Positions 1-64,000 of a DNA stretch of 64,000 bases are shown one piece after another. The notes beneath the pieces were generated by a model. The model saw only the letters and a list, made by a program, of their open reading frames with translations. It ran no database searches and was not told where the DNA came from. The DNA is from Blastocatellia bacterium (GTDB lineage Bacteria > Acidobacteriota > Blastocatellia > HR10 > J050): assembly GCA_026985075.1 (NCBI GenBank), contig JALSQX010000033.1, positions 124,001 through 188,000 on the forward strand, read 5' to 3'. Position numbers and translations under genes: made by a program. Numbering within the stretch: the first letter of the stretch is position 1; each line of letters begins with the position of its first letter.

Positions 1-164
1 GAAATCTGCTCAAACGGAAATCCCTTCCACACCGCGCTCCCCCCACCACCACGAAAGGTCGGCACGCCGCTCTCGGCCGAGATGCCCGCCCCGGTGAGAA
101 CGACCACTCGCCGGGCGCGACGAAATCTCCGCTTGAGTTCTTCGGTGATCTCAGTCTGAATCAT
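1..164 (-). CDS. Sirtuin (Sir2/CobB-type NAD-dependent protein deacylase), N-terminal part only
   Basis: The gene runs off the left edge of the window. The 54 visible residues start [19 protein letters not shown] and continue into [20 protein letters not shown], the NAD-binding GAGxSxxSGxxxFR signature at the start of sirtuin domains. Sirtuins remove acetyl or longer acyl groups from protein lysines, consuming NAD and releasing nicotinamide. The zinc-binding module and catalytic histidine lie outside the window, so substrate preference cannot be judged. The ATG at 162-164 is the first in frame, and the short basic N-terminus before the Rossmann motif is normal for bacterial members. It diverges from deoC, with about 110 bp between the two starts. 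Confidence 0.85.
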
Positions 165-275
165 GCGAAGACAATGATAGTACCGACCGCGCCGCATTTC
201 TGCAAGCAGTGGACGGAACGACGTCGAGGGCGATACCATATACGGTCATCATCCTGTCCGAGAGGCGTGTTTTCT

Positions 276-1130
276 ATGAGCGTCGATCGTGAGTTGGTTC
301 GCCAAATCGCCGATGCCATCCTGGCCAAGCTGGAGCAAGCCGACCTCATCGAATGCCCCAGTCCTCATGAGTGTTTCATCAAACAACCGGATCAGATCCG
401 TCAGGTCATCGCTCTGGGCGCTGAGCGATTGGGGGCCAAGCCCGAACCGGCCGATTCCGCCGGCGAGATGGCTCGTTATATCGACCACACGTTGCTCAAA
501 CCCGAAGCCACGCTGGCTCAGATTCACCAACTCTGCGATGAGGCTCTGGAGTACGGTTTCGCCGCCGTCTGTGTCAATCCGGCCTGGGTCAAGGACGTCG
601 CCAAGCGACTCCATGGCTCTCAGGTCAAACCGTGTAGTGTCGTGGGATTCCCTCTGGGAGCGACGCCGGGCGATGTGAAGGCTTATGAGGCGCGTCGGGC
701 CATCTTCGATGGTGCTCGCGAAATTGATATGGTCATCAATATTGGCGCACTGAAATCGGGATTGGACGATCTGGTGGAACGGGATATCCGGCTCGTCGTC
801 GAAGCGTGCCATGAGCATGAGGCCATCTGTAAGGTGATCATCGAAACGGCGCTGCTCGATGAACCGGAGAAGGTGAAAGCCTGCGTCCTGGCCAAAGAAG
901 CGGGGGCCGATTTCGTGAAGACGTCGACGGGGTTCAGCAAGGGAGGAGCGACCATTGAAGATGTCGCGCTCATGCGTCGAGTGGTAGGCCCACAAGTGGG
1001 AGTGAAAGCGGCCGGGGGAATTCGCAGCTTCGAGGCTGCTCAGCAGATGCTCGCCGCCGGCGCGACCCGCATCGGAGCCAGCGTGGGAGTGAAGATCGTC
1101 CGCGAGGCGAAAGCCGGTTCGCGATCCTGA
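276..1130 (+). CDS. deoC: Deoxyribose-phosphate aldolase
   Basis: Cleaves 2-deoxyribose 5-phosphate to glyceraldehyde 3-phosphate and acetaldehyde, the last step of deoxynucleoside catabolism in the cytoplasm. The 284-residue protein shows the class I aldolase landmarks: YIDHTLLKP (68-76), VVGFPLGA (122-129), [11 protein letters not shown] (149-159), the Schiff-base lysine K215 in DFVKTSTGF, and K244 in [10 protein letters not shown]. About 65 residues precede the TIM barrel; such N-terminal extensions occur in some deoC proteins but are not catalytic. The open frame extends upstream to 174, but the ATG at 276 gives a sensible N-terminus. The matching pyrimidine and purine nucleoside phosphorylases lie about 27-31 kb away on the other strand, so deoC is not in that operon. 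Confidence 0.95.
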
Positions 1131-1318
1131 TGGGGCGAGGGCCGCTCGGCTCACCGGGAGGCGCGACCATCGACGGCAACCAATGCTCGACGATGACCTC
1201 ATGTGGTGGACGATCACTCCGGGACACAACATGACCAATGAAGCGACACTCGCAAAGGGTGATGCCGGGGAGAGAACCCGTCCCGTAGACCTCCGGCAAT
1301 ATATCGAAGGAGTCTCTC

Positions 1319-1420
1319 ATGGCTTCCGAGCTGCACCGCACCGATGAAAAGGGACTCGTTGGGAGACGTGGCGCAAGTTGCCGACTTGCGTTACCCTCTC
1401 CGTTCCAAGGAGAGCGATGA
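1319..1420 (+). CDS. Possible 33-residue leader ORF upstream of the ASPIC/UnbV gene
   Basis: An ATG at 1319 follows GAAGGAG (1306-1312) at a 6-base spacing, one of the better ribosome-binding sites in the area. The frame reads MASELHRTDEKGLVGRRGAS and ends at a TGA (1418-1420) that overlaps the start of the next gene as ATGA. The peptide has no recognisable domain. Its value may be translational coupling: its ribosomes would terminate on the start codon of the secreted FG-GAP protein. It may be a chance ORF; the evidence is only the good ribosome site and the exact overlap. Confidence 0.35.
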   Translation: MASELHRTDEKGLVGRRGASCRLALPSPFQGER

Positions 1421-3078
1421 TGATACCTGAAGGACGATTCCGCATCGGCTGGCCTCATGTACTTTTCGTCTCACTCATGGTCGGCGCCATCATCTTCCCG
1501 GAACAAGCAGAGAGCGATCGCGCGCCAACCTCGGTTTCCTTCAGAGATGTTTCGACGAGACTCGATTTCACTCACCGGACGGAAGGAGGCGAGGGGCTCG
1601 CCGGCGCCGCCTGGTTCGACTACAACGGCGACGGGCTCCTCGACATTTATCTCACCAATGGAATCGGTCATCCGAATGGTCTCTTCCGCAATAACGGTGA
1701 TGGGACGTTCACCAACGTGAGCCAGGAAGCAGGCGTCGAGAATGGTGCGGGAAATTCGGGCGTCGTGGCCGGAGACATCGACAACGATGGCTATGTGGAT
1801 CTTTTCCTCACCGGCGAAGGTGGCATTCTGGGATCTCGTCAGAGTTCGGTCAAGCTGTATCACAACAATGGCGATGGAACGTTCACCGACGTCACTCGGG
1901 CTTCCGGGCTCGTTGGGCCAGAAACGGCGTGGAGCGCGGCCCTGGCCGACATCGATGATGATGGGTTCCTCGATCTGTTCATCGCCAGCCCGGGACGCGC
2001 CCTGCAAGAACAACATCACAACACGTTGTATCGCAACAATGGCGATTTGACGTTCACCGACATCAGCGCCTCGTCTGGTGTGAACACGGCGCGCGGAGCA
2101 TGCGTGGCCAGTTTCACCGACTACGATCGGGATGGATGGATCGACCTGGTCGTCGGCGATTGCGCCGATATCTTCGCTCGACCAACGCCGATCGAACTTT
2201 TTCGGAACAACGGAGATCTCACTTTCACCGAGGCGACTGAACGAGCCGGTCTTGATCCCGGGGGATTCTGGATGGGATTGGCCATTGGCGATTATGATAA
2301 CGACGGCGATATGGACATTTTCGCCACTAACTTCGGAACGTCGAAACGTTGGTTGGGGAGGTGGTTTCTCCACGCCCTCTATGAGAATCATGGCGACGGG
2401 ACGTTCACCGATGTGGGAGAGCGAACCGGCGTAGCCCGTTGGGAATGGGGATGGGGATGCAGTTTCATCGATGTCGACAACGATGGAGATCTCGATCTTT
2501 TCTTCGCCGGGAACTTCCCCCATGAACCTTTCGACGTGATGAGCGCGGGGAGAGGCAATCCTGGTCGATTGTTGATCAACGACGATGGCACGTTCCATGT
2601 GTTCGAAGATCGGGAAGTGTTTCAACTGGCGGACGAGTTCACGTCGGGGGTGGCCGTCGGCGACTTCGATGGCAATGGGTTCCCGGACATCCTCGTTGCC
2701 GTCGGAGGCTTTGATGATCGTGCTGGCCATCCGCATCTCTACCAGAACCTGGGGAATGAGAACAACTGGATCACGCTTCGACTCGTCGGGACCACGAGCA
2801 ACCGGGATGCCATCGGCGCGTGGGTGAGCGTGACCGCCGGTGGTCGCACTCAGGTCAAAGAGGTGCGAGCCGGTTCGAGCTTTCTCTCCATGGATAGTCC
2901 CTGGTTGACGTTCGGCTTGGGCGAGGCTGATTATATCGAATCGATCCGCGTGGTCTGGCCCTCGGGGCTCGTCGAGGAGTTCGAACCTCCTCCCGTCCGA
3001 CAGATATGTCCCCTCGTCGAAGGAGAAGGGTCCCCGCTCAGCTGGCTTCGCTCATCGGACGGTCGGCCTCGCCGATGA
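1417..3078 (+). CDS. Secreted FG-GAP/VCBS repeat protein with C-terminal ASPIC/UnbV domain
   Basis: A 553-residue exported protein of the CRTAC1-like group. After an N-terminal hydrophobic segment (about residues 8-26) there are at least seven FG-GAP/VCBS repeats with calcium-loop motifs such as DYNGDGLLDIY, DIDNDGYVDLF, DIDDDGFLDLF, DYDNDGDMDIF and DVDNDGDLDLF, which form a beta-propeller. Residues about 445-540 match the ASPIC/UnbV domain (WITLRLVGT, VWPSGLVEEF). The ATG at 1417 is chosen because AAGGAG (1407-1412) sits just upstream; an ATG at 1420 is equally spaced. Biochemical function is not established for bacterial members, and a role in surface binding or carbohydrate contact is only inferred. 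It lies directly before a TMTC-like membrane protein and probably shares its transcript. Confidence 0.85.
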   Translation: MMIPEGRFRIGWPHVLFVSLMVGAIIFPEQAESDRAPTSVSFRDVSTRLDFTHRTEGGEGLAGAAWFDYNGDGLLDIYLTNGIGHPNGLFRNNGDGTFTNVSQEAGVENGAGNSGVVAGDIDNDGYVDLFLTGEGGILGSRQSSVKLYHNNGDGTFTDVTRASGLVGPETAWSAALADIDDDGFLDLFIASPGRALQEQHHNTLYRNNGDLTFTDISASSGVNTARGACVASFTDYDRDGWIDLVVGDCADIFARPTPIELFRNNGDLTFTEATERAGLDPGGFWMGLAIGDYDNDGDMDIFATNFGTSKRWLGRWFLHALYENHGDGTFTDVGERTGVARWEWGWGCSFIDVDNDGDLDLFFAGNFPHEPFDVMSAGRGNPGRLLINDDGTFHVFEDREVFQLADEFTSGVAVGDFDGNGFPDILVAVGGFDDRAGHPHLYQNLGNENNWITLRLVGTTSNRDAIGAWVSVTAGGRTQVKEVRAGSSFLSMDSPWLTFGLGEADYIESIRVVWPSGLVEEFEPPPVRQICPLVEGEGSPLSWLRSSDGRPRR

Positions 3079-3172
3079 GGTGGCGAACGCCGAGCCTCAT
3101 GATGTTGAAACCGGTCAGCAACGGTGGTATCGTTCGATTCGTGCTTCGGATTTTCAAGGGGAGGAGAAGAGA

Positions 3173-5551
3173 TTGCGCGTAGTTGGACAGGATCAGCGTG
3201 CTGAACGAGACGGGATTGATCGCCAGGCGCGATGGCGCTTCTTTCTTTTGATCGCCCCTCTCTGCTGGATCATTTACGCCAATAGTCTGGGCAATGATTT
3301 CGTCTTCGATGATCTGTTCACCGTGGTCAATAACCGGACTGTCCTCAATTTCACCTTCTCACGGTTGCTCACCGATTGGTTCCGACCGCTTCGGGATCTG
3401 AGCTTGGCCATCGACTACTGGTTGTGGGGACTCCATCCTTCAGGATTTCGACTGACCAATATTCTGCTGCACAGCTTCAACAGCTTCCTCGTCTTCCTGG
3501 TCGCGCTCGAGGTCCTCCGGGCCCCCAGAGCCGCTCTCATGGCTTCACTGTTCTTCGCCGTACACCCCGTTCAAACCGAGGCGGTGGCCTACATTTCGGG
3601 ACGGCGCGACGTGCTGTTCACTTTTTTCTATCTGCTCGGCTTTTACAGTTTCATGCGCTTCCGGCAGACGGGGATCAAGAAATATGCCGGCGTGGCGCTC
3701 ACCGCCTTCGTCCTCAGCGCGATGACCAAAGAGATGGCCGTCACCTTACCTCTCATCGTCCTCCTGTGGGAACTGTACGAACGGTGGCCGTCGCCAGTGA
3801 GAGGGAGGATTCTCCGACATTTCTTCGACCACACTCGGGCCGTGTTGAAGGCCAATCGGTGGGTTCTGGCGGGGGCCGTTCTCGTCTTCGTCGGGCTGGC
3901 GATTCGCTACACCGTTGAAGGACGAGGCCTGGGAACCTCGCGAGCCCTCCAACTCGATTATTGGGGCGGGTCGATCTGGCACAATGTGCTCACCGTGCTC
4001 ACCGTTCACGCCCATTACCTGAAATTGCTCGTGGCTCCGGTGACGCTGGTGGCTTCATATCAGGGCGCATTCCCCATCGCGACCTCGCTGCTCGAGGGAC
4101 GTGTGCTCCTGGCCATCCTTGTGCTCGCCGTCCCCCTCTCGCTCATGATGTATGGCCTCTTCCGCGAGAAGCAAATCGCCTTCGCCTGGGCGTTCTACTT
4201 CATCGCCCTCCTGCCCGTGAGTCAGATCATCCCTCACCACGAGCTGTTGGCCGAGCACTATCTTTACCTGCCCATGTTCGGATTCAGTCTGCTCGTCGGC
4301 CATCTCTTCTGGCGGCTGTCTCAACGGCAGCGCATCTGGCGGAAGCTCGCTCTGTCCGGGTTCGCCATCATCCTCATCGTATTCGGCGCGCGGACGGTGG
4401 TCAGAAATCGCGATTGGAAGAACGGGCTCACGCTCTGGCGAGCCACCTATCAAGCCGTGCCCACCTCTCCACGCGCCGCGTATAATCTGGGCGTAGAATA
4501 CTCTCGCCGCCAGAAGCTGGATCAGGCGATCTTCTATTTTCGACGGGCCATCGAACTGAATCCGTCACACATCCTGGCGTATAACAATCTGGCGGCGGCT
4601 CTTCTGGCCACGGGGGACGCCCAGGAAGCCCTCACCGTGCTCCGCCGCGCCTTGAAGCTCAATCCGACGAGAGACCCGACGATTTGGGGCCGACGCTTGT
4701 CCATCTACCGAATGCTCTATCGCAACATGGCCAAGTGCTACCTCCGTCTGGGACAACCGGGCAAAGCTCTGGAGGCCGCCGAGCGAGCTCTCGACCAGAA
4801 GGGAGGAGACGCGGCCAGTTTCATTCTCCTGGCCCAAATCTATGTCCGCCTCCACCGATTGGACGACGCCATCAAGGCCTGCCAACGGGGACTGGATATG
4901 TTTCCCACCGCCGAGGAGCTTCACGCCGAGTTGGCCGATCTGCTGGTCGCCTCGGGGCGCATCGAGGAGGCGGTTCCTCACTGGCAAGCGATTCTGGAGA
5001 AGAATCCCACTCATCCGCCAGCCAATATTCACCTGGCCCTCCGGGCCATTGATCAGGGCGACCGGGAGTCAGCCAGCCGCCATCTTCAGCAAGCTCTGAG
5101 AGCATCCGTCCCCGAGGAGCAACTCCACGCCCTGCTCGCCGAAGCGGCATCGGCATATTCGCCTCCGCGATCTTTCCATCTGCTCGCCGACGCTTACGAG
5201 ATGATCGATCAGCTTTCTCGGGCCATCAGCGTTTGCCGGGAAGGGCTCGAGCAATATCCCCAGGACCGGGACCTCCGATTGAAACTGGCCCTTCTTTACG
5301 TCAAAGAGCAGAAACTGGACGACGCCGCCCGGCAATGGCAACAGGTCATCGCCGAGTCTCCGACGGATTTCCTGGCCAATTTGAACTTGGGCATTTACTA
5401 TCTGAGCAAAGGCGATATGGAGAGAGGGCGAACTCATCTGACGCTCGCTCTGGAGCACGCGCCCAACGAAGCTGGTCGCCAGCAGGTGCGCGACATTCTG
5501 CAACGCCTGAAAGAGCCGCGGCCCTCCTCCTCGTCGGTCGACGGCCGATGA
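3173..5551 (+). CDS. TMTC-like multi-spanning membrane protein with C-terminal TPR array
   Basis: A 792-residue protein with a polytopic membrane half (about residues 22-420) and a TPR half (about 432-780, for example AAYNLGVEYSRRQKLDQAIF). The membrane half has GT-C/TMTC-type features: a luminal FDD motif (45-47) after the first helix, ISGRRDVLF, and MTKEMAVTLP. Eukaryotic TMTC proteins are O-mannosyltransferases; the bacterial function is unknown, so a lipid-linked sugar transferase is inference. The start is uncertain. The frame is open from a GTG at 3080, but TTG at 3173 follows AAGGGGAGGAG (3156-3166) at good spacing and gives a short N-terminus before the first helix. Residues about 480-790 are rich in TPR consensus. 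It follows the ASPIC/UnbV gene after 94 bp. Confidence 0.75.
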   Translation: MRVVGQDQRAERDGIDRQARWRFFLLIAPLCWIIYANSLGNDFVFDDLFTVVNNRTVLNFTFSRLLTDWFRPLRDLSLAIDYWLWGLHPSGFRLTNILLHSFNSFLVFLVALEVLRAPRAALMASLFFAVHPVQTEAVAYISGRRDVLFTFFYLLGFYSFMRFRQTGIKKYAGVALTAFVLSAMTKEMAVTLPLIVLLWELYERWPSPVRGRILRHFFDHTRAVLKANRWVLAGAVLVFVGLAIRYTVEGRGLGTSRALQLDYWGGSIWHNVLTVLTVHAHYLKLLVAPVTLVASYQGAFPIATSLLEGRVLLAILVLAVPLSLMMYGLFREKQIAFAWAFYFIALLPVSQIIPHHELLAEHYLYLPMFGFSLLVGHLFWRLSQRQRIWRKLALSGFAIILIVFGARTVVRNRDWKNGLTLWRATYQAVPTSPRAAYNLGVEYSRRQKLDQAIFYFRRAIELNPSHILAYNNLAAALLATGDAQEALTVLRRALKLNPTRDPTIWGRRLSIYRMLYRNMAKCYLRLGQPGKALEAAERALDQKGGDAASFILLAQIYVRLHRLDDAIKACQRGLDMFPTAEELHAELADLLVASGRIEEAVPHWQAILEKNPTHPPANIHLALRAIDQGDRESASRHLQQALRASVPEEQLHALLAEAASAYSPPRSFHLLADAYEMIDQLSRAISVCREGLEQYPQDRDLRLKLALLYVKEQKLDDAARQWQQVIAESPTDFLANLNLGIYYLSKGDMERGRTHLTLALEHAPNEAGRQQVRDILQRLKEPRPSSSSVDGR

Positions 5552-5594
5552 CGGATGCGCCGGGAAGCGCTTCCGCCATCGGTGAGGTCAACCA

Positions 5595-6623
5595 TCACGG
5601 CTTGAGGACGATCTTGCCAAACTGCTGTCCGCTCTCCATGAGCGCCTGGGCCTGACGGCCCTCCGAGAGCGGCATGACGCAATCGACGATCGGCCGCAGC
5701 TTCCCCGCCCAAATCAGCGCCATCACGTCACGGAATTCCTGAGGGCTCCCCATGGTTGAACCGATGATGGTCAGATGTTTGGCGAAAATGTAGCGAATAT
5801 CCGTCTCCGCCAGCGGACCGCTGGTATTCCCCACGGTCACAATGCGGCCTCCTCGCCGGGCTACCTGCATGCTCTTCTTCCAGGTGGCCTGTCCGACATT
5901 ATCCACGACGAGATCGACGCCCCGCTTCCCGGTGAGGTCCAGAATGCGCTTGACCCAGTCTTCGGTCTTGTAATTGATCACGTGATCGGCCCCCAACTGG
6001 CGGGCCTTCTCCATCTTCTCTTCCGTGCTGGTGAGGGCATAGACTTCCGCCCCCGCCAGCTTGGCGATTTGCAACGCCGCCGTATTCACGCCTCCACCGG
6101 CGCCGATGATGAGAACGCTCTCGCCAGCGCGGAGGCCCGCTCGAATCATGAGCATGCGCCAGGCGGTGAGAAAGACCAATTGGGCCGCCGCCGTCTCTTC
6201 GAAACTGGCCCCGTCAGGCATAGGCAAGAGCGATTCGGCGGGAGTGACCACATATTCGGCGAATGTGCCGGGCCGGGATTCGCCGAGGATGCCATACCCG
6301 GGACTCATGGAGTGTTCGCCACGGCGAGTGAATTCGTCCTCGAACGCGTTGCTTCCGGGATTGATGGCCACCCGCGTTCCCACTTCGATACCCGTCACCC
6401 CCGGGCCCAGCTTGACGACCGTCCCCGCTCCATCCGCTCCTCCGATGTGGGGCATCTTCAGTTTCAATCCCGGCCACCCGCGCCGCACCCAAATATCGAG
6501 GTGATTGAGAGCGGCGGCCTCCAGCTTGACCAATACCTCCCCCGGTCCGGGCTCAGGCACAGGGACATCTTCATATCTCAGCACATCCAACTCTCCATGT
6601 TCGTAGAAAACGAGTGCCTTCAT
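5595..6623 (-). CDS. Zinc-independent medium-chain dehydrogenase/reductase (quinone oxidoreductase-like)
   Basis: A 342-residue MDR-superfamily enzyme that probably reduces a quinone or activated double bond with NADPH. The N-terminal GroES-like fold (LVKLEAAALNHLDIWVRRG) is followed by a Rossmann domain with VLIIGAGGGVNTAALQIAK and GADHVINYKTEDW. The usual four structural-zinc cysteines are absent (the lobe reads INPGSNAFEDEFTRRGEHS), and the catalytic-zinc GHE motif is replaced by GGADGAG. This places it with the zinc-free oxidoreductases rather than the alcohol dehydrogenases. The ATG at 6623 follows GAGGAGG, so an in-frame ATG at 6638 is not needed. It converges with the TPR gene, leaving 43 bp. 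The substrate cannot be read from sequence. Confidence 0.85.
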   Translation of the reverse strand: MKALVFYEHGELDVLRYEDVPVPEPGPGEVLVKLEAAALNHLDIWVRRGWPGLKLKMPHIGGADGAGTVVKLGPGVTGIEVGTRVAINPGSNAFEDEFTRRGEHSMSPGYGILGESRPGTFAEYVVTPAESLLPMPDGASFEETAAAQLVFLTAWRMLMIRAGLRAGESVLIIGAGGGVNTAALQIAKLAGAEVYALTSTEEKMEKARQLGADHVINYKTEDWVKRILDLTGKRGVDLVVDNVGQATWKKSMQVARRGGRIVTVGNTSGPLAETDIRYIFAKHLTIIGSTMGSPQEFRDVMALIWAGKLRPIVDCVMPLSEGRQAQALMESGQQFGKIVLKP

Positions 6624-6749
6624 ATGATTCCTCCTCACCGATGTTTGGACTCCCTTCGGACGGGAAGCTGAAGTATAGCACGTTCATCCATCATTGAAGA
6701 ATCGCATCGGGAAGATCGGTCGATGAACAGCCGAAAGGCGGCGATCCGC

Positions 6750-7439
6750 TCAATTCAACAATTCTTCGAGGGCGTTCAGCCGATCGATGACCGGACAGTC
6801 GAATACTCCCTCATGTCCAGCCGGATTGAAGAGCACGCCGGCCATGCCCACGCGGCGGGCGCCGAGGATATCAATGGGATAGTTGTCCCCCACGAATAGA
6901 GCCTCATGGGGTTGAACGCCTGCCCGTTCCAAGGCCATACGGAAGATACCCGGATCGGGCTTATTGATGCCTATAATGGCCGAATCGAGAACGAAGGCGA
7001 AGTACGGTCTCAACCCCACCTGTTCGAGAAACGATTCCAGCCGGCCTTCGGAATTGGAGACGACGCCCAGCGTGCGTCCGCTGGCTTGGAGCGCGCCGAG
7101 TGTTTCCGCCGTCCCGTCGAGCACCTGGAGCCACAACGCTCCCTGTTCGCTGCGCACGGTGAGCTCCTTGATGACCTCCGTCTGAATATCCCTGGTCATG
7201 CCCGCCCGACGCAACAACGCGACCCAATACTGCTCCCAGAGATGACTCGTTTCCTCGCCGGCCGCCGCCCGGCGATTATATTGATCTCGCTGCTCACAGT
7301 CCAAGCGGAACAATTCCTCGGCGGTCGTGCGAACGCCATAGGTGCTCAAGACCTTCTCCATCAGGCGATAGTTGGGGAAGATGATCGTATTTCCCGCATC
7401 GAAGAAGATGGCTTTGATTCCCGTGAACCTCTCCATCAT
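6750..7439 (-). CDS. HAD-superfamily hydrolase (phosphatase-like)
   Basis: A 229-residue HAD hydrolase. Motif I is FFDAGNTI, with the nucleophilic aspartate and a glycine at the second acid position, as in the phosphoglycolate phosphatase/haloacid dehalogenase subgroup. Motif III and the loop before motif IV read NKPDPGIFRMALERAG, and motif IV is LFVGDNYPIDILGARRVG. A helical C1 cap lies between motifs I and II. It probably removes phosphate from a small metabolite; the sequence does not name it. It is followed downstream by nothing on the same strand until the reductase gene, and hutH lies upstream after 73 bp, so it could be the distal gene of a hutH transcript. The start is the first of two adjacent ATGs. 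Confidence 0.85.
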   Translation of the reverse strand: MMERFTGIKAIFFDAGNTIIFPNYRLMEKVLSTYGVRTTAEELFRLDCEQRDQYNRRAAAGEETSHLWEQYWVALLRRAGMTRDIQTEVIKELTVRSEQGALWLQVLDGTAETLGALQASGRTLGVVSNSEGRLESFLEQVGLRPYFAFVLDSAIIGINKPDPGIFRMALERAGVQPHEALFVGDNYPIDILGARRVGMAGVLFNPAGHEGVFDCPVIDRLNALEELLN

Positions 7440-7512
7440 ACCAGCCGCTCATTCTCCCGGGCCCTGGTCCACCCTGTCAAGGGACATGATCGAGTCCCCG
7501 CCGGAGTCCTTC

Positions 7513-9018
7513 TCAGGCGGGCAGGTGACGGAATTCACCGAGCGCGGCGCGGACGCGCTCAATATCCTGAGACCACACGCGGTCATCGGCGAGCGGAGCC
7601 ACCAGTTGACGAACCTTCTCGTAAGCGCGCCGGGTCCCTCGACCCGGCTTCAATGGAGCGAGGAAATCCAATCCCTGGGCCGCACCGATCAGCTCGATGG
7701 CCAGAATGGAGGCGACGTTCTCGACGATCTGCCGTAATTTCAATGCCGCCGTCATCCCCATACTGACGTGATCCTCCTTGTTCCCCGAGGTAGGCAGGGA
7801 GTCCACCGACGAAGGATGCGCCAGGACTTTGTTCTCTCCGCAGAGAGCGACGGCGGCCACCTGAAGCATCATCATTCCCGAACAGGTGCCCGGCTTCGGC
7901 GTGAGGAAAGCCGGTAACTCGCTGAGGTCGGGGTTGACCAATCGTTCGATGCGCCGCTCGGACATGCTCCCCAGCTCGGCGACGGCCATGGCCAGATAAT
8001 CGAGCGCCAACGCCACGGGCTCGCCATGGAAATTTCCACCAGAGAGCACCTCGCCCGTTTCAGCAAAAACGAGCGGATTGTCCGTCGCGCTGTTGATCTC
8101 CACTTCGATCAACTGCTCGACGTGAGCGATGACATCGCGAACGGCGCCGTGCACCTGCGGCATACAGCGCAGACTATAGGCATCCTGAACGCGATGGCAT
8201 TCCTTGTGGGAGAGCATGATCTCGCTCTCCTCGGTCAACGCCAGGAGGCGCTCAGCCACCACTCTCTGTCCCGGATGAGGACGCACTGCCTGAATGCGAA
8301 GGTCACACGCCGCCGCCGTTCCGTGAAGAGCTTCCAGGGACATCGCTCCGGCCACATCGGCGACATCGGCCAGTTCTTTGGCTCGCCAGAGCGCCAACCC
8401 GCCCACGGCCGTCATCGCCTGTGTTCCATTGAGCAAGGCCAATCCTTCTTTGGCCTCTAACCGGAGAGGTTCGATTCCGGCGCGACGGAACGCTTCGCTG
8501 GCCGGGAGGCGCTCACCGCGATAGACAACCTCTCCCTCGCCAATCGCTGCCAAGGCCAGATGAGCCAACGGCGCCAAATCTCCGCTCGCTCCCACCGAAC
8601 CCTTGGAGGGAATGAGAGGATGAATGCCCGCATTGAGCATGTTCACCAATGTCTCTACAACCAGCGGGCGCACACCGGAAAATCCCTTGGCCAGCACATT
8701 GGCCCGCATGACCATCATGGCGCGAGTCTCTGCCTCGGAGAGCGGATCGCCCAGGCCGCAACAATGACTCCGAACGAGGTTGATCTGGAGGGCGCGAATG
8801 TCTTCGTGAGGGATGGTCACCGTGGCGAGCTTCCCGAATCCGGTGTTGATTCCGTAAACGACGCGATCTGTCCGAACGATCTCCTCGACGACTCGTCGAG
8901 CACCCCTCATACGTTCGACGGCTTCCGGTGCCAGCGTGACAGTGGCTCCGTCATAGGCGACCTGAGCTACTTGCTCCAGCGTGAGCGAATGACCGTCCAG
9001 CGTGATCATAGGTCTCAT
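7513..9018 (-). CDS. hutH: Histidine ammonia-lyase
   Basis: Deaminates L-histidine to trans-urocanate, the first step of the Hut pathway. The 501-residue protein has the expected length and the self-cyclising triad A144-S145-G146 in GSVGASGDLAPLAHL, which forms the MIO electrophile. Other family blocks are YGINTGFGKLA (55-65), LLNGTQAM and QDAYSLRCMPQVHG. The ATG at 9018 overlaps the TGA of the upstream zinc-ribbon gene as ATGA, so translation is probably coupled; an in-frame ATG three codons later is the alternative. The next enzymes, hutU and hutI, are about 15 kb away at 23.6-26.5 kb. No hut regulator is adjacent. Confidence 0.96.
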   Translation of the reverse strand: MRPMITLDGHSLTLEQVAQVAYDGATVTLAPEAVERMRGARRVVEEIVRTDRVVYGINTGFGKLATVTIPHEDIRALQINLVRSHCCGLGDPLSEAETRAMMVMRANVLAKGFSGVRPLVVETLVNMLNAGIHPLIPSKGSVGASGDLAPLAHLALAAIGEGEVVYRGERLPASEAFRRAGIEPLRLEAKEGLALLNGTQAMTAVGGLALWRAKELADVADVAGAMSLEALHGTAAACDLRIQAVRPHPGQRVVAERLLALTEESEIMLSHKECHRVQDAYSLRCMPQVHGAVRDVIAHVEQLIEVEINSATDNPLVFAETGEVLSGGNFHGEPVALALDYLAMAVAELGSMSERRIERLVNPDLSELPAFLTPKPGTCSGMMMLQVAAVALCGENKVLAHPSSVDSLPTSGNKEDHVSMGMTAALKLRQIVENVASILAIELIGAAQGLDFLAPLKPGRGTRRAYEKVRQLVAPLADDRVWSQDIERVRAALGEFRHLPA

Positions 9019-9302
9019 ATCTTGAACAGATCGTCAAAGGCTTTCCTGGCATCGCGCGATTGCTCCTGGCGACGTCGTGCCGCCCTTCCTCGCGCTGGCT
9101 GAAAGAACTCACAGAAGTTCGCCGCCGCCTTGTCAGATACGAATTCGGCTTGCGGCTCCTGGCAGCTATTGGCCATGGTGGGATCGTAAAACCGACAGTT
9201 CAGACAGCAATGTAAATAGGCCTGACAGTGGGGGCAGGTATCCAATCGAGACGGGATATGACCGAGTTCGATCTCAGCCTCGCACTGATGACAGATCATC
9301 AT
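9015..9302 (-). CDS. Small cysteine-rich zinc-ribbon protein
   Basis: A 95-residue protein with CHQC (4-7) and CPHC (23-26) forming a probable zinc ribbon, then a second cluster HCCLNC (31-36) with C47 and a late FCEFF. The family is widespread in deltaproteobacteria and Acidobacteria but has no assigned function that I know. The tail is strongly basic (RGRAARRRQEQSR), suggesting nucleic-acid or protein contact. The open frame runs to 9398, but ATG 9302 (or 9299) directly follows AAAGGGGG and begins the conserved part. It overlaps hutH by four bases, so the two are co-translated; whether that has meaning for histidine breakdown is unknown. Confidence 0.75.
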   Translation of the reverse strand: MMICHQCEAEIELGHIPSRLDTCPHCQAYLHCCLNCRFYDPTMANSCQEPQAEFVSDKAAANFCEFFQPARGRAARRRQEQSRDARKAFDDLFKI

Positions 9303-9444
9303 TCCCCCTTTCGGCGCGATTGTAGCACACGGCGACGATTCCCCACCACCCATCGAAGCAGCACTCATACTGGCACGGTCCTCAGCAGAGGTCGTCAACG
9401 ACCGTTATGACATGAGCGCGCCATACGGCGACCATCGGACAGCG

Positions 9445-10317
9445 CTACGCGGACCCCCGAGCGCGCTCCAGCCACAACGCCTTGAACAATTCCGCCGAAC
9501 CAGGAGCGAAGCCCGCGTAATGATTGTTGAAATAAACGAACACATCGAGCCCGCGGGCGACGAGCTGACGGATTCCCTCGATCCACCGTTCCATTTCAGC
9601 CCTCCGGTCCACCACCAGCTCGTTCCATCGCTTCGACTTCCCTTCCTCGCGCATCAATCTGTCGATGAGATCGTCCATCCGCCGCCGGTGGCCGATGAAC
9701 CGCACGTAGCTGAAATCGGCTGTCGCCACATCGATTGTGGCCATGATCTCATCCAGAGAGGGAAGCGTGTAATAGCAAGAGAGCGCCAGGGCGACTCCCC
9801 GCTCGGCGAGCAGAGCAACCAATGATGGATTCAGCCAGTGGGCATTACGAACCTCGACGGCGAAGCGGTAATCAGACGTGGGCAAACGGGCTAAGAACGG
9901 CGCCAGTCGACGGCGAAACTCTTCGCCCGTCTGGTATTCATGAGCATCTCTCTTCTTGGCTACGTAAGGGAATTGGAGCAAGAGCGGACCGAGTTTTTCT
10001 CCCAGCGCCGACATCGTCTGCAGGAAGGACATCATCTCTGAATGACAATCGAGCAGGTACTTCTCGTGAGTGATGACCTGAGGGACCTTGGCCGAGAAGA
10101 GAAAACCTTCCGGCGTCCGCCTGGCCCAGGTTTCAACGGTCTGCCGGGTCGGTTGATGGTAAAACGTCGCGTCGATCTCCACCGTGTCGAAATGTTGCGC
10201 ATAATAGGTGATGAATTCGCTCGGATGAAGTTCGGGCGGATAGAAGACCTCGTACCAATCCGTCGTACTCCAACTGGACGTTCCCAGGTGGAGATTGGAT
10301 GGGAGTTCTGCGCTCAT
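9445..10317 (-). CDS. DUF72 family protein (YecE-like)
   Basis: A 290-residue member of the DUF72/YecE family, predicted to be a TIM-barrel protein. Landmarks are the N-terminal LHLGTSSWSTTDWYEVFYP, HFDTVEIDATFYHQP, FLFSAKVPQVITHE, GPLLLQFPY, and the C-terminal VFVYFNNHYAGFAPGSA, the last being the most conserved block. Molecular function is not established. The ATG at 10317 follows GGGAGGAGGG at normal spacing; the frame upstream to 10404 lacks this signal. It sits between the zinc-ribbon/hutH pair and fabI, all on the minus strand, with about 110-140 bp gaps. Confidence 0.9.
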   Translation of the reverse strand: MSAELPSNLHLGTSSWSTTDWYEVFYPPELHPSEFITYYAQHFDTVEIDATFYHQPTRQTVETWARRTPEGFLFSAKVPQVITHEKYLLDCHSEMMSFLQTMSALGEKLGPLLLQFPYVAKKRDAHEYQTGEEFRRRLAPFLARLPTSDYRFAVEVRNAHWLNPSLVALLAERGVALALSCYYTLPSLDEIMATIDVATADFSYVRFIGHRRRMDDLIDRLMREEGKSKRWNELVVDRRAEMERWIEGIRQLVARGLDVFVYFNNHYAGFAPGSAELFKALWLERARGSA

Positions 10318-10428
10318 TCTGCCCTCCTCCCGAGCGAAGCAGAAGATGAACGGTGCCATGGACTGTCTCACGGGACCGCCCCTCCGGAAAGCCTCGCTCA
10401 GCATCGAATCGGCGCGCGCCCCTACCGA

Positions 10429-11244
10429 TCACGGCGACGCGTCTTTATCCCGCCAGGCCGCCATTTGATCGATGTCCGGCATGCCGACGATGTGATAGCC
10501 ACCATCGACGTGAATGACCTCCCCGGTGATCCCACGAGAGAGAGAGCTACAGAGGAAGAGCGCCGTATCGGCGACTTCACTGGGGTCCGTATTCCGGCGG
10601 AGTGGAGCCAGCTGGGCATACATACCGAGCATGCGCGAAAAGCCCGAGACGCCGGCCGCGGCCAGCGTTCGGATGGGACCGGCGGAAATGGCATTGACGC
10701 GAATTCCCCGAGGGCCGAGATAGTAAGCCAGATAGCGAACGGTCGATTCCAGAGCGGCCTTGGCCACCCCCATGACGTTGTAATTGGGAACGGCCCGCTC
10801 TCCCCCCAGATAGGTCATGGTGACAATACTGCCCCCACCTCGCGCCTCCATCAATGGAACGACGCGACGAGCCATGCCGATGAGCGAATAGACGCTCACC
10901 TCGTGAGCGATGCTGAATCCCCTGCGCGTCGTCTGGACGAAATCACCCTCCAGATCTTCGCGCGGCGCATAGGCGATGGAATGGACGAGAAAATCCAATC
11001 CTCCAAACTCATTTCGGACGGCCTCGAACACCGCATCGAGTTCATCATCTCGCGTGACGTCGCAGGAGAGAATCAGCGGACGCTCTAACTGCTCGGCGAG
11101 TTCGCGGACTTTTCGCTCCAATCGCTCGTTCTGATAAGTGACGGCCAGCCGTGCCCCCGCCTGAGCGACGGCCTGAGCGATGGCCCAGGCGATGCTCCGC
11201 TTATTGGCGATGCCGAAGATGAGTCCCGTCTTCCCTTGGAGCAT
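10429..11244 (-). CDS. fabI: Enoyl-[acyl-carrier-protein] reductase (NADH), FabI type
   Basis: Reduces trans-2-enoyl-ACP in the last step of each fatty-acid elongation cycle. The 271-residue short-chain-dehydrogenase fold has the FabI cofactor motif GIANKRSIAWAIAQ, CDVTRDDELD, LVHSIAYAP, and the catalytic set Y145, Y155 and K162 in MTYLGGERAVPNYNVMGVAK. The following RVNAISAGPIRTLAA is diagnostic for FabI rather than FabL or FabV. The ATG at 11244 starts MLQGKTG; a TTG three codons earlier is in frame but lacks a ribosome site. Catalytic tyrosine spacing Y-x6-K is intact, so it should be active. Confidence 0.95.
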   Translation of the reverse strand: MLQGKTGLIFGIANKRSIAWAIAQAVAQAGARLAVTYQNERLERKVRELAEQLERPLILSCDVTRDDELDAVFEAVRNEFGGLDFLVHSIAYAPREDLEGDFVQTTRRGFSIAHEVSVYSLIGMARRVVPLMEARGGGSIVTMTYLGGERAVPNYNVMGVAKAALESTVRYLAYYLGPRGIRVNAISAGPIRTLAAAGVSGFSRMLGMYAQLAPLRRNTDPSEVADTALFLCSSLSRGITGEVIHVDGGYHIVGMPDIDQMAAWRDKDASP

Positions 11245-11497
11245 AGCCGTCAAACAATATCAATCGAGGGCGGCAGCGTCAAGCGCCATCAGGGGTTGAG
11301 ATCCCCGCCACACGCGTCAGTCCATTCAGACGGTGGACGCCGCCCTCATCGCGATGATAGCCTGTGTTCGCCTCATGATACGATCATCTTCGCCAGGGCG
11401 ACGCCACCCTGCTCCGCCTTCGCGATCGAGAGGGAGACGGTTGATTTTTCCGATAACCGACGTACAATCTCATCCCTTCATCCCCGTGAGCTGACGG

Positions 11498-12511
11498 ATG
11501 ATCATGATGAGGAGGTGGATACACGCGTGGGAACACGCCCTCTATCGTCGTGATGACAACCGACGCATTGGACCATTCGCTTGGGGACTGGACCATCTCG
11601 GCATCGAGGGAGAGAATCCCGACCCCCGTCACCGGCTCCATCGCTTCGTCGAACGAGCGCTCCAGAACAGCGAGGCCTTCTTCACGCCGCCGCCCACCAC
11701 TGCCTACCACTACCAGGATGGAACGCTCACCTTCCCCAGTCCCATCTCCTCCCCGTGGCCGGAGAATAACCGCGTCTGGGCCAACTTCTTCCCCGCCTCG
11801 CCGACCGGCCCGGCGGTGATCGTCCTCCCACACTGGAATGCGCGACCGGAAGCCTACGTGGCGCTCTGCAAGTGGCTCAACGCCTGTCGAATGTCGGCGT
11901 TGCGACTCACCCTCCCTTACCATGAGGCTCGCAAGCCCGCTCATCTGGAGCGCGCCGATTATCTGATCAGCGCCAATATCGGTCGAACGATCCAGGCCTG
12001 CCGGCAATCGGTTCTGGAGACGCGACTGGCCGCCGACTGGCTCATCGAGCGGGGCTACCATCCGGTGGGCATCGTGGGCACCAGCATCGGTTCCTGCATC
12101 GCGTTTCTCGCCTTCGCCCACGATGAGCGATTTCGCGTGGGCGTATTCAATCACGTCTCCTCCTACTTCGCCGATGTCGTCTGGATGGGACTGACCACCC
12201 AGCACGTGCGCCGGAGCCTGGAACCCTACGTGGGATTGGAGGAATTACGGCAGTTCTGGTCGGTCATCAGTCCGTTCGTTTACGTCCCCCGTCTCCGCCG
12301 GATGTCGCGCAAAGCGTTGCTCATCTCGGCCCGCTATGATCTCTCGTTTCTGCCTTCGCTCACCGCCTCGTTCCATCGAGAACTCGACCGCTGGGATGTG
12401 CCGTATGATAAGGTCGTGCTCCCCTGTGGACACTATACGAGCGGCGTCTTCCCGTTCAAGTATCTCATCGGCTTCTCCATCGTCAACTATCTCCGCCGCC
12501 ATCTTCGCTGA
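11498..12511 (+). CDS. Alpha/beta hydrolase, ABHD18-like
   Basis: A 337-residue serine-hydrolase fold. The nucleophile elbow is GIVGTSIGSCIAF (GxSxG), a strand VIVLPHWNARP precedes the oxyanion region, and PCGHYTSG near the C-terminus supplies the likely catalytic histidine. A candidate acid is the aspartate in ISARYDLSFLP. The overall pattern fits the ABHD18/PF09752 group of uncharacterised hydrolases. There is no clear signal peptide. The gene stands alone, and a TetR regulator starts 119 bp downstream. The ATG at 11498 is one of several close by (M1, M3, M4), so the exact start is uncertain. Substrate unknown. Confidence 0.8.
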   Translation: MIMMRRWIHAWEHALYRRDDNRRIGPFAWGLDHLGIEGENPDPRHRLHRFVERALQNSEAFFTPPPTTAYHYQDGTLTFPSPISSPWPENNRVWANFFPASPTGPAVIVLPHWNARPEAYVALCKWLNACRMSALRLTLPYHEARKPAHLERADYLISANIGRTIQACRQSVLETRLAADWLIERGYHPVGIVGTSIGSCIAFLAFAHDERFRVGVFNHVSSYFADVVWMGLTTQHVRRSLEPYVGLEELRQFWSVISPFVYVPRLRRMSRKALLISARYDLSFLPSLTASFHRELDRWDVPYDKVVLPCGHYTSGVFPFKYLIGFSIVNYLRRHLR

Positions 12512-12546
12512 CTGATACGAAGAGCAGTGAGGGGGTGAATTGCTCC

Positions 12547-12576
12547 TTGACGAAACCCGCTCCGAGGGGATAAGAT
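12547..12576 (+). promoter_or_regulatory. Predicted sigma-70 promoter of the tetR-hcr operon
   Basis: TTGACG (12547-12552) and TAAGAT (12571-12576) are separated by 18 bases. Transcription would start near 12583, just before the three-heptamer operator at 12591-12616. The assignment is by eye. Confidence 0.5.
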
Positions 12577-12590
12577 AGGGGCGATGAATT

Positions 12591-12616
12591 TTTGAACTTT
12601 GGTTCAAATTTTGAAC
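12591..12616. promoter_or_regulatory. Three-heptamer palindromic operator, probably for the TetR regulator
   Basis: Three copies of one heptamer alternate in orientation: TTTGAAC (12591-12597), GTTCAAA (12602-12608) and TTTGAAC (12610-12616). Neighbouring copies form two overlapping perfect palindromes, with spacers of four bases and one base. The element ends 13 bp before the TetR start codon and lies just downstream of the predicted promoter, a typical roadblock position for autorepression. Binding by the adjacent TetR protein is inferred from location. Confidence 0.65.
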
Positions 12617-12629
12617 ATGGATTTGAATA

Positions 12630-13289
12630 ATGAGGGATCGGCGACAACTCAAGATCGAACGGAAGAAGGTAGAGATTCTCCAGAGCGCCGCTGAAGCATT
12701 CGGGCGCAACGGCTATCTGGCCACCACCATGGAGGAGATCAGCCAGAAGCTGTTGATGACCAAAGGGAGCCTCTACTATTACTTCACGAACAAGGAAGAG
12801 ATTCTCTATTTCTGTCAGGAGTATTCGCTCAATCGACTGCTCGAACTCCTGAAGGAGGTCAACGCCCTGGATGTCCCTCCGGACGAGAAGTTGCGACGGC
12901 TCATCGTTCGTCAGATCAGCATCATCCTGGATGAACTCAAAGCCGCGGCCATGCACGCTGATTTTCAAATGCTCTCGCCCAAGCTTCTCCGTAAGGTCAT
13001 TCGCAAGCGCGATCGATATGAGCGGGGCGTGCGAGCCATCATTCAACAAGGAATCGATGAGGGTATGTTCGTTCCCTACGATCCCAAGATGGTGACCTTC
13101 GCCATCCTGGGGGCGATCAACTGGACGGTGAAATGGTTCTCTCCGCGCGGGCCGATGACGGCCGTAGAGATCGGAGAGCATTTCGCCGATTACTTCCTCC
13201 GCGGCTTGAAGAAGAGGAGAGGCCCCACCGGGTCGAGAAAGAATCCGGCGGAGGCTCGGCCGACCGGCCGCCTCTCCAAGGAGAGATGA
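12630..13289 (+). CDS. TetR/AcrR-family transcriptional regulator
   Basis: A 219-residue repressor-type protein. The N-terminal helix-turn-helix is canonical: ILQSAAEAFGRNGYLATTME, then EISQKLLMTKGSLYYYF with TNKEEIL closing the domain at about residue 65. The C-terminal ligand-binding half is all-helical and unassigned. It ends three bases before the 2Fe-2S subunit gene and is therefore almost certainly the first gene of the aromatic-reductase operon. Its ligand is plausibly an aromatic CoA ester or related compound (inference). The ATG at 12630 has no strong ribosome site. The C-terminal 25 residues are basic and probably disordered. Confidence 0.9.
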   Translation: MRDRRQLKIERKKVEILQSAAEAFGRNGYLATTMEEISQKLLMTKGSLYYYFTNKEEILYFCQEYSLNRLLELLKEVNALDVPPDEKLRRLIVRQISIILDELKAAAMHADFQMLSPKLLRKVIRKRDRYERGVRAIIQQGIDEGMFVPYDPKMVTFAILGAINWTVKWFSPRGPMTAVEIGEHFADYFLRGLKKRRGPTGSRKNPAEARPTGRLSKER

Positions 13290-13292
13290 GGT

Positions 13293-13796
13293 ATGGACAA
13301 ACAGCTCATCACCCTGCGCGTTAATGGAGAAGTCCACGAACTGGCCATTCCCGTGCATAAAACGCTGCTGGAAGTCCTCCGCGAGGATCTCCATCTGACG
13401 GGGACGAAGCACGGATGCGAACTCGGCGAATGTGGAACCTGCACGGTGCTCGTCGATGGTCAGCCCGTGCTGTCCTGTCTGGCGCTGGCCGTCGAATGGC
13501 AGCATCGCGACATCGTGACCGTGGAGGGGCTGGCCGATGGGCCGCGACCACACCCGCTCCAGCAAGCGTTCGCCGAACTCGGCGCGGCCCAATGCGGGTA
13601 TTGTATTCCGGGCACGCTCCTCACGGCGAAAGCGTTGCTGGACCACAATCCGCGACCGACGCGCCAGGAGATCAAAGAGGCGTTGTCGGGCAATCTCTGC
13701 CGCTGCACGGGCTACATAAAAATCATCGAGGCGGTGGAACGCGCCGCCCAACGTATGGCCGCTCAGACGGCGTTCGCCGAATCGGCGGCTCGTTGA
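13293..13796 (+). CDS. hcrC: Molybdenum hydroxylase small subunit, two [2Fe-2S] clusters (4-hydroxybenzoyl-CoA reductase gamma-like)
   Basis: The 167-residue electron-transfer subunit of a xanthine-oxidase-family enzyme. The plant-ferredoxin-type cluster is held by C42, C47, C50 and C62 (GCELGECGTCTVLVDG, then SCLALAV). The second, helical-domain cluster is held by C101, C104, C136 and C138 (CGYCIPG and LCRCTG). It carries electrons between the FAD subunit and the molybdenum site. Sequence alone does not separate it from CO dehydrogenase or xanthine dehydrogenase small subunits; the hcr assignment comes from the special FAD subunit downstream. It starts three bases after the TetR gene, and 15 bp separate it from the large subunit. 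Confidence 0.88.
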   Translation: MDKQLITLRVNGEVHELAIPVHKTLLEVLREDLHLTGTKHGCELGECGTCTVLVDGQPVLSCLALAVEWQHRDIVTVEGLADGPRPHPLQQAFAELGAAQCGYCIPGTLLTAKALLDHNPRPTRQEIKEALSGNLCRCTGYIKIIEAVERAAQRMAAQTAFAESAAR

Positions 13797-13811
13797 TCGA
13801 AGGAGGTGATC

Positions 13812-16214
13812 ATGGCTGATAAGACGCCATTTTCCATCGTTGGGAAGCCGCTCCCTAAAGTCGATGCCTGGGCCAAGTGCGCGGGCGAGACCATCTATGC
13901 GGATGACCTGAACCTGCCGCGGATGCTCTATGGAAAGCTCCTTCGCAGTCCACATCCGCATGCCATCATTAAACGTATGGATACCCGTCGAGCGCGGGCG
14001 CTCCCCGGCGTTCACGCGGTGATCACCGGCGAGGATCTCCCCATCAAGTTCGGCATTCTTCCCGTCAGTCAAGACGAAGAAGCGCTGGCCCGAGAGAAGG
14101 TCCGATACATTGGCGATCCCGTCGCCGCCGTGGCTGCTGTGGATGAGGAGACGGCCGAAGAGGCCTTGAAGCTCATCGATGTCGAGTATGAACCCCTTCC
14201 GGCGATCACTTCGATCGACGAGGCGCTGGCCCAAAGTGAGAATCGCATTCACGAGTACAACAAAGTGGGGAATATTCAAAAAGCGGTGGCGCTGGAGTTC
14301 GGCGATGTCGAAGAAGGGTTCGCCGAAGCCGACTACATCCGCGAGGACATCTTCTTCTATCAGGGGAGCACTCATCTCCCCATGGAACAACACGCCGCCG
14401 TGGCCGCCTATGGCCCGGACGGGAAACTCACGCTGTGGAGCTCGACGCAAACGCCTCACTATGTTCATCGCGCGCTGGCCAAAGTCCTGGAGATGCCTCC
14501 CAGTCATATTCGCGTCATCGCCACGCCCGTCGGCGGCGGGTTCGGGGGCAAGAGCGATCCTTTCTCTCACGAGATCGTGGCCGCCAAGCTCTCCATGCTC
14601 ACCGGGCGACCGGTCAAGATCACGCTCACGCGAGAGGAAGTCTTCTATGCTCATCGCGGCCGCCATCCCGTCCTCATGTGGGTGAAAACCGGCGTCAAGA
14701 GGGACGGGGCGATTACGGCGATGCACTTCAAGACCTTCCTCGACGGCGGCGCCTACGGGAGCTATGGCGTCGCCAGCACGTATTACACCGGCGCCCTGCA
14801 AACGGTGACTTACAAGATCCCCCGGTATAAGTTCGAAGGGATGCGCGTGTTCACCAACAAGCCTCCCTGCGGCCCCAAGCGCGGGCATGGCACGCCTCAG
14901 CCCCGCTACGCTCTGGAGGTTCACCTGGATAAGATCGCCGAAGACTTGGGCCTCGATCCCGTCGACATGCGCCGACGGCATCTGGTCGACGAGAACTCGC
15001 TGACCGTCAACTGGCTCCGCATCACCACGTGCAGTCTGAAAGCATGCATCGACAAAGTGATCGAAGCGTCTGGTTTTCGACAGAAGTTCCGTCGCTTGCC
15101 CTTCGGCAAAGGCGTCGGATTCGCCTGCAGCTCGTATCTGAGCGGAGCCGGATTGCCCATCTATTGGAATCACATGCCCCACTCCGGCGTGCAGATAAAA
15201 ATCGATCGCGGAGGCGGAGTGGCCGTCTTCTGTGGAAGCATCGATATCGGTCAGGGATCGGATTCCATCCTCGCTTACGTGGTGGCCGAGATTCTGGGCA
15301 TTCGGCCCGAAGATATTCGCGTCGTCACGGCGGACACCGATTTGACGCCGGTCGATCTGGGAAGCTATTCCAGCCGCGTCACGGTGATGACCGGCAATGC
15401 CGCCATGGAGGCGGCCGAGAAGCTCAAAGATCTCCTGCTCACCGTTGCCGGTGAAAAACTGGAGGTGCCCAAAAACCGACTGGTAGCCGTGGATCGACGG
15501 ATCTTCGACGCGGAGGATCCGGAGCGTTCCATCTCCTTCGTGGAGGCCGTCCAACTGGCCGAAGCACGATTTGGTACGCTCGGTTCGGTCGGCAGCTACA
15601 AGCCACCCGAATCGCCGGGCAAGTATAAAGGATCGGGCGTCGGCCCGTCGCCCTCGTACAGCTATACGGCCTGCGTCGCTCAGGTTGACGTGGATCCGGA
15701 GACGGGACTCGTCACCGTGGAGAAGATCTGGATCGCTCACGACATCGGTCGATCGATCAACCCGCTGCTGGTGGAGGGGCAGGTCGAAGGGAGTGTCTAT
15801 ATGGGTCTCGGCGAAGCGCTCATGGAGGAACAGGTGTTCCGGAAGGGACTCCACAAGATTCCCTCCATGCTGGAGTACAAGAGTCCGACCACGTTGGAGA
15901 TGTGCGATGTGGAAACGTTCATCATCGAGAAACCCGATCCTCATGGACCGTTCGGAGCCAAGGAGGTCGGTCAAGGGCCTCTGCTCCCCGTGCCGCCCGC
16001 CGTGGCTAACGCCGTCTATGACGCCGTTGGCGTTCGCATCGACGAGGTCCCCATCACGCCGGAGAAGGTCCTGAAAGCGCTGGAAGCCAAAGCGCGAGGG
16101 GAAGACGGGCGATACGGTCCCTCTCGCATCCCCGACGTCGCCTTCCCGGCGCCGACCACAGTTGACGTGCCGCCCGAATGGCAACCGGCGATTGTGGCCG
16201 AGGGAACGAGCTGA
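13812..16214 (+). CDS. hcrA: Molybdopterin-binding large subunit (4-hydroxybenzoyl-CoA reductase alpha-like)
   Basis: The 800-residue catalytic subunit of the xanthine-oxidase family. It has the N-terminal VGKPLPKVDAWAKCAGETIY, the cofactor loop PVGGGFGGKSDPF, DIGQGSDSI, and the conserved glutamate E718 in GPFGAKEVGQGP, where the family's active-site base lies. In 4-hydroxybenzoyl-CoA reductase this site removes the phenolic hydroxyl, the reverse of normal hydroxylation. ATG 13812 follows AAGGAGG (13800-13806); an earlier in-frame GTG lies inside that ribosome site and is rejected. A long open frame on the opposite strand is a composition shadow. Subfamily assignment relies on the neighbouring FAD subunit. 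Confidence 0.87.
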   Translation: MADKTPFSIVGKPLPKVDAWAKCAGETIYADDLNLPRMLYGKLLRSPHPHAIIKRMDTRRARALPGVHAVITGEDLPIKFGILPVSQDEEALAREKVRYIGDPVAAVAAVDEETAEEALKLIDVEYEPLPAITSIDEALAQSENRIHEYNKVGNIQKAVALEFGDVEEGFAEADYIREDIFFYQGSTHLPMEQHAAVAAYGPDGKLTLWSSTQTPHYVHRALAKVLEMPPSHIRVIATPVGGGFGGKSDPFSHEIVAAKLSMLTGRPVKITLTREEVFYAHRGRHPVLMWVKTGVKRDGAITAMHFKTFLDGGAYGSYGVASTYYTGALQTVTYKIPRYKFEGMRVFTNKPPCGPKRGHGTPQPRYALEVHLDKIAEDLGLDPVDMRRRHLVDENSLTVNWLRITTCSLKACIDKVIEASGFRQKFRRLPFGKGVGFACSSYLSGAGLPIYWNHMPHSGVQIKIDRGGGVAVFCGSIDIGQGSDSILAYVVAEILGIRPEDIRVVTADTDLTPVDLGSYSSRVTVMTGNAAMEAAEKLKDLLLTVAGEKLEVPKNRLVAVDRRIFDAEDPERSISFVEAVQLAEARFGTLGSVGSYKPPESPGKYKGSGVGPSPSYSYTACVAQVDVDPETGLVTVEKIWIAHDIGRSINPLLVEGQVEGSVYMGLGEALMEEQVFRKGLHKIPSMLEYKSPTTLEMCDVETFIIEKPDPHGPFGAKEVGQGPLLPVPPAVANAVYDAVGVRIDEVPITPEKVLKALEAKARGEDGRYGPSRIPDVAFPAPTTVDVPPEWQPAIVAEGTS

Positions 16215-16286
16215 CGTCCCCGATGGGGATCAGCAGCTCGTCGCCGAGGGAGGCGAGGCCATGAGAGGAAAAAGGAGATAACTGCT

Positions 16287-17312
16287 ATGCTCCGATTGCC
16301 CCCATTCACATACTACGCTCCAGCTCGCATCGAAGACGCCGTCAAGATACTCGCCGACTATGGCCCCGACGCCATGGTCGTGGCCGGCGGAACCGATCTT
16401 TATCCCAACATGAAACGACGGCAATTCGAGCCCAAGATCATCGTCGGCTTGCGCCAGATTCGCGAACTTCACCGAATCAACGGCGATGCGAAAACGGGCG
16501 TGACGATTGGCGCCTGCGTGACGTTGGCCGAGGTGAGTCAGCATCCGGCCATCCTCGCTTCGTATCGGGGATTGGCGCGCGCCGCCGGCCTGGTGGCCAA
16601 TCCTCAGATCCGCCATATGGGCACGCTCGGTGGAAACCTGTGCGTCGATACCCGGTGTAACTATTATGACCAGACGCTCTTTTGGCGTCAGGCCCTGGGG
16701 TATTGTCTGAAAAAAGATGGTGCCATCTGTCCGGTGGCGCCGGGGAGCCAGCGCTGTTGGGCGGTGACATCAACGGATACGGCTCCCGTTATCATTGCCC
16801 TTCGCGCCACATTGAGGTTGGTGAGTCCGCGAGGCGAGCGGTTGGTGGCGGCGAGCGATTTCTATCGAGATGACGGCATCCATTACCTGAACAAGGAAGC
16901 CGACGAGATTTTGACCGAGATCCTTCTTCCCCCCATCGATGGGTTGAAGACGACGTACTGGAAGCTTCGACGCCGGGGCTCGTTTGACTTCCCCGTTCTC
17001 GGCGTCGCCGTGGCTCTGGCTCAAGAGGGCGAACGGTGCCGCGACGTCCGCATCGTCACCGGAGGAGTGAATTCCCGCCCCATGGAGATGACCGAGGCGG
17101 AGCGGATCTTGATCGGCGAGCGAATCACGCCCGATCTCATCGAGCGAGTCGCTCAAGCCGTATACCGGCCGGTCAAGGCCCTCGATAATACCGACTTCGT
17201 CCCCCTCTATCGAAAGAAGATGGCTCCGGTCTTCGTCAAGCGCGCGTTGAGAGAACTGCTTGGATGGCCCATCCAGGAGACACCCGACGGGCATACATCG
17301 GCTGCAGGATGA
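16287..17312 (+). CDS. hcrB: FAD-binding subunit with extra [4Fe-4S] loop (4-hydroxybenzoyl-CoA reductase beta-like)
   Basis: The 341-residue FAD subunit. The flavin motifs VVAGGTDLYPNMKR (31-44) and TLGGNLCVDTRC (113-124) are typical of CODH/XDH medium subunits. An insertion absent from those enzymes adds cysteines C124, C140, C148 and C157. A loop with this 16/8/9 spacing carries the additional [4Fe-4S] cluster of 4-hydroxybenzoyl-CoA reductase, as I recall from the Thauera enzyme. This is the main evidence that the operon encodes an aromatic-CoA reductase rather than CO or xanthine dehydrogenase. The ATG follows AAAAGGAG. No CoA ligase or benzoyl-CoA reductase is in the window. Confidence 0.88.
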   Translation: MLRLPPFTYYAPARIEDAVKILADYGPDAMVVAGGTDLYPNMKRRQFEPKIIVGLRQIRELHRINGDAKTGVTIGACVTLAEVSQHPAILASYRGLARAAGLVANPQIRHMGTLGGNLCVDTRCNYYDQTLFWRQALGYCLKKDGAICPVAPGSQRCWAVTSTDTAPVIIALRATLRLVSPRGERLVAASDFYRDDGIHYLNKEADEILTEILLPPIDGLKTTYWKLRRRGSFDFPVLGVAVALAQEGERCRDVRIVTGGVNSRPMEMTEAERILIGERITPDLIERVAQAVYRPVKALDNTDFVPLYRKKMAPVFVKRALRELLGWPIQETPDGHTSAAG

Positions 17313-17477
17313 CCTCGTCGCGCGCCTGAGTTCTCCGAGCGCTCATCGGATCATGCCTCCGAAATTCCTGTGGCCTGAGTCTGAGAAGATCTCAACCATA
17401 CACTCGATGAGGGCATCAATCATCAATAAAGAGCGAACGAACATTCGCAGCACTCTATTCCGAGAGCATCGATAAAG

Positions 17478-17512
17478 AAAAGGGCGCCCCTCCGGAGGAA
17501 AGACGCCCTTTT
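17478..17512. terminator. Bidirectional intrinsic terminator between hcrB and the beta-helix gene
   Basis: AAAAGGGCG (17478-17486) pairs with CGCCCTTTT (17504-17512), with an inner CCTCCGGAGG stem in between. A-rich and T-rich flanks on opposite sides let it work in both directions, which suits the two convergent genes. Confidence 0.85.
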
Positions 17513-17546
17513 CAGGGTGAGCCAACGCTAGAGAGAAGACTCCGGA

Positions 17547-20500
17547 TTAAGGTATGCGAATGAGAATGAAGTTGCTATCTGATTCATCGGTCGTCGTACG
17601 CCCGACGAAATCATGAGCGACGACGCGAATGCGCGCTCGTGGCGATCGCATTCCGCGCGGCACCCGCCAGGCGTACGAACGCTCTGTGCCCGGCACGTCG
17701 GTCGCAATGGGTTCGTAGGTCTGGCCACCATCCAGTGAAAGGAAGATATCGAATGTGGCGATCGCGATATCATCCGAAGCCGTCCAGGTGATCTGAACCG
17801 GCGCGCCGATACGCACGATCAATTCCCGCTGATTGGGGGCCGTGACGGTCACTGCCGGCGGATCTCGATCGATGGCAAACAGCGCATCGCTCTCGTCCTG
17901 AGAGACTAACCCAGCCCCATCTCGACAGACGACGCGAATCCGCGCCCGATTGCTCCCCAGCGTCTCGGGAACCTGCCACTCGTAGGCATCCGTACCGGTG
18001 AGGCCACTGACCAACGTCGTATAGGTGGCCCCTCCGTCGGTGGAGAGCATGATGTCACAGGAAATATCGGGCTTGTTGTCGGTCGCCGTCCACCGGATGG
18101 TGAAGGGGCGGCCCGCCGCGATGATCTCGCCGCCATTGGGCGACTCCAGCTTCACCGTCGGGGGCACCACATCCCGTCCGAACACGACGAAGTCATCGTC
18201 ACTGCAATCGCGGGACTCGTTGCCGGCTCCATCGCGCACGACCACACAGACGCGAGCCTGGGTGGTATCCAGTACGATGGGAACCTGCACCTGAAGTTTC
18301 TGAATGCTCCCGGCGAGGTTGGTCCGCAACGCCTTGAACGTCTTCCCTCCATCGGTGGAGAAGAGGACGTCCTGGGCGACCACGCCCACGTTATCGGACG
18401 AGCGCCACTCGACGGTCATCGTCTCGCCGGCATCGATCAATTCGCCCCCATTGGGCGCGAGCACGGTGACCAACGGGGCCATGGCATCGCCGATGCCGAT
18501 GGTGAAGTTGGGCGAGAATTCGGACGTATTCCCGGCGATGTCGATGGCCGTCGCCGTGAGCTGATCGCCGTTGACCAAGGGCCGGACCAACTGATTCGCT
18601 CCGCTGGACTCCGGCATGAGCACGGAGAAGCGGCCCTCGGCGTCGGGTTTGGTTTGAACGAGGAACTGTCCGCCCTCTCCATATCCACTGGGATCGGGCA
18701 TGGCGCGATAGATCTCGATGGTCTGCAGTTGCGGCATGAGCGTGGGCAGAACGCCACTGACCATCAAGCCTTCATCGGTCTCTTCAATGGACGTGATGAT
18801 GGGGAAGTTGCGCAGATCGTTCGGACCGGTGTCCAGATCACTGGGATCGTTGAACGTGACCCCATCACCGTTCAGATCGATGCCCAACGTCCCATTGTCG
18901 AAGATGGCATTCTCCGACACGCGATTGTTCAAGCTCGCTCCCAGGATACTGATAGCCGCTCGAGAATTGCAGGTGATGGTATTGTGCACCACCCGATTGC
19001 CCACGGCATCTTCGATGCGCACGCCATCCTTGAAATTCCCCAGGCAGGCGCTGGCGCTCACATCGGTGCCGATGAAGTTATTCTCGATGAGGTTATCGTT
19101 GGCCTGGAGGAGGCCGACGCCATCGTCGCCATTGCAGGCGATGACGTTGCGACTGCCGGGGATGGGCCCGCCGATGGTGTTATTGGTGGCCTGGAACAAG
19201 GAGACGCCATCTCCCCCATTGGGCAACACGCTGGCGCCGCTGATGTCCACGCCGATGTAGTTCCCCAGTAGATCATTGAACGCCGACCCGGCGTCCAGAT
19301 AGACGCCCGCCCGGGCATTGCCCGAGATGACGTTCCGCGCCTGCGGAATCGGTCCGCCGATGCGGTTCTCCGCCGCTTTGATCATCACCCCATGGCCGGC
19401 ATTGCCGAGGGCCGCCGTCCCCGTCACATCGGTGCCGATCAGATTGCCGAGGATATTGGTGCTCACGCTGTTGGTGATCTTGACGCCACTGCCCATGTTG
19501 CCGGAGATGACGTTGCCGGCACGTGGTCCAACGCCCCCGATGATGGTGGCATCGGAGCCGTTCGAAATCATGATGCCACTCCCGCTGTTGGGCAGTGCGA
19601 CGGCGCCCGTGACATCGGTGCCGATGAGATTCCCCACGACCTGATTATTGGTTCCCGCTTCGATGCTGACGCCGTTTCGCAGATTGCCCGAGATGACGTT
19701 GGCCGCGCCCGGCGTGATGCCACCGATGATATTGTTTCTCACGCTGGACATGAACACGCCGTCGCCCCCATTGGGCAAAGGCTGCGTTCCGGAGGCGTCA
19801 GTGCCGATGTAGTTGCCCACGACGCGATTATCGAACGTGGGGAAATTCAACGCCACGCCGCTGTTTTCGTTCCCCGAGATGACGTTGCGATCCTCCGGCG
19901 CCGTTCCCCCAATGACGTTCGCCTGGGAACCGTTGCCGGTGATGAGCACGCCGAAGAACTGGTTGGGGCGAGGCTCGGTGCCCGTCTCATCGGTGCCGAT
20001 GAAATTCCCGGCGACGATATTGCCCGTGGCGCGACCAACAATTTTGACGCCGCTGCCGGAGAAGTTGTTGATGACCATCCCCCGCACCACATTGAACGAA
20101 GAGGTGATGGTGAACCCATCGACGGACACTCCGACGTTGCTCCCATCGAGGACGACCTCGGGACCGGCCGGATTGGTATCACCAGTAAACGCCGCTTGCG
20201 TGGAGGCATCGATGACCGTCCCTCCGCCCCTCAACGCGGGCAACGCCGAAGTGAGCTCCAACCGGAAGACGCGACCATCGAACCCCGGATCGGACCGGGG
20301 AATATGGAAGACGATGTCCTGAGGGCCGGGAGTGTTGTTGGCCGCAACGATGGCTTCCCGCAACGAAACGAGACCATCGTTCCCCGGGAGATCGTCGACG
20401 CTGGCCGTCGCCGGGACGTCCATCACGTCCCGCGTGGTGTTCACCACAATGGCCGCCGCCGTGCTCATCGCCAGAGCGATGGCGTCGCCCGCTCGTTGAG

Positions 20501-21680
20501 CGATGACGAGGTCGGCCAAGGCATCCTTGTTCAATCGCGAAGCCATGACCGTGATCGGCTGGCTCTCGACGCGAAGCCGGGCATAGGCTTTGAACCCACC
20601 GTGAGCGTCTCCGAGTAACACCGTCACCTCGGCCCGATCCGCGCTGACTACGGCCAGATCGAGAGCACCATCCTCGTTCAAATGAGCGGCGGTCATTGCC
20701 GTGATGGGCAACCCGGTGCTCAGAATGCGCGGAGGGAGAAATCCCCCCCGATGATCCCCGAGCAGAACCATCATATCGCCTTCGGCCTGAGCGACCACTA
20801 CGTCCATCGACTCATCGGCATTGAAATCGCCCAGCGTCATGGCCGTGAATCCGCTCTCGGACGAGGCCACGCTGACCGGTTCGTAAGCGTGGGCTGCCGA
20901 GAGGAGCATCACGTCTCGCTCCAGAGCCAATACGACATCGGTCAACCCATCGTTATCCACATCGGTCGCCTGCATCACTCTGACCTCGGGCGTCTCGCCG
21001 TTCGGCCAGGTATAGAGCGGTAATGGATGTTCGAATCCCCGACCATCCCCCCGGACGAGAGCCAGGCACCCGGGAGTCTCACAGGCCACCAGCGCATCCG
21101 TATAGCCATCTCGATCGACATCGGCCAAGGCCAGCGACTGGATGGTCGATCCGACTTCGTACGTCTTCGTGGATTCAAACGTCCCGTCTCCGGTCCCTTC
21201 CAGAACCGAGAGCACCGTGGCATCACGATAAGCCAGCACAATATCCAAGTGCCCATCGAGATTGATATCGCCGAGCGCGACCGCCGTAGGCTGCCGGGCC
21301 GAAAGGTCAAAACGGCGAGGAGCGGTGAAGCCACCCCGCCCATCACCAAAGCGCAGACCCAGCCGCGCCGCGCCAGCTCCTCGATAGATGGTCACCAGAT
21401 CAACGAAGCCATCCTCGTTGAAATCGCCCTCGGCCAAACTCCATGGCCGCAATGCCCCGCCCACCGGCTCAGCGGACAGCGAAGAAGTCACCTGCCGATA
21501 GGCCAGAACGGGCCAATTGATCTCATGCAACTCCGAGAGGAGCTGCGTGCTCTCCGATACCTGTGTCACATCCGTTTGTTGGCTCACCTCACGATCAGCC
21601 TCGGCTACGGGCAAGGTCAGAGCCCAAACGAGTAACATCAGGCTCACCATAAGCGCGCTGATCATTTTGTTGCTCATCAT
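17547..21680 (-). CDS. Very large secreted protein: FG-GAP propeller, CSLREA/beta-helix, Ig-like repeats
   Basis: A 1377-residue exported protein. A signal peptide (about 1-30: MMSNKMISALMVSLMLLVWA) precedes FG-GAP repeats (about 60-400; DFNEDGFVDLV, DINLDGHLDIV, DVDRDGYTDAL). A CSLREA-type segment follows at about 425-460 (LVSLREAIVAANNTPGPQDI). A right-handed parallel beta-helix of about 400 residues is built from repeated NVISGN and GNxIGTDxTG turns. The tail (about 1070-1377) has three Ig-like units, each with a PNGGE- or PNQRE-type start and a W-x-A/S-x-DN core. It is probably a surface adhesin or polysaccharide-binding protein; no catalytic site was identified. ATG 21680 follows AAAGGAGAG. 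Upstream lie a sigma-54 promoter and the activator gene described separately. Confidence 0.85.
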   Translation of the reverse strand: MMSNKMISALMVSLMLLVWALTLPVAEADREVSQQTDVTQVSESTQLLSELHEINWPVLAYRQVTSSLSAEPVGGALRPWSLAEGDFNEDGFVDLVTIYRGAGAARLGLRFGDGRGGFTAPRRFDLSARQPTAVALGDINLDGHLDIVLAYRDATVLSVLEGTGDGTFESTKTYEVGSTIQSLALADVDRDGYTDALVACETPGCLALVRGDGRGFEHPLPLYTWPNGETPEVRVMQATDVDNDGLTDVVLALERDVMLLSAAHAYEPVSVASSESGFTAMTLGDFNADESMDVVVAQAEGDMMVLLGDHRGGFLPPRILSTGLPITAMTAAHLNEDGALDLAVVSADRAEVTVLLGDAHGGFKAYARLRVESQPITVMASRLNKDALADLVIAQRAGDAIALAMSTAAAIVVNTTRDVMDVPATASVDDLPGNDGLVSLREAIVAANNTPGPQDIVFHIPRSDPGFDGRVFRLELTSALPALRGGGTVIDASTQAAFTGDTNPAGPEVVLDGSNVGVSVDGFTITSSFNVVRGMVINNFSGSGVKIVGRATGNIVAGNFIGTDETGTEPRPNQFFGVLITGNGSQANVIGGTAPEDRNVISGNENSGVALNFPTFDNRVVGNYIGTDASGTQPLPNGGDGVFMSSVRNNIIGGITPGAANVISGNLRNGVSIEAGTNNQVVGNLIGTDVTGAVALPNSGSGIMISNGSDATIIGGVGPRAGNVISGNMGSGVKITNSVSTNILGNLIGTDVTGTAALGNAGHGVMIKAAENRIGGPIPQARNVISGNARAGVYLDAGSAFNDLLGNYIGVDISGASVLPNGGDGVSLFQATNNTIGGPIPGSRNVIACNGDDGVGLLQANDNLIENNFIGTDVSASACLGNFKDGVRIEDAVGNRVVHNTITCNSRAAISILGASLNNRVSENAIFDNGTLGIDLNGDGVTFNDPSDLDTGPNDLRNFPIITSIEETDEGLMVSGVLPTLMPQLQTIEIYRAMPDPSGYGEGGQFLVQTKPDAEGRFSVLMPESSGANQLVRPLVNGDQLTATAIDIAGNTSEFSPNFTIGIGDAMAPLVTVLAPNGGELIDAGETMTVEWRSSDNVGVVAQDVLFSTDGGKTFKALRTNLAGSIQKLQVQVPIVLDTTQARVCVVVRDGAGNESRDCSDDDFVVFGRDVVPPTVKLESPNGGEIIAAGRPFTIRWTATDNKPDISCDIMLSTDGGATYTTLVSGLTGTDAYEWQVPETLGSNRARIRVVCRDGAGLVSQDESDALFAIDRDPPAVTVTAPNQRELIVRIGAPVQITWTASDDIAIATFDIFLSLDGGQTYEPIATDVPGTERSYAWRVPRGMRSPRARIRVVAHDFVGRTTTDESDSNFILIRIP

Positions 21681-21774
21681 CTTCTCTCCTTTACGAGTGT
21701 CGTTGGTCCCACCGGCGCGAGTTGATAGGTCCAACCTCATCAACCCCCGACTTGGAGAACCACCGATCCACCTG

Positions 21775-21791
21775 TTGCAAATCCCATGCCG
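21775..21791 (-). promoter_or_regulatory. Predicted sigma-54 (-24/-12) promoter for the beta-helix gene
   Basis: On the minus strand the site reads CGGCATGGGATTTGCAA. The invariant GG (-24) and GC (-12) are exactly 12 bases apart, and GGCAYG-N4-TTGCA agrees with the consensus apart from the leading base. Transcription would start about 85 bases before the gene's ATG. A sigma-54 activator gene lies directly upstream, which strengthens the call. Confidence 0.7.
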
Positions 21792-21992
21792 AATCAGGAT
21801 GGGTCAGAGCTGTTCGGCTATCCGGTTGTATAAAAAGAAGTTATCACGCTGGATCGGATTCGGGGACGAGCCCCTTGAAGAAATACTCTCCTGCTTTTAC
21901 TAGAGGCGATCTCCGTCCGCGGGGCGAAGTCCAACGATCCGTAGGACAAGGGGTTATAGCAAAAATGCTAGAGTAAAAAGACTCCCCTCGGA

Positions 21993-22020
21993 TGAAACAC
22001 GATGTTTCAGATATGAAACA
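21993..22020. promoter_or_regulatory. Three-heptamer palindromic element, candidate enhancer site for the sigma-54 activator
   Basis: TGAAACA (21993-21999), TGTTTCA (22003-22009) and TGAAACA (22014-22020) alternate in orientation with spacers of 3 and 4 bases, giving two overlapping perfect palindromes. The centre lies about 225 bp upstream of the -24/-12 promoter, a usual distance for activator binding with DNA looping. The rest of 21681-22127 shows no gene. Confidence 0.65.
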
Positions 22021-22044
22021 CCCCTTTCTCGCCAGAATCGTCGG

Positions 22045-22148
22045 GGATGCTGAGACGCGTCACGCCACGCGCTGGGCGTTATTTTCAAGCAACCAGCTTG
22101 AACCCGCGGTGAGGATGCTGAGACGCGTCACGCCACGCGCTGGGCGTT
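22045..22148. repeat. 36-bp perfect direct repeat, copies 68 bp apart, at the 3' end of the activator gene
   Basis: Copy 1 is 22045-22080 and copy 2 is 22113-22148; both begin GGATGCTGAGACGCG. Copy 2 contains the last codons and stop of the activator gene, and copy 1 lies downstream of that stop. The intervening 32 bases are unrelated. Only two copies exist. The rsmA gene shows the same arrangement with the same 68-bp offset. Confidence 0.9.
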
Positions 22149-23315
22149 GGCCGAGAGATTCGATCCTTTCCGCGTCCGCGGGCGAAAGGCATCGGGGTCG
22201 ATCTGATGCCGCCGCAGTTTCTCGTAGAGGTTTGCTCCGTAGAGGCCCGTCTGTCGCGCCGTGCGCGAGACATTGCCCTGGTTCAATCTCAAATGATACG
22301 TGAGATAAGCCTTCTCGAAGGCGCCGACGATTCGCTCCTTGGCTTCCCTGAACGAACAATTGAAATCGGCCTCATCGAAGGGGGCCTGGGAGGTCTTCAC
22401 CGACTGGTGGCGAAAAAACGACGGCCGCTGGAACTTCGCCGGCAAGGTATCCATGGTCAGCGTATCCCCATCACAGAGGATGACGGCGCGATGGATCACA
22501 TTTCGCAGCTCCCGGACATTACCCGGCCAGTCGTAGGCTTCTAGCGCCTGGATCACCTCACCGGCGATCCAGCGGATGGACTTGTTCATTTCGTTGGCGA
22601 AGTGTTGGACGAAATACCTGGTCAGCAGCCCGATGTCGTCCTTCCGCTCTCGCAACGGCGGAAGCGTCAAGGTGACCACGTTGAGGCGATAGAAGAGATC
22701 TTCACGGAATGTGCCCGCCCGGACCTTGGCTTCCAAGTCCTGATTGGTGGCGGCGATGAAGCGAATATCCGTGTAACGAGGACGGACGTCGCCCACTCGG
22801 TTGAATTCCCCCTGCTCCAGAACGCGCAACAGCTTCAGCTGGAACGTAGGGCCGATTTCGCCGATCTCGTCCAGAAAGACGGTCCCTCCGTTGGCGGCTT
22901 CGAAGAAACCGACCTTGTCCCGATCGGCGCCGGTGAACGCCCCCTTCACATGACCGAATAACTCACTCTCCACTAATTGATCCGAGAGCGCCGCACAGTT
23001 GACGATCACCAGGGGATGGCGTGCTCGCCGACTCAATCGATGGATCTCCCTGGCCAGGAGCTCCTTTCCCGTGCCGCTCTCGCCAGTGATCAAAACGGTC
23101 GCATCGCTGCGGGCCACTCGGGCCGCCTCGCTGAGGAGATTCTGTAATCGCTCGTTGGTGGTCAGGATCTTGGTGTACGGGAATCGCTGGCTGAATGGGT
23201 GCTCGATGATCATCTCTTCTCGCTCCGTCCACACATCGGCTGTCGCCTGAGATTCGACCGGAATGCTCGTGTGTGACGTCGCTGAGGACGTCTCAGAGGG
23301 GATTCGGTCATTCAT
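22128..23315 (-). CDS. Sigma-54-dependent transcriptional activator without a receiver domain
   Basis: A 395-residue enhancer-binding protein. The AAA+ core has Walker A GESGTGKE (78-85), the sigma-54 contact loop GAFTGA (125-130), Walker B VFLDEIGE (146-153) and the arginine-rich [11 protein letters not shown] and [11 protein letters not shown] blocks. The C-terminus carries a Fis-type HTH ([20 protein letters not shown]). About 50 residues precede the AAA+ region and contain no receiver, GAF or PAS domain, so it is not a two-component regulator; activity may be set by level or an unknown input. The ATG at 23315 follows AGAGGAAG. It lies directly upstream of the sigma-54 promoter of the giant beta-helix gene, its likely target. 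Confidence 0.92.
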
Positions 23316-23496
23316 GCCCACTTCCTCTCGCGCTTCCACTCGCTCGCTCACTCGATCTCGTTCACGAACTCTCTCGCTCGCTCACGCGTCTGTGTTTCTC
23401 CCTATCACAGTCACACGACCATGCGACCTCGACCCACTCGCCCTCACGCTCGATGCTGTTGATCGCTGTTATCTGTTATTATGCTGAGCTTGTGCT

Positions 23497-23526
23497 ATCC
23501 TAACAAAAAGCCCGGTGGGATGTCAA
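23497..23526 (-). promoter_or_regulatory. Predicted sigma-70 promoter of the sigma-54 activator gene
   Basis: On the minus strand TTGACA (23526-23521) and TAGGAT (23502-23497) are 18 bases apart in an AT-rich patch. The leader to the ATG at 23315 would be about 175 bases and contains repeated CTCGCTC-type sequence of no clear function. Confidence 0.55.
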
Positions 23527-23578
23527 GAAAAATTAAAGAAGATTCTTAACCAATTGATGCTAATGAACAGCTTGTGCA

Positions 23579-24832
23579 TCACTTAGAATAAATAAGCATG
23601 CCCTTTTTGATGACTCCGCTCACGTGGTTCATGCCGTAGTAGTAGGGGATCTCTCGATAGTCACGGCAATCGAACAGGATGACGTCGGCCTGCTTGCCCA
23701 CTTCCAGCGATCCGATCAGATGGCCGCGATGAAGGCTATAGGCGGCGTTAATGGTGGCCGCGGTGAAGGCTTCGGCGGGCGTCAGGTCCATCTGGGTACA
23801 GGCCAGGCTGAGGATCATCTGCATATTCGGGGTTGGCGAACTGCCTGGATTGAAGTCCGTGGCCAGGGCGATGGGTAAGCCCTGGCGGATCATCTCACGG
23901 GCGGGAGCGTACCGATGGAGGCCGAGGTGCACGACCGCTCCCGGCAAGAGGACGGCGATGGTGCCCGCGTCACGCAACTTGCCGATCGTCTCCGTATCCA
24001 CGTACTCCAGATGGTCGGCGGTGATGGCGCCCATTTCGGCGGCCAGCCGAGCGGCTCCCGATGGACTGAACTGGTTGGCGTGGATTCGGAGCCGAAGTCC
24101 CACCTCCTTAGCCCGCGCCATGAGCGCCCGCGCCTCCGATTCGGTGAACGCTCCCTCCTCGCAAAACACGTCGTGATACTCGGCCAGCTTCTGCCTCCCC
24201 ACGATGGGAAGGAGATCTTGCAGAATCATTTTGAGATACTGGTCGCGACGGTCGCGAAATTCATCGGGCACGATATGGGCGGCCAACAACGTAGGAACCA
24301 ACTCCAGAGGGCCCTCCTGGTGGAGGCGGTGGATGACCCGTAGGAGTTTCAACTCCGCTTCCAGACTGAGCCCATAGCCCGTTTTGGCCTCGACGGTCGT
24401 CGTTCCATGTCGGAGGAACCACCGGGCATACTTACGGGCGATCTCGAGCAACTCGTCTTCGGTGGTGGCGCGCGTTCGTTCGACCGTGGATCGAATTCCA
24501 CCACCTCGAGCGGCGATCTCCTGATAACTCAGTCCCGAGGCTCGCCATTCGTATTCATCCGTGCGCGTTCCGGCAAAGACCGGGTGGGTATGAGGATCGA
24601 CGAACCCCGGAGCGACGACCATCCCACTGGCATCGATGACGTCGACGGGCTGGCCCGAAGCGCGACCCAAGGAGTCCGTCGTCCCCACGGCGGCGATCCG
24701 GCCATCTTCGATGTACACAGCACCATCTTCGATCACCGCCAGGTCGCTCATTTCCGCTCCGGCGCGCGGTCGCTTCGGGCCGGCGAGCGTGATCAGTTGA
24801 GCCGCATGCGTGATGAGCAATTTCCCGGACAT
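23579..24832 (-). CDS. hutI: Imidazolonepropionase
   Basis: Hydrolyses 4-imidazolone-5-propanoate to N-formimino-L-glutamate, the third Hut step. The 417-residue amidohydrolase has the metal-binding HxH in FVDPHTHPVFAGTR, the substrate block AKTGYGLSLEAELK, IHANQFSPSGAARLA and TADHLEYV, and the late TDFNPGSSPTPNM carrying a conserved aspartate. Length matches the family. Two starts are possible: GTG 24841, overlapping the hutU stop, or ATG 24832, used here. It is translated with hutU, whose stop lies at 24838-24840. The fourth step (HutG or HutF-type enzymes) is not in the window. Confidence 0.96.
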   Translation of the reverse strand: MSGKLLITHAAQLITLAGPKRPRAGAEMSDLAVIEDGAVYIEDGRIAAVGTTDSLGRASGQPVDVIDASGMVVAPGFVDPHTHPVFAGTRTDEYEWRASGLSYQEIAARGGGIRSTVERTRATTEDELLEIARKYARWFLRHGTTTVEAKTGYGLSLEAELKLLRVIHRLHQEGPLELVPTLLAAHIVPDEFRDRRDQYLKMILQDLLPIVGRQKLAEYHDVFCEEGAFTESEARALMARAKEVGLRLRIHANQFSPSGAARLAAEMGAITADHLEYVDTETIGKLRDAGTIAVLLPGAVVHLGLHRYAPAREMIRQGLPIALATDFNPGSSPTPNMQMILSLACTQMDLTPAEAFTAATINAAYSLHRGHLIGSLEVGKQADVILFDCRDYREIPYYYGMNHVSGVIKKGMLIYSK

Positions 24833-24837
24833 GGACT

Positions 24838-26508
24838 TCACTCGCCACTGAACTTCCGCCCCAGCATGGGGATATGGATCTTCTTTTGCCGAGCCGTCTC
24901 CATGGCTTCCTCATAGCCGGCGTCCGCGTGGCGAGCGATTCCGATCCCCGGGTCGTTGGTGAGGACGCGTTCCAAACGGAGCGCCGTCTCCGGCGTTCCG
25001 TCGGCGACGATGACTTGTCCGGCGTGGAGGCTGTAGCCGATTCCGACGCCACCTCCGTGATGGAATGAGACCCACGATGCCCCAGACGCCGTATTGAGCA
25101 ACGCATTGAGGATTGGCCAATCGGCGATGGCGTCACTGCCATCCTTCATGCCCTCGGTCTCTCGATAGGGCGAGGCCACCGATCCGCAATCCAGATGATC
25201 GCGCCCGATGACCACCGGCGCTTCAATGCGCCCCCGCTTGACGAGATCGTTGATGGCCAGGCCAAACTCGGCGCGCTCGCCGTAGCCCAACCAACAGATG
25301 CGCGCCGGCAGCCCCTGAAACCGGATGCGCTGACGCGCTAACCGAAGCCATCGCTCCAACACGGGATCTTCGGGGAACAGCTCCAACGCCAGATCATCCG
25401 TTCTGGCGATATCCTCCGGATTTCCCGACAGCGCCACCCAGCGAAACGGACCACGCCCTTGGCAGAACATCGGGCGAATGTACTCGACCACGAAACCGGG
25501 AATCTCGAAAGCCTCCTTGACGCCCGCCTGATAAGCCTGAGCGCGGATGTTATTGCCATAATCGAAGGTCACCGCCCCCCGCCGTTTGAGTTCTAACATC
25601 GCCTGAACGTGAACGGCGATTGACGCCATGGACCGCTTGATGTATTCCTCAGGATTGCCGTGTCGCAACTCCACCGCCTCGGTCAGCGAGAGCCCAGCCG
25701 GGATGTAGCCGTTGAGGGGATCGTGGGCGCTGGTCTGATCGGTGAGGAGATCGGGCACGACCTCGCGACGGACCAGCTCGGGAAGGACTTCAGCACAATT
25801 GCCGACGAATCCCACCGAGAGTGGTCGGCGTTCCCGTTTGGCGGTCATGACGAGGTCGAGGGCTTCGTCCAAACGATCGGTCATACGATCGCAATAGCCG
25901 GTCTCGATGCGCCGGCGGATGCGGGCCGGATCGACTTCGATGCCCAGGAACGCCGCCCCGTTCATCGTCGCGGCCAGCGGTTGCGCGCCGCCCATTCCTC
26001 CCATGCCGCCGGAGATGACCAATCGCCCGCTCAGATCACCGCCGAAATGCTTTCTCGCCGCCGCGGCGAACGTCTCGAACGTTCCCTGTACGATGCCCTG
26101 CGTGCCAATGTAAATCCAACTGCCCGCCGTCATCTGACCGTACATGATCAACCCCAAGGCCTCCAGCCGACGGAACTCGTCCCAGGTCGCCCAATGAGGC
26201 ACGAGATTAGCGTTGGCGATGAGTACGCGAGGCGCCATTTCATGGGTGCGAAACACGCCCACCGGCTTTCCCGACTGCACCAGGAGGGTCTCATCATTCT
26301 CCAACTCCCGCAGGCAGCGAACGATGGCGTCAAAGCAGGCCCAATTCCGGGCCGCCTTGCCCGCCCCTCCATAAACGATGAGCTGTTGGGGATTCTCGGC
26401 CACCTCCGGATCGAGATTATTCATCAGCATGCGGAGAGCCGCTTCCTGATGCCACCCTTTACAAGTGATCTCGGTTCCTCGAGGTGCTCTGATGTGACGC
26501 GTTGCCAT
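24838..26508 (-). CDS. hutU: Urocanate hydratase
   Basis: Adds water to urocanate, using tightly bound NAD as electrophile, to give imidazolonepropionate. The 556-residue length is exactly typical. Family blocks seen are [35 protein letters not shown], the glycine-rich [33 protein letters not shown] and [19 protein letters not shown]. The ATG at 26508 follows GAGGAGG with good spacing. hutI follows, essentially overlapping. Together with hutH at 7.5-9.0 kb this gives three of the four core Hut enzymes, split over two loci. Confidence 0.97.
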
Positions 26509-26714
26509 ATCGCCTCCTCAGGGTCGTTATTCTGAGCAAAGTATACCCCGGCAGCCTGAGGGAGGGCAATTATCCATCTGACACCTCACCACGCGCCTCC
26601 AGATCACCCTTTGGCGCTCGAAACAGTGACGCTCGACGACCGGCTTCCGCATCAACGTCAGACGGCACCCTCTTGCCGGTTTCCACCCACATCGTCACCA
26701 CCCTCCAATCACCC

Positions 26715-26743
26715 TTGACATCATTCCCATGATGATGTAAGAA
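26715..26743 (+). promoter_or_regulatory. Predicted promoter with overlapping palindrome upstream of the small hydrophobic protein
   Basis: TTGACA (26715-26720) and TAAGAA (26738-26743) are spaced by 17 bases. An inverted repeat CATCAT-TCCC-ATGATG (26719-26734) fills the space between them, a position where a repressor would block polymerase. Confidence 0.45.
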
Positions 26744-26781
26744 AGTACACATCAAAACCAAGACTAAGGAGGAAGAGAGTC

Positions 26782-26988
26782 ATGAACCGGACCTTAGCTT
26801 GTTTGGGGATGGTGAGTGCCATCATCGTGGCGTCTTCGCTCACCGTGGCGGTGCCCCAGGTTGTGGCACTCCTCACATTTGTCCTTGGCGGTAGTCCTTT
26901 TGCTATTCTCACCCTCGCCGGGGGAGCGTTCATCACCGGCTTCCTTCTCGGCGTGGATACGACGTCGAGTCTGATTATCGCCTTATAA
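26782..26988 (+). CDS. Small hydrophobic protein, unrecognised
   Basis: A 68-residue protein with a strong ribosome site (AAGGAGG at 26766-26772) and its own predicted promoter. Nearly the whole chain is hydrophobic: residues about 5-35 and 42-68 could form two membrane helices, or the first could be a signal peptide. Charged residues are almost absent apart from R3 and D59. I do not recognise the family and there is no cysteine-rich or toxin signature beyond small size and hydrophobicity. It stands alone, flanked by minus-strand hutU and cdd. A weak hairpin with TTT (27039-27056) lies downstream. Confidence 0.6.
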   Translation: MNRTLACLGMVSAIIVASSLTVAVPQVVALLTFVLGGSPFAILTLAGGAFITGFLLGVDTTSSLIIAL

Positions 26989-27087
26989 TCCGACTGGTCG
27001 CGCCACGGTGAACTAAACGGTCGTCGACATTCCCTCGTCCTCCTATCGGGAGGTTTATGGGGACGAAGAAGGGGTGCCGAGTCAGCT

Positions 27088-27486
27088 CTACACGTATCTC
27101 TGATCGAAGGGGCGGGGATAGAGGTCTCGCATCGAGCAGGAGGCGACAGCTCCTCGAAGATTGGCCAGGAGAACCGGCACATCGCCGCAGAATTCCCAGA
27201 GCACCTGTCGGCAGGCCCCGCAGGGTGGCGTCAGTTGATCTGTATCGGCCACAATGGCTATTTTGATGAACTCTCTCGCCCCTTCTGAGATGGCCTTGAA
27301 AACGGCCACGCGCTCAGCACATATGGTCAACCCATAACTGGCGCTCTCGACGTTGCACCCGGTGAACACTTCTCCACTGGCCGTCAACAGGGCGGCGCCC
27401 ACCTTGAAATGGGAATAGGGGGCGAGGGCCTGCTCGCGGGCTTTTCGGGCGGCAGCGATCAAATCGGCGTCGGTCCGTTCAGTCAT
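27088..27486 (-). CDS. cdd: Cytidine deaminase
   Basis: Deaminates cytidine and deoxycytidine to uridine and deoxyuridine in pyrimidine salvage. The 132-residue homotetramer-type enzyme has the zinc and catalytic motifs C56-A-E58 (TICAERVAVFKA) and PPCGACRQVL, with C89 and C92 completing the zinc site, and NVESASYGLT for substrate binding. The ATG at 27486 follows GGAGATT; an upstream in-frame ATG at 27504 is less likely. It is the last gene of the minus-strand nucleoside-salvage cluster, 29 bp after udk. Confidence 0.95.
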   Translation of the reverse strand: MTERTDADLIAAARKAREQALAPYSHFKVGAALLTASGEVFTGCNVESASYGLTICAERVAVFKAISEGAREFIKIAIVADTDQLTPPCGACRQVLWEFCGDVPVLLANLRGAVASCSMRDLYPRPFDQRYV

Positions 27487-27515
27487 AGCCAATCTCCAGG
27501 TCACTCCAGGCCGCG

Positions 27516-28127
27516 CTATCCGATGGCCAATTCCGATTTCACCTTCTGGATGATCAAATCGATGCCCACGCGATTGGACCCTCCTTCGGGGATGATGATA
27601 TCGGCGTAGCGCTTGCTCGGTTCCACAAACTCCAGATGCATGGGACGAACCTGCTCCAGATACTGCTCGATGACAGATTCTACGGTGCGCCCTCGCTCGC
27701 TGATGTCCCGTTGCAGTCGACGGATGAACCGCAAGTCGTCAGCCGTATCGACGAAGATCTTCAGATCCATCAACTGACGGAGGCGGGCATTCTCAAAAAT
27801 CAAAATTCCCTCGATCAAGATGACCGGCCGGGGCTCGATGCGCCTCACCCGATCAGTTCGCGCATGTCGAGTGAAGTCATAGACGGGCTGCTCGATGGGG
27901 CGTCCGGCGCGGAGCTGTTCGACGTGTTCGATGAGCAAATCCGTGTCCAGGGCGTCGGGATGGTCGAAGTTGATCTTCCGCCGCTCTTCGAAGGGGAGGT
28001 GACCCCAGTCCTTGTAATACGAATCGTGCTGCAAATAGGCGACGCGATGTTCCCCGACGGCCTCCAGAATCTTTCGAGCCACCGTCGTCTTGCCTGACCC
28101 CGACCCGCCACAGATCCCGATGATCAT
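27516..28127 (-). CDS. udk: Uridine kinase
   Basis: Phosphorylates uridine and cytidine to the monophosphates. The 203-residue P-loop kinase has GGSGSGKT (7-14), [21 protein letters not shown], the acid strand [10 protein letters not shown], and the lid [17 protein letters not shown]. The size and motifs match the bacterial uridine kinase family rather than phosphoribulokinase. GGAGGG precedes the ATG. It sits between the purine nucleoside phosphorylase and cytidine deaminase genes, so uridine produced by deamination can be trapped by the neighbouring product. Confidence 0.95.
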
Positions 28128-28164
28128 CGGTCACCCTCCGGAGGCTAACGGCCACGGCCGAACG

Positions 28165-29019
28165 TCATCCTGGCGATTCTCCGAGCGAAGGCTCGACCAA
28201 TCTCGGTACGAGGCGACGAAGAAATGCGGTGATGACGCCACTCATCCGCTCCCCCATCTCCAGGACCTCCTGATGATCGAGTGGACGCTCGAGGACGCCG
28301 GCGGCCATGTTGGAAATGAGCGAAAGGCCGAGCACATTCATGCCCATATGACGGGCGACGATGGCTTCGGGCACGGTGGACATTCCCACAGCATCTGCGC
28401 CCAGCGTTCGGAGCATGCGAATCTCGGCTGGCGTCTCGTAACTCGGCCCGCTCACCGCCACATAGACGCCTTCCTCCAGCTTCAGCCCCATCGCCGCCGC
28501 CTCCTGTTTGGCCAGGTCCCGATAGGCTTTGGAGTAGACCATGGTCATATCCGGAAACCGGGGACCGAACCGATCATCGTTCCATCCCCGCAAGGGATTC
28601 GCGCCCATGAGATTGAGGTGATCGGCGATGAGCATCAACGATCCCGGCTCAAACTGCCGATTGATGCCACCGGCGGCGTTGGTCAAGATGAGCGTTCTGA
28701 CGCCCAGCAGGCCAAACACGCGAATGGGAAAAGTGACGTCCTCCAGCGTGTACCCCTCGTAGTAATGAAAACGCCCTTGCATGACGGCCACCGGTATGCG
28801 CTGGCACCATCCCAAGACCAGTCGCCCGGCATGTCCTTCCGCCGTGGAGACGGGAAAATGAGGGATTTGGCGATAGGCCATCTCCCTCCGATCATCCAAC
28901 TGCTCAGCGAAAGCTCCCAACCCAGAACCCAGAACGACCACCGCCTTGATGGGAGAGTTCCACTGGGAGCGGATGAACCGGGCAGCGGCCGTCGCTTTGT
29001 CGTAAAGAGTTTGGGCCAT
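28165..29019 (-). CDS. punA: Purine nucleoside phosphorylase (PunA-type)
   Basis: Phosphorolyses inosine and guanosine to free base and (deoxy)ribose 1-phosphate. The 284-residue protein belongs to the trimeric PNP class: the phosphate loop VVVLGSGLGAFAEQL, FPVSTAEGHAGRLV, QGRFHYYEGY, LILTNAAGGIN and SGPSYETPAEIRML with downstream VGMSTVPEAIVARH. This distinguishes it from hexameric DeoD. It follows the nucleoside transporter gene by 36 bp and precedes udk by 37 bp, consistent with a single transcript. The ribosome site is weak, suggesting coupling to the upstream gene. Confidence 0.94.
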   Translation of the reverse strand: MAQTLYDKATAAARFIRSQWNSPIKAVVVLGSGLGAFAEQLDDRREMAYRQIPHFPVSTAEGHAGRLVLGWCQRIPVAVMQGRFHYYEGYTLEDVTFPIRVFGLLGVRTLILTNAAGGINRQFEPGSLMLIADHLNLMGANPLRGWNDDRFGPRFPDMTMVYSKAYRDLAKQEAAAMGLKLEEGVYVAVSGPSYETPAEIRMLRTLGADAVGMSTVPEAIVARHMGMNVLGLSLISNMAAGVLERPLDHQEVLEMGERMSGVITAFLRRLVPRLVEPSLGESPG

Positions 29020-29055
29020 CGCTCGTCTGATGCTATACGAAAAGTCCGGGTCACG

Positions 29056-30474
29056 TCAACTGAGCAATCCGGCGATGGTCGCCGTCAAACAGGTCGCCAG
29101 GAAGCCACCGAGCACAGCTCTGAGGCCCAATTCGGCCAGATCGCTCCGCCGAGAGGGAGCAATGCCGCCGATGCCGCCAATCTGAATGCCAATGGATGCG
29201 AAGTTGGCAAACCCACACAGCGCATAGGTGGCGATCATGACCGAACGGGGATGAAGCGATGATTGTACTTTGGACAACTCCGCATAGGCGACGAACTCGT
29301 TGAGGATGAGCTTCTGCCCGAACAGATTACCGACTTCGAAGATATCGGCAGAAGGAACGCCCATGACGAAGGCCAGGGGCGAGAAAATCCAACCGAGGAG
29401 CGTCTCCAGATTGGGCGGGAAGAACGACAGGTGAGCGTGGAGAAACCCGAACACGGAATTCACCAGCGCGATGAGGGCGATGAAGGCGATGAGCATAGCG
29501 CCGACGTTGATGGCCAGTCGCGCCCCGTCGCTCGCTCCCCGAGCCGCCGCTTCGATCATATTCCGGTCGGCGACTTCCACTTCGATCCTGACTACTCCGC
29601 GGGTCAGCGGCTCTTCGGTCTCCGGCGTCAAGACCTTGGCCATCATCAGGGCCGCGGGCGCCGCCATGACGCTTCCGGTGAGCAAATAAACGGGATTAAT
29701 GCCCATGCCGATATACGCAGCCATGACGCCGCCAGAGATGGTCGCCATCCCGGCGACCATCAACGCCAGTAGCTCCGAGCGGGTCATGGAGGCGACGTAA
29801 GGAGCGATGATGAGCGGCGCTTCCGTCTGCCCCATGAACACGTTGGCCGCCGAGGCCAGGCTCTCGGCTCCGCTGACGCGCATCGTCCACGCCATGAACT
29901 TCGCCATGACGAGCACGATCCGCTGCATCACGCCCAGATAATAGAGCACGGCGAACAGGGAGGAGATGAAGATAATCGTCGGCAACACGCGAAAGGCGAA
30001 AATGACGCCGAAGTTCGTCGTGGCCAGAGGACCGAAGACGAACTCCGCTCCTCGATCGGAGAAGGCCAGTAATCGTCGAATGAGATCTCCCAACCGATCG
30101 AAGAACCAGCGACCGGGCGTCGTTCGCAGGATGAGAAAAGCCAGCGCGACTTGCAGACCGAAGCCCCACCCAATGACCCGCAGATCGATCTGTCGCCGAT
30201 GATTGGAAAACAGGACGGCGATCCCCAACAAAACGAGGATACCCACCAACCCGATGAGACGGGTGAACCAAGGCACCTCGGCCGCTCGCGCCGCATCTCG
30301 AATATCCGGCGCTTGATCAGAGGAGAGCGCCCGCCAGAGAGTGACCACCCTCTGGGGCTCGGCCGACCGATGGCCGACCGAAGCGCGCACCACCGGCCCT
30401 GAGAGGGTGGCCAAGCAAACGACCACGCCAGCCACCACCAGTCCCGTCCGTACTCCTCCACGCTGTATCATCAT
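29056..30474 (-). CDS. Concentrative nucleoside transporter, NupC/CNT family
   Basis: Imports nucleosides by ion symport across the inner membrane. The 472-residue protein has the CNT signature blocks NVFMGQTEAPLIIAPY and LILNEFVAYAELS, the latter with the conserved NEFVAY. Multiple hydrophobic helices cover about residues 72-472. The N-terminal about 70 residues are unusual: they start with a signal-like hydrophobic stretch (RTGLVVAGVVVCLATLSGP) and a polar linker before the usual CNT region. A ribosome site GAGAGGA precedes the two adjacent ATGs. It stands between pdp (78 bp upstream) and punA, matching transport to phosphorolysis. Ion and nucleoside preference are not predictable here. Confidence 0.9.
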   Translation of the reverse strand: MMIQRGGVRTGLVVAGVVVCLATLSGPVVRASVGHRSAEPQRVVTLWRALSSDQAPDIRDAARAAEVPWFTRLIGLVGILVLLGIAVLFSNHRRQIDLRVIGWGFGLQVALAFLILRTTPGRWFFDRLGDLIRRLLAFSDRGAEFVFGPLATTNFGVIFAFRVLPTIIFISSLFAVLYYLGVMQRIVLVMAKFMAWTMRVSGAESLASAANVFMGQTEAPLIIAPYVASMTRSELLALMVAGMATISGGVMAAYIGMGINPVYLLTGSVMAAPAALMMAKVLTPETEEPLTRGVVRIEVEVADRNMIEAAARGASDGARLAINVGAMLIAFIALIALVNSVFGFLHAHLSFFPPNLETLLGWIFSPLAFVMGVPSADIFEVGNLFGQKLILNEFVAYAELSKVQSSLHPRSVMIATYALCGFANFASIGIQIGGIGGIAPSRRSDLAELGLRAVLGGFLATCLTATIAGLLS

Positions 30475-30552
30475 GCGTCCTCTCGAAGTTCCTTTCGCCT
30501 GTAGTCTGACAGATTGTCCGGGATGGGAGCCTCCCTCACCCGGAGGGTGGCC

Positions 30553-31860
30553 TCACATGACGGCCTTGACCAAGGGGCGGAGTGGTGGCATCTCCGGCGC
30601 GATCACGAAGGCATCGTCGAGCAGGCGCTCGGCGTCTGGCAGGCGACGCGCGTCATTGTACACGATGGTACAGAGCGGTGCACCCGTTTCGACCGGATCG
30701 CCCACCTTTTTGTGCAACACGATCCCCACTGCCGGATCGATCGGGGATTCCAGCCGCTCTCGTCCGGCGCCCAACTGCATACAGGCCCGCCCCACCGCCG
30801 CAGCATCGATGCGGGCGATGACTCCATCTCGTCGAGCCCGAAGCTCCCGTCGATGGCGGGCTCGCGGCAAGCGCTGATAATCGTCGACGACCGCCGGATC
30901 TCCCCCCTGCGCCTCGATGACCGCCCGGAACTTCTCCAAGCCCGCACCGGTCGCCAGGCACTCCCGAACACGCTGTCGCGCTTCATCCACCGTCCCCGCC
31001 CGGTTCGCCAGAACCACCATATGAGCGGCCAACTCCACCGAAAGCTCGGTCAGGTCGGCCGGTCCCCTTCCCTTCAATGTTTCGATACTCTCGATGACTT
31101 CCAGGGCGTTGCCGACCGCTCGTCCCAGAGGTTGGTCCATATCGGTGATGAGAGCGCGCATCTCCAATCCCAGGCGCCGACCGGTGGTCACCAGCGCCTC
31201 GGCCAGGGCTCGGGCCCGATCGAAGGTAGGCATGAACGCGCCGCTGCCCACTTTCACATCGACCACTAACCCGTCGATACCTTCGGCCACTTTCTTGCTG
31301 AGGATGCTGCTGACGATGAGCGGGACCGAGTCGACCGTGGCCGTGACATCGCGCAAGGCATAGAGTTTCTTATCCGCCGGAGCGAGCTCCCCCGTCGGCC
31401 CACTCAACACCAATCCTACGGAGGCGAGTACTCGTCGATACTCATCCAGCGAGAGATCGACGCGAAACCCGGGAATGGATTCCAGCTTATCCAACGTTCC
31501 TCCCGTGTGGGCCAATCCTCGCCCCGAAATCATGGGGACGACCACGCCGGCGGCCGCCGCCAGCGGAGCCAGGACGAGGGACGTTTTATCCCCCACTCCC
31601 CCCGTGCTGTGTTTATCGACCTTTTTACCGGGGATATCCGAGAGATCGACAACCTGGCCGGAGGCGATCATCTCCCGGGTCAAGGTGACAGTTTCGGCCG
31701 GCGTCATGCCCCGGAAGTAAACGGCCATCAGGAAAGCGGCCATTTGATAATCGGTGACGTCACCTCCGGTATAGCCACGAACGAGGTGGCTGATCTCGTG
31801 CTGTGAGAGCTCACCGCCATCGCGCTTCTTCTTGATCAGATCGACGACTCGCATACTCAT
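30553..31860 (-). CDS. pdp: Pyrimidine-nucleoside (or thymidine) phosphorylase
   Basis: Phosphorolyses uridine, thymidine or deoxyuridine. The 435-residue protein has the three-domain NP-II fold signatures: DLIKKKRDGGELSQHEISHL, KKVDKHSTGGVGDKTSLVL for phosphate, SGRGLAHTGGTLDKLESIPG, and a C-terminal lipoyl-like barrel (KKVGDPVETGAPLCTIVY). Length and sequence style fit Gram-positive-type Pdp more than E. coli DeoA, but the two cannot be cleanly separated by eye. Two starts (ATG 31860 or ATG 31854) lack a strong ribosome site. It leads the salvage cluster, 89 bp after ispF; the product deoxyribose phosphate route would end at DeoC. Confidence 0.92.
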   Translation of the reverse strand: MSMRVVDLIKKKRDGGELSQHEISHLVRGYTGGDVTDYQMAAFLMAVYFRGMTPAETVTLTREMIASGQVVDLSDIPGKKVDKHSTGGVGDKTSLVLAPLAAAAGVVVPMISGRGLAHTGGTLDKLESIPGFRVDLSLDEYRRVLASVGLVLSGPTGELAPADKKLYALRDVTATVDSVPLIVSSILSKKVAEGIDGLVVDVKVGSGAFMPTFDRARALAEALVTTGRRLGLEMRALITDMDQPLGRAVGNALEVIESIETLKGRGPADLTELSVELAAHMVVLANRAGTVDEARQRVRECLATGAGLEKFRAVIEAQGGDPAVVDDYQRLPRARHRRELRARRDGVIARIDAAAVGRACMQLGAGRERLESPIDPAVGIVLHKKVGDPVETGAPLCTIVYNDARRLPDAERLLDDAFVIAPEMPPLRPLVKAVM

Positions 31861-31949
31861 GACGCGACGCGCGGAAGGCCTGTCCTTCCGCCATCGCTCA
31901 GCTTCCGCTCCTCTGCTCGCTCACTCTCCTGGAGGTGCCTCATCATGAG

Positions 31950-32456
31950 CTACCGATTCTTCCCCCGCTTCACCGTATCGAGCAAGCATACCGCCTGAGC
32001 CGCGATGGCCTGGCCAGCCCCAATCGCACCCAACCCCTCGTGGCTCTTCGCCTTCACGCTGACACAGTCGATACTGACATGCAAGGCGCCAGCCAATCGC
32101 GCCCGGATGCGATCAATGAAGGGCGCGAGTTTGGGCGCCTCGGCCAGAATCGTGGCATCGACGCAACGGACGCGAAATCCTCGTTGACGCAGGAGATCCT
32201 CCACCAATCGAAGCATGGTAATGCTCGAGGCATCCTGGTAGCGGGGATCATCGTCGGGAAAATGTTGACCGAGATCGCCCAGGGCTGCCGCTCCCAGGAG
32301 CGCATCGCAGATACTATGACACAGCACATCGGCATCCGAATGGCCCTCTAATCCCTTCTCGAAGGGCACGTCGACGCCACCGAGAATGAGTCGTCGCCCT
32401 TCGACGAGGCGATGAATGTCATAGCCAATGCCCACACGCGCAATCTGATTTGTCAC
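31950..32456 (-). CDS. ispF: 2-C-methyl-D-erythritol 2,4-cyclodiphosphate synthase
   Basis: Cyclises CDP-methylerythritol phosphate in the MEP isoprenoid pathway. The 168-residue trimer-type enzyme has the metal ligands D13 and H15 in GIGYDIHR and H47 in ADVLCHSICDALL, plus GLEGHSDADV, GDLGQHFPDDD and the C-terminal VKAKSHEGLGAIG. The GTG at 32456 overlaps the ispD stop as GTGA and gives a family-sized protein; the frame upstream to 32507 lies inside ispD. Coupled translation with ispD is usual for this pair. Confidence 0.95.
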   Translation of the reverse strand: MTNQIARVGIGYDIHRLVEGRRLILGGVDVPFEKGLEGHSDADVLCHSICDALLGAAALGDLGQHFPDDDPRYQDASSITMLRLVEDLLRQRGFRVRCVDATILAEAPKLAPFIDRIRARLAGALHVSIDCVSVKAKSHEGLGAIGAGQAIAAQAVCLLDTVKRGKNR

Positions 32457-33139
32457 GGCCGTACCCTCTTGAGCAAGTATTCGGCGATGACCAGATCTTC
32501 TGGCCACGTGATCTTGAAGTTGGTCCGGCTCCCTCCCACGATGGATACTGGAAATCCAGCTTGTTCAACCAATGCCGCATCATCGGTTGCCTGTCGACCC
32601 TCAGCGCGGGCGCGCTCATGAGCGCTGATGATGATCTCCGCGCGGAAGGCTTGGGGAGTTTGTACAAGATAAAGGCGGTGCCGGTCAAGCGTTTTTATGA
32701 CGCGATTCCCCTCGACCTCTTTGATCGTATCGGTCGCCGGCAGGGCCGGAATGGCTGCTCCCGAGCGCCGGGCCTCTTCAGCTACGGCGGTGATCTCGTC
32801 CGGCGTGACGAGCGGACGAACGCCATCATGGATGATCACCAGTTCCGTCGCGGCCCGATCAATCTGCTGGAGTCCGTTCCATACCGAATCTTGCCGCTCC
32901 GCCCCCCCAACAACGACTCGAGTGACTTTGACCAACCCGGATGACGCGAGACGAGCCATCACCCCCTGCTGCTCGCTCTCGGGAACGACGAGGATGATCT
33001 CATCGACGGCCGGACAGGCTTCAAAAGCGCGCAACGTATGAATGACCACGGGCTCGCCGCACAACTCCAGGAACGGCTTGGCTCGCGCGGCTCCCATCCG
33101 GCGTCCGATCCCACCAGCCACAATGATGGCCACATTCAT
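32453..33139 (-). CDS. ispD: 2-C-methyl-D-erythritol 4-phosphate cytidylyltransferase
   Basis: Transfers CMP from CTP to methylerythritol phosphate. The 228-residue nucleotidyltransferase begins MNVAIIVAGGIGRRMGAARAK, the glycine/basic CTP-binding loop, and has VVVGGAERQDSVWNGL, VIIHDGVRPLVTPDE, the PATDTIKEV block and a C-terminal TDDAALVEQAG followed by KITWPEDLVIAE. All catalytic basic residues expected in these blocks are visible. The ATG 33139 is preferred over a GTG six codons earlier. It overlaps ispF by four bases, and the PIN/TRAM gene lies 107 bp upstream. Confidence 0.95.
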   Translation of the reverse strand: MNVAIIVAGGIGRRMGAARAKPFLELCGEPVVIHTLRAFEACPAVDEIILVVPESEQQGVMARLASSGLVKVTRVVVGGAERQDSVWNGLQQIDRAATELVIIHDGVRPLVTPDEITAVAEEARRSGAAIPALPATDTIKEVEGNRVIKTLDRHRLYLVQTPQAFRAEIIISAHERARAEGRQATDDAALVEQAGFPVSIVGGSRTNFKITWPEDLVIAEYLLKRVRP

Positions 33140-33246
33140 CGTTTCGCCACTCGCCACAATCGATCACACTGAAAGAAGAGAGAAGTACGCGGTCGAACCG
33201 GCCAAGAGGGCAGAGATCGACTTTGCCCATCGCGCCTGACTCGCCC

Positions 33247-34317
33247 TCACCGATGAGAGGTCCCGGAACGCGGTCCCCGGCCGATCCGATGATCATCCGA
33301 ATATCGCCCGAAGATCATCTTCCCGGCCGTCGTCTGAAGTACGCTGGTCACGGTGGCCTCGATCGTCTTACCGATCATTCGGCGAGCGTTATCCACCACC
33401 ACCATCGTCCCATCGTCTAGATAGGCGACCCCCTGATTATGCTCCTTCCCCTCTTTGAGAATGAACACTTTCATCGTCTCGCCGGGGAGCACAACGGGCT
33501 TCAGCGCGTTGGCCAGCTCATTGATGTTCAATACCTCCACACCCCGCAGCTGAGCCACTTTGTTGAGATTGAAATCGTTGGTGATGATGCGAGCATGGAG
33601 TTGCTTGGCCAGCTCGATGAGTTTTTGATCGACGTCCCGAATGTCGGGGAAATTCGTTTCGGAGATGTGTACGTTCACGTGATGGTTCGTTTGTAATCGA
33701 CGGAGAATGTCCAGTCCTCGACGGCCTCGATTCCGTTTAGTCGCATCGGGAGAATCGGCAATTTGCTGCAATTCCCGGAGCACGAATTGAGGGATGACGA
33801 GCGTGCCCTCCAGGAATCGGGTCTCGGCGATGTCAGCGATGCGCCCATCGATGATCACGCTGGTATCGAGAATCTTATAATTCTGCTTCTGACCCCGCTC
33901 GCTCAAAATCCCTCCCAGTGCGGACAGATCCAGGTACTCCCCCTTGGCCGCCCCCACCATCAATCCCACATAGGCCATGAAGATGAGAATGACAATGGCC
34001 GTATAGGTCCGCGCCACCTCGGGGAGGGCGGTCAAATGGAGAACCAGGAATCCCACCAGAACGGCCCCGAGAATGCCCAGGATGGAGCCCGCGGCTGCTC
34101 CGATGAGCGTCTTCAATGTCGCCTGTCGGACCCGCGTCTCAAAGAAAAGGATGATCACGCCGAGCCCGCCGGCGGCCAACATCGATTGAACGGGATTATC
34201 GTGAATGGGCCGCAGAAAATATCCGGCGACGACGAGAATGAGGGCAAAGACGACCCGAAGAATGAACACATCAATATTAAAAGAAAAATCAAGTTTCATC
34301 TCCTTCCTTGACATCAT
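33247..34317 (-). CDS. Membrane PIN/TRAM-domain protein (YacL-like)
   Basis: A 356-residue protein with four N-terminal membrane helices (about residues 14-125), a PIN nuclease-like domain (about 145-265) starting at [13 protein letters not shown], and a C-terminal TRAM-type RNA-binding domain (GEGxx-like [36 protein letters not shown]). PIN acids are visible in LDTSVIIDG and [11 protein letters not shown]. Members commonly sit between radA and ispD, as here. They are thought to act as membrane-tethered RNases, but the substrate is unknown. GGGAGG lies eight bases before the ATG at 34317; an in-frame ATG at 34299 is less well placed. Confidence 0.88.
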
Positions 34318-34635
34318 GCTTAAACCTCCCAGGCGTCAAAGTCCTGCTCGGGAGAGACAGTGTTGAGGGATGAGGCCCGCGCACCAATACTGTTCAGCGA
34401 AATCGATCATTTTCGCCGGGAATCGAACGCATCGCCGAGGCCGGGCAGATTGTGAGCTCTCGTCGTCCCGGCGACATCTGGGACGCGACGCTCGCCCTTC
34501 GCCGTGGAGCAGCCCCCCATGACCCATCACTCTGAAGAAGGGAGAGGGTGCCGAGCGAGTGATCACCGTCGCTCCGCCCCGCCCGTGGGGCCGCTCGGCC
34601 GCCGTCGACGTTGATCTCGCGCAGGCCGTGAGCAT
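34318..34635. other. Intergenic gap between radA and the PIN/TRAM gene, no convincing gene
   Basis: About 320 bases without a recognisable product. Two overlapping minus-strand frames exist, one starting with ATG that overlaps the radA stop as ATGA, but neither protein looks like a known family and both are rich in Arg, Ser and Pro in the way of non-coding GC-rich DNA. Confidence 0.5.
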
Positions 34636-36024
34636 TCATACCCGGTCCTCCTTCTCAAATAGAGCCTCCAAGGCATCCCCTACGGATCGGACGCCGATGA
34701 TCTCGATGTGATCGATCGATTCCAGCCCGGCCCGATTACTCTGTGGGAGAATACATCGCTTGAATCCGAGCGTGGCCGCCTCGCGCACGCGGCTACTGGC
34801 CGAGGAGGCAGCGCGCACCTCGCCAGCCAGCCCCACTTCGCCAAAAACGACGACCTCCGGATGGAGCGGGATATTTTTGAAGCTCGAGCTCACTGCAGCG
34901 ATGACTCCCAGGTCGAGAGCGGGTTCATCAATGGTGATCCCGCCGGCGACATTGATGAAGATATCATCGGTCGAGAGATGAAATCCCACGCGCTTCTCCA
35001 ATACGGCGATTAACAAGGCGATCCGATTCTGATCCACCCCTTGAGTCATGCGACGGCCGGTCCCATACTGACTCGAACTGACGAGCGCTTGAAGCTCCAC
35101 CAGCAAAGGTCTCGTCCCCTCCATGCAGGCCACGACCACAGTTCCTGGAACGCCTCGAGGCCGCTCATTCAGAAATATGGCTGACGGATTCGAGACGGGG
35201 ACTAACCCGCTCCCGGTCATCTCGAAGATCCCCAACTCGTTGGTCGGCCCATAGCGGTTCTTCACCGCCCGAATAATGCGATGATGATGATACCGTTCCC
35301 CCTCGAAGTAGAGGACTGTATCCACAATATGCTCGAGCGCCTTGGGACCGGCGATGGCTCCCTCTTTGGTGACATGGCCGATGATGAAGACGGGCATGCC
35401 CCGTCCCTTGGCCACCATCATGAGTTGAGCCGCCACTTCCCGCAGTTGCGATACGCTCCCCGGCGATGAATCCAGCCGATCCGAGTACACCGTCTGAATG
35501 GAATCGATGATCAAGGCGTAAGGGTTGAGCTTCTCCACGACGCTGAGAATGTGTTCCACATGCGTCTCGGTCAAAATATAGAGGTGCGTGGGCGTGATGC
35601 CGAGCCGCTGTCCCCGCATTTTGATCTGCTGCTGCGATTCCTCACCGGAAACATAGAGGATCTTCCCACACCGACGTTCCAGCTCAGCCGAGACTTGGAG
35701 CATGAGCGTCGACTTTCCAATGCCCGGGTCTCCTCCAATGAGCACGACGCTTCCGGGGACGAGCCCGCCTCCGAGAACGCGGTCGAACTCGGCAATGCCG
35801 GTCGTCTGACGGATATCCTGTTGATTGGTGATCTCAGCATAGGACTGGGGCGGAGAGGTTCCTCCGAGTCGCTGTGGCCACCGATGACTCGGTTGCGAGG
35901 TGCCCGCCTCGACCTCTTCGACGAGCGAATTCCACTCACCACAGTCGGGACATTTCCCTAACCATTTTGGTGATTGGTATCCGCACTGCTGGCAAACATA
36001 TATCGTCTTTTTTCCCTTCACCAC
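34636..36024 (-). CDS. radA: DNA repair protein RadA (Sms)
   Basis: A RecA-like ATPase/helicase that helps process recombination intermediates. The 462-residue protein has the N-terminal C4 zinc finger (CQQCGYQSPKWLGKCPDC), Walker A GGDPGIGKST, ILYVSGEES, the RadA-specific KNRYG motif (KNRFG in most species) and the Lon-like C-terminal domain (FINVAGGITIDEPALDLGV, FGEVGLAGEVR). The start is GTG; two GTG codons stand together at 36024 and 36021 after AGGGAG. It diverges from rsmA across 155 bp that must hold both promoters. Confidence 0.96.
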   Translation of the reverse strand: MVKGKKTIYVCQQCGYQSPKWLGKCPDCGEWNSLVEEVEAGTSQPSHRWPQRLGGTSPPQSYAEITNQQDIRQTTGIAEFDRVLGGGLVPGSVVLIGGDPGIGKSTLMLQVSAELERRCGKILYVSGEESQQQIKMRGQRLGITPTHLYILTETHVEHILSVVEKLNPYALIIDSIQTVYSDRLDSSPGSVSQLREVAAQLMMVAKGRGMPVFIIGHVTKEGAIAGPKALEHIVDTVLYFEGERYHHHRIIRAVKNRYGPTNELGIFEMTGSGLVPVSNPSAIFLNERPRGVPGTVVVACMEGTRPLLVELQALVSSSQYGTGRRMTQGVDQNRIALLIAVLEKRVGFHLSTDDIFINVAGGITIDEPALDLGVIAAVSSSFKNIPLHPEVVVFGEVGLAGEVRAASSASSRVREAATLGFKRCILPQSNRAGLESIDHIEIIGVRSVGDALEALFEKEDRV

Positions 36025-36179
36025 TGTCCTTGCTCCCTAATTGCGCCAGCACGTATAATTTAGCTTGATGATCGAGACTCTGTCAACGAACGTCCCATGA
36101 CTCGACGGAGTGATCCTTGATCGAGAGGATGACAGACCTCCGCGTGCACGTTCGCCGATTGACAGGATGAGCCGACGAG

Positions 36180-37007
36180 ATGGGAAAACGGACCAGGAAG
36201 CGCTTTGGACAACACTTTCTCGTGGATGGGAATGTCTGCCGACGGATCGTGACGACGGTCAATCTGGCTCCGCCAGACGTCGTCCTGGAGATCGGACCGG
36301 GACGTGGTGCGCTCACTGGCGTGCTGCTGGAAACCGGGGTTCGCGTCCTCGCCGTTGAGGTCGATGCCGAACTCGTCGACCGGTTGACGGCACGCTTCGT
36401 TGATGAGATCCAATCGGGCCAGTTGATTCTCGTCACCGGCGATATCCTGAGAGTGGACCTGGAAGCCCTCTGTCGGCAGGCGCGTCCTGATGGGCCCCTG
36501 CGGGTCTTCGGCAACCTCCCATATCATATCGCGACGGCGGTGATTCAGCGGCTGATCGAGTATCGTACGCACTTCAGCGATATGACGCTCATGCTGCAAC
36601 GAGAGGTGGCCGAGCGGATCTTGAGTCCTCCAGGGAATAAACAGTATGGGTACCTCTCGGTCGTGGTCCAATACCACTGTGAGGGTAAAAAATTGTTTCA
36701 CGTTCATCCTGGCGTATTTCGTCCCATCCCCAAAGTCATGTCGACGGTCGTCCATCTGTGCTTTCGTCCTCAGCCCGCCGTTTCCGTCGAAGATGAAACG
36801 TTTTTCTTCCAGTTGGTCAGCGCTCTGTTTGCCGAGCGACGGAAGACGGTGCTCAATAATCTCAAGCGAGTGGCGCGCCGATTTCGTTTCATCGATCCCG
36901 AGAAGAGTCTGAGAGATGCCCACATCGATCCCACCCGACGGGCAGAAACGCTGAGTCTGGAAGAGCTGGCTCGACTGGCCGACCAGCTCTATCAGTCTGG
37001 GCCTTGA
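36180..37007 (+). CDS. rsmA: 16S rRNA (adenine1518-N6/adenine1519-N6)-dimethyltransferase
   Basis: Dimethylates two adjacent adenosines in helix 45 of 16S rRNA. The 275-residue SAM-dependent enzyme shows KRFGQHFLVDGNVC, the SAM loop VVLEIGPGRGALT, the acidic VEVDAELV, the target-adenine pocket NLPYHIATAVI, and FRPIPKVMSTVVHL. The final 30 or so nucleotides of the gene recur downstream as a direct repeat, described separately. Two tRNA genes follow on the same strand. Confidence 0.95.
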   Translation: MGKRTRKRFGQHFLVDGNVCRRIVTTVNLAPPDVVLEIGPGRGALTGVLLETGVRVLAVEVDAELVDRLTARFVDEIQSGQLILVTGDILRVDLEALCRQARPDGPLRVFGNLPYHIATAVIQRLIEYRTHFSDMTLMLQREVAERILSPPGNKQYGYLSVVVQYHCEGKKLFHVHPGVFRPIPKVMSTVVHLCFRPQPAVSVEDETFFFQLVSALFAERRKTVLNNLKRVARRFRFIDPEKSLRDAHIDPTRRAETLSLEELARLADQLYQSGP

Positions 37008-37070
37008 TCTCGTCGGTGGCTTGCTTCTTCCCGGTCAGTCGACTGGCCGACCAGCTCTATCAGTCTGGGC
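36971..37070. repeat. 32-bp perfect direct repeat, copies 68 bp apart, at the 3' end of rsmA
   Basis: Copy 1 (36971-37002) is the end of the rsmA coding region; copy 2 (37039-37070) lies after the stop. Both begin TCGACTGGCCGACCAG. The 36 intervening bases include the stop and show no similarity. The offset equals that of the repeat at the sigma-54 activator gene. Confidence 0.9.
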
Positions 37071-37117
37071 GCCAGGTTTGACAATTCCCCGGGAGTCCAT
37101 TAAATTAGGCTTCTTGT

Positions 37118-37193
37118 CGGGGCGTAGCGCAGCCTGGTTGAGCGCGCTTGATTTGGGATCAAGAGGTCGGCGGTTCAAATCCGCCCGCCCCGA
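37118..37193 (+). tRNA. tRNA-Pro (UGG anticodon)
   Basis: A full cloverleaf can be drawn: acceptor CGGGGCG/CGCCCCG, anticodon stem CTTGA/TCAAG with loop TTTGGGA (anticodon TGG at 37154-37156), and T-arm GGCGG-TTCAAAT-CCGCC. The discriminator is A37193, and CCA is encoded at 37194-37196. Confidence 0.95.
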
Positions 37194-37197
37194 CCAC

Positions 37198-37272
37198 GCT
37201 CCCGTAGCTCAGTGGGATCAGAGCAACGGCCTTCTAAGCCGTGGGTCGCAGGTTCGAGTCCTGCCGGGAGCG
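37198..37272 (+). tRNA. tRNA-Arg (UCU anticodon)
   Basis: Acceptor GCTCCCG/CGGGAGC, anticodon stem ACGGC/GCCGT with loop CTTCTAA (anticodon TCT at 37233-37235), T-arm GCAGG-TTCGAGT-CCTGC, discriminator G. CCA is not encoded. It begins one base after the CCA of tRNA-Pro, so the two are one transcript. Confidence 0.95.
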
Positions 37273-37442
37273 CTCCTTCCCCTCCGCTCAACCTTGGGGC
37301 GTCTTGAAGGGCATGTGAACATCGCCGCAGCCAAGATCCTTCTGGGCCTGATCTTGATCCGTGCTGGCCTAGAGACATCTGTGAACACCTTCTGTTTTTT
37401 CGTCGTGCCGCTCGGTGAGCGATCCCCAATGGCACACTGATG

Positions 37443-37724
37443 AACACAGAACCGGCGGGATCAACACAGATTACCCCCGAACAACAACCTGTACAAATCC
37501 TGCCTTTCGCTGTGCCGATCGGTGGGCGATTCAAAATGCCCATAGGACGAAGCGCGGCCCTCCGCCCGGGGCTGAACACTTCATCTGAGCCCCGAAGCTG
37601 GCCTCCGGGGATGGTTACACTTCTTGGCCAGAGGATGGGATGCCTCCCCGCCAGTAAGCTGCGGAATGTCCAACCAAAATGCTTCCTGAGAAATTAACAC
37701 AGGACCGGCGGGATCAACACAGAT
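37443..37724. repeat. Two copies of a 29-bp intergenic repeat in a non-coding stretch (37273-37823)
   Basis: Copies at 37443-37471 and 37696-37724 differ at one base and share AACACAG-R-ACCGGCGGGAT followed by CAACACAGAT. Each is followed at variable distance by related sequence of the type CGGTGGGC-x-ATT (near 37520 and 37803), and a weaker relative lies near 37379-37437. No protein was recognised in the 551 bp between tRNA-Arg and the next gene. The pattern resembles dispersed extragenic repeats, but the family is not identified. Confidence 0.6.
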
Positions 37725-37823
37725 CAACTCAGGAAGAAAAATCTGTGCCCATCCCGCCTCTCGCCGTGCGAATCTGCGGGCCATTTTCTCGGCGTGCCCA
37801 TCGGTGGGCCATTCCTCACTCCC

Positions 37824-39509
37824 TCACGGACACGGCCCATTGTCATCAATGTCCCGATCCACAATGCTCCCCAATCGCCGCCCTCGCGCCGTCGTCAACC
37901 GCGCCGTCCCCGTCCGCCGCACCAGCGACACTCCACCCTGCAACACCTCCCCACCAACTCCCCGACCCCGGAAATTGATCACCACCCCACTCACACTCAG
38001 CGTCACCGTCCCTTGCACCACGCTCCCATCGCTCAACCGCCACTGAAACCGCCCACTGCACGGGAACAACCGCACACATCGGACTTTCATAAAACATAAA
38101 AGTGGCTTCGAAGTGGCCTTGTTCCTCCCCCACTCACCAGCGGTCCAGCTCCCGGAGCAAAATCGCCCGATAGCGCCCCCCTCCCTCTCGTTCATCTTCT
38201 CCACACTCTCGTCCACCCATCCCAGGTCGACCGGACGGCGCGCGCCCGTGGGCGTATCTTCCACCGCGCGCGTGCCGCGCCTGACCTCGGCCCAATCGTA
38301 CATGGCGTTCTCCATCACCCGTTGCGCACGCCGATGCGCCTGCCGGTAAATCCGATACGCCTGGCGCAGACTCTGCGTCGCCTTCTGCAAGCGCTCGCGC
38401 AAGATGCGCCCGCTCACCTTCCAGCAGGCCCAGATCTCCACCAGCAGCGGCAGATTCCGCCCGAAGACCTCCACGGGCGCCGCGACGCTGGAAAAAGAGA
38501 ACATCCAGCGGGCATAGGAGACGGGCGCGGTGCTGAGGAGACTCAGACACCGATAGCGCCGCCATCCCCCGCCCGTCCCGACGTCCACCTCATCGTGAAC
38601 GAAGACGGCTCGCCCTCCGGGAAGAACATTGGGCGCCGGCGCTTGCTCGATCACTCGTACCCGGCGCATCGGCGGCATCGGCGGCCCGATGGCCTGAGAA
38701 ACCCGGGCAACCTCAGGGCCGAGCACCCGCAGGGCGGTGACCGGATCGCAGTAAGGCGCCACCAGCAGATACGGTGAGGGACCAAGAGGCCTCTGAGCCC
38801 CCTCCGGCGTGAAGACCTGATAGGCCATCCCCAGACTGACGCCCATCCCTTCCGGTCCGCGGGCATCCACCATCCCCCGGTAGGCCGACGTGATCCGCCA
38901 GCCTGCAGGCAAGCGCCTCGTGCCGCTGCCATCGGGCAATGGCACCGCCTGCCAGGAGACCGGGCGGGCCGTCGACCGCGGCCAGTGGCCTCCCAGCGTT
39001 CCCCCCAGCCGCCGCAGCGAGGCGGCAAGGCGCTCGGCCCGGTCGTAGAGGATTCCCAGCGCGCCCTGCCCCCTGACGACCCGCGCCACAACCAGGCCGC
39101 GAATGGACGCGCCGCCCAACTGCGCCGCCAAGAGGGCCTGAACGTCGCGATCCTGGCGATCCATGACGCCCCCGATCACTCGCGGGCGGCGGTCAAAGGA
39201 CGCGGCCAGATCGCCGAGCGCCCGCCTCACCAGCGCCGTGGCCGAGCGGGCCGGCCGACGCAACAGTAAAACGCAACCCATGTCTCCATCATCGCCGACT
39301 ACGCGGAATCCCTCGGGCAGACGCGCTGAGCGGTGGAGCTGCTGAGGAGGCATGGCCATCGGCCGGTCGGCCTCCGGATCAGAGGGGCTCCACCCATCCG
39401 GACCGGTAGCCACCTCATGACTCAACGCCGCGAATAAGATCAATGACCCCAGCAGCGCGACGCCCACGAAGATGACGGTGAAAACGATCGATCGGTTCAA
39501 TCGGCTCAT
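37824..39509 (-). CDS. Unrecognised 561-residue membrane-anchored protein
   Basis: A single N-terminal membrane helix (about residues 8-29, FTVIFVGVALLGSLILFAAL) with no clear cleavage site suggests an anchored protein with its body outside the membrane. The rest is Arg/Ala-rich, with a helical stretch at about 370-410 (LRQAYRIYRQAHRRAQRVM). The last 100 residues (CVRLFPCSGRFQWRLSDGS, then VTLSVSGVVINFRGRG) loosely resemble the C-terminal beta domain of type II/IV pseudopilins, but the pilin N-terminus is missing and the likeness is weak. The gene is visibly GC-richer than its neighbours, has no ribosome site before its ATG and lies beside repeats and a pseudogene, so transfer is possible. 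Function unknown; it may be a fusion or contain a frameshift. Confidence 0.5.
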   Translation of the reverse strand: MSRLNRSIVFTVIFVGVALLGSLILFAALSHEVATGPDGWSPSDPEADRPMAMPPQQLHRSARLPEGFRVVGDDGDMGCVLLLRRPARSATALVRRALGDLAASFDRRPRVIGGVMDRQDRDVQALLAAQLGGASIRGLVVARVVRGQGALGILYDRAERLAASLRRLGGTLGGHWPRSTARPVSWQAVPLPDGSGTRRLPAGWRITSAYRGMVDARGPEGMGVSLGMAYQVFTPEGAQRPLGPSPYLLVAPYCDPVTALRVLGPEVARVSQAIGPPMPPMRRVRVIEQAPAPNVLPGGRAVFVHDEVDVGTGGGWRRYRCLSLLSTAPVSYARWMFSFSSVAAPVEVFGRNLPLLVEIWACWKVSGRILRERLQKATQSLRQAYRIYRQAHRRAQRVMENAMYDWAEVRRGTRAVEDTPTGARRPVDLGWVDESVEKMNEREGGAIGRFCSGSWTAGEWGRNKATSKPLLCFMKVRCVRLFPCSGRFQWRLSDGSVVQGTVTLSVSGVVINFRGRGVGGEVLQGGVSLVRRTGTARLTTARGRRLGSIVDRDIDDNGPCP

Positions 39510-39803
39510 CGTCAGCTAGCTTCGATTGAAGCCAGGTCGTCGAAGTTCCATTCTCCTGCCAGTCATAATCACCTGCTCCTCTCATTCCTGTTTCTTTCAC
39601 CCTATAAGGCGCAAAATAGATCAAGAACGGATCATACCTCGGAATTTTTGGCGAGCGCCCGACCATCACCCGTCTGCCGCCGCGCATTATGAAGAACGTA
39701 CCGTTGCCTCACCCGGGCAGCACTATGATGTCATTGGAGGGATATCTGGCGGTAACGAGATCGGGTGGCCGCCGTTATTTGAGATTGACTGCCGCGACCG
39801 AGA

Positions 39804-40147
39804 CTAGATGCTCACTGACCGGGAACCGCTGCTGGTGGTGAAAGGCCCCTGCCCGTCGCCCAGCGGTACCGTCAGTCTTCCCCTTGGGCGTCCCCTGCAG
39901 GAGAGATGTCCGGGAAGCCCCTGCCCGTCGCCCAGCGGTATCGGGACGCCGTCTGAGAGGTCGCGGTGGTGACAACATCCAGGAGGCCATCGCGATTCAG
40001 ATCCGACTCCAATACGGAAAATGGGCCGCGACGTGTCGGACCCTCTGCTCCCGAACTGTTCCGGGCCAGCAGCGGCAGGGCACGCTCTATGACGGCCAGT
40101 ATCGCGGCAACGATAAGGGCGAGCATCATCTTGGGACTGAGGGTCAT
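39804..40147 (-). pseudogene. Frameshifted remnant of a secreted FG-GAP protein, with internal duplication
   Basis: The reading frame from ATG 40147 gives a hydrophobic export segment (MTLSPKMMLALIVAAILAV) and an FG-GAP start (ESDLNRDGLLDVVTTATS), then leaves the expected pattern and stops at 39872. The continuation of the FG-GAP pattern (PLGDGQGLPG and later PLGDGQGPFTTSS) is found in another frame down to 39804. The two LGDGQG segments come from a 24-bp direct repeat (39845-39868 and 39917-39940). Frameshift plus duplication suggests decay or slippage, or an assembly error. Confidence 0.55.
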
Positions 40148-40378
40148 CGTTCATCCCACTGAAAGACCTGGACGTTTCTTGCCACGGCAAAGTTCATGTT
40201 GTGATTCATGATCGCCCTCATTCCGGGCATCTGGTCCGGGACCATCAGCGGCAATCCAGCCAGATGGAAAACGGCACAGGCTTCTTGAGGCGCTTTGCCC
40301 AGGATACGTGGGCAGACAGCAGAAGCCAACCGCCGGGCGAGAGACCGGGTCGTACGTCCGCAGACGGATGGGCAGTGC

Positions 40379-40407
40379 TTGACGAACGAGGCAAATCCTG
40401 ACACTAT
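40379..40407 (+). promoter_or_regulatory. Predicted promoter of the Fur/PerR-type regulator gene
   Basis: TTGACG (40379-40384) and CACTAT (40402-40407) are 17 bases apart. The -10 is a poor match. AAAGGAG (40422-40428) then places the GTG start at 40437. The 230 bases before this promoter hold no convincing gene. Confidence 0.4.
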
Positions 40408-40436
40408 TTCATGTTGCGTTGAAAGGAGTATGGCCA

Positions 40437-40889
40437 GTGGCTGGTGTGATGGAGAAGACTCGCATAGAGGAGTTCATTCGATTCTGCAGGGAACGTCATC
40501 TCAACGTCACCCACCAGCGGTTGGCCATCTATCAAGCGCTCTTGAACTCGACCGAACACCCAACTGCCGAAGACATCTTTCGCACCATCCAATCTGACTA
40601 TCCAACCATCTCTCGGGCCACCGTCTATAAAACCCTCGAACTCTTCGAACGCGAGGGTATCATTCGCAAAGTGAGCTTCCCTCACGAGACGGCAGCCCGC
40701 TATGACGCCAATCCTCAACGCCATCATCATCTGTTCTGCGTTCAATGCCACCGGGTGGAAGACCTTTCGCATCCCCAACTCGATGCTCTCCCACTCTCCA
40801 AGAGGGCATTGAACAACTACCAGGTGATCGATCACGTCGTCCACATCAATGGGATTTGTCCAGCTTGCCAGCAAAAAAGACGCTCCTGA
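40437..40889 (+). CDS. Fur-family regulator, PerR-like
   Basis: A 150-residue metal-dependent repressor. The winged helix is clear (LNVTHQRLAIYQALL, PTAEDIFRTI, SRATVYKTLELFEREGII). The sensing region reads RYDANPQRHHHLFCVQCHRV, with the D and HxH ligands expected in PerR-type peroxide sensors. Structural zinc is held by CVQC and CPAC. Rubrerythrin 105 bp downstream supports a peroxide-sensing role, but separating PerR from Fur by eye is inference. The start is set at GTG 40437, eight bases after AAAGGAG; ATG 40449 is the alternative. Confidence 0.88.
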   Translation: MAGVMEKTRIEEFIRFCRERHLNVTHQRLAIYQALLNSTEHPTAEDIFRTIQSDYPTISRATVYKTLELFEREGIIRKVSFPHETAARYDANPQRHHHLFCVQCHRVEDLSHPQLDALPLSKRALNNYQVIDHVVHINGICPACQQKRRS

Positions 40890-40899
40890 TCGGCTGGAC

Positions 40900-40928
40900 T
40901 TGACAAATGAGAATTGTTCTTATTTAAT
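40900..40928 (+). promoter_or_regulatory. Rubrerythrin promoter with overlapping candidate PerR operator
   Basis: TTGACA (40900-40905) and TTTAAT (40923-40928) have 17-base spacing. Between and into them lies ATGAGAA-TTG-TTCTTAT (40907-40923), a palindrome with six of seven arm positions paired. This site is where a Fur/PerR protein would block polymerase. AAAGGAGG (40979-40986) precedes the gene. Confidence 0.6.
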
Positions 40929-40993
40929 AATTCATCGCGAAATGAGATTCGCCCGAACGTCAGTGAACGACACTCATCAAAGGAGGTGGTATT

Positions 40994-41437
40994 ATGGCAA
41001 AGCTGGAAGGAACCAAGAGCTTGGAGAATCTGAAGGCGGCTTTCGCCGGTGAGTCTCAGGCCAATCGACGGTATCTCTATTTTGCGCGCATCGCCGACAT
41101 CGAGGGTTATCCTGATATCGGCGGACTATTCCGGGACACGGCAGAAGCGGAGACCGGTCATGCATTCGGACATCTGGACTTTCTCAAACAGGTTGGAGAT
41201 CCCGTGACCGGCGCTCCCTTCGGCAGCACGGAGAAGAACTTGCAATCAGCTATTGAGGGCGAGACCTACGAGTACACCGAGATGTATCCCGGATTCGCCA
41301 AGACGGCGCGCGAGGAGGGATTGGACGATCTCGCCGAGTGGTTTGAGACGCTGGCCAGAGCCGAGAAATCGCACGCCACTCGGTTCACCAAAGGTCTGGA
41401 ACAAATCAAAGGGAAAGAACCGGCCGCCGCTGTTTGA
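40994..41437 (+). CDS. Rubrerythrin-family diiron protein (no rubredoxin domain)
   Basis: A 147-residue four-helix ferritin-like protein that reduces hydrogen peroxide. The diiron ligand pattern is present: [43 protein letters not shown] and [11 protein letters not shown]. The C-terminal rubredoxin domain of classical rubrerythrin (two CxxC pairs) is missing; no cysteine is present, so electrons must come from another protein. The neighbouring Fe-S protein is the obvious candidate (inference). The ribosome site AAAGGAGG is strong. It starts the cassette rubrerythrin, GlpC-like, DUF3501. Confidence 0.93.
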
Positions 41438-41680
41438 GCGCGCCTGTTGGCCGGGCTCATCCATACGGCGCGGAGAGCTCAGAGGAACCGGTGCCCGCGA
41501 AGATGACGCCATGCTCACCCAGGCGCGCGGATGGGGTCGGGTGTGACGCTGAACAGTGAAACCCGCCTCCGGTTCCTCTGTGCCCATCCCCGATCAGTCG
41601 TCCGGACTCCCGGTAGTCATGTGCAGGATGAAGAGGGAGATCCGGATCGAATTGACCGAGTTCCCGGGCTGGAGGACTAT

Positions 41681-42958
41681 ATGGCTTTGAACCATACCAG
41701 CGCTGAATTCTGGGATCAGCGAGCGCTGGAGAAAGAGTTGCTCCGCGTGTTCGACATCTGCCATGGATGTCGTCGCTGTTTCAATCTGTGTCCCTCATTC
41801 GATTTCTTGTTCAAAACGATCGACCGCAAAGGCGATGAGGTCGAGAATCTCGGCCCGGCAGATTTTGAACACACCATCGATCTCTGCTATCAGTGCAAGC
41901 TCTGCTATAATCACTGCCCGTACACGCCGCCCCATCGCTGGCAGATTGATTTTCCCCATCTCATGCTCCGAGGCCGGCTCGTCAAGGCCAGGCGTCGCGG
42001 CATTCCTTTGAGAGACCGCATTCTCAGCCACACGGATGCTCTGGGGACGCTGGGATGTGCGCTGGCCCCCCTCTCGAACTGGGCGAACCGAAATCCCATC
42101 ATGCGACTGGTGATGGAAAAAACGCTGGGCGTTCACCGTCATCGGAACCTCCCTTCATTCCACCGCGAAACATTCGCCGAGTGGTACGCCAGGCATCGCC
42201 GTCCATCCGCGCCGAGTTCATCCTCGGGAAGAAGCGTCGCCCTGTTCTATACCTGTTCGGTGAATTATAACCAGCCCGAGATCGGGAGAGCCGCCGTTCA
42301 CGTACTGGAAAAGAACGACATCGACGTGGTGGTTCCCAAGCAGAAATGCTGTGGCATGCCTTTCCTGGACAGCGGCGACCTGGATTCGGCGTTGGAGAGT
42401 GTGGCCTTCAATAGCCGAGCTCTCGAAGACCTCGTCCGGAGGGGTCTGGACATCGTCAGCCTCGGTCCCACGTGCACGTTGATGCTCAAGCAGGAGTACC
42501 CGGCATTGGTCGATGAGGATCGGGTGCGCACGCTCGCCGGGCACGTATTCGATATCTGTGAGTATCTGATGAAGCTCCACGAAGAAGGAAAGCTCAATAC
42601 CGATTTCGTCAAGGGCATGGGGCGAATTGCTTACCACATCCCCTGTCACCTCCGGGCACAGAACATCGGATTCAAATCTCGCGATCTCATGCAACTGTTG
42701 CCCAATACCCACGTTCGCCTCATCGAGCAGTGTTCGGCCCACGACGGCACCTGGGGAGCCAAGAAGGAATACTATCACCTGTCATTGAAGTGGGCGGAGA
42801 AGCTGTTCACTCAGGTGAATGAGGGACCGGTCGATCGCGTGGTCTCAGATTGCCCGTTGGCGGGCCTTCAAATTGCTCAGGGAACCCAGCAAAAGCCAGT
42901 TCATCCCATTCAAATCGTCGCCGAAGCCTACGGATTCCAGGAGCACAGCGGGAGGTAG
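41681..42958 (+). CDS. GlpC/HdrD-like Fe-S protein with two CCG domains
   Basis: A 425-residue iron-sulfur protein. Two ferredoxin-like [4Fe-4S] motifs lie near the N-terminus (CHGCRRCFNLCP and CYQCKLCYNHCP). Two cysteine-rich CCG domains follow (FYTCSVNYNQPE, KQKCCGMPFLDSGD, later YHIPCHLRAQNIG and a final SDCPLAGLQIAQG). This architecture is shared by the GlpC subunit of anaerobic glycerol-3-phosphate dehydrogenase and heterodisulfide reductase subunits. No GlpA or GlpB is nearby; next to rubrerythrin and DUF3501 it more likely passes electrons to the peroxide reductase. The frame opens at 41531, but ATG 41681 follows GGAGG with six-base spacing and fits the family start. Confidence 0.85.
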   Translation: MALNHTSAEFWDQRALEKELLRVFDICHGCRRCFNLCPSFDFLFKTIDRKGDEVENLGPADFEHTIDLCYQCKLCYNHCPYTPPHRWQIDFPHLMLRGRLVKARRRGIPLRDRILSHTDALGTLGCALAPLSNWANRNPIMRLVMEKTLGVHRHRNLPSFHRETFAEWYARHRRPSAPSSSSGRSVALFYTCSVNYNQPEIGRAAVHVLEKNDIDVVVPKQKCCGMPFLDSGDLDSALESVAFNSRALEDLVRRGLDIVSLGPTCTLMLKQEYPALVDEDRVRTLAGHVFDICEYLMKLHEEGKLNTDFVKGMGRIAYHIPCHLRAQNIGFKSRDLMQLLPNTHVRLIEQCSAHDGTWGAKKEYYHLSLKWAEKLFTQVNEGPVDRVVSDCPLAGLQIAQGTQQKPVHPIQIVAEAYGFQEHSGR

Positions 42959-42961
42959 CCG

Positions 42962-43543
42962 ATGAGGAAGGTCACGCGCGAGGATATCAAAGATATCGCC
43001 GAATACGAAAAAATACGGCCCGACTTCCGGCGCTTTATCATCGAGTTGAAAAAAATTCGGCGCGTCCCCGTTGGCGACATCCTCTCGTTCGTCTTCGAGA
43101 ACCGCGACACAGTGATCTATCAAATCCAGGAGATGATGCGCGCCGAGCGAATGGTCGACGAAGAGAAGATTCAACAAGAGATCGATGTGTATAACGAACT
43201 CATTCCCGCCAAGGGTCAGTTGAGCGCCACGATGTTCATTGAAATCGACGACCTCGAGCGCCTCCGCGAGACGCTGCCGCGCCTCGTTGATATCGAGAAA
43301 GCCGTATATCTTCGAATCGGCGCCGAACATGACATCCCCGGAGAATACGAACCGGGACGGAGCAAAGCGGATACCACCAGCACGGTGCACTATCTGAAGT
43401 TCACCCTGACGCCCGAGCAGATCGCCGCGTTCCAGGATGAAGCCAACGACGCCTATCTGGAAGTGCGACATCCCAGCTACAGTGCGCGGGCCAAACTCGA
43501 AGGACAAACTCGCCAGTCGCTCATCGAGGATCTTCAAGACTGA
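42962..43543 (+). CDS. DUF3501 family protein
   Basis: A 193-residue protein matching DUF3501, whose function is unknown. It opens MRKVTREDIKDIAEYEKIRP and has the family block FVFENRDTVIYQIQEMMRAE and late VHYLKFTLTPEQIAAF. There is no cofactor motif or membrane segment. It starts three bases after the GlpC-like gene, and DUF3501 genes recurrently accompany rubrerythrin and GlpC-like genes in other bacteria, as I recall. A role as an assembly or partner protein of the peroxide-reduction pathway is inference. Confidence 0.85.
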   Translation: MRKVTREDIKDIAEYEKIRPDFRRFIIELKKIRRVPVGDILSFVFENRDTVIYQIQEMMRAERMVDEEKIQQEIDVYNELIPAKGQLSATMFIEIDDLERLRETLPRLVDIEKAVYLRIGAEHDIPGEYEPGRSKADTTSTVHYLKFTLTPEQIAAFQDEANDAYLEVRHPSYSARAKLEGQTRQSLIEDLQD

Positions 43544-43548
43544 TCCCC

Positions 43549-44502
43549 TCAACGTCGCGGGGCGGTATACTCGTATCGACTCTGACGTACTCTCACTCCC
43601 GTCCGGTTAATGAGAATTTTGATCTGGTGAGTCTGACCATCACTCAAATCGGCCGGCGGTGGATAATAGGAGAGAGCGTAACTGGCTCGCATCTCCTCGG
43701 CAATGGCGCGGAAAATTCTGGTGAAATTGCGCTGCTCGACCGGGAAATCGATTCCTCCCGTCCGGGTCACGATCCCCGAGGCGTCCAGCAGAGTTGGCAC
43801 GCGACGCTTGCCGCTCACCGAGAGGACATAGGATGGCAGGGTCACCGAATAGATGGTCACGCCGGCATTGTTGGCCCGCCGAATGAGTTCTTCGCGGTCT
43901 ACGACACTGGTATAATCGAATCCATCGGTGATGACGACGACGACGCGACGGAGACGGCGGCCGTGGAGTCGCCGCGGAGCGTCCTTCACCAACATGGTGA
44001 TCGCCCGATCGATAGCGTCATAAAGGCGAGTGCGCCCCCCGATATTTCGCGCGCGGGCGAAGGCCTGCTGGAGTTTTCTCGGGTTACTCGTGAATCGCTG
44101 GTAAATGTGAACGCGATCGTTGAACCCGATGACGGCAAACAATGAGTTCTTCTGAACGAGATGCACAAACTGACGCGCCGCATACTGCTGGTCGGCAATC
44201 TGACGGCCCAGGCTCCCGGACACATCTAACGCAAAGACGACGGCCAGAGGTCGCGTGAGCGCTCGATCTCGCTGCGCCTCGAAGAAAGCGATTGGACGAG
44301 GCAAGCCGTCGTGTAAGATGGTGAAATCCTCCCGGCTGAGATCGGTCACATACTCACCCTCCCCGTTCATCACCGTGACGTCGATGGTGACCAGTCCACT
44401 CTCCAGCTCGATGGCTGAACGCTGTGGCCACGCCGGGATGATGGGAATGAGAAAACCGATGAGGATCCAACCGGAAATCATCACTCTGGCCCGCCCGAAC
44501 AT
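43549..44502 (-). CDS. Exported VWFA-related protein, Acidobacteria type
   Basis: A 317-residue protein of the VWFA-related family abundant in Acidobacteria. After a signal peptide it has the N-terminal beta region (LVTIDVTVMNGEGEYV, DLSREDFTILHDGL) and a von Willebrand A domain with MIDAS motif DVSGS (93-97), a threonine in RTRLYDAID and the acid strand VVVITDGFDY. The C-terminal half ends in ALSYYPP, typical of the family. MIDAS proteins bind ligands through a divalent metal; the ligand here is unknown. Starts at 44502 or 44481 are possible. It converges with the DUF3501 gene, leaving five bases. Confidence 0.88.
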   Translation of the reverse strand: MFGRARVMISGWILIGFLIPIIPAWPQRSAIELESGLVTIDVTVMNGEGEYVTDLSREDFTILHDGLPRPIAFFEAQRDRALTRPLAVVFALDVSGSLGRQIADQQYAARQFVHLVQKNSLFAVIGFNDRVHIYQRFTSNPRKLQQAFARARNIGGRTRLYDAIDRAITMLVKDAPRRLHGRRLRRVVVVITDGFDYTSVVDREELIRRANNAGVTIYSVTLPSYVLSVSGKRRVPTLLDASGIVTRTGGIDFPVEQRNFTRIFRAIAEEMRASYALSYYPPPADLSDGQTHQIKILINRTGVRVRQSRYEYTAPRR

Positions 44503-44597
44503 CGAGTGTATTCTAACACAGGTCCAACTGGCTGGCAAAATTTACCTTTGGGCGGATGTATGTTATGCTTGCATGCTCGTTGGGGAGTGAGCGATCG

Positions 44598-45242
44598 ATG
44601 AACAGAATGATCGAGGGCGCATTGATAGCTTCCCTGCTTTTGCCGCCGGCGAGTCTCTCTGCGCCCGCTCAATCGTCTTCTGACAGCCGGGCAGCCATCC
44701 AGGGCGTGGTCGAGAATCGAGATGGTGAGCCGATCGCTGATGTCCGCGTACGGGCCATCAGCCGCCGCACCGACAAGCTGGTGGCCGAAACCACTACCGA
44801 CCCTGAAGGTCGGTTCGTCCTTCGCCCTCTCCCGCCGGGACGGTACGCACTCGTTTTCTACTCGCCGTCATACGAACAGGCGGTCATCAAGTCCATCGAA
44901 GTGAAACGCGGTCAGCGGAAACGGCTCAAACGGCCCGTGCGACTGAATCCCATCAAGCTTTACGCCGTCATCGACGGCGCCGTCTTCGATCCCCAAGGAT
45001 ACCTCGTTCCCGGGGCGCGCGTGGTGTTAGAACGCATCGCTTTCCAAACCGAACCGGTACCCAAGTTCAAGCGAGAGACGTTGACCAATCGCAGCGGCGC
45101 CTTCGCTTTTCGCGTTCCCGCCATTCGCGCTCGCTATCGGCTGACGGCGATGGCGAAGAATTATGCCCCTCAGTCCATCACGGTGGACGTAGGGGGAGCC
45201 GAGCGTCGCCACGTCAGCATTCAATTTCGATCGAAACGATGA
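44598..45242 (+). CDS. Secreted protein with two carboxypeptidase-regulatory-like domains
   Basis: A 214-residue protein with a signal peptide (MNRMIEGALIASLLLPPAS, ending near residue 27). Two beta-sandwich carboxypeptidase-regulatory-like domains follow: the first with IQGVVENRDGEPIADVRVR and GRFVLRPLPPGRYALVF, the second with VIDGAVFDPQGYLVPGARVV and a GAFAFRVPA turn. Such domains are common at the N-termini of Acidobacteria TonB-dependent transporters, but here they are not followed by a barrel. The ATG 44598 follows GGGGAG. The stop overlaps the next start as ATGA, linking a secreted protein to a DNA-binding one. Confidence 0.82.
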   Translation: MNRMIEGALIASLLLPPASLSAPAQSSSDSRAAIQGVVENRDGEPIADVRVRAISRRTDKLVAETTTDPEGRFVLRPLPPGRYALVFYSPSYEQAVIKSIEVKRGQRKRLKRPVRLNPIKLYAVIDGAVFDPQGYLVPGARVVLERIAFQTEPVPKFKRETLTNRSGAFAFRVPAIRARYRLTAMAKNYAPQSITVDVGGAERRHVSIQFRSKR

Positions 45243-45517
45243 AAGAGGCCGATAAACGAACAGAATTCCTCACCGCACGACAGCTGGCAGAAATCTTACA
45301 GGTGAGCGAATCCACCGTTCATCGACTCCGTCGACGAGGGCGCATCCCCGCCATCATGCTGACGAGTCGCCTCATCCGCTTCAATCTCAATGACGTCAAG
45401 GCCGCGCTGGGATTGGGAACGAAAAGAACCTCATCTCATCACCAGCAGGATGAGCATCCCGATCAACTGTCATTCGACGACGTGTTCACGGGATTCTCCG
45501 ACGAATCGTCCTCGTGA
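45239..45517 (+). CDS. Small excisionase-type helix-turn-helix DNA-binding protein
   Basis: A 92-residue protein whose core (FLTARQLAEILQVSESTVHR then LRRRGRIPAIML) matches the excisionase/MerR-like HTH family. A hydrophilic tail follows (HHQQDEHPDQLSFDDVFTGF). No integrase is nearby, so it is more likely a regulator than a phage excisionase. The ATG overlaps the upstream gene's stop by four bases, giving coupled translation with the secreted carboxypeptidase-regulatory protein. The target is unknown. Confidence 0.82.
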   Translation: MKEADKRTEFLTARQLAEILQVSESTVHRLRRRGRIPAIMLTSRLIRFNLNDVKAALGLGTKRTSSHHQQDEHPDQLSFDDVFTGFSDESSS

Positions 45518-45661
45518 TGACGGGATGCCCGCGACGGGCGAGGCGACGATGACGGGGAGAGACGACCTGGTGGACCGCCGGCCGCCCATTCGTCGACCGA
45601 CTCGCAGCCGCGCCGCGCGCCCCTCCCGGCATGAGCTGGTCAACAATGATCGAGCGCACAG

Positions 45662-46669
45662 TCACGGCGACTTCCCAGCCTCTCTGAGGATCTTCTGGAT
45701 GAGCGTCGGATCATCGGGCAAGAGCTTCGATCGAGGGAGTCGCGGTAGTAGCGTCGCCCAGTGAGCGTCACGGGAGAAGACCTTCCGGAACAAGGGAAGC
45801 GACTCGTCCAACCGCCCGACGTTGACGAGCGTGACCGCATGCCAGAACGTCATTTCCACATTATCGGGAGCTAATTGCTCGGCCCGACGATACTCCTGGA
45901 GGGCGCGATCGATCTGGCCGGCGGCCATATATTCATCGCCCTGATTCATGTGATCGTAGGCGCGCTGGAGACGGACGAGTCGCTTCAATTCTTCCACCGG
46001 ATGCGGATGGTCTTCCACGCGCAGATCGATGAGACGATCCATCCACGGTCGTCCGGTCGATCGCCCGCGCACGACAATGATGGCCGCCGATTGTCGACCG
46101 CGAATATCGCCTCCCTCACGCTCGGCAGCTTCCAGAGCGGCGAGTAATCGATCGGCGAGATCACCGGTCGCCGTCTCATACGCTTTGGCCATCGCCTCCC
46201 AGACGGTGCTCTTCAGCATCAAATTGGCTTGCGTAGAGAACTGATCGCCGATATGGTGGCCGGCCTCGGCAATGCAATGCTCCCCCGTATGAACGGCCAC
46301 GCGACCTTGAGCATCGATCATCGCCACTTGACGGACATCGGCCTGAGGATCGACCGCGATCAGCGCCTTGAGCGCTTGGGGAGCACTCTTGCCCGCGCGC
46401 ATCAGCGCCAGGCCGAGTGGTCCATAAGAGACCTCCACGAACGACTGCGTCGCTACGGCACCGACGCCGGCCTCGGCCCAGGGCACCACTGAACCGACAG
46501 AAAACCAGTGCGACTGTACGGCGACGCCCAGTTGTCCCGTCGCCGGATCTCTGGCCACAATGGAATAGGTATGAACCGGTGAGCCCGCCGCTGGCGCTGG
46601 CCAAGGCTCGGCGATGGAGAGCCCACTTAAAGTGACGACCACAAACAGTATCCATATCGCTCGCATCAT
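45662..46669 (-). CDS. Secreted DUF1028 protein with C-terminal TPR
   Basis: A 335-residue protein with a signal peptide (about 1-27), then a DUF1028 domain (about 33-235: TYSIVARDPATGQLGVAVQS, SVVPWAEAGVGAVATQS, YGPLGLALMRAGKSAP). DUF1028 is predicted to have an Ntn-hydrolase-like fold, with unproven activity. The last 100 residues form one or two TPR units (AYDHMNQGDEYMAAGQIDRA, EMTFWHAVTLVNVGRLDESL) that follow the domain in many members. No operon partner is visible. Confidence 0.87.
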   Translation of the reverse strand: MMRAIWILFVVVTLSGLSIAEPWPAPAAGSPVHTYSIVARDPATGQLGVAVQSHWFSVGSVVPWAEAGVGAVATQSFVEVSYGPLGLALMRAGKSAPQALKALIAVDPQADVRQVAMIDAQGRVAVHTGEHCIAEAGHHIGDQFSTQANLMLKSTVWEAMAKAYETATGDLADRLLAALEAAEREGGDIRGRQSAAIIVVRGRSTGRPWMDRLIDLRVEDHPHPVEELKRLVRLQRAYDHMNQGDEYMAAGQIDRALQEYRRAEQLAPDNVEMTFWHAVTLVNVGRLDESLPLFRKVFSRDAHWATLLPRLPRSKLLPDDPTLIQKILREAGKSP

Positions 46670-47026
46670 AAGCCTATCCTCCGCCGATGATCATACCCAG
46701 AGGTCCTCATTTCGTCGAGGGTCGAGACAGACGTCGAGGATGAATGGTTGGCGGAGTTGAAGAGTTATCGAGGTTTGTTTCGGTCACCCCGGTGTGTTAC
46801 ACTGTGGCGGCTATAAAAGCGAGAGGAGGTCGCTCGAGACACAATTGGTACGGATTTGTCGGTGCAATGATTTCGTTCAGTTCATGAGCCAACCGAGCCC
46901 GGTCGCGAGACAAAGGCCTGGCATCGGTCTCCGAACCCATGGGACGGCCAGTGTCGGGTCGGATACCAACCCTGGGCGTGGCGGGGAGACTACAGATCCC
47001 CGATGAGCCCATCAAGGAGGAGCGTC
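46670..47026. other. Intergenic region with a long leader for the secreted repeat protein
   Basis: About 360 bases between divergent genes. The plus strand is GC-rich and could fold, with GGTCTCC-type segments near 46928, but I cannot match it to a known riboswitch. A strong ribosome site AAGGAGG (47014-47020) lies before the gene. No gene is convincing here. Confidence 0.4.
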
Positions 47027-48475
47027 ATGTCAGATCGTACACATAGGATTCGCCGTCATCTGCGCATGGTCCTGGCATCCACCAGAGGACGTCTGTGTGC
47101 TGCAAGCCTACTGGCCATTGGACTGTTTGCCGGTACCCTCCCGCTCGGCGAGCATCTGACCCCTGCCGCCGCGGCGGGGAGCCAACCGGCTGCCGATGCT
47201 GCGATCCGGCAGGTATCCATCGACAGCGCCGGCATCATCGCCTACATCAAGGAAGATGGCATCTACACCTTCGGTCGAAGTGGTGGACTCCGTCGCGTCA
47301 TCGCCGCAGGTGATGAGGCTCCACGCGCCGGCGGGCGGTTCACCGAGTTCCTCGATTTGAGCAGTGCGTCCATTTCGGGGCCGCTCGGCTTGCAAAAAGA
47401 TCTCCGCATCGTGTTCAAAGCGAGGATTGAAGGAGGGACCGTCGATGAGGGGCTTTTCCTCTTCTCCGAGAATCTCGGCCTCGCCGCCGTGGCTCTCCCC
47501 GGGGACACGGCTCCTGACACTGGTGGTGGTGTCTTTGCCGCGTTTCCCGATCGACCACTCATTGGGTCCCAAGGAACGATCATGTTCAAAGCGACGGTGA
47601 TGGGTGGTCGAGCGACGGAAGGACTGTTCTTCGTTCCTCGCCAGTTCTTCACCGGAGAGGCGATCATCGGATCGGTGGCCATTCAAGGTGAACCGGCTCC
47701 GGGGACGGGTGGAGGCGCTTATGCGGGGTTTGGCGCCTATGATATGGAAGAGAGCACGGTGCTCATGGGCGCTCCACCACTGGTGGTGGCATCGGCTTTC
47801 GCTTTTGTGGCCGATGTCGACGGAGGGCGAACCCCCCAGGGGATATTCGCTCGCTCATTGTTTCTCGTCCCGGAGATCCCGGTGCGCATAGAGATACAGC
47901 GCCCGCCGACCGAGATGGCGTTGGTGGGGAACCCGCCCCCGAGCCGAGCGCTCGCTGAAAGCACCTACGCGCGCTTTGAGGATGTCGTCCTCACGCAGCA
48001 CGAACTCGTTTTCCGGGCGCTGCTCTCGGGCGGAGAGGTCTCTGAAGGCATCTTCCAGTTGGCCTTCCTGGGACCGATCACGCTTCCTTCACCGCGCGTC
48101 CTTCAAGGCGATCTCGCTCCCATTGTTGGCGCCGACGTTCGATTTCTGCGCTTTGGCCGCATGGTCGGCAACAACACCGAAGAACTCGTCTTCGAAGCGA
48201 CCCTGGAAGGCGATGGTCCGAGCCAGGGGCTCTTTTCGGCCACGTTGGGTCCTCTGAATCTCGTCTCCGAAACACTCTCGGTCGGTGATCGAGCCCACGG
48301 GACGGATGGCGGCGTATTCCATCTGCTGGGACCATTGGCGATCAATGATGATGGACTCGTTGCCTTCCAGGCGAAAATCGATGGCGGGAACGTCTGCGAA
48401 GGACTCTATCGAGAGTTGGCCAAGCGAGCGCGGCTCATCGATGGGGTTCCCTGCACGTCTGCCGCTTCGCGCTGA
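47027..48475 (+). CDS. Secreted repeat protein (NxxGxxAF-type), function unknown
   Basis: A 482-residue exported protein. The N-terminus has a basic stretch and a hydrophobic helix (LCAASLLAIGLFAGTLPL) ending at AAAAG. The mature part repeats about five times a module of the form xxGD-x-APGTGGG-x-FxxF followed by a LxxxxxIxFxAxxxGGxxxEGLF unit (for example RIVFKARIEGGTVDEGLFLF, ELVFRALLSGGEVSEGIF, GLVAFQAKIDGGNVCEGLY). This is the choice-of-anchor NxxGxxAF tandem repeat style found in large secreted proteins of several phyla. ATG 47027 follows AAGGAGG. No enzymatic motif was seen. Confidence 0.75.
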   Translation: MSDRTHRIRRHLRMVLASTRGRLCAASLLAIGLFAGTLPLGEHLTPAAAAGSQPAADAAIRQVSIDSAGIIAYIKEDGIYTFGRSGGLRRVIAAGDEAPRAGGRFTEFLDLSSASISGPLGLQKDLRIVFKARIEGGTVDEGLFLFSENLGLAAVALPGDTAPDTGGGVFAAFPDRPLIGSQGTIMFKATVMGGRATEGLFFVPRQFFTGEAIIGSVAIQGEPAPGTGGGAYAGFGAYDMEESTVLMGAPPLVVASAFAFVADVDGGRTPQGIFARSLFLVPEIPVRIEIQRPPTEMALVGNPPPSRALAESTYARFEDVVLTQHELVFRALLSGGEVSEGIFQLAFLGPITLPSPRVLQGDLAPIVGADVRFLRFGRMVGNNTEELVFEATLEGDGPSQGLFSATLGPLNLVSETLSVGDRAHGTDGGVFHLLGPLAINDDGLVAFQAKIDGGNVCEGLYRELAKRARLIDGVPCTSAASR

Positions 48476-48608
48476 TGCGGTGAGGATGAATTCGCGTGAC
48501 GGAGTCAATCCTCAAAGGCCCTGCTGATCGTTCCGACCCTCGGGTGCTCTATGGTGTCGTGAGGGCCTGATTGACATCCGGTCTTGGGAACCGTTATCCT
48601 TTCACGAG

Positions 48609-50135
48609 ATGGGAGAAACACTCCTGGCGCCGCCCGCCCCAGAACGACAGGTCCTGACGGTCACCGAACTCACCCGGCAGATTAAGGATCTGCTGGAGGG
48701 AGAATTCCCCATCCTTTGGGTGCGCGGGGAAATCTCCAACTTCAAGCGCCACACGTCGGGACACTGGTACTTCACGCTCAAGGACGAGGGAGCGCAACTC
48801 CGGTGTGCCTGCTTCCGCTATCAGAATCGGACGATTCGATTCAGCCCCGAAGACGGCCTGGAAGTGTTCGCCCGCGGGCGCCTGAGCGTCTATGAGAGAC
48901 GTGGTGAGTACCAACTCATCGTCGAGTTGATGGAACCGGTGGGTGTGGGCTCGCTGCAACTGGCATTCGAGCAGTTGAAAAAGCGTCTTCAAGCTGAAGG
49001 GCTGTTCGATCCAGCGCATAAGAAACCGCTCCCTTTGTTTCCTCGGAAAGTGGGCGTGGTCACATCGCCCACGGGAGCGGCCATTCGAGACATCCTCCGA
49101 GTCCTCAAGCGGCGCAATAGCGGCGTGAGCGTGCTCATTTATCCGGTCAGAGTGCAGGGAGAAGGAGCGGCCCAAGAGATCGCCAAAGCCATTCGGGTGA
49201 TGAACGAGCGGGAAGACCTCGACGTTCTCATTGTCGGGCGCGGCGGCGGGTCCATCGAAGATTTGTGGGCGTTCAATGAGGAGAGCGTCGCTCGGGCTAT
49301 CTTCAATTCTGACATTCCGATCATTTCGGCGGTGGGTCATGAAATCGACTTCACCATCGCCGACTTCGTCGCCGATCTGCGCGCGCCGACGCCCTCGGCG
49401 GCTGCGGAACAGGTGGCGGCGCGACGCGATGAACTCCAGGAACGGGTGGCCAGTCTCGGCCAACGATTGATCAAGGCGATGCATTTGAAGCTCACCACGC
49501 TCCGTCACCGACTGGCCGAACTCCAAGCTCGCCGTGGCTTCGATCGATCGAGAGGGCTGCTCCGGGAACATGCCCAGCGCCTGGATGACCTCCACCATCG
49601 GCTTCAAACGGCCATGCGGGCCCAACTCCAGCGGTGGCGGGACCGCTACGTCCACCTGGCCCATCGCATGGCCGGCCTCCGACTGCGCGAATATCTGGCT
49701 GCCGAACGTGGCCGACTGAATGTGTATGAGAATCGGCTCGCTCATGGACTCCGACGACAACTGGAAGTGGCGCGGCAACGCCTCGCCGTCGCTGCCGAGA
49801 CCTTGATGAGTCTGGGATTGCGAGAGACTATCGCTCAGCGGCGGGGTCAGGTGGCCATCTCGGCCACGCGCTTGCACAACGCCATGTCCCAGCAGATGGC
49901 CGCCGCGAGGCAACGCCTGCGCATCGCGGCGGGAAAATTGGACGCGCTCAGTCCCCTGGCCGTTCTCTCTCGCGGCTACGCTATCGTCTGGGGTCCCCAG
50001 GGAACCATTCTGCGTCGGGCCTCGGAGGTCTCGCCGGGCGACCGGGTTCGCATCCGATTGCATCGCGGTCAGCTCAGATGCACGACCGAGGAGGTGATCA
50101 CCGATGACCGAGTCAGCGAAAGAAGAAACCTTTGA
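48609..50135 (+). CDS. xseA: Exodeoxyribonuclease VII large subunit
   Basis: The 508-residue catalytic subunit of the ssDNA exonuclease. It has the N-terminal OB-fold ([40 protein letters not shown]), the catalytic middle ([56 protein letters not shown]), a long Arg/Ala-rich coiled coil (about 270-420) and the C-terminal LSRGYAIVW. xseB overlaps its end. Together the two subunits cut single-stranded DNA into short oligonucleotides. Confidence 0.96.
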
Positions 50136-50379
50136 GGCATCTCTCAAGGAACTCGAGGAGATCGTCGAACAATTGGAGAGCGGCGATCTCCCTTTGGAGA
50201 AATCGCTGGAACTCTTCGAGCGCGGCATTGCGCTGACGCGCGCCTGCCAGCGACGATTAGACGAAGCCGAGCGGAGGGTCGAGATGCTCGTTCAGCAAGG
50301 TGAGGAGCATGCGACGGTCCCGTTCGAAGAGTCAGAATCCGCATCCCGGGATTCCTCACCCGATGATGTTCCCTTCTGA
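50104..50379 (+). CDS. xseB: Exodeoxyribonuclease VII small subunit
   Basis: A 91-residue helical protein that binds the XseA coiled coil. It contains [20 protein letters not shown] and [19 protein letters not shown], the family signature, followed by an acidic disordered tail. It overlaps xseA by 32 bases in another frame, and GAGGTGATC precedes its ATG, so it is produced from the same transcript. ispA starts three bases after its stop, the usual xseA-xseB-ispA order. Confidence 0.95.
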
Positions 50380-50382
50380 GAG

Positions 50383-51285
50383 ATGCCACCGGCGATGACA
50401 CTGGAAGCTTACTTTGAGGCGAAACGCCAACAGATCGATGCGTGGCTCGATCGGCTCCTGCCACCGGAGACGGCGCCACCGCGGGAAATTCATCGGGCGA
50501 TGCGATACAGCGTCTTTGCTGGCGGGAAGCGACTGCGCCCCATTCTCACTCTGGCGACGGGCGAATCTTTTGGGGCACCCGAAGAATGGCTTCTCCCGAT
50601 AGGATGCGCTCTGGAGATGATTCACACCTACTCGCTCATTCACGACGACCTGCCGGCCATCGACAATGATGACGTGCGCCGGGGGAAGCCCACCTGTCAC
50701 AAGGTGTTCGGCGAAGCGCTGGCCATTCTCGCCGGTGATGCGCTCTTCACTCGGGCCTTTCAGACGCTGGCCGACGTCCCCGTGAGTCGTGAATTCATCG
50801 AACGAAAAGTTCAGTTGATTTCGGAAGTTGCGCGCGCCGCGGGCACGGTGGGAGGGATGGTGGGAGGACAGGTGATGGATATTCTGGCCGAAGGCCGGCC
50901 GGTGGACGCTGCTCGACTGGATGACATTCATCGAGCCAAGACGGGAGCGCTCATTCGCGCTTCGGTGAGAGCCGGCGCTCTGCTCACCGATGCCACGGAC
51001 GGGGAACTCCACGCCTTGACCCAATATGCCGATCATATCGGATTGGCATTTCAGATCGTCGACGATGTGCTCGATCTGACGGCGTCAACCGATCAACTGG
51101 GGAAAACGGCGGGGAAAGATCTGCAGGCCGGCAAAGCGACGTATCCCCGTCTCCATGGACTGGAGGCGTCGCGCGCCCGCGCTCGACAGTTAGTGGAAGC
51201 GGCCATCACCACGGTGAGACAACTGCCTCGAGATACCAACCGATTACAAGACATCGCTCGATTCATTCTCCACAGAGCATCCTGA
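50383..51285 (+). CDS. ispA: Polyprenyl (probably farnesyl/geranylgeranyl) diphosphate synthase
   Basis: Condenses isopentenyl diphosphate with allylic primers. The 300-residue all-helical enzyme has GGKRLRP (48-54), the first aspartate-rich motif HDDLPAIDNDDVRR with D88, D89 and D94, and the second motif QIVDDVLD (D227, D228, D231), plus KTGALIRASV. The residues before the first motif (MIHTYSLIH) include a tyrosine at the chain-length pocket, consistent with a short product such as farnesyl diphosphate; the exact length is uncertain. It fits beside xseB and links to the ispD-ispF genes. Confidence 0.93.
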   Translation: MPPAMTLEAYFEAKRQQIDAWLDRLLPPETAPPREIHRAMRYSVFAGGKRLRPILTLATGESFGAPEEWLLPIGCALEMIHTYSLIHDDLPAIDNDDVRRGKPTCHKVFGEALAILAGDALFTRAFQTLADVPVSREFIERKVQLISEVARAAGTVGGMVGGQVMDILAEGRPVDAARLDDIHRAKTGALIRASVRAGALLTDATDGELHALTQYADHIGLAFQIVDDVLDLTASTDQLGKTAGKDLQAGKATYPRLHGLEASRARARQLVEAAITTVRQLPRDTNRLQDIARFILHRAS

Positions 51286-51291
51286 ATCCCA

Positions 51292-53778
51292 TCATATGGA
51301 GAGTACCGACTGGTTCCGGGGAGCATGAGCGTGATCGGCTCCCTCCATTTCAGCCTTCAACCGCATCCATCGCGCGCGCAGGTCGTTCATCAATTCCACG
51401 AAATCGGGCTCCGACCGGAGACTCTCCAGGTCGGGATTGCGCTCGTACCAGGGATAGTTCTCATTCCCGATGTGGATCGCTCGTCGGATCCAGGTGATCG
51501 CCTGCCGGGTCTCCCCTAACAGCGCATAGAGCGCTCCCAATCCCAACGCACAGTCCCCATCGGCCTCAGCGACGTTGAGGAAACGATCGTCGATGAAGGC
51601 GCGGGCTCGCTCCGGCTCTCCCTTCCGGACCAGACACATGGCCAGGAAGAGGCGCGTATACTGGATATCGGGATTGAAAGCCAGCGTATCTTCCAACAGA
51701 CGAATCGCTTCGTCAACGTCGCCTTTGTGATAGAGAGCCTTGGCCAGGAATGACCGCAGACCGGCGTGCTCGGGCTCGATGGCCAGCCCCTTTTTGAATT
51801 CGGCAATCGCTCGATCGTATTCGCCGCGGTAGGTGAAGATCCGACCTCGCCCGGAATACCCTTCAGGAGCGGCGACGGGAAAGAGCTTGATGCGGATGTT
51901 GTATTCCCGCAGCGCGTACTCATAGAGCCCATCCCAACGATAGAGATTCGCGGCGACGGCATGCACGGTGGCATCATTCGGCGCTCGATGAAGGAGATCT
52001 TTGATCTCCTCCCGGGCCCGCTGCTTCTCCCCCTTGAACAGGTAAATGTAGAGGCGAAAGATGCGCGGATCGACGAGCGTCTCGTCCAATCGCAATGCTC
52101 GATCGAACACTTCCTCGGCCAACTCGTAATAGGACACGCCCCCGATGCCACGAATGACATAGTTGGTGTAACATCGCCCCAGTCCAGCATAGGCGTAGGC
52201 GAACTGAGGATCCAATTTGATCGCCTCTTGGAACATCTCCACGGCGGCGTCCAAATCTTCTTTCCGGTAACTCTGATACGTCGATTTGATGAGGAGGTGT
52301 TTACCCCGGAGAGCGTATTCGTACGCTTCGGCGCTGTCGGTGAGTGGCCGCGTCAACCGCTCCTGCTCGCTCTCGCTGATCTTGATCTTCAACCCCTCGA
52401 CGATATGCCGCACGATGTCGTCCTGCAGGCTGATGATGTCTTTGTGATCGACATCGATTTTGTCACTCCACAGGATCTCGTTGGTGGTGATATCGATAAG
52501 CTGAGCCGTGGCCCGGAACCGAGCCCCTACTCTCAAGTAACTCCCCACCAGCACGGCCTCCACAGCCAACTCCCGCCCAGCTCGTTGGGGATCTACCTCT
52601 CGATTGTGATACTTGGCCACATAACTGGATGGCGTCACGATGAGCGACTGGAGCTTGGCCAATTCGGTGATGATCCCATCGGCCAACGACAAGCCATAGA
52701 AATCCGCCTCGGGATCTCCCCCCAGATTCCTGAATGGGAGAATGGCCAGCGTCTTACGTTCCTTCATCGTCCATGAGCTGATGGACCGCTCCGACGGTTG
52801 ACTGCTCACGCCATTTTCCCACGATGGGCGACGACGAAGCCGCCCAATGATCTTTTTCAGGAGCAAGCCTCCGCTGAACCAGGAACGATCAACGTGGCGA
52901 GGGGGTTCCAACGCGGCGGACACCTCGCCAGGAATGGTCCCTGTTTCGTAGAAGTGCTGGCGGGCTACCTGCTTGAGATCCGCAAGCATATCCCTCATCG
53001 ACTTGTACCGCTGGTCAGGATCTTTAGCCAGGGCGCGATCAACGATGCGCTGAAGTTGCGGAGAAACCTGCGGATTGTAAAGATTCATCGGCGGGGGTTC
53101 GGACGAAATCACCGCCTGAAGGATCTCAATCCTCGATCGCCCTTTAAACGGGCGTTCGCCCGTGATCATTTCATAGAGGATGATGCCCAGAGAGAAGATA
53201 TCCGTCCGATAGTCCAGGCGCTCGCCCCGCGCCTGTTCCGGAGACATGTAGGATGGAGTCCCCAGCAATGCGCCTTCTATGGTGAGATCATCCGACGGTG
53301 CGGCCTCCTCATCGAATTGCTTGGCCAATCCGAAATCGAGTATCTTACACTGCCCCTCCGGCGTGATGATAATGTTCGATGTCTTCATGTCACGGTGGAT
53401 GATGCCTCGCTCATGAGCCACGGCCAGGGCATCAGCGAGTTGGATGGCAATGGTGAGAGCACTGTGTAAGTCGAGAGGTCCTTTGGCCAAGATCTCCTTC
53501 AACGTCTTCCCCTCTACATACTGCATAACGATGAAACAGCTTCCCTCGGCCTCGTTGATCTCATAGATGGTGCAAATATTCGGATGATCCAGCGCCGAAG
53601 CCAGGCGCGCTTCGCGGAGAAAGCGCTGTCGCCCAGAAACATTATGGATCAAATCCTCGGCTAACGTTTTGATGACCACAGTGCGGTGGAGCTTGGTATC
53701 TTCGGCCTTGTAAACAGTGCCTCCGCCTCCCTCACCCAACTTTTCTAATATTCGATAATGCAAAATCTGTTTCTTCAT
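51292..53778 (-). CDS. Ser/Thr protein kinase with TolB-like region and TPR array
   Basis: An 828-residue signalling protein. The Hanks-type kinase occupies about 8-275: glycine loop GEGGGGTVYKAED, ATP-anchoring K37, E56, catalytic D130 in HRDMKTSN, DFG 148-150, and the SPEQARGE activation end. About 30 basic residues with no obvious hydrophobic helix separate it from a TolB/FlgO-like domain (about 350-480: LAILPFRNLGGDPEADFYG), as in adenylate-cyclase-like TPR receptors. The remainder is TPR (for example QEAIKLDPQFAYAYAGLGR). Acidobacteria have many such kinases. It is convergent with ispA with six bases between them. Confidence 0.9.
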   Translation of the reverse strand: MKKQILHYRILEKLGEGGGGTVYKAEDTKLHRTVVIKTLAEDLIHNVSGRQRFLREARLASALDHPNICTIYEINEAEGSCFIVMQYVEGKTLKEILAKGPLDLHSALTIAIQLADALAVAHERGIIHRDMKTSNIIITPEGQCKILDFGLAKQFDEEAAPSDDLTIEGALLGTPSYMSPEQARGERLDYRTDIFSLGIILYEMITGERPFKGRSRIEILQAVISSEPPPMNLYNPQVSPQLQRIVDRALAKDPDQRYKSMRDMLADLKQVARQHFYETGTIPGEVSAALEPPRHVDRSWFSGGLLLKKIIGRLRRRPSWENGVSSQPSERSISSWTMKERKTLAILPFRNLGGDPEADFYGLSLADGIITELAKLQSLIVTPSSYVAKYHNREVDPQRAGRELAVEAVLVGSYLRVGARFRATAQLIDITTNEILWSDKIDVDHKDIISLQDDIVRHIVEGLKIKISESEQERLTRPLTDSAEAYEYALRGKHLLIKSTYQSYRKEDLDAAVEMFQEAIKLDPQFAYAYAGLGRCYTNYVIRGIGGVSYYELAEEVFDRALRLDETLVDPRIFRLYIYLFKGEKQRAREEIKDLLHRAPNDATVHAVAANLYRWDGLYEYALREYNIRIKLFPVAAPEGYSGRGRIFTYRGEYDRAIAEFKKGLAIEPEHAGLRSFLAKALYHKGDVDEAIRLLEDTLAFNPDIQYTRLFLAMCLVRKGEPERARAFIDDRFLNVAEADGDCALGLGALYALLGETRQAITWIRRAIHIGNENYPWYERNPDLESLRSEPDFVELMNDLRARWMRLKAEMEGADHAHAPRNQSVLSI

Positions 53779-54650
53779 AATCCATTACCGCTCGCCGTCC
53801 CGGATTATAAGAGAGAGGAGGAGGGGACTGCAAGCACAGAGACCGTCTTGGACGCACCAACTGAACGTCGGTCCTCGAGGGAACACCATCGAAACGCCCA
53901 GGACATACGCTTCGGTGACCAAGCCCCTCATCGTGTGACCTTGAAAGAGCCATAAATCCACGGGATGAGGAGTATCCCTTCAACTCGTCGAGGATGTATC
54001 AACTGCCCTCAATTCGACGAGAGAGTATGGAGGTTCCCTCTCGGACCGAACGCGGTCAGAATGTTCATATCCACTACCGGCCCACCTCGTCGGAGAATGC
54101 GGATCAACAAAGCGTGTTCATCCCGCACACGCTCTTCCACGTCAGCTTGTTGCATCGGCGCCACGGTCGAGGAACACCTCTAGAGAGCGAAATCAACGTA
54201 TGAGGTGAGCGAGTTGAACACCGGGTAAATCGCATCTTCCAGGAAACAGCCAATCGTGAGCAACGCTTCGGCTTCCCGGGCTTCACTCTCACCACCGTGT
54301 GAATCCCGTCAGCGAGCGCTATGAAGTCGGTGAACCAAGCGCCCCTTATCTCCGCAACGCACCGGTCTCCTGGGACGGCATGGGCAATAACGGAGTACAC
54401 GAGTCCCCGTCGAGTGGAGAATAGTCTCACTCGCTCCTGGACGTCGGATCTTCCCGGCAACCATGGACGGTGCGCTCCTGCGGGGGGACGCTTCGGATTC
54501 TTTCGTCATAGAAGTTGATCAGAGATCATCCGAGACGGAAAGGATCTCATTGAGCGTTCTGTTCATGGCGTCGTTGAGCGGAGGCTCTCACGCCCTCTCA
54601 ACAGATCGAGGGCGCGCCCCTGGGGAGCGCGCCCTCAGCCATCCGAGTGG
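53779..54650. other. 870-bp gap without an intact gene; possible decayed frame
   Basis: This stretch upstream of the kinase holds only short frames. On the minus strand, two adjacent frames near 54180-54420 carry protein-like segments (DVQERVRLFSTRRGLVYSV and EALLTIGCFLEDAIYPVF) that would need a frameshift and read-through to join. No family is recognised, so this may be a degraded gene or chance. Confidence 0.3.
54608..54636. terminator. Strong GC hairpin downstream of tRNA-Glu
   Basis: GAGGGCGCGC (54608-54617) pairs perfectly with GCGCGCCCTC (54627-54636) around a nine-base loop. It lies 15 bases past the 3' end of the minus-strand tRNA, but there is no T-run, so it may be a processing or Rho-assisted stop. 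Confidence 0.5.
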
Positions 54651-54724
<74 letters not shown>

Positions 54725-54887
54725 CCACAATCATCGGTTGGAAATATTATATTAGCGTCGCGCGCGCCATTCGTCAATCATCTCGTGACCTCTTTGAGGA
54801 AATGCGCTAGTATTGTAGTCTTGTGCGCGCTGGCTCCGAGAAGGGCTGGCGGCGGTATCACCGAATACGAACAATAGGCACCGAGCG

Positions 54888-55796
54888 ATGGATGTGAGAC
54901 GACTTGGCGGTTTACTCCCACCGATTCCCACGCCCTTCGACGAGCAGGAACGACTCGCTCTCCACCGACTCCGATGGAATATCGAGCGATGGCGAGCCTG
55001 TGGGTTCTCCGGGTTTGTCGTGCTCGGCTCCACCGGGGAGTTCGTTCACTTGAACGAAAGCGAACGGCTGAGCGTGCTCTCTGCGGCGCGAGAAGCGGTA
55101 CCCGACGATGTCCTGCTCATTGCAGGATGCAGTCTTCACTCGCTCAGGGATACCCTCTCTTACATCCGCGCTGCCGCGGGCGAGGGCGTCGACGCCGTGC
55201 TGGTGAATACGCCGTGCTACTACCCGCAGGCTCGTACATCTTCGCAACTCGGCGCCTACTACCAAGGCCTCGCCGATCAGGCTTCCCTCCCCATTCTGCT
55301 CTATAGTGTGCCGCAGTTCACCGGCGTACCCATCCCTCCTCGCCTCGTCGCTGAACTGGCTGAGCATCCCAACATCATCGGGATCAAGGAGAGTTCGGGG
55401 AACCTCAAGGCGGTAGCCGAAATCGTCCGGCTCGTTCCCGGCGACTTCGCCGTGATGACCGGTTCGGCGAGCACCTTCTATCCAGCCCTCCTGATGGGGG
55501 CCCGGGGTGGGATTCTCGCTGCCGCCTGCGTCGCCTGGGAAGCATGCCAGGGGATTCTCGACGCCGTCCAGTCGGGCCAACTCTCGAAAGCCCGCCAGCT
55601 TCAGATGCAATTGCTGCCCATCGCCGATCTGATCGCCTCCCGTTGGGGGATCGGCGGGCTGAAAGCCGCCATGGATCTTCGCGGTCTGTATGGAGGTCCC
55701 CCTCGCGCCCCCCTACCGGCAGTTGACGAAACGGTGCGCGCCGAGATCGAGCACATTTTCACCCGTTCGGGATTATTTTCGACACTGGAGCAGTGA
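54888..55796 (+). CDS. DapA-family aldolase (dihydrodipicolinate synthase/N-acetylneuraminate lyase family)
   Basis: A 302-residue TIM-barrel class I aldolase. It has LGSTGEFVHL (the GxTGE substrate motif), Y139 in LYSVPQFTGV and the Schiff-base K167 in GIKESSGN. It could be 4-hydroxy-tetrahydrodipicolinate synthase, but the family also includes 2-keto-3-deoxygluconate and 4-hydroxy-2-oxoglutarate aldolases. The second residues of the usual TT motif cannot be matched clearly, and there are no lysine genes beside it, so the substrate is left open. Its stop overlaps or abuts the start of bshC, indicating co-transcription. Confidence 0.87.
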   Translation: MDVRRLGGLLPPIPTPFDEQERLALHRLRWNIERWRACGFSGFVVLGSTGEFVHLNESERLSVLSAAREAVPDDVLLIAGCSLHSLRDTLSYIRAAAGEGVDAVLVNTPCYYPQARTSSQLGAYYQGLADQASLPILLYSVPQFTGVPIPPRLVAELAEHPNIIGIKESSGNLKAVAEIVRLVPGDFAVMTGSASTFYPALLMGARGGILAAACVAWEACQGILDAVQSGQLSKARQLQMQLLPIADLIASRWGIGGLKAAMDLRGLYGGPPRAPLPAVDETVRAEIEHIFTRSGLFSTLEQ

Positions 55797-55801
55797 GCGC
55801 T

Positions 55802-57475
55802 ATGACCGACGAACGCACGCCCAAGACCGACACTTCACTTCCTCTTCACTGCCAATTCGTCTCTTTCCGCGAGTTACCGGGGGTGACGCCACTGTTTGTC
55901 GATTATCTGTACCGCTTCCAGCGCGTCAGGCACCTCTACGCCGATGTCGAGCCGCGGCTGGAAGCCCTGATGGCATTTTCATCCACAGTGACTCGTTTGG
56001 CCTTTCCTCGGGATCTCCTGGTCGACGTCCTTCTGGAGCAAAACCGACGGTTCGGAGCCGGGTCTGAGACCATGACGGCCATCGAGGAACTCGGCCATCC
56101 GTCGTCGGTCGCCGTCGTGACGGGCCAGCAACCGGGGCTGTTCACCGGCCCCATCTACACCATTCTGAAGGCCTTGACGGCGGTCAGCATCAGCCGAGGC
56201 TTTCGCGCCCGCGGGATTTCCGCGGTGCCCGTTTTCTGGATCGAGGGCGATGACCACGATCAGGCGGAAGTCGATCACTGCTATCTCATCGACCGGGAAG
56301 GGCGACGGCAGAAAGTCTCTTATCCGGTCGATGCCTCGGAAGCGGGGAAGCCTATTGGGCGAGTTCTGTTGACCGAAGATATTGAAGGAACCATCGACGA
56401 GGCGCTCGGTCTCCTTCCCCCATCCGAATTCACGCCTCGGCTCGAACGCCAACTCCGTGATGCCTATCGCCCGGGAGTGAGTCTCTCGGAGGCCTTCGCT
56501 CGACTGATGGCTCATTGGTTTCAGGATCTCGGACTCATCTTGATCGATCCCACGGATGCTCGATTGAAGAGATCGCTGGCGGGATTGTTCGAGAAAGTGA
56601 TTATGACGGCCGCGGACGTGAATCGCTGGCTGAAAGAACAAACCGCCGAGTTGGCGGCTCTCGGGTATCATCCGCAGTTTCGCGTGACCGAAGAATCCGT
56701 CCCCCTGTTCGTCGAACACGATGGAAAGCGGATCGCTCTGGTCCGACGTGGAGATCGGTTCGGCCTCAAATCGAGGAACGAGGTCCTCTCTCCCGAAACG
56801 CTCGTCGAAAACGTGCATCGGCAACCGGAGCGATTCAGCCCCGGAGTCGCTCTCCGCCCCATTGCCCAGGACTCGCTGCTGCCGACTCTTGTCTACATCG
56901 GAGGCCCGAGCGAGATCGCCTACTTCGGACAGATCAAGCGACTCAGCGAGTGGCTCGATCGCCCCATGACGCCCATTCTGCCGCGAGCCTCGGCCACGCT
57001 CGTCGAGCGACGCTATGCCAAGGCGCTGGATCGGTATGGCCTTCGATGGATTGATCTCCTGGCTGGATTTGATCGGGTCCTTCAATCAGTAGTTCAACAT
57101 CATCTGGCCAGCGAGACAACCAGCTTGTTCGATCAGACAGAGCGCTGGTTGAAAGACCGACTGAACGACATCAGTCGAGCGGTGGCCGAGGTTGATCCCA
57201 CGCTCGGTCGGGCGGCCAAGACCACCGAGGAGAAGATGCTCTATCAATTGAATAATCTGCGGACCCGGTTCATCGAGGCGCGGGGAAGAAAAGAACAGGT
57301 CATCTATCGACAACTCCAGCGAGCCCTGGAAGCCCTCTACCCAGACGGGCGCCTGCAGGAGCGGGGTCTGAACATTCTGCATTTCCTCTCTCGCTATGGC
57401 CTGGACCTCTTACCCAGCCTGCTCAACACGCTCGACGTCTGGCACTGGGAGCATCATCTCGTGTTCATTGGTTGA
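55802..57475 (+). CDS. bshC: Bacillithiol biosynthesis cysteine-adding enzyme BshC
   Basis: Adds cysteine to glucosaminyl-malate in the last step of bacillithiol synthesis. The 557-residue protein has the Rossmann-like core motif AVVTGQQPGLFTGPIYTILK, FWIEGDDHDQAEVDH, DPTDARLKRSLAGLF, a central TLVYIGGPSEIAYFGQIKRL and a C-terminal coiled coil with YGLDLLPSLLNTLD. bshA and bshB are not in the window. The start may be ATG 55802 or GTG 55793, which overlaps the aldolase stop. BshC is found in Firmicutes, Bacteroidetes, Acidobacteria and Deinococcus groups, which fits the lineage call. Confidence 0.95.
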   Translation: MTDERTPKTDTSLPLHCQFVSFRELPGVTPLFVDYLYRFQRVRHLYADVEPRLEALMAFSSTVTRLAFPRDLLVDVLLEQNRRFGAGSETMTAIEELGHPSSVAVVTGQQPGLFTGPIYTILKALTAVSISRGFRARGISAVPVFWIEGDDHDQAEVDHCYLIDREGRRQKVSYPVDASEAGKPIGRVLLTEDIEGTIDEALGLLPPSEFTPRLERQLRDAYRPGVSLSEAFARLMAHWFQDLGLILIDPTDARLKRSLAGLFEKVIMTAADVNRWLKEQTAELAALGYHPQFRVTEESVPLFVEHDGKRIALVRRGDRFGLKSRNEVLSPETLVENVHRQPERFSPGVALRPIAQDSLLPTLVYIGGPSEIAYFGQIKRLSEWLDRPMTPILPRASATLVERRYAKALDRYGLRWIDLLAGFDRVLQSVVQHHLASETTSLFDQTERWLKDRLNDISRAVAEVDPTLGRAAKTTEEKMLYQLNNLRTRFIEARGRKEQVIYRQLQRALEALYPDGRLQERGLNILHFLSRYGLDLLPSLLNTLDVWHWEHHLVFIG

Positions 57476-57479
57476 TGCG

Positions 57480-57929
57480 ATGAGAATCAAAGTCAAGCAC
57501 CGCATCATCGCCCAGATCGAACAGCACGCTCGTCAATGCGCGCCCAATGAGTGTTGTGGACTGCTCGTCGGTCGAGGGGAGATCATCGAACGAGTCTATC
57601 GACTCTCCAATATCGCTCGGGATCCCCAGACGCGGTACTTCGCCGATCCTCGAGAGCTGTTCCTGTGCCAGAAGCAGATGAGATCGCGCCGGGAGAAGCT
57701 CCTCGGGATTTACCATTCGCATCCCCGCTCTCGAGCCGTTCCTTCACCAACGGACATCGAGCAAGCTTTCTACCCGGAGGCCGTCTATTTCATCGTCTCG
57801 CTCTCCCCTCGGCCTGAAGTGCGCGCTTTTCGCATAGTGGGCGGGAAAGTCAAAGAAGTGGTTTATGAGCTCGTCGATGATGATGCCCCCCCTCGCCAAA
57901 AGGATTCGCCAACATTACCGCCTGCATGA
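57480..57929 (+). CDS. JAMM/M67-family zinc metalloprotease (Mec-like)
   Basis: A 149-residue protein with a complete JAMM signature: E24 in NECCGLLVG and HSHPRSRAVPSPTD (H79, H81, S89 and D92), which bind zinc and catalyse cleavage of an isopeptide or peptide bond. Bacterial homologues include Mec, which releases cysteine from the CysO carrier protein. No ThiS- or CysO-like gene is adjacent. It starts four bases after bshC, so a sulfur or cysteine role is possible but unproven. ATG 57480 is the first start not inside bshC, and the ribosome site is weak. Confidence 0.85.
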   Translation: MRIKVKHRIIAQIEQHARQCAPNECCGLLVGRGEIIERVYRLSNIARDPQTRYFADPRELFLCQKQMRSRREKLLGIYHSHPRSRAVPSPTDIEQAFYPEAVYFIVSLSPRPEVRAFRIVGGKVKEVVYELVDDDAPPRQKDSPTLPPA

Positions 57930-57946
57930 GCGCGCCCATCCCAGCG

Positions 57947-58492
57947 TCATTTGATGACTTCGAATTCATAATAGATCTCCTTCCCTCGAATGATGAAGCT
58001 CAAGTAATGTTCCCAGAATCGCCGGATGAAGCGGAGAGAGGGCCAGCGCTGATCCAAGTTGATGAGCGCCTGAAAACCGAGCCATTTCCACAGATTGAGC
58101 ACCGAGACCTCGATGCGGCGCGGTTTGAGGCGCACCGAGGTATAGAAGGGAAAGGGGGCGTGCTGATCGGTGAAACAACGAAACGAGAAACTATTCAGGT
58201 GCGTCCGATGGGTGGGATCCGTAGCCCAATCGGGATTCGTATAATGGGGAGCGAGAAACTTGATGACTCCCCCCGGTTTGGTGATGCGATGAATTTCCGC
58301 GACGACATCCAACACCCGATCCACATGCTCAATGACGTGACGCCCGATGACTTCGTCAAAGACATTGTCCACGAACGGATAGGGCGTCTGATTGAGATCG
58401 TAGAGGACGTCTGCTGCCGTGTGAGGATTAATATCCATGCCCACGGCGCCAGGGACCTTATGAGCGCCACATCCGATATCCAGTATTCTCAT
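57947..58492 (-). CDS. Class I SAM-dependent methyltransferase
   Basis: A 181-residue protein starting MRILDIGCGAHKVPGAVGMD, the SAM-binding Rossmann loop, followed by VDNVFDEVIGRHVIEHVDR and ITKPGGVIKFLAPHYTNP, typical of the Methyltransf_11 family. The C-terminal half contains WKWLGFQALINL and is Tyr/Phe-rich. The acceptor is unknown. An earlier ATG (58525) would add 11 residues. It lies 106 bp after enolase on the same strand. Confidence 0.85.
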   Translation of the reverse strand: MRILDIGCGAHKVPGAVGMDINPHTAADVLYDLNQTPYPFVDNVFDEVIGRHVIEHVDRVLDVVAEIHRITKPGGVIKFLAPHYTNPDWATDPTHRTHLNSFSFRCFTDQHAPFPFYTSVRLKPRRIEVSVLNLWKWLGFQALINLDQRWPSLRFIRRFWEHYLSFIIRGKEIYYEFEVIK

Positions 58493-58597
58493 CGAATCAA
58501 AGACGAACACTCGGCGCGGCCCCATGCCGAGCCGCCAATCTGGGCCAGGAGAGCACCGCCCGAGCGCCCCATCCGTCGGTTCCCTGCACGTTCCTTC

Positions 58598-59929
<1,332 letters not shown>

Positions 59930-60027
59930 TCACCCTCCACTCTTCTCATTGCCCCGATGATGGTGTCTCGGCCTCAGGCGCTCCCGAGGCGGGGGACATG
60001 CCCCCACCTCGGCGAACGTCATCGTGC

Positions 60028-63000
60028 TCAGCGCCGTTTCCCCGTCCGAACGGGCGTCAGTCGCAACGTGGCTCGATAGGTGAATGCCGGCCCCCCTCGC
60101 CCGGCGACGTCTCGCACGCGAACGAAGTACGAGCCCCCCCGCGGAAGGACGACCTGAAGGAAGGAATCCTTGGAAGAACCGGCATCATCGTTCTCCGCAA
60201 TGACGCTCCCGTTTTCATCGAGAACGGACACGATGGTGTCCGCCGCCGATGCATCGATCAACGATTGAGCATCAATGTCCACGGTGAGGAGTTCGCCCGC
60301 CCCAGCAGCGAACACGAACAGATCGGCATCTCCCGCCGGATCCAGCCGACCCTCAATGATGACATCAGGAACGACCGGATTAGCCGACTCCCTCTCGTCA
60401 TTCGGTTCGACTTCTCGGAATGAACCCGCGGAACGAAGTCGCACGATAGCTTGATACCGGTAGAGCGGACCCCCTCGCGAATTGGGGACATTGGCGATGC
60501 GAATGAAGTAGGAGCCAGCACGAGGGATGATCACTTGGAGGAACGAGTCGCGCGATCCAGCGAAGTCATCGTTCTCGGCCAACACCACTCCATCCTCATC
60601 CAACAGCGTGATGAGCGTATTGGCCAGCGAGGGCGGATCCAATGACTGGGCGTTCATGTCGACGATCAGGGCCTGTCCGGCGCGCGCTTGCAGCACATAG
60701 ACGTCGACATCGCGAGGGGGACTGAGCGTTCCCTCGATCAAGACATCGGGAGTGATGAGCTGGGCCTGGGACAGGCGATTATTGGGTTCCGTATCATCGA
60801 CCAGCCGGAGTCTCATCCCCTCCCCCACCACCGTGATGGGGATCATGGCCCGGTTGTTCTCTTCGTCGCTCTCCTGGATGGCATTCCCGGCATCGACGTC
60901 TATCTCAATGAAATGCGTGCCGGAAGGGACAGTCTCCAGAAGATGCACGGGAACATCCTGGAGGGTGATCGACTCTCCGGGAGCCAAGCTCGTCGTGGGG
61001 ATCGATTTCAACAACGCCGTCCCCCCTACGTCTCCTTCCTGGCTGAAAAAGCGAATCTCGTTCACCACCAATCCGGCCGCCGCCGTCCCTTCATTCCGGA
61101 TGGTGAAACTGATCAGCGTCGTGTCACCAGGGCTGAGCATAGCCGAATTGATGCCGACAGCGTCAACGCGCAAGTCGGGTTGTCCCGGCGCCAACCGAGT
61201 ATCGACCACGGCCCGGTATCCGCTGATGCGATTGAAGTAGTCTTCGAAAGCCCGGCGAAACCGGTCCAGTTTCTCGATCTCGAATGGATTGGGTGTGGTG
61301 CCCTCGGGGATGACCAGGATATAGGCTTGCGTCAGCCGCGTCGGCGCTCGGCCAAATCGAGGGATCCGCGGCCCATTTTGACTGATGATCTGATCGATGG
61401 TGACGCCGGCGCGCGTTCCTCCGACCGTCACGTCCACTTCGGGCAAGGTGTTCCTCGTTCGCCCCTCCGGATCTTCTGGCTGGGCGATGAAGAACGTCGG
61501 CTGGACGTCGCTCGGCGGTCGTAATCCCATGGCGTACTCGTCCAGTGCCCCATACCGCGCCGTGGCTTCGATGGAGGTGAACGTTCCATCTTCGTTATCC
61601 ATCCATCGGTTGCCGTACATCAGTGAGGCATCGGAATTGAAGAAGAAGCTCCAGTGCGTCAAATCAGAAGCCAGCAGAGCGAAACTGGGCGTCCCACTGC
61701 TACTGGTGAACGTCATGAAGGCTAACCATCGGTGAGCCGTCTCGTGTCCGATGATGTCCAATGGCGTGAAGGTGGCGCCCAACTCCTCGTGAGGATCGTT
61801 GGGATAAAATCCCAATCGATTCATATTGAGGAAACTCTGCAATCGACCTTCGCTCCCAAAGGCGGCCGGCCCGCCGAAGAAATTCCCTACTGGTCGACCA
61901 ATGCCCTGAATGTCATTCTGCACCGCCGCGTTGAACGCCAAGGCCGACACGCCGACGAGACTGTTCTGAAACCTTCCCGAACCAAACACTACTAACTGAT
62001 CATAAAGGTCCTCATGCGTTTCATAGAACTTTCGCGCCACCGCCTGAATATCCAACCCGCGTCCGGTGAAAAACTCGAGCACCGGCTCATCACCGATCGT
62101 CTGAGGGAGGTCGCGGCTGAAGTTGATGAGCACGGCACTGGCCGGAGTGTTGCCCGGCGAGAGGCCCACCAGACCACGCGGATTGGTGAGCGTCCGTCCA
62201 TAATTGAGGCGAATGCGCCCTCCAGCCAGGAGAACGACCTGGAAGGTATTGCTTCCGGGGATCGTACTCCCCACGACATGAACATCGTTCCAGGTGACAA
62301 TCAGCCGTTCGGGGTCGTCGGCCAATTTCACATGCACGCTCCCCTGCGCGCTGGGATCGTAATTCTCCCAGAACGCCGCGATCTTAGGCGGCCCTTGTCG
62401 AAATCCGAGAAACGACAGCGCCGCCGATGGCCGCGTACTGGGATCACCGCGCCCGAACGTCAAATGGCCGTTGGAGTTGACAAATACGGAATCGACCTCG
62501 GTCCCATAAAACTGAAAGGGGAACGGAATGGCTACCTGGAGCGAGTCGTCATCGTCCAGTGGAACCGGCGCCCCGAATTCGGCTTCGAACGCTCGCGGAA
62601 TGGCCAGGATATCATACCCTCCCTCGCCCCGAGGAACGAATTCGATCGATCGATTGTGAAGGTCAAAATTTTGCACCAAGGTGCCATCATCTTCGATGAC
62701 CGCGATATCCCCAATGTCGGTATTGAGAGACGTGGCGGGGCGAAGAGGCATGGGCGAGGGCTTCCAGTAGGGCCCGTCGTCCACCAATTGCCCGGTATCG
62801 CGAATCGGTATCACGCCATCCTCGGAGCCGAGCACGAGGAGGGGGGGATCCGTCGGGACCACAGTGAGACTGACAAACAATCGATTAGGGGGCAACTCGG
62901 CGATGGCCACCCAGTGGGTCCCTCCATCGGTCGTCTTGTACACCTTGTTGTCGATGAGATGTGAGTGCACCGGGAAACCAATCGCCGCATAGAGCGTGTG

Positions 63001-63801
63001 TTCATCCGATGGATGAAAAGCCAATAGCGGTTGATAGGTTCGTCGCGGGAACACGCCGAGCCCCGGGGGCGTGACGGCCTCCCAGTGTTCGCCGCCATCC
63101 GTTGTTCTGTAAATCCCATGGACCTCGGTCGAGACGTACACGGTACGGGCATCCCGCCGATCAACGAGAATATGCCTCACCGGGGTCACCGGCCACGGGC
63201 CGATGGCTGCCGGAAGTCCCCGATTGACGGCGCGGAAATGTTCGCCGCCATCGTCGCTACGAAACATCCCCTGACCGAGCGCGCCCACGTACACGACGCG
63301 GCCATCGCTGGGAGCGACGCCGATCGCCCAGGGCCGCGCCTGAGGTGGAAGACCTTGACCGCGAGAGTGCCACGTCCACCCACCATCCGAACTGACCTGC
63401 AAGCCCTTCGATGTCCCGATGAAGAGAGCCGCGTCGGATTCGGCGACGGCGAACGTCTCCTCGGGATAGAGGCGCTGCCAATGCTGATGCGCGGCATGCC
63501 ACACGAAGAGACCGTCGTCGGTCGCCACATAATAGAGGTTTTCGTCCTGAGGACTGTGAACCAGTTGATGAATGGAGCCGTTGAACGGCACCCCAGCGAC
63601 TGTCGTGCCGACCTCGTTTTCAGACACAAACCAGGCGAGCGTCCTCCCCTGGTTGACGAGCCATCCCTTTTGCTGACCGGGCACAGCAAAGGAAGTGGTG
63701 ATGATGGAGAGGGTCGCTCCCAGCAGCAGCCATCTCGCGATCGGACGTCCGCTGTTCCGCGCCATCTCCCGTCCACATGAACTCTTCGCTTGACCCATCA
63801 T
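60028..63801 (-). CDS. 1257-residue secreted multidomain protein with a possible zinc-protease motif
   Basis: A signal peptide (about 20-40) is followed by BNR/Ycf48-like propeller repeats (about 50-320: SSDGGWTWHSRGQGL, RSDDGGEHFRAVNRGL, TTDGGEHWEAVTPP). A NIDO-like beta region comes next (VNSNGHLTFGRGDP, FWENYDPSAQGSVHV). Near residue 687 is GHETAHRW (HExxH), and further on ALDEYAMGL, a pair seen in gluzincin-like metalloproteases; activity is inferred. CARDB-type domains (DLRVDAVGINSAMLSPGDT) and two PPC pre-peptidase C-terminal domains (EPNNRLSQAQ, EPNDERESAN) end the chain. AAAGGAGGTGAGG precedes the ATG at 63801. It is probably an extracellular peptidase or adhesin. Confidence 0.8.
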   Translation of the reverse strand: MMGQAKSSCGREMARNSGRPIARWLLLGATLSIITTSFAVPGQQKGWLVNQGRTLAWFVSENEVGTTVAGVPFNGSIHQLVHSPQDENLYYVATDDGLFVWHAAHQHWQRLYPEETFAVAESDAALFIGTSKGLQVSSDGGWTWHSRGQGLPPQARPWAIGVAPSDGRVVYVGALGQGMFRSDDGGEHFRAVNRGLPAAIGPWPVTPVRHILVDRRDARTVYVSTEVHGIYRTTDGGEHWEAVTPPGLGVFPRRTYQPLLAFHPSDEHTLYAAIGFPVHSHLIDNKVYKTTDGGTHWVAIAELPPNRLFVSLTVVPTDPPLLVLGSEDGVIPIRDTGQLVDDGPYWKPSPMPLRPATSLNTDIGDIAVIEDDGTLVQNFDLHNRSIEFVPRGEGGYDILAIPRAFEAEFGAPVPLDDDDSLQVAIPFPFQFYGTEVDSVFVNSNGHLTFGRGDPSTRPSAALSFLGFRQGPPKIAAFWENYDPSAQGSVHVKLADDPERLIVTWNDVHVVGSTIPGSNTFQVVLLAGGRIRLNYGRTLTNPRGLVGLSPGNTPASAVLINFSRDLPQTIGDEPVLEFFTGRGLDIQAVARKFYETHEDLYDQLVVFGSGRFQNSLVGVSALAFNAAVQNDIQGIGRPVGNFFGGPAAFGSEGRLQSFLNMNRLGFYPNDPHEELGATFTPLDIIGHETAHRWLAFMTFTSSSGTPSFALLASDLTHWSFFFNSDASLMYGNRWMDNEDGTFTSIEATARYGALDEYAMGLRPPSDVQPTFFIAQPEDPEGRTRNTLPEVDVTVGGTRAGVTIDQIISQNGPRIPRFGRAPTRLTQAYILVIPEGTTPNPFEIEKLDRFRRAFEDYFNRISGYRAVVDTRLAPGQPDLRVDAVGINSAMLSPGDTTLISFTIRNEGTAAAGLVVNEIRFFSQEGDVGGTALLKSIPTTSLAPGESITLQDVPVHLLETVPSGTHFIEIDVDAGNAIQESDEENNRAMIPITVVGEGMRLRLVDDTEPNNRLSQAQLITPDVLIEGTLSPPRDVDVYVLQARAGQALIVDMNAQSLDPPSLANTLITLLDEDGVVLAENDDFAGSRDSFLQVIIPRAGSYFIRIANVPNSRGGPLYRYQAIVRLRSAGSFREVEPNDERESANPVVPDVIIEGRLDPAGDADLFVFAAGAGELLTVDIDAQSLIDASAADTIVSVLDENGSVIAENDDAGSSKDSFLQVVLPRGGSYFVRVRDVAGRGGPAFTYRATLRLTPVRTGKRR

Positions 63802-64000
63802 TCCTCACCTCCTTTGCGCGATGTTGTACCCGCCAATTCAATCACAGGCCGCTGTGGATTTCAAATGAGAAACGAATATTTGCTCATGGTCTCATGGCCC
63901 CGCCGGGCCCGTCGCCGTGCTGATGTTCAAAAAGGAGAGGGAAAAATGGATCTCCGTTGAGGTTCAATGACCTCGCCTGACCGCGATGGCCCTCCAGTCT

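What the first reader, a model, noticed from the sequence alone, without database searches (positions are those of the whole stretch)
36971..37070. rsmA 3' end duplicated at the same 68-bp offset
The last coding 32 bp of rsmA are repeated perfectly after the stop, upstream of the tRNA-Pro gene, again with 68 bp between copy starts (32 + 36 here, 36 + 32 in the activator gene). Both copies lie just past a gene end in the direction of transcription.
Basis: seen in the sequence. Interest (0 to 1): 0.55.

Follow-up and report, generated by a model that had tools for sequence, protein, structure and literature searches.

The report
CRISPR spacer inserted outside its array
The repeat at the end of this gene looks like a scar left when the bacterium's CRISPR memory-writing enzyme pasted a short piece of DNA into the wrong place, and the same genome seems to carry many such scars.

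Summary
In detail: 32 nt at 36971-37002 recur exactly at 37039-37070 around a 36-nt insert (offset 68); an activator gene has 36+32. The sister genome lacks exactly 68 bp at both sites; at rsmA the outgroup lacks it too, so it is a gain. The pattern recurs: in 1.44 Mb sampled from this 5.2-Mb genome, 22 of 39 spaced repeat pairs left after an automatic filter have offsets 65-79 (binomial p 2e-16); six related genomes gave 1 such pair in 0.8 Mb. Offsets fall into 65-68 and 71-75. The genome has three cas1 loci with arrays: one with 30-nt repeats and mostly 36-nt spacers, two with 37-nt repeats and mostly 34-45-nt spacers, one of these beside an RT-Cas1 fusion. Duplication length, insert length and period match CRISPR units, but each "repeat" is local DNA. 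Best reading: off-target Cas1-Cas2 spacer integration (known; recalled from Nivala et al. 2018), here at high density with a nested case. Gene-end placement reflects what selection tolerates; no terminator or unusual fold was found. Not shown: the responsible Cas1, insert sources, a target motif.

The parts
36971..37002 (+). gene-side copy of the duplicated target (last coding part of rsmA)
37003..37038 (+). 36-nt insert (putative off-target spacer); supplies the new rsmA stop codon at 37005-37007
   Evidence: the only place in the own genome with up to 3 mismatches
37039..37070 (+). second copy of the duplicated target, upstream of the tRNA-Pro promoter
36180..37007 (+). rsmA (275 aa), the gene whose 3' end was the target
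37118..37196 (+). tRNA-Pro (TGG) downstream; promoter-like site 37078-37106 lies after the insertion
22045..22080 (-). outer copy of the 36-nt target duplication past the activator gene
22081..22112 (-). 32-nt insert
   Evidence: the only place in the own genome with up to 3 mismatches
22113..22148 (-). gene-side copy, spanning the stop codon of the activator gene 22128-23351
   Evidence: 68-bp gain against G001
39845..39871 (.). first copy of a third, less perfect pair (offset 72)
39917..39943 (.). second copy of the third pair; 45-48 nt lie between the copies, longer than array spacers

Best explanation
Each unit is the product of one off-target spacer integration by a resident Cas1-Cas2 integrase. 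The enzyme joined a spacer-sized fragment to the two strands of an ordinary chromosomal site at points staggered by about one CRISPR repeat length (30-37 nt); gap repair duplicated the site, giving target-insert-target, a one-spacer neo-CRISPR unit. At rsmA (32+36) the geometry is closest to the resident system with 30-nt repeats and 36-nt spacers; the activator unit (36+32) fits neither class exactly. Sometimes a later integration falls within an existing unit and nests. Survivors sit between genes or at gene 3' ends, where the duplication leaves the gene nearly whole. Shown: gain against the sister genome at two sites, target duplication, lengths and period, recurrence in the genome, three cas1 loci with arrays. 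Inferred: that Cas1-Cas2 is the agent, and which one.
For: 68-bp gain at rsmA and at the activator gene. 22 of 39 filtered pairs at offsets 65-79 in 1.44 Mb, p 2e-16; without one low-complexity pair 21, of which 3 are in the window itself. In a second sample taken after a written prediction, 5 of the 7 pairs left after setting aside GC palindromes and simple or tandem coding-like repeats lie at 65-75. Offsets group at 65-68 and 71-75, none at 69-70; copies (>=29 nt) 29-36 against 33-38 nt, Mann-Whitney p 0.009, inserts 32-41 nt. Resident arrays: 30-nt repeat with spacers 34-39 (88 of 126 are 36), 37-nt repeats with spacers 35-45 and 34-44 plus one of 54. Cas1 loci. Another genus of the family (G002) has 8 units at 70-72 in 100 kb of one contig and an own array unit of 71. 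Six other relatives: 1 pair in 0.8 Mb; rate test p 0.0008, against the three without cas1 alone 0.006. Nested integration at L146.
Against: Three sampled relatives with cas1 (G004, G020, G017) gave 1 pair at 65-79 in 0.4 Mb, so having cas1 is not enough. No target motif: 7 of 60 random sets reached the information content. None of 34 inserts matches 288 array spacers; four 22-mers have no exact match in IMG/VR. Two other sites sought in G001 gave no clean empty site: at L207 only one side aligned, at L146 the flanks are 216 bp closer in G001, not 143 or 72, and align poorly. The activator site has no outgroup, so there a loss in G001 by recombination between the copies is not excluded. GC-rich palindromes with a similar ~70-nt period are unexplained and could point to another process. 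The third window pair (27 nt around 45) fits poorly. No Cas2 was found in the two small ORFs scanned next to RT-Cas1.
Confidence: 0.82

Rival explanations
1. Break repair or template switching: a break with long overhangs is filled in and joined around filler DNA, giving a duplication with unrelated sequence between the copies.
For: Gives target-insert-target without a mobile element; the inserts have no common sequence.
Against: Predicts broad lengths; here offsets cluster in 65-68 and 71-75 and copies near 30 and 37 nt, and six relatives hardly show it.
Confidence: 0.08
2. An unknown very small mobile element or transposase with a target duplication of about 30-37 nt.
For: Clean gains with target duplication.
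Against: No insert matched another unit's insert, and the two window inserts occur once in the own genome; so there is no element sequence in common.
Confidence: 0.05
3. A functional 3' element (terminator, RNA stability or tRNA processing signal) kept as a duplicate.
For: Both units of the finding lie at gene 3' ends.
Against: No terminator-like site, no strong fold, no Rfam match but tRNAs, absent in the sister genome, different sequence at each site.
Confidence: 0.02
4. Assembly or sequencing artefact.
For: The genome is a draft of 105 contigs.
Against: Many units of different sequence share one geometry, several with mismatches between copies; a genome of another genus shows the same.
Confidence: 0.01

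Closest known systems
Non-canonical (off-target) spacer integration / neo-CRISPR loci: Nivala, Shipman and Church 2018, Nat Microbiol 3:310 (paper not held; content recalled; citing passages seen in PMC11788318, and PMC9456107)
   Same: Spacer-sized insert flanked by a duplicated non-array target. PMC11788318 says that overexpressed Cas1-Cas2 can integrate into non-array regions (passage). Recalled: putative natural cases in Yersinia pestis and Sulfolobus islandicus.
   Different: Here about 15 units per Mb in a natural genome, size groups near those of the resident arrays, and nesting. No motif found, whereas passage and recall tie E. coli sites to motifs like those of the native locus.
RT-Cas1 type III-B adaptation modules (abstract starts seen in the listing, e.g. 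PMC11014452, PMC5513706)
   Same: This genome has an RT-Cas1 fusion, best PADLOC model Cas1_IIIb, near a 37-nt-repeat array.
   Different: No evidence here that inserts come from RNA or that RT-Cas1 made these units; no Cas2 identified beside it (two small ORFs scanned).
Ectopic spacer acquisition inside arrays (PMC7999890, abstract start seen)
   Same: Integration at an unusual place.
   Different: There it is within the array; here it is outside arrays, in unrelated sequence.

Membership tests
off-target Cas1-Cas2 spacer integration | non-homologous insert flanked by an exact duplication of the local target, with an empty site in a relative | tested here: met
   2 of 4 sites sought gave a clean 68-bp gain; the other 2 were not cleanly alignable
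off-target Cas1-Cas2 spacer integration | duplication length like the repeat and insert length like the spacer of resident arrays | tested here: met
   the activator unit (36+32) and the third window pair fit less well
off-target Cas1-Cas2 spacer integration | Cas1-Cas2 encoded in the genome | tested here: met
   3 cas1 loci; Cas2 beside one of them; Cas2 for the other two not identified
off-target Cas1-Cas2 spacer integration | pattern absent without cas1 | tested here: inconclusive
   0 pairs at 65-79 in 0.4 Mb of three genomes without cas1, but also only 1 in 0.4 Mb of three with cas1
off-target Cas1-Cas2 spacer integration | targets resemble the leader-repeat junction | tested here: inconclusive
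   30 targets, information content 3.81 against 3.55 on average in controls, 7 of 60 controls as high
off-target Cas1-Cas2 spacer integration | insert derived from foreign nucleic acid | tested here: inconclusive
   window inserts unique in own genome, no IMG/VR hit
off-target Cas1-Cas2 spacer integration | Cas1-dependent integration observed | not testable with these tools
   needs an experiment
canonical CRISPR array | repeat shared with a resident array, several units | tested here: not met
   the copies differ from the three array repeats and occur twice
transposable element with target duplication | element sequence common to several insertions | tested here: not met
intrinsic terminator | G+C-rich stem followed by a T run | tested here: not met
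   0 found in 36900-37300

The most novel reading that the evidence does not exclude
In this family of acidobacteria a promiscuous Cas1 complex, possibly the RT-Cas1, keeps writing spacer-sized fragments across the chromosome, so that the genome carries several dozen dispersed proto-arrays, some growing by repeated integration. Cas1 would then be a measurable source of 65-75-bp insertions and a natural nursery of new CRISPR loci; one insert that holds 24 of 25 nt of the RT-Cas1 array repeat (L203:3304) hints that array DNA or crRNA can be the substrate.
Probability: 0.3. Interest if true: 0.82.

Novelty: new variant of a known kind. Interest (0 to 1): 0.63.

Why it matters
Off-target integration is known mainly from overexpression (recall, and the passage). 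A natural genome with about 15 recognisable scars per Mb, in sizes near those of its own CRISPR units, would make the birth of new CRISPR arrays and the fidelity of different Cas1 enzymes measurable from sequence, and would name Cas1-Cas2 as an insertion mutator that shapes gene ends and intergenic regions.

Tried and rejected
Terminator or structured-RNA role: no site, no strong fold. Rfam at gathering scores: three tRNAs only. Transposon: no common insert sequence. Target motif: not significant. Source of inserts: none among 288 array spacers, none in IMG/VR for four 22-mers. Gene context: both crude gene callers replaced rsmA by an antisense ORF, so the unit of the finding was classed wrongly by both; I say so where I count.

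Rows dropped: one search kept 39 of 182 spaced pairs of G000 after removing pairs whose repeat recurs elsewhere in the sample; this removed GC palindromes and many tandem coding-like repeats, but also true-looking units (L121:17667, L130:3808, L154:8111). From the 22 at 65-79 I dropped L152:3107 by hand (low complexity), leaving 21. The CRISPR loci L115-L117 were left out of the rate although they hold further units (L117 709, 1477, 1564 and L115 8435, 10337; L117 2537). Of the 10 pairs of G002 at 65-79 I dropped two: L246:14126 (simple repeat) and L251:9099 (a regular array cut by the contig end). In the second sample I set aside palindromes (L263, L271) and simple or tandem repeats (L264, L270, L273); the two remaining pairs outside the range are a 17-nt match at 117 and a 28-nt pair at 186. 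Stretches were chosen by contig, not at random. The output was cut in the middle. In one search random places were 37 nt long, units about 85-115 nt.

Full report
What is there. A third pair lies at 39845/39917, offset 72.

It is a gain at rsmA. There rsmA runs on to the TGA inside the TTTGACA of the tRNA promoter; in the next genus, G002, the same TTTGACA follows without an insert (sequence printed). So the insertion is derived here; it gave rsmA a new stop and left the tRNA-Pro promoter (37078-37106) untouched. At the activator gene the two alignment blocks overlap by 20 nt in G001 and are 48 nt apart in the query, again 68 bp, but G002 aligned only further inside the gene, so polarity there rests on the parallel with rsmA. 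Two more sites gave no clean answer: at L207 only one side aligned; at L146 the flanks are 216 bp closer in G001 and align poorly.

It recurs. I sampled the own genome in stretches. In the first sample plus window (1.05 Mb) a mismatch-tolerant scan gave 28 isolated pairs at offsets under 120, 26 of them at 65-79, GC palindromes included. After an automatic filter against dispersed repeats, 39 pairs remained in 1.44 Mb, 22 at 65-79, binomial p 2e-16; one is low-complexity and 3 of the other 21 are in the window that raised the question. A second sample of 398 kb, fetched after a written prediction, gave seven pairs once palindromes and simple or tandem repeats were set aside: five at 65-75, one 17-nt match at 117, one at 186. 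The offsets form two groups, 65-68 and 71-75, with none at 69-70. At 21 per 1.44 Mb the whole genome would hold some 75 (extrapolation).

The match to CRISPR. The genome has three cas1 loci. One has a Cas1b-like Cas1 and a Cas3-like helicase with a 30-nt repeat and 34-39-nt spacers, 88 of 126 of them 36 nt; one has Cas1, Cas2 and Cmr6 with a 37-nt repeat and 35-45-nt spacers; one has an RT-Cas1 fusion (reverse transcriptase 92-299, maturase-like domain 314-379, Cas1 471-757) with Csx1-like and SAVED neighbours and a 37-nt repeat with 34-44-nt spacers and one of 54. Off-array units with copies of at least 29 nt: longer class 33-38 nt copies and 34-41-nt inserts; shorter class 29-36 and 32-39; copy lengths differ, Mann-Whitney p 0.009. 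In G002, 100 kb of one contig hold eight units at 70-72, and one of its own arrays shows a unit of 71, 37+34; another has 76-77. G001 gave one pair at 65-79 in 98 kb. Six other genomes of the order and class, three with and three without cas1, gave one such pair in 0.8 Mb, an 18-nt match.

Mechanism. Cas1-Cas2 joins a spacer to opposite strands at two points one repeat apart, and gap repair duplicates the repeat (established knowledge). At an off-target site the local sequence is duplicated instead. That predicts what is seen: unrelated inserts of spacer length, local duplications of repeat length, an exact empty site. Repeated integration is visible at L146: a 36-nt duplication with two mismatches lies at offset 143, its first 18 nt also match at offset 71, and an exact 36-nt duplication at 72 is nested within it.

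Where they survive. By a crude gene caller, 20 of 21 units lie outside ORFs of at least 200 aa, against 23% of random places; four overlap a gene's 3' end and none a 5' end, while random places overlap both about equally (1.8% and 1.7%); the caller missed rsmA, which would be a fifth.

What is not shown. No target motif reached significance. No source of the inserts was found, apart from one insert with 24 of 25 nt of the RT-Cas1 array repeat and one G002 insert sharing up to 24 nt with a dispersed sequence of G002. Three sampled relatives with cas1 lack the pattern, so promiscuity would be a property of this family's enzymes. L117 holds four units in its first 3 kb, which suggests enrichment near arrays; I did not test it. 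A GC-rich palindrome family with a similar period remains unexplained.

Literature. Six searches of the library reached the 2018 work only through papers that cite it (passages seen); the paper itself is not held, so its content is recalled. I saw no report of such density in those listings, which does not prove that none exists.

Noticed in passing
L117:9421-11832 (minus), genome of the window: RT-Cas1 fusion of about 800 aa with group II-intron-like reverse transcriptase and maturase-like domain, near Csx1-like and SAVED proteins and a 37-nt-repeat array.
   Followed up: partly
L121:17948-18390, L131:5100-5640, L159:3535-4050, L220:5365-5530 and 12142-12650: Dispersed GC-rich palindromes with paired changes in both arms, in clusters with a period of about 66-75 nt, the size of the off-target units; the sequence between palindromes is partly conserved (REP-like). 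Cause not known.
   Followed up: partly
L203:3304-3397: The insert of this unit holds 24 of 25 nt of the array repeat beside RT-Cas1.
   Followed up: no
L117:2497-2532: A lone, slightly changed CRISPR repeat outside the array, directly beside the off-target unit at 2537.
   Followed up: no
L115:2322-2364 and 2711-2753; arrays in L115, L116, L117: An identical 43-nt spacer occurs twice in one array, and several spacers of different arrays overlap by 19-29 nt, so the systems sampled the same invaders.
   Followed up: no
window 37440-37471 and 37693-37724: A 32-nt sequence (94% identical, offset 253) repeated downstream of the tRNA pair.
   Followed up: no
L003 (G001), rsmA-tRNA-Pro junction: In G001 the rsmA stop codon lies within the -35 region (TTTGACA) of the tRNA-Pro promoter; the insertion separated the two in this genome.
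   Followed up: yes
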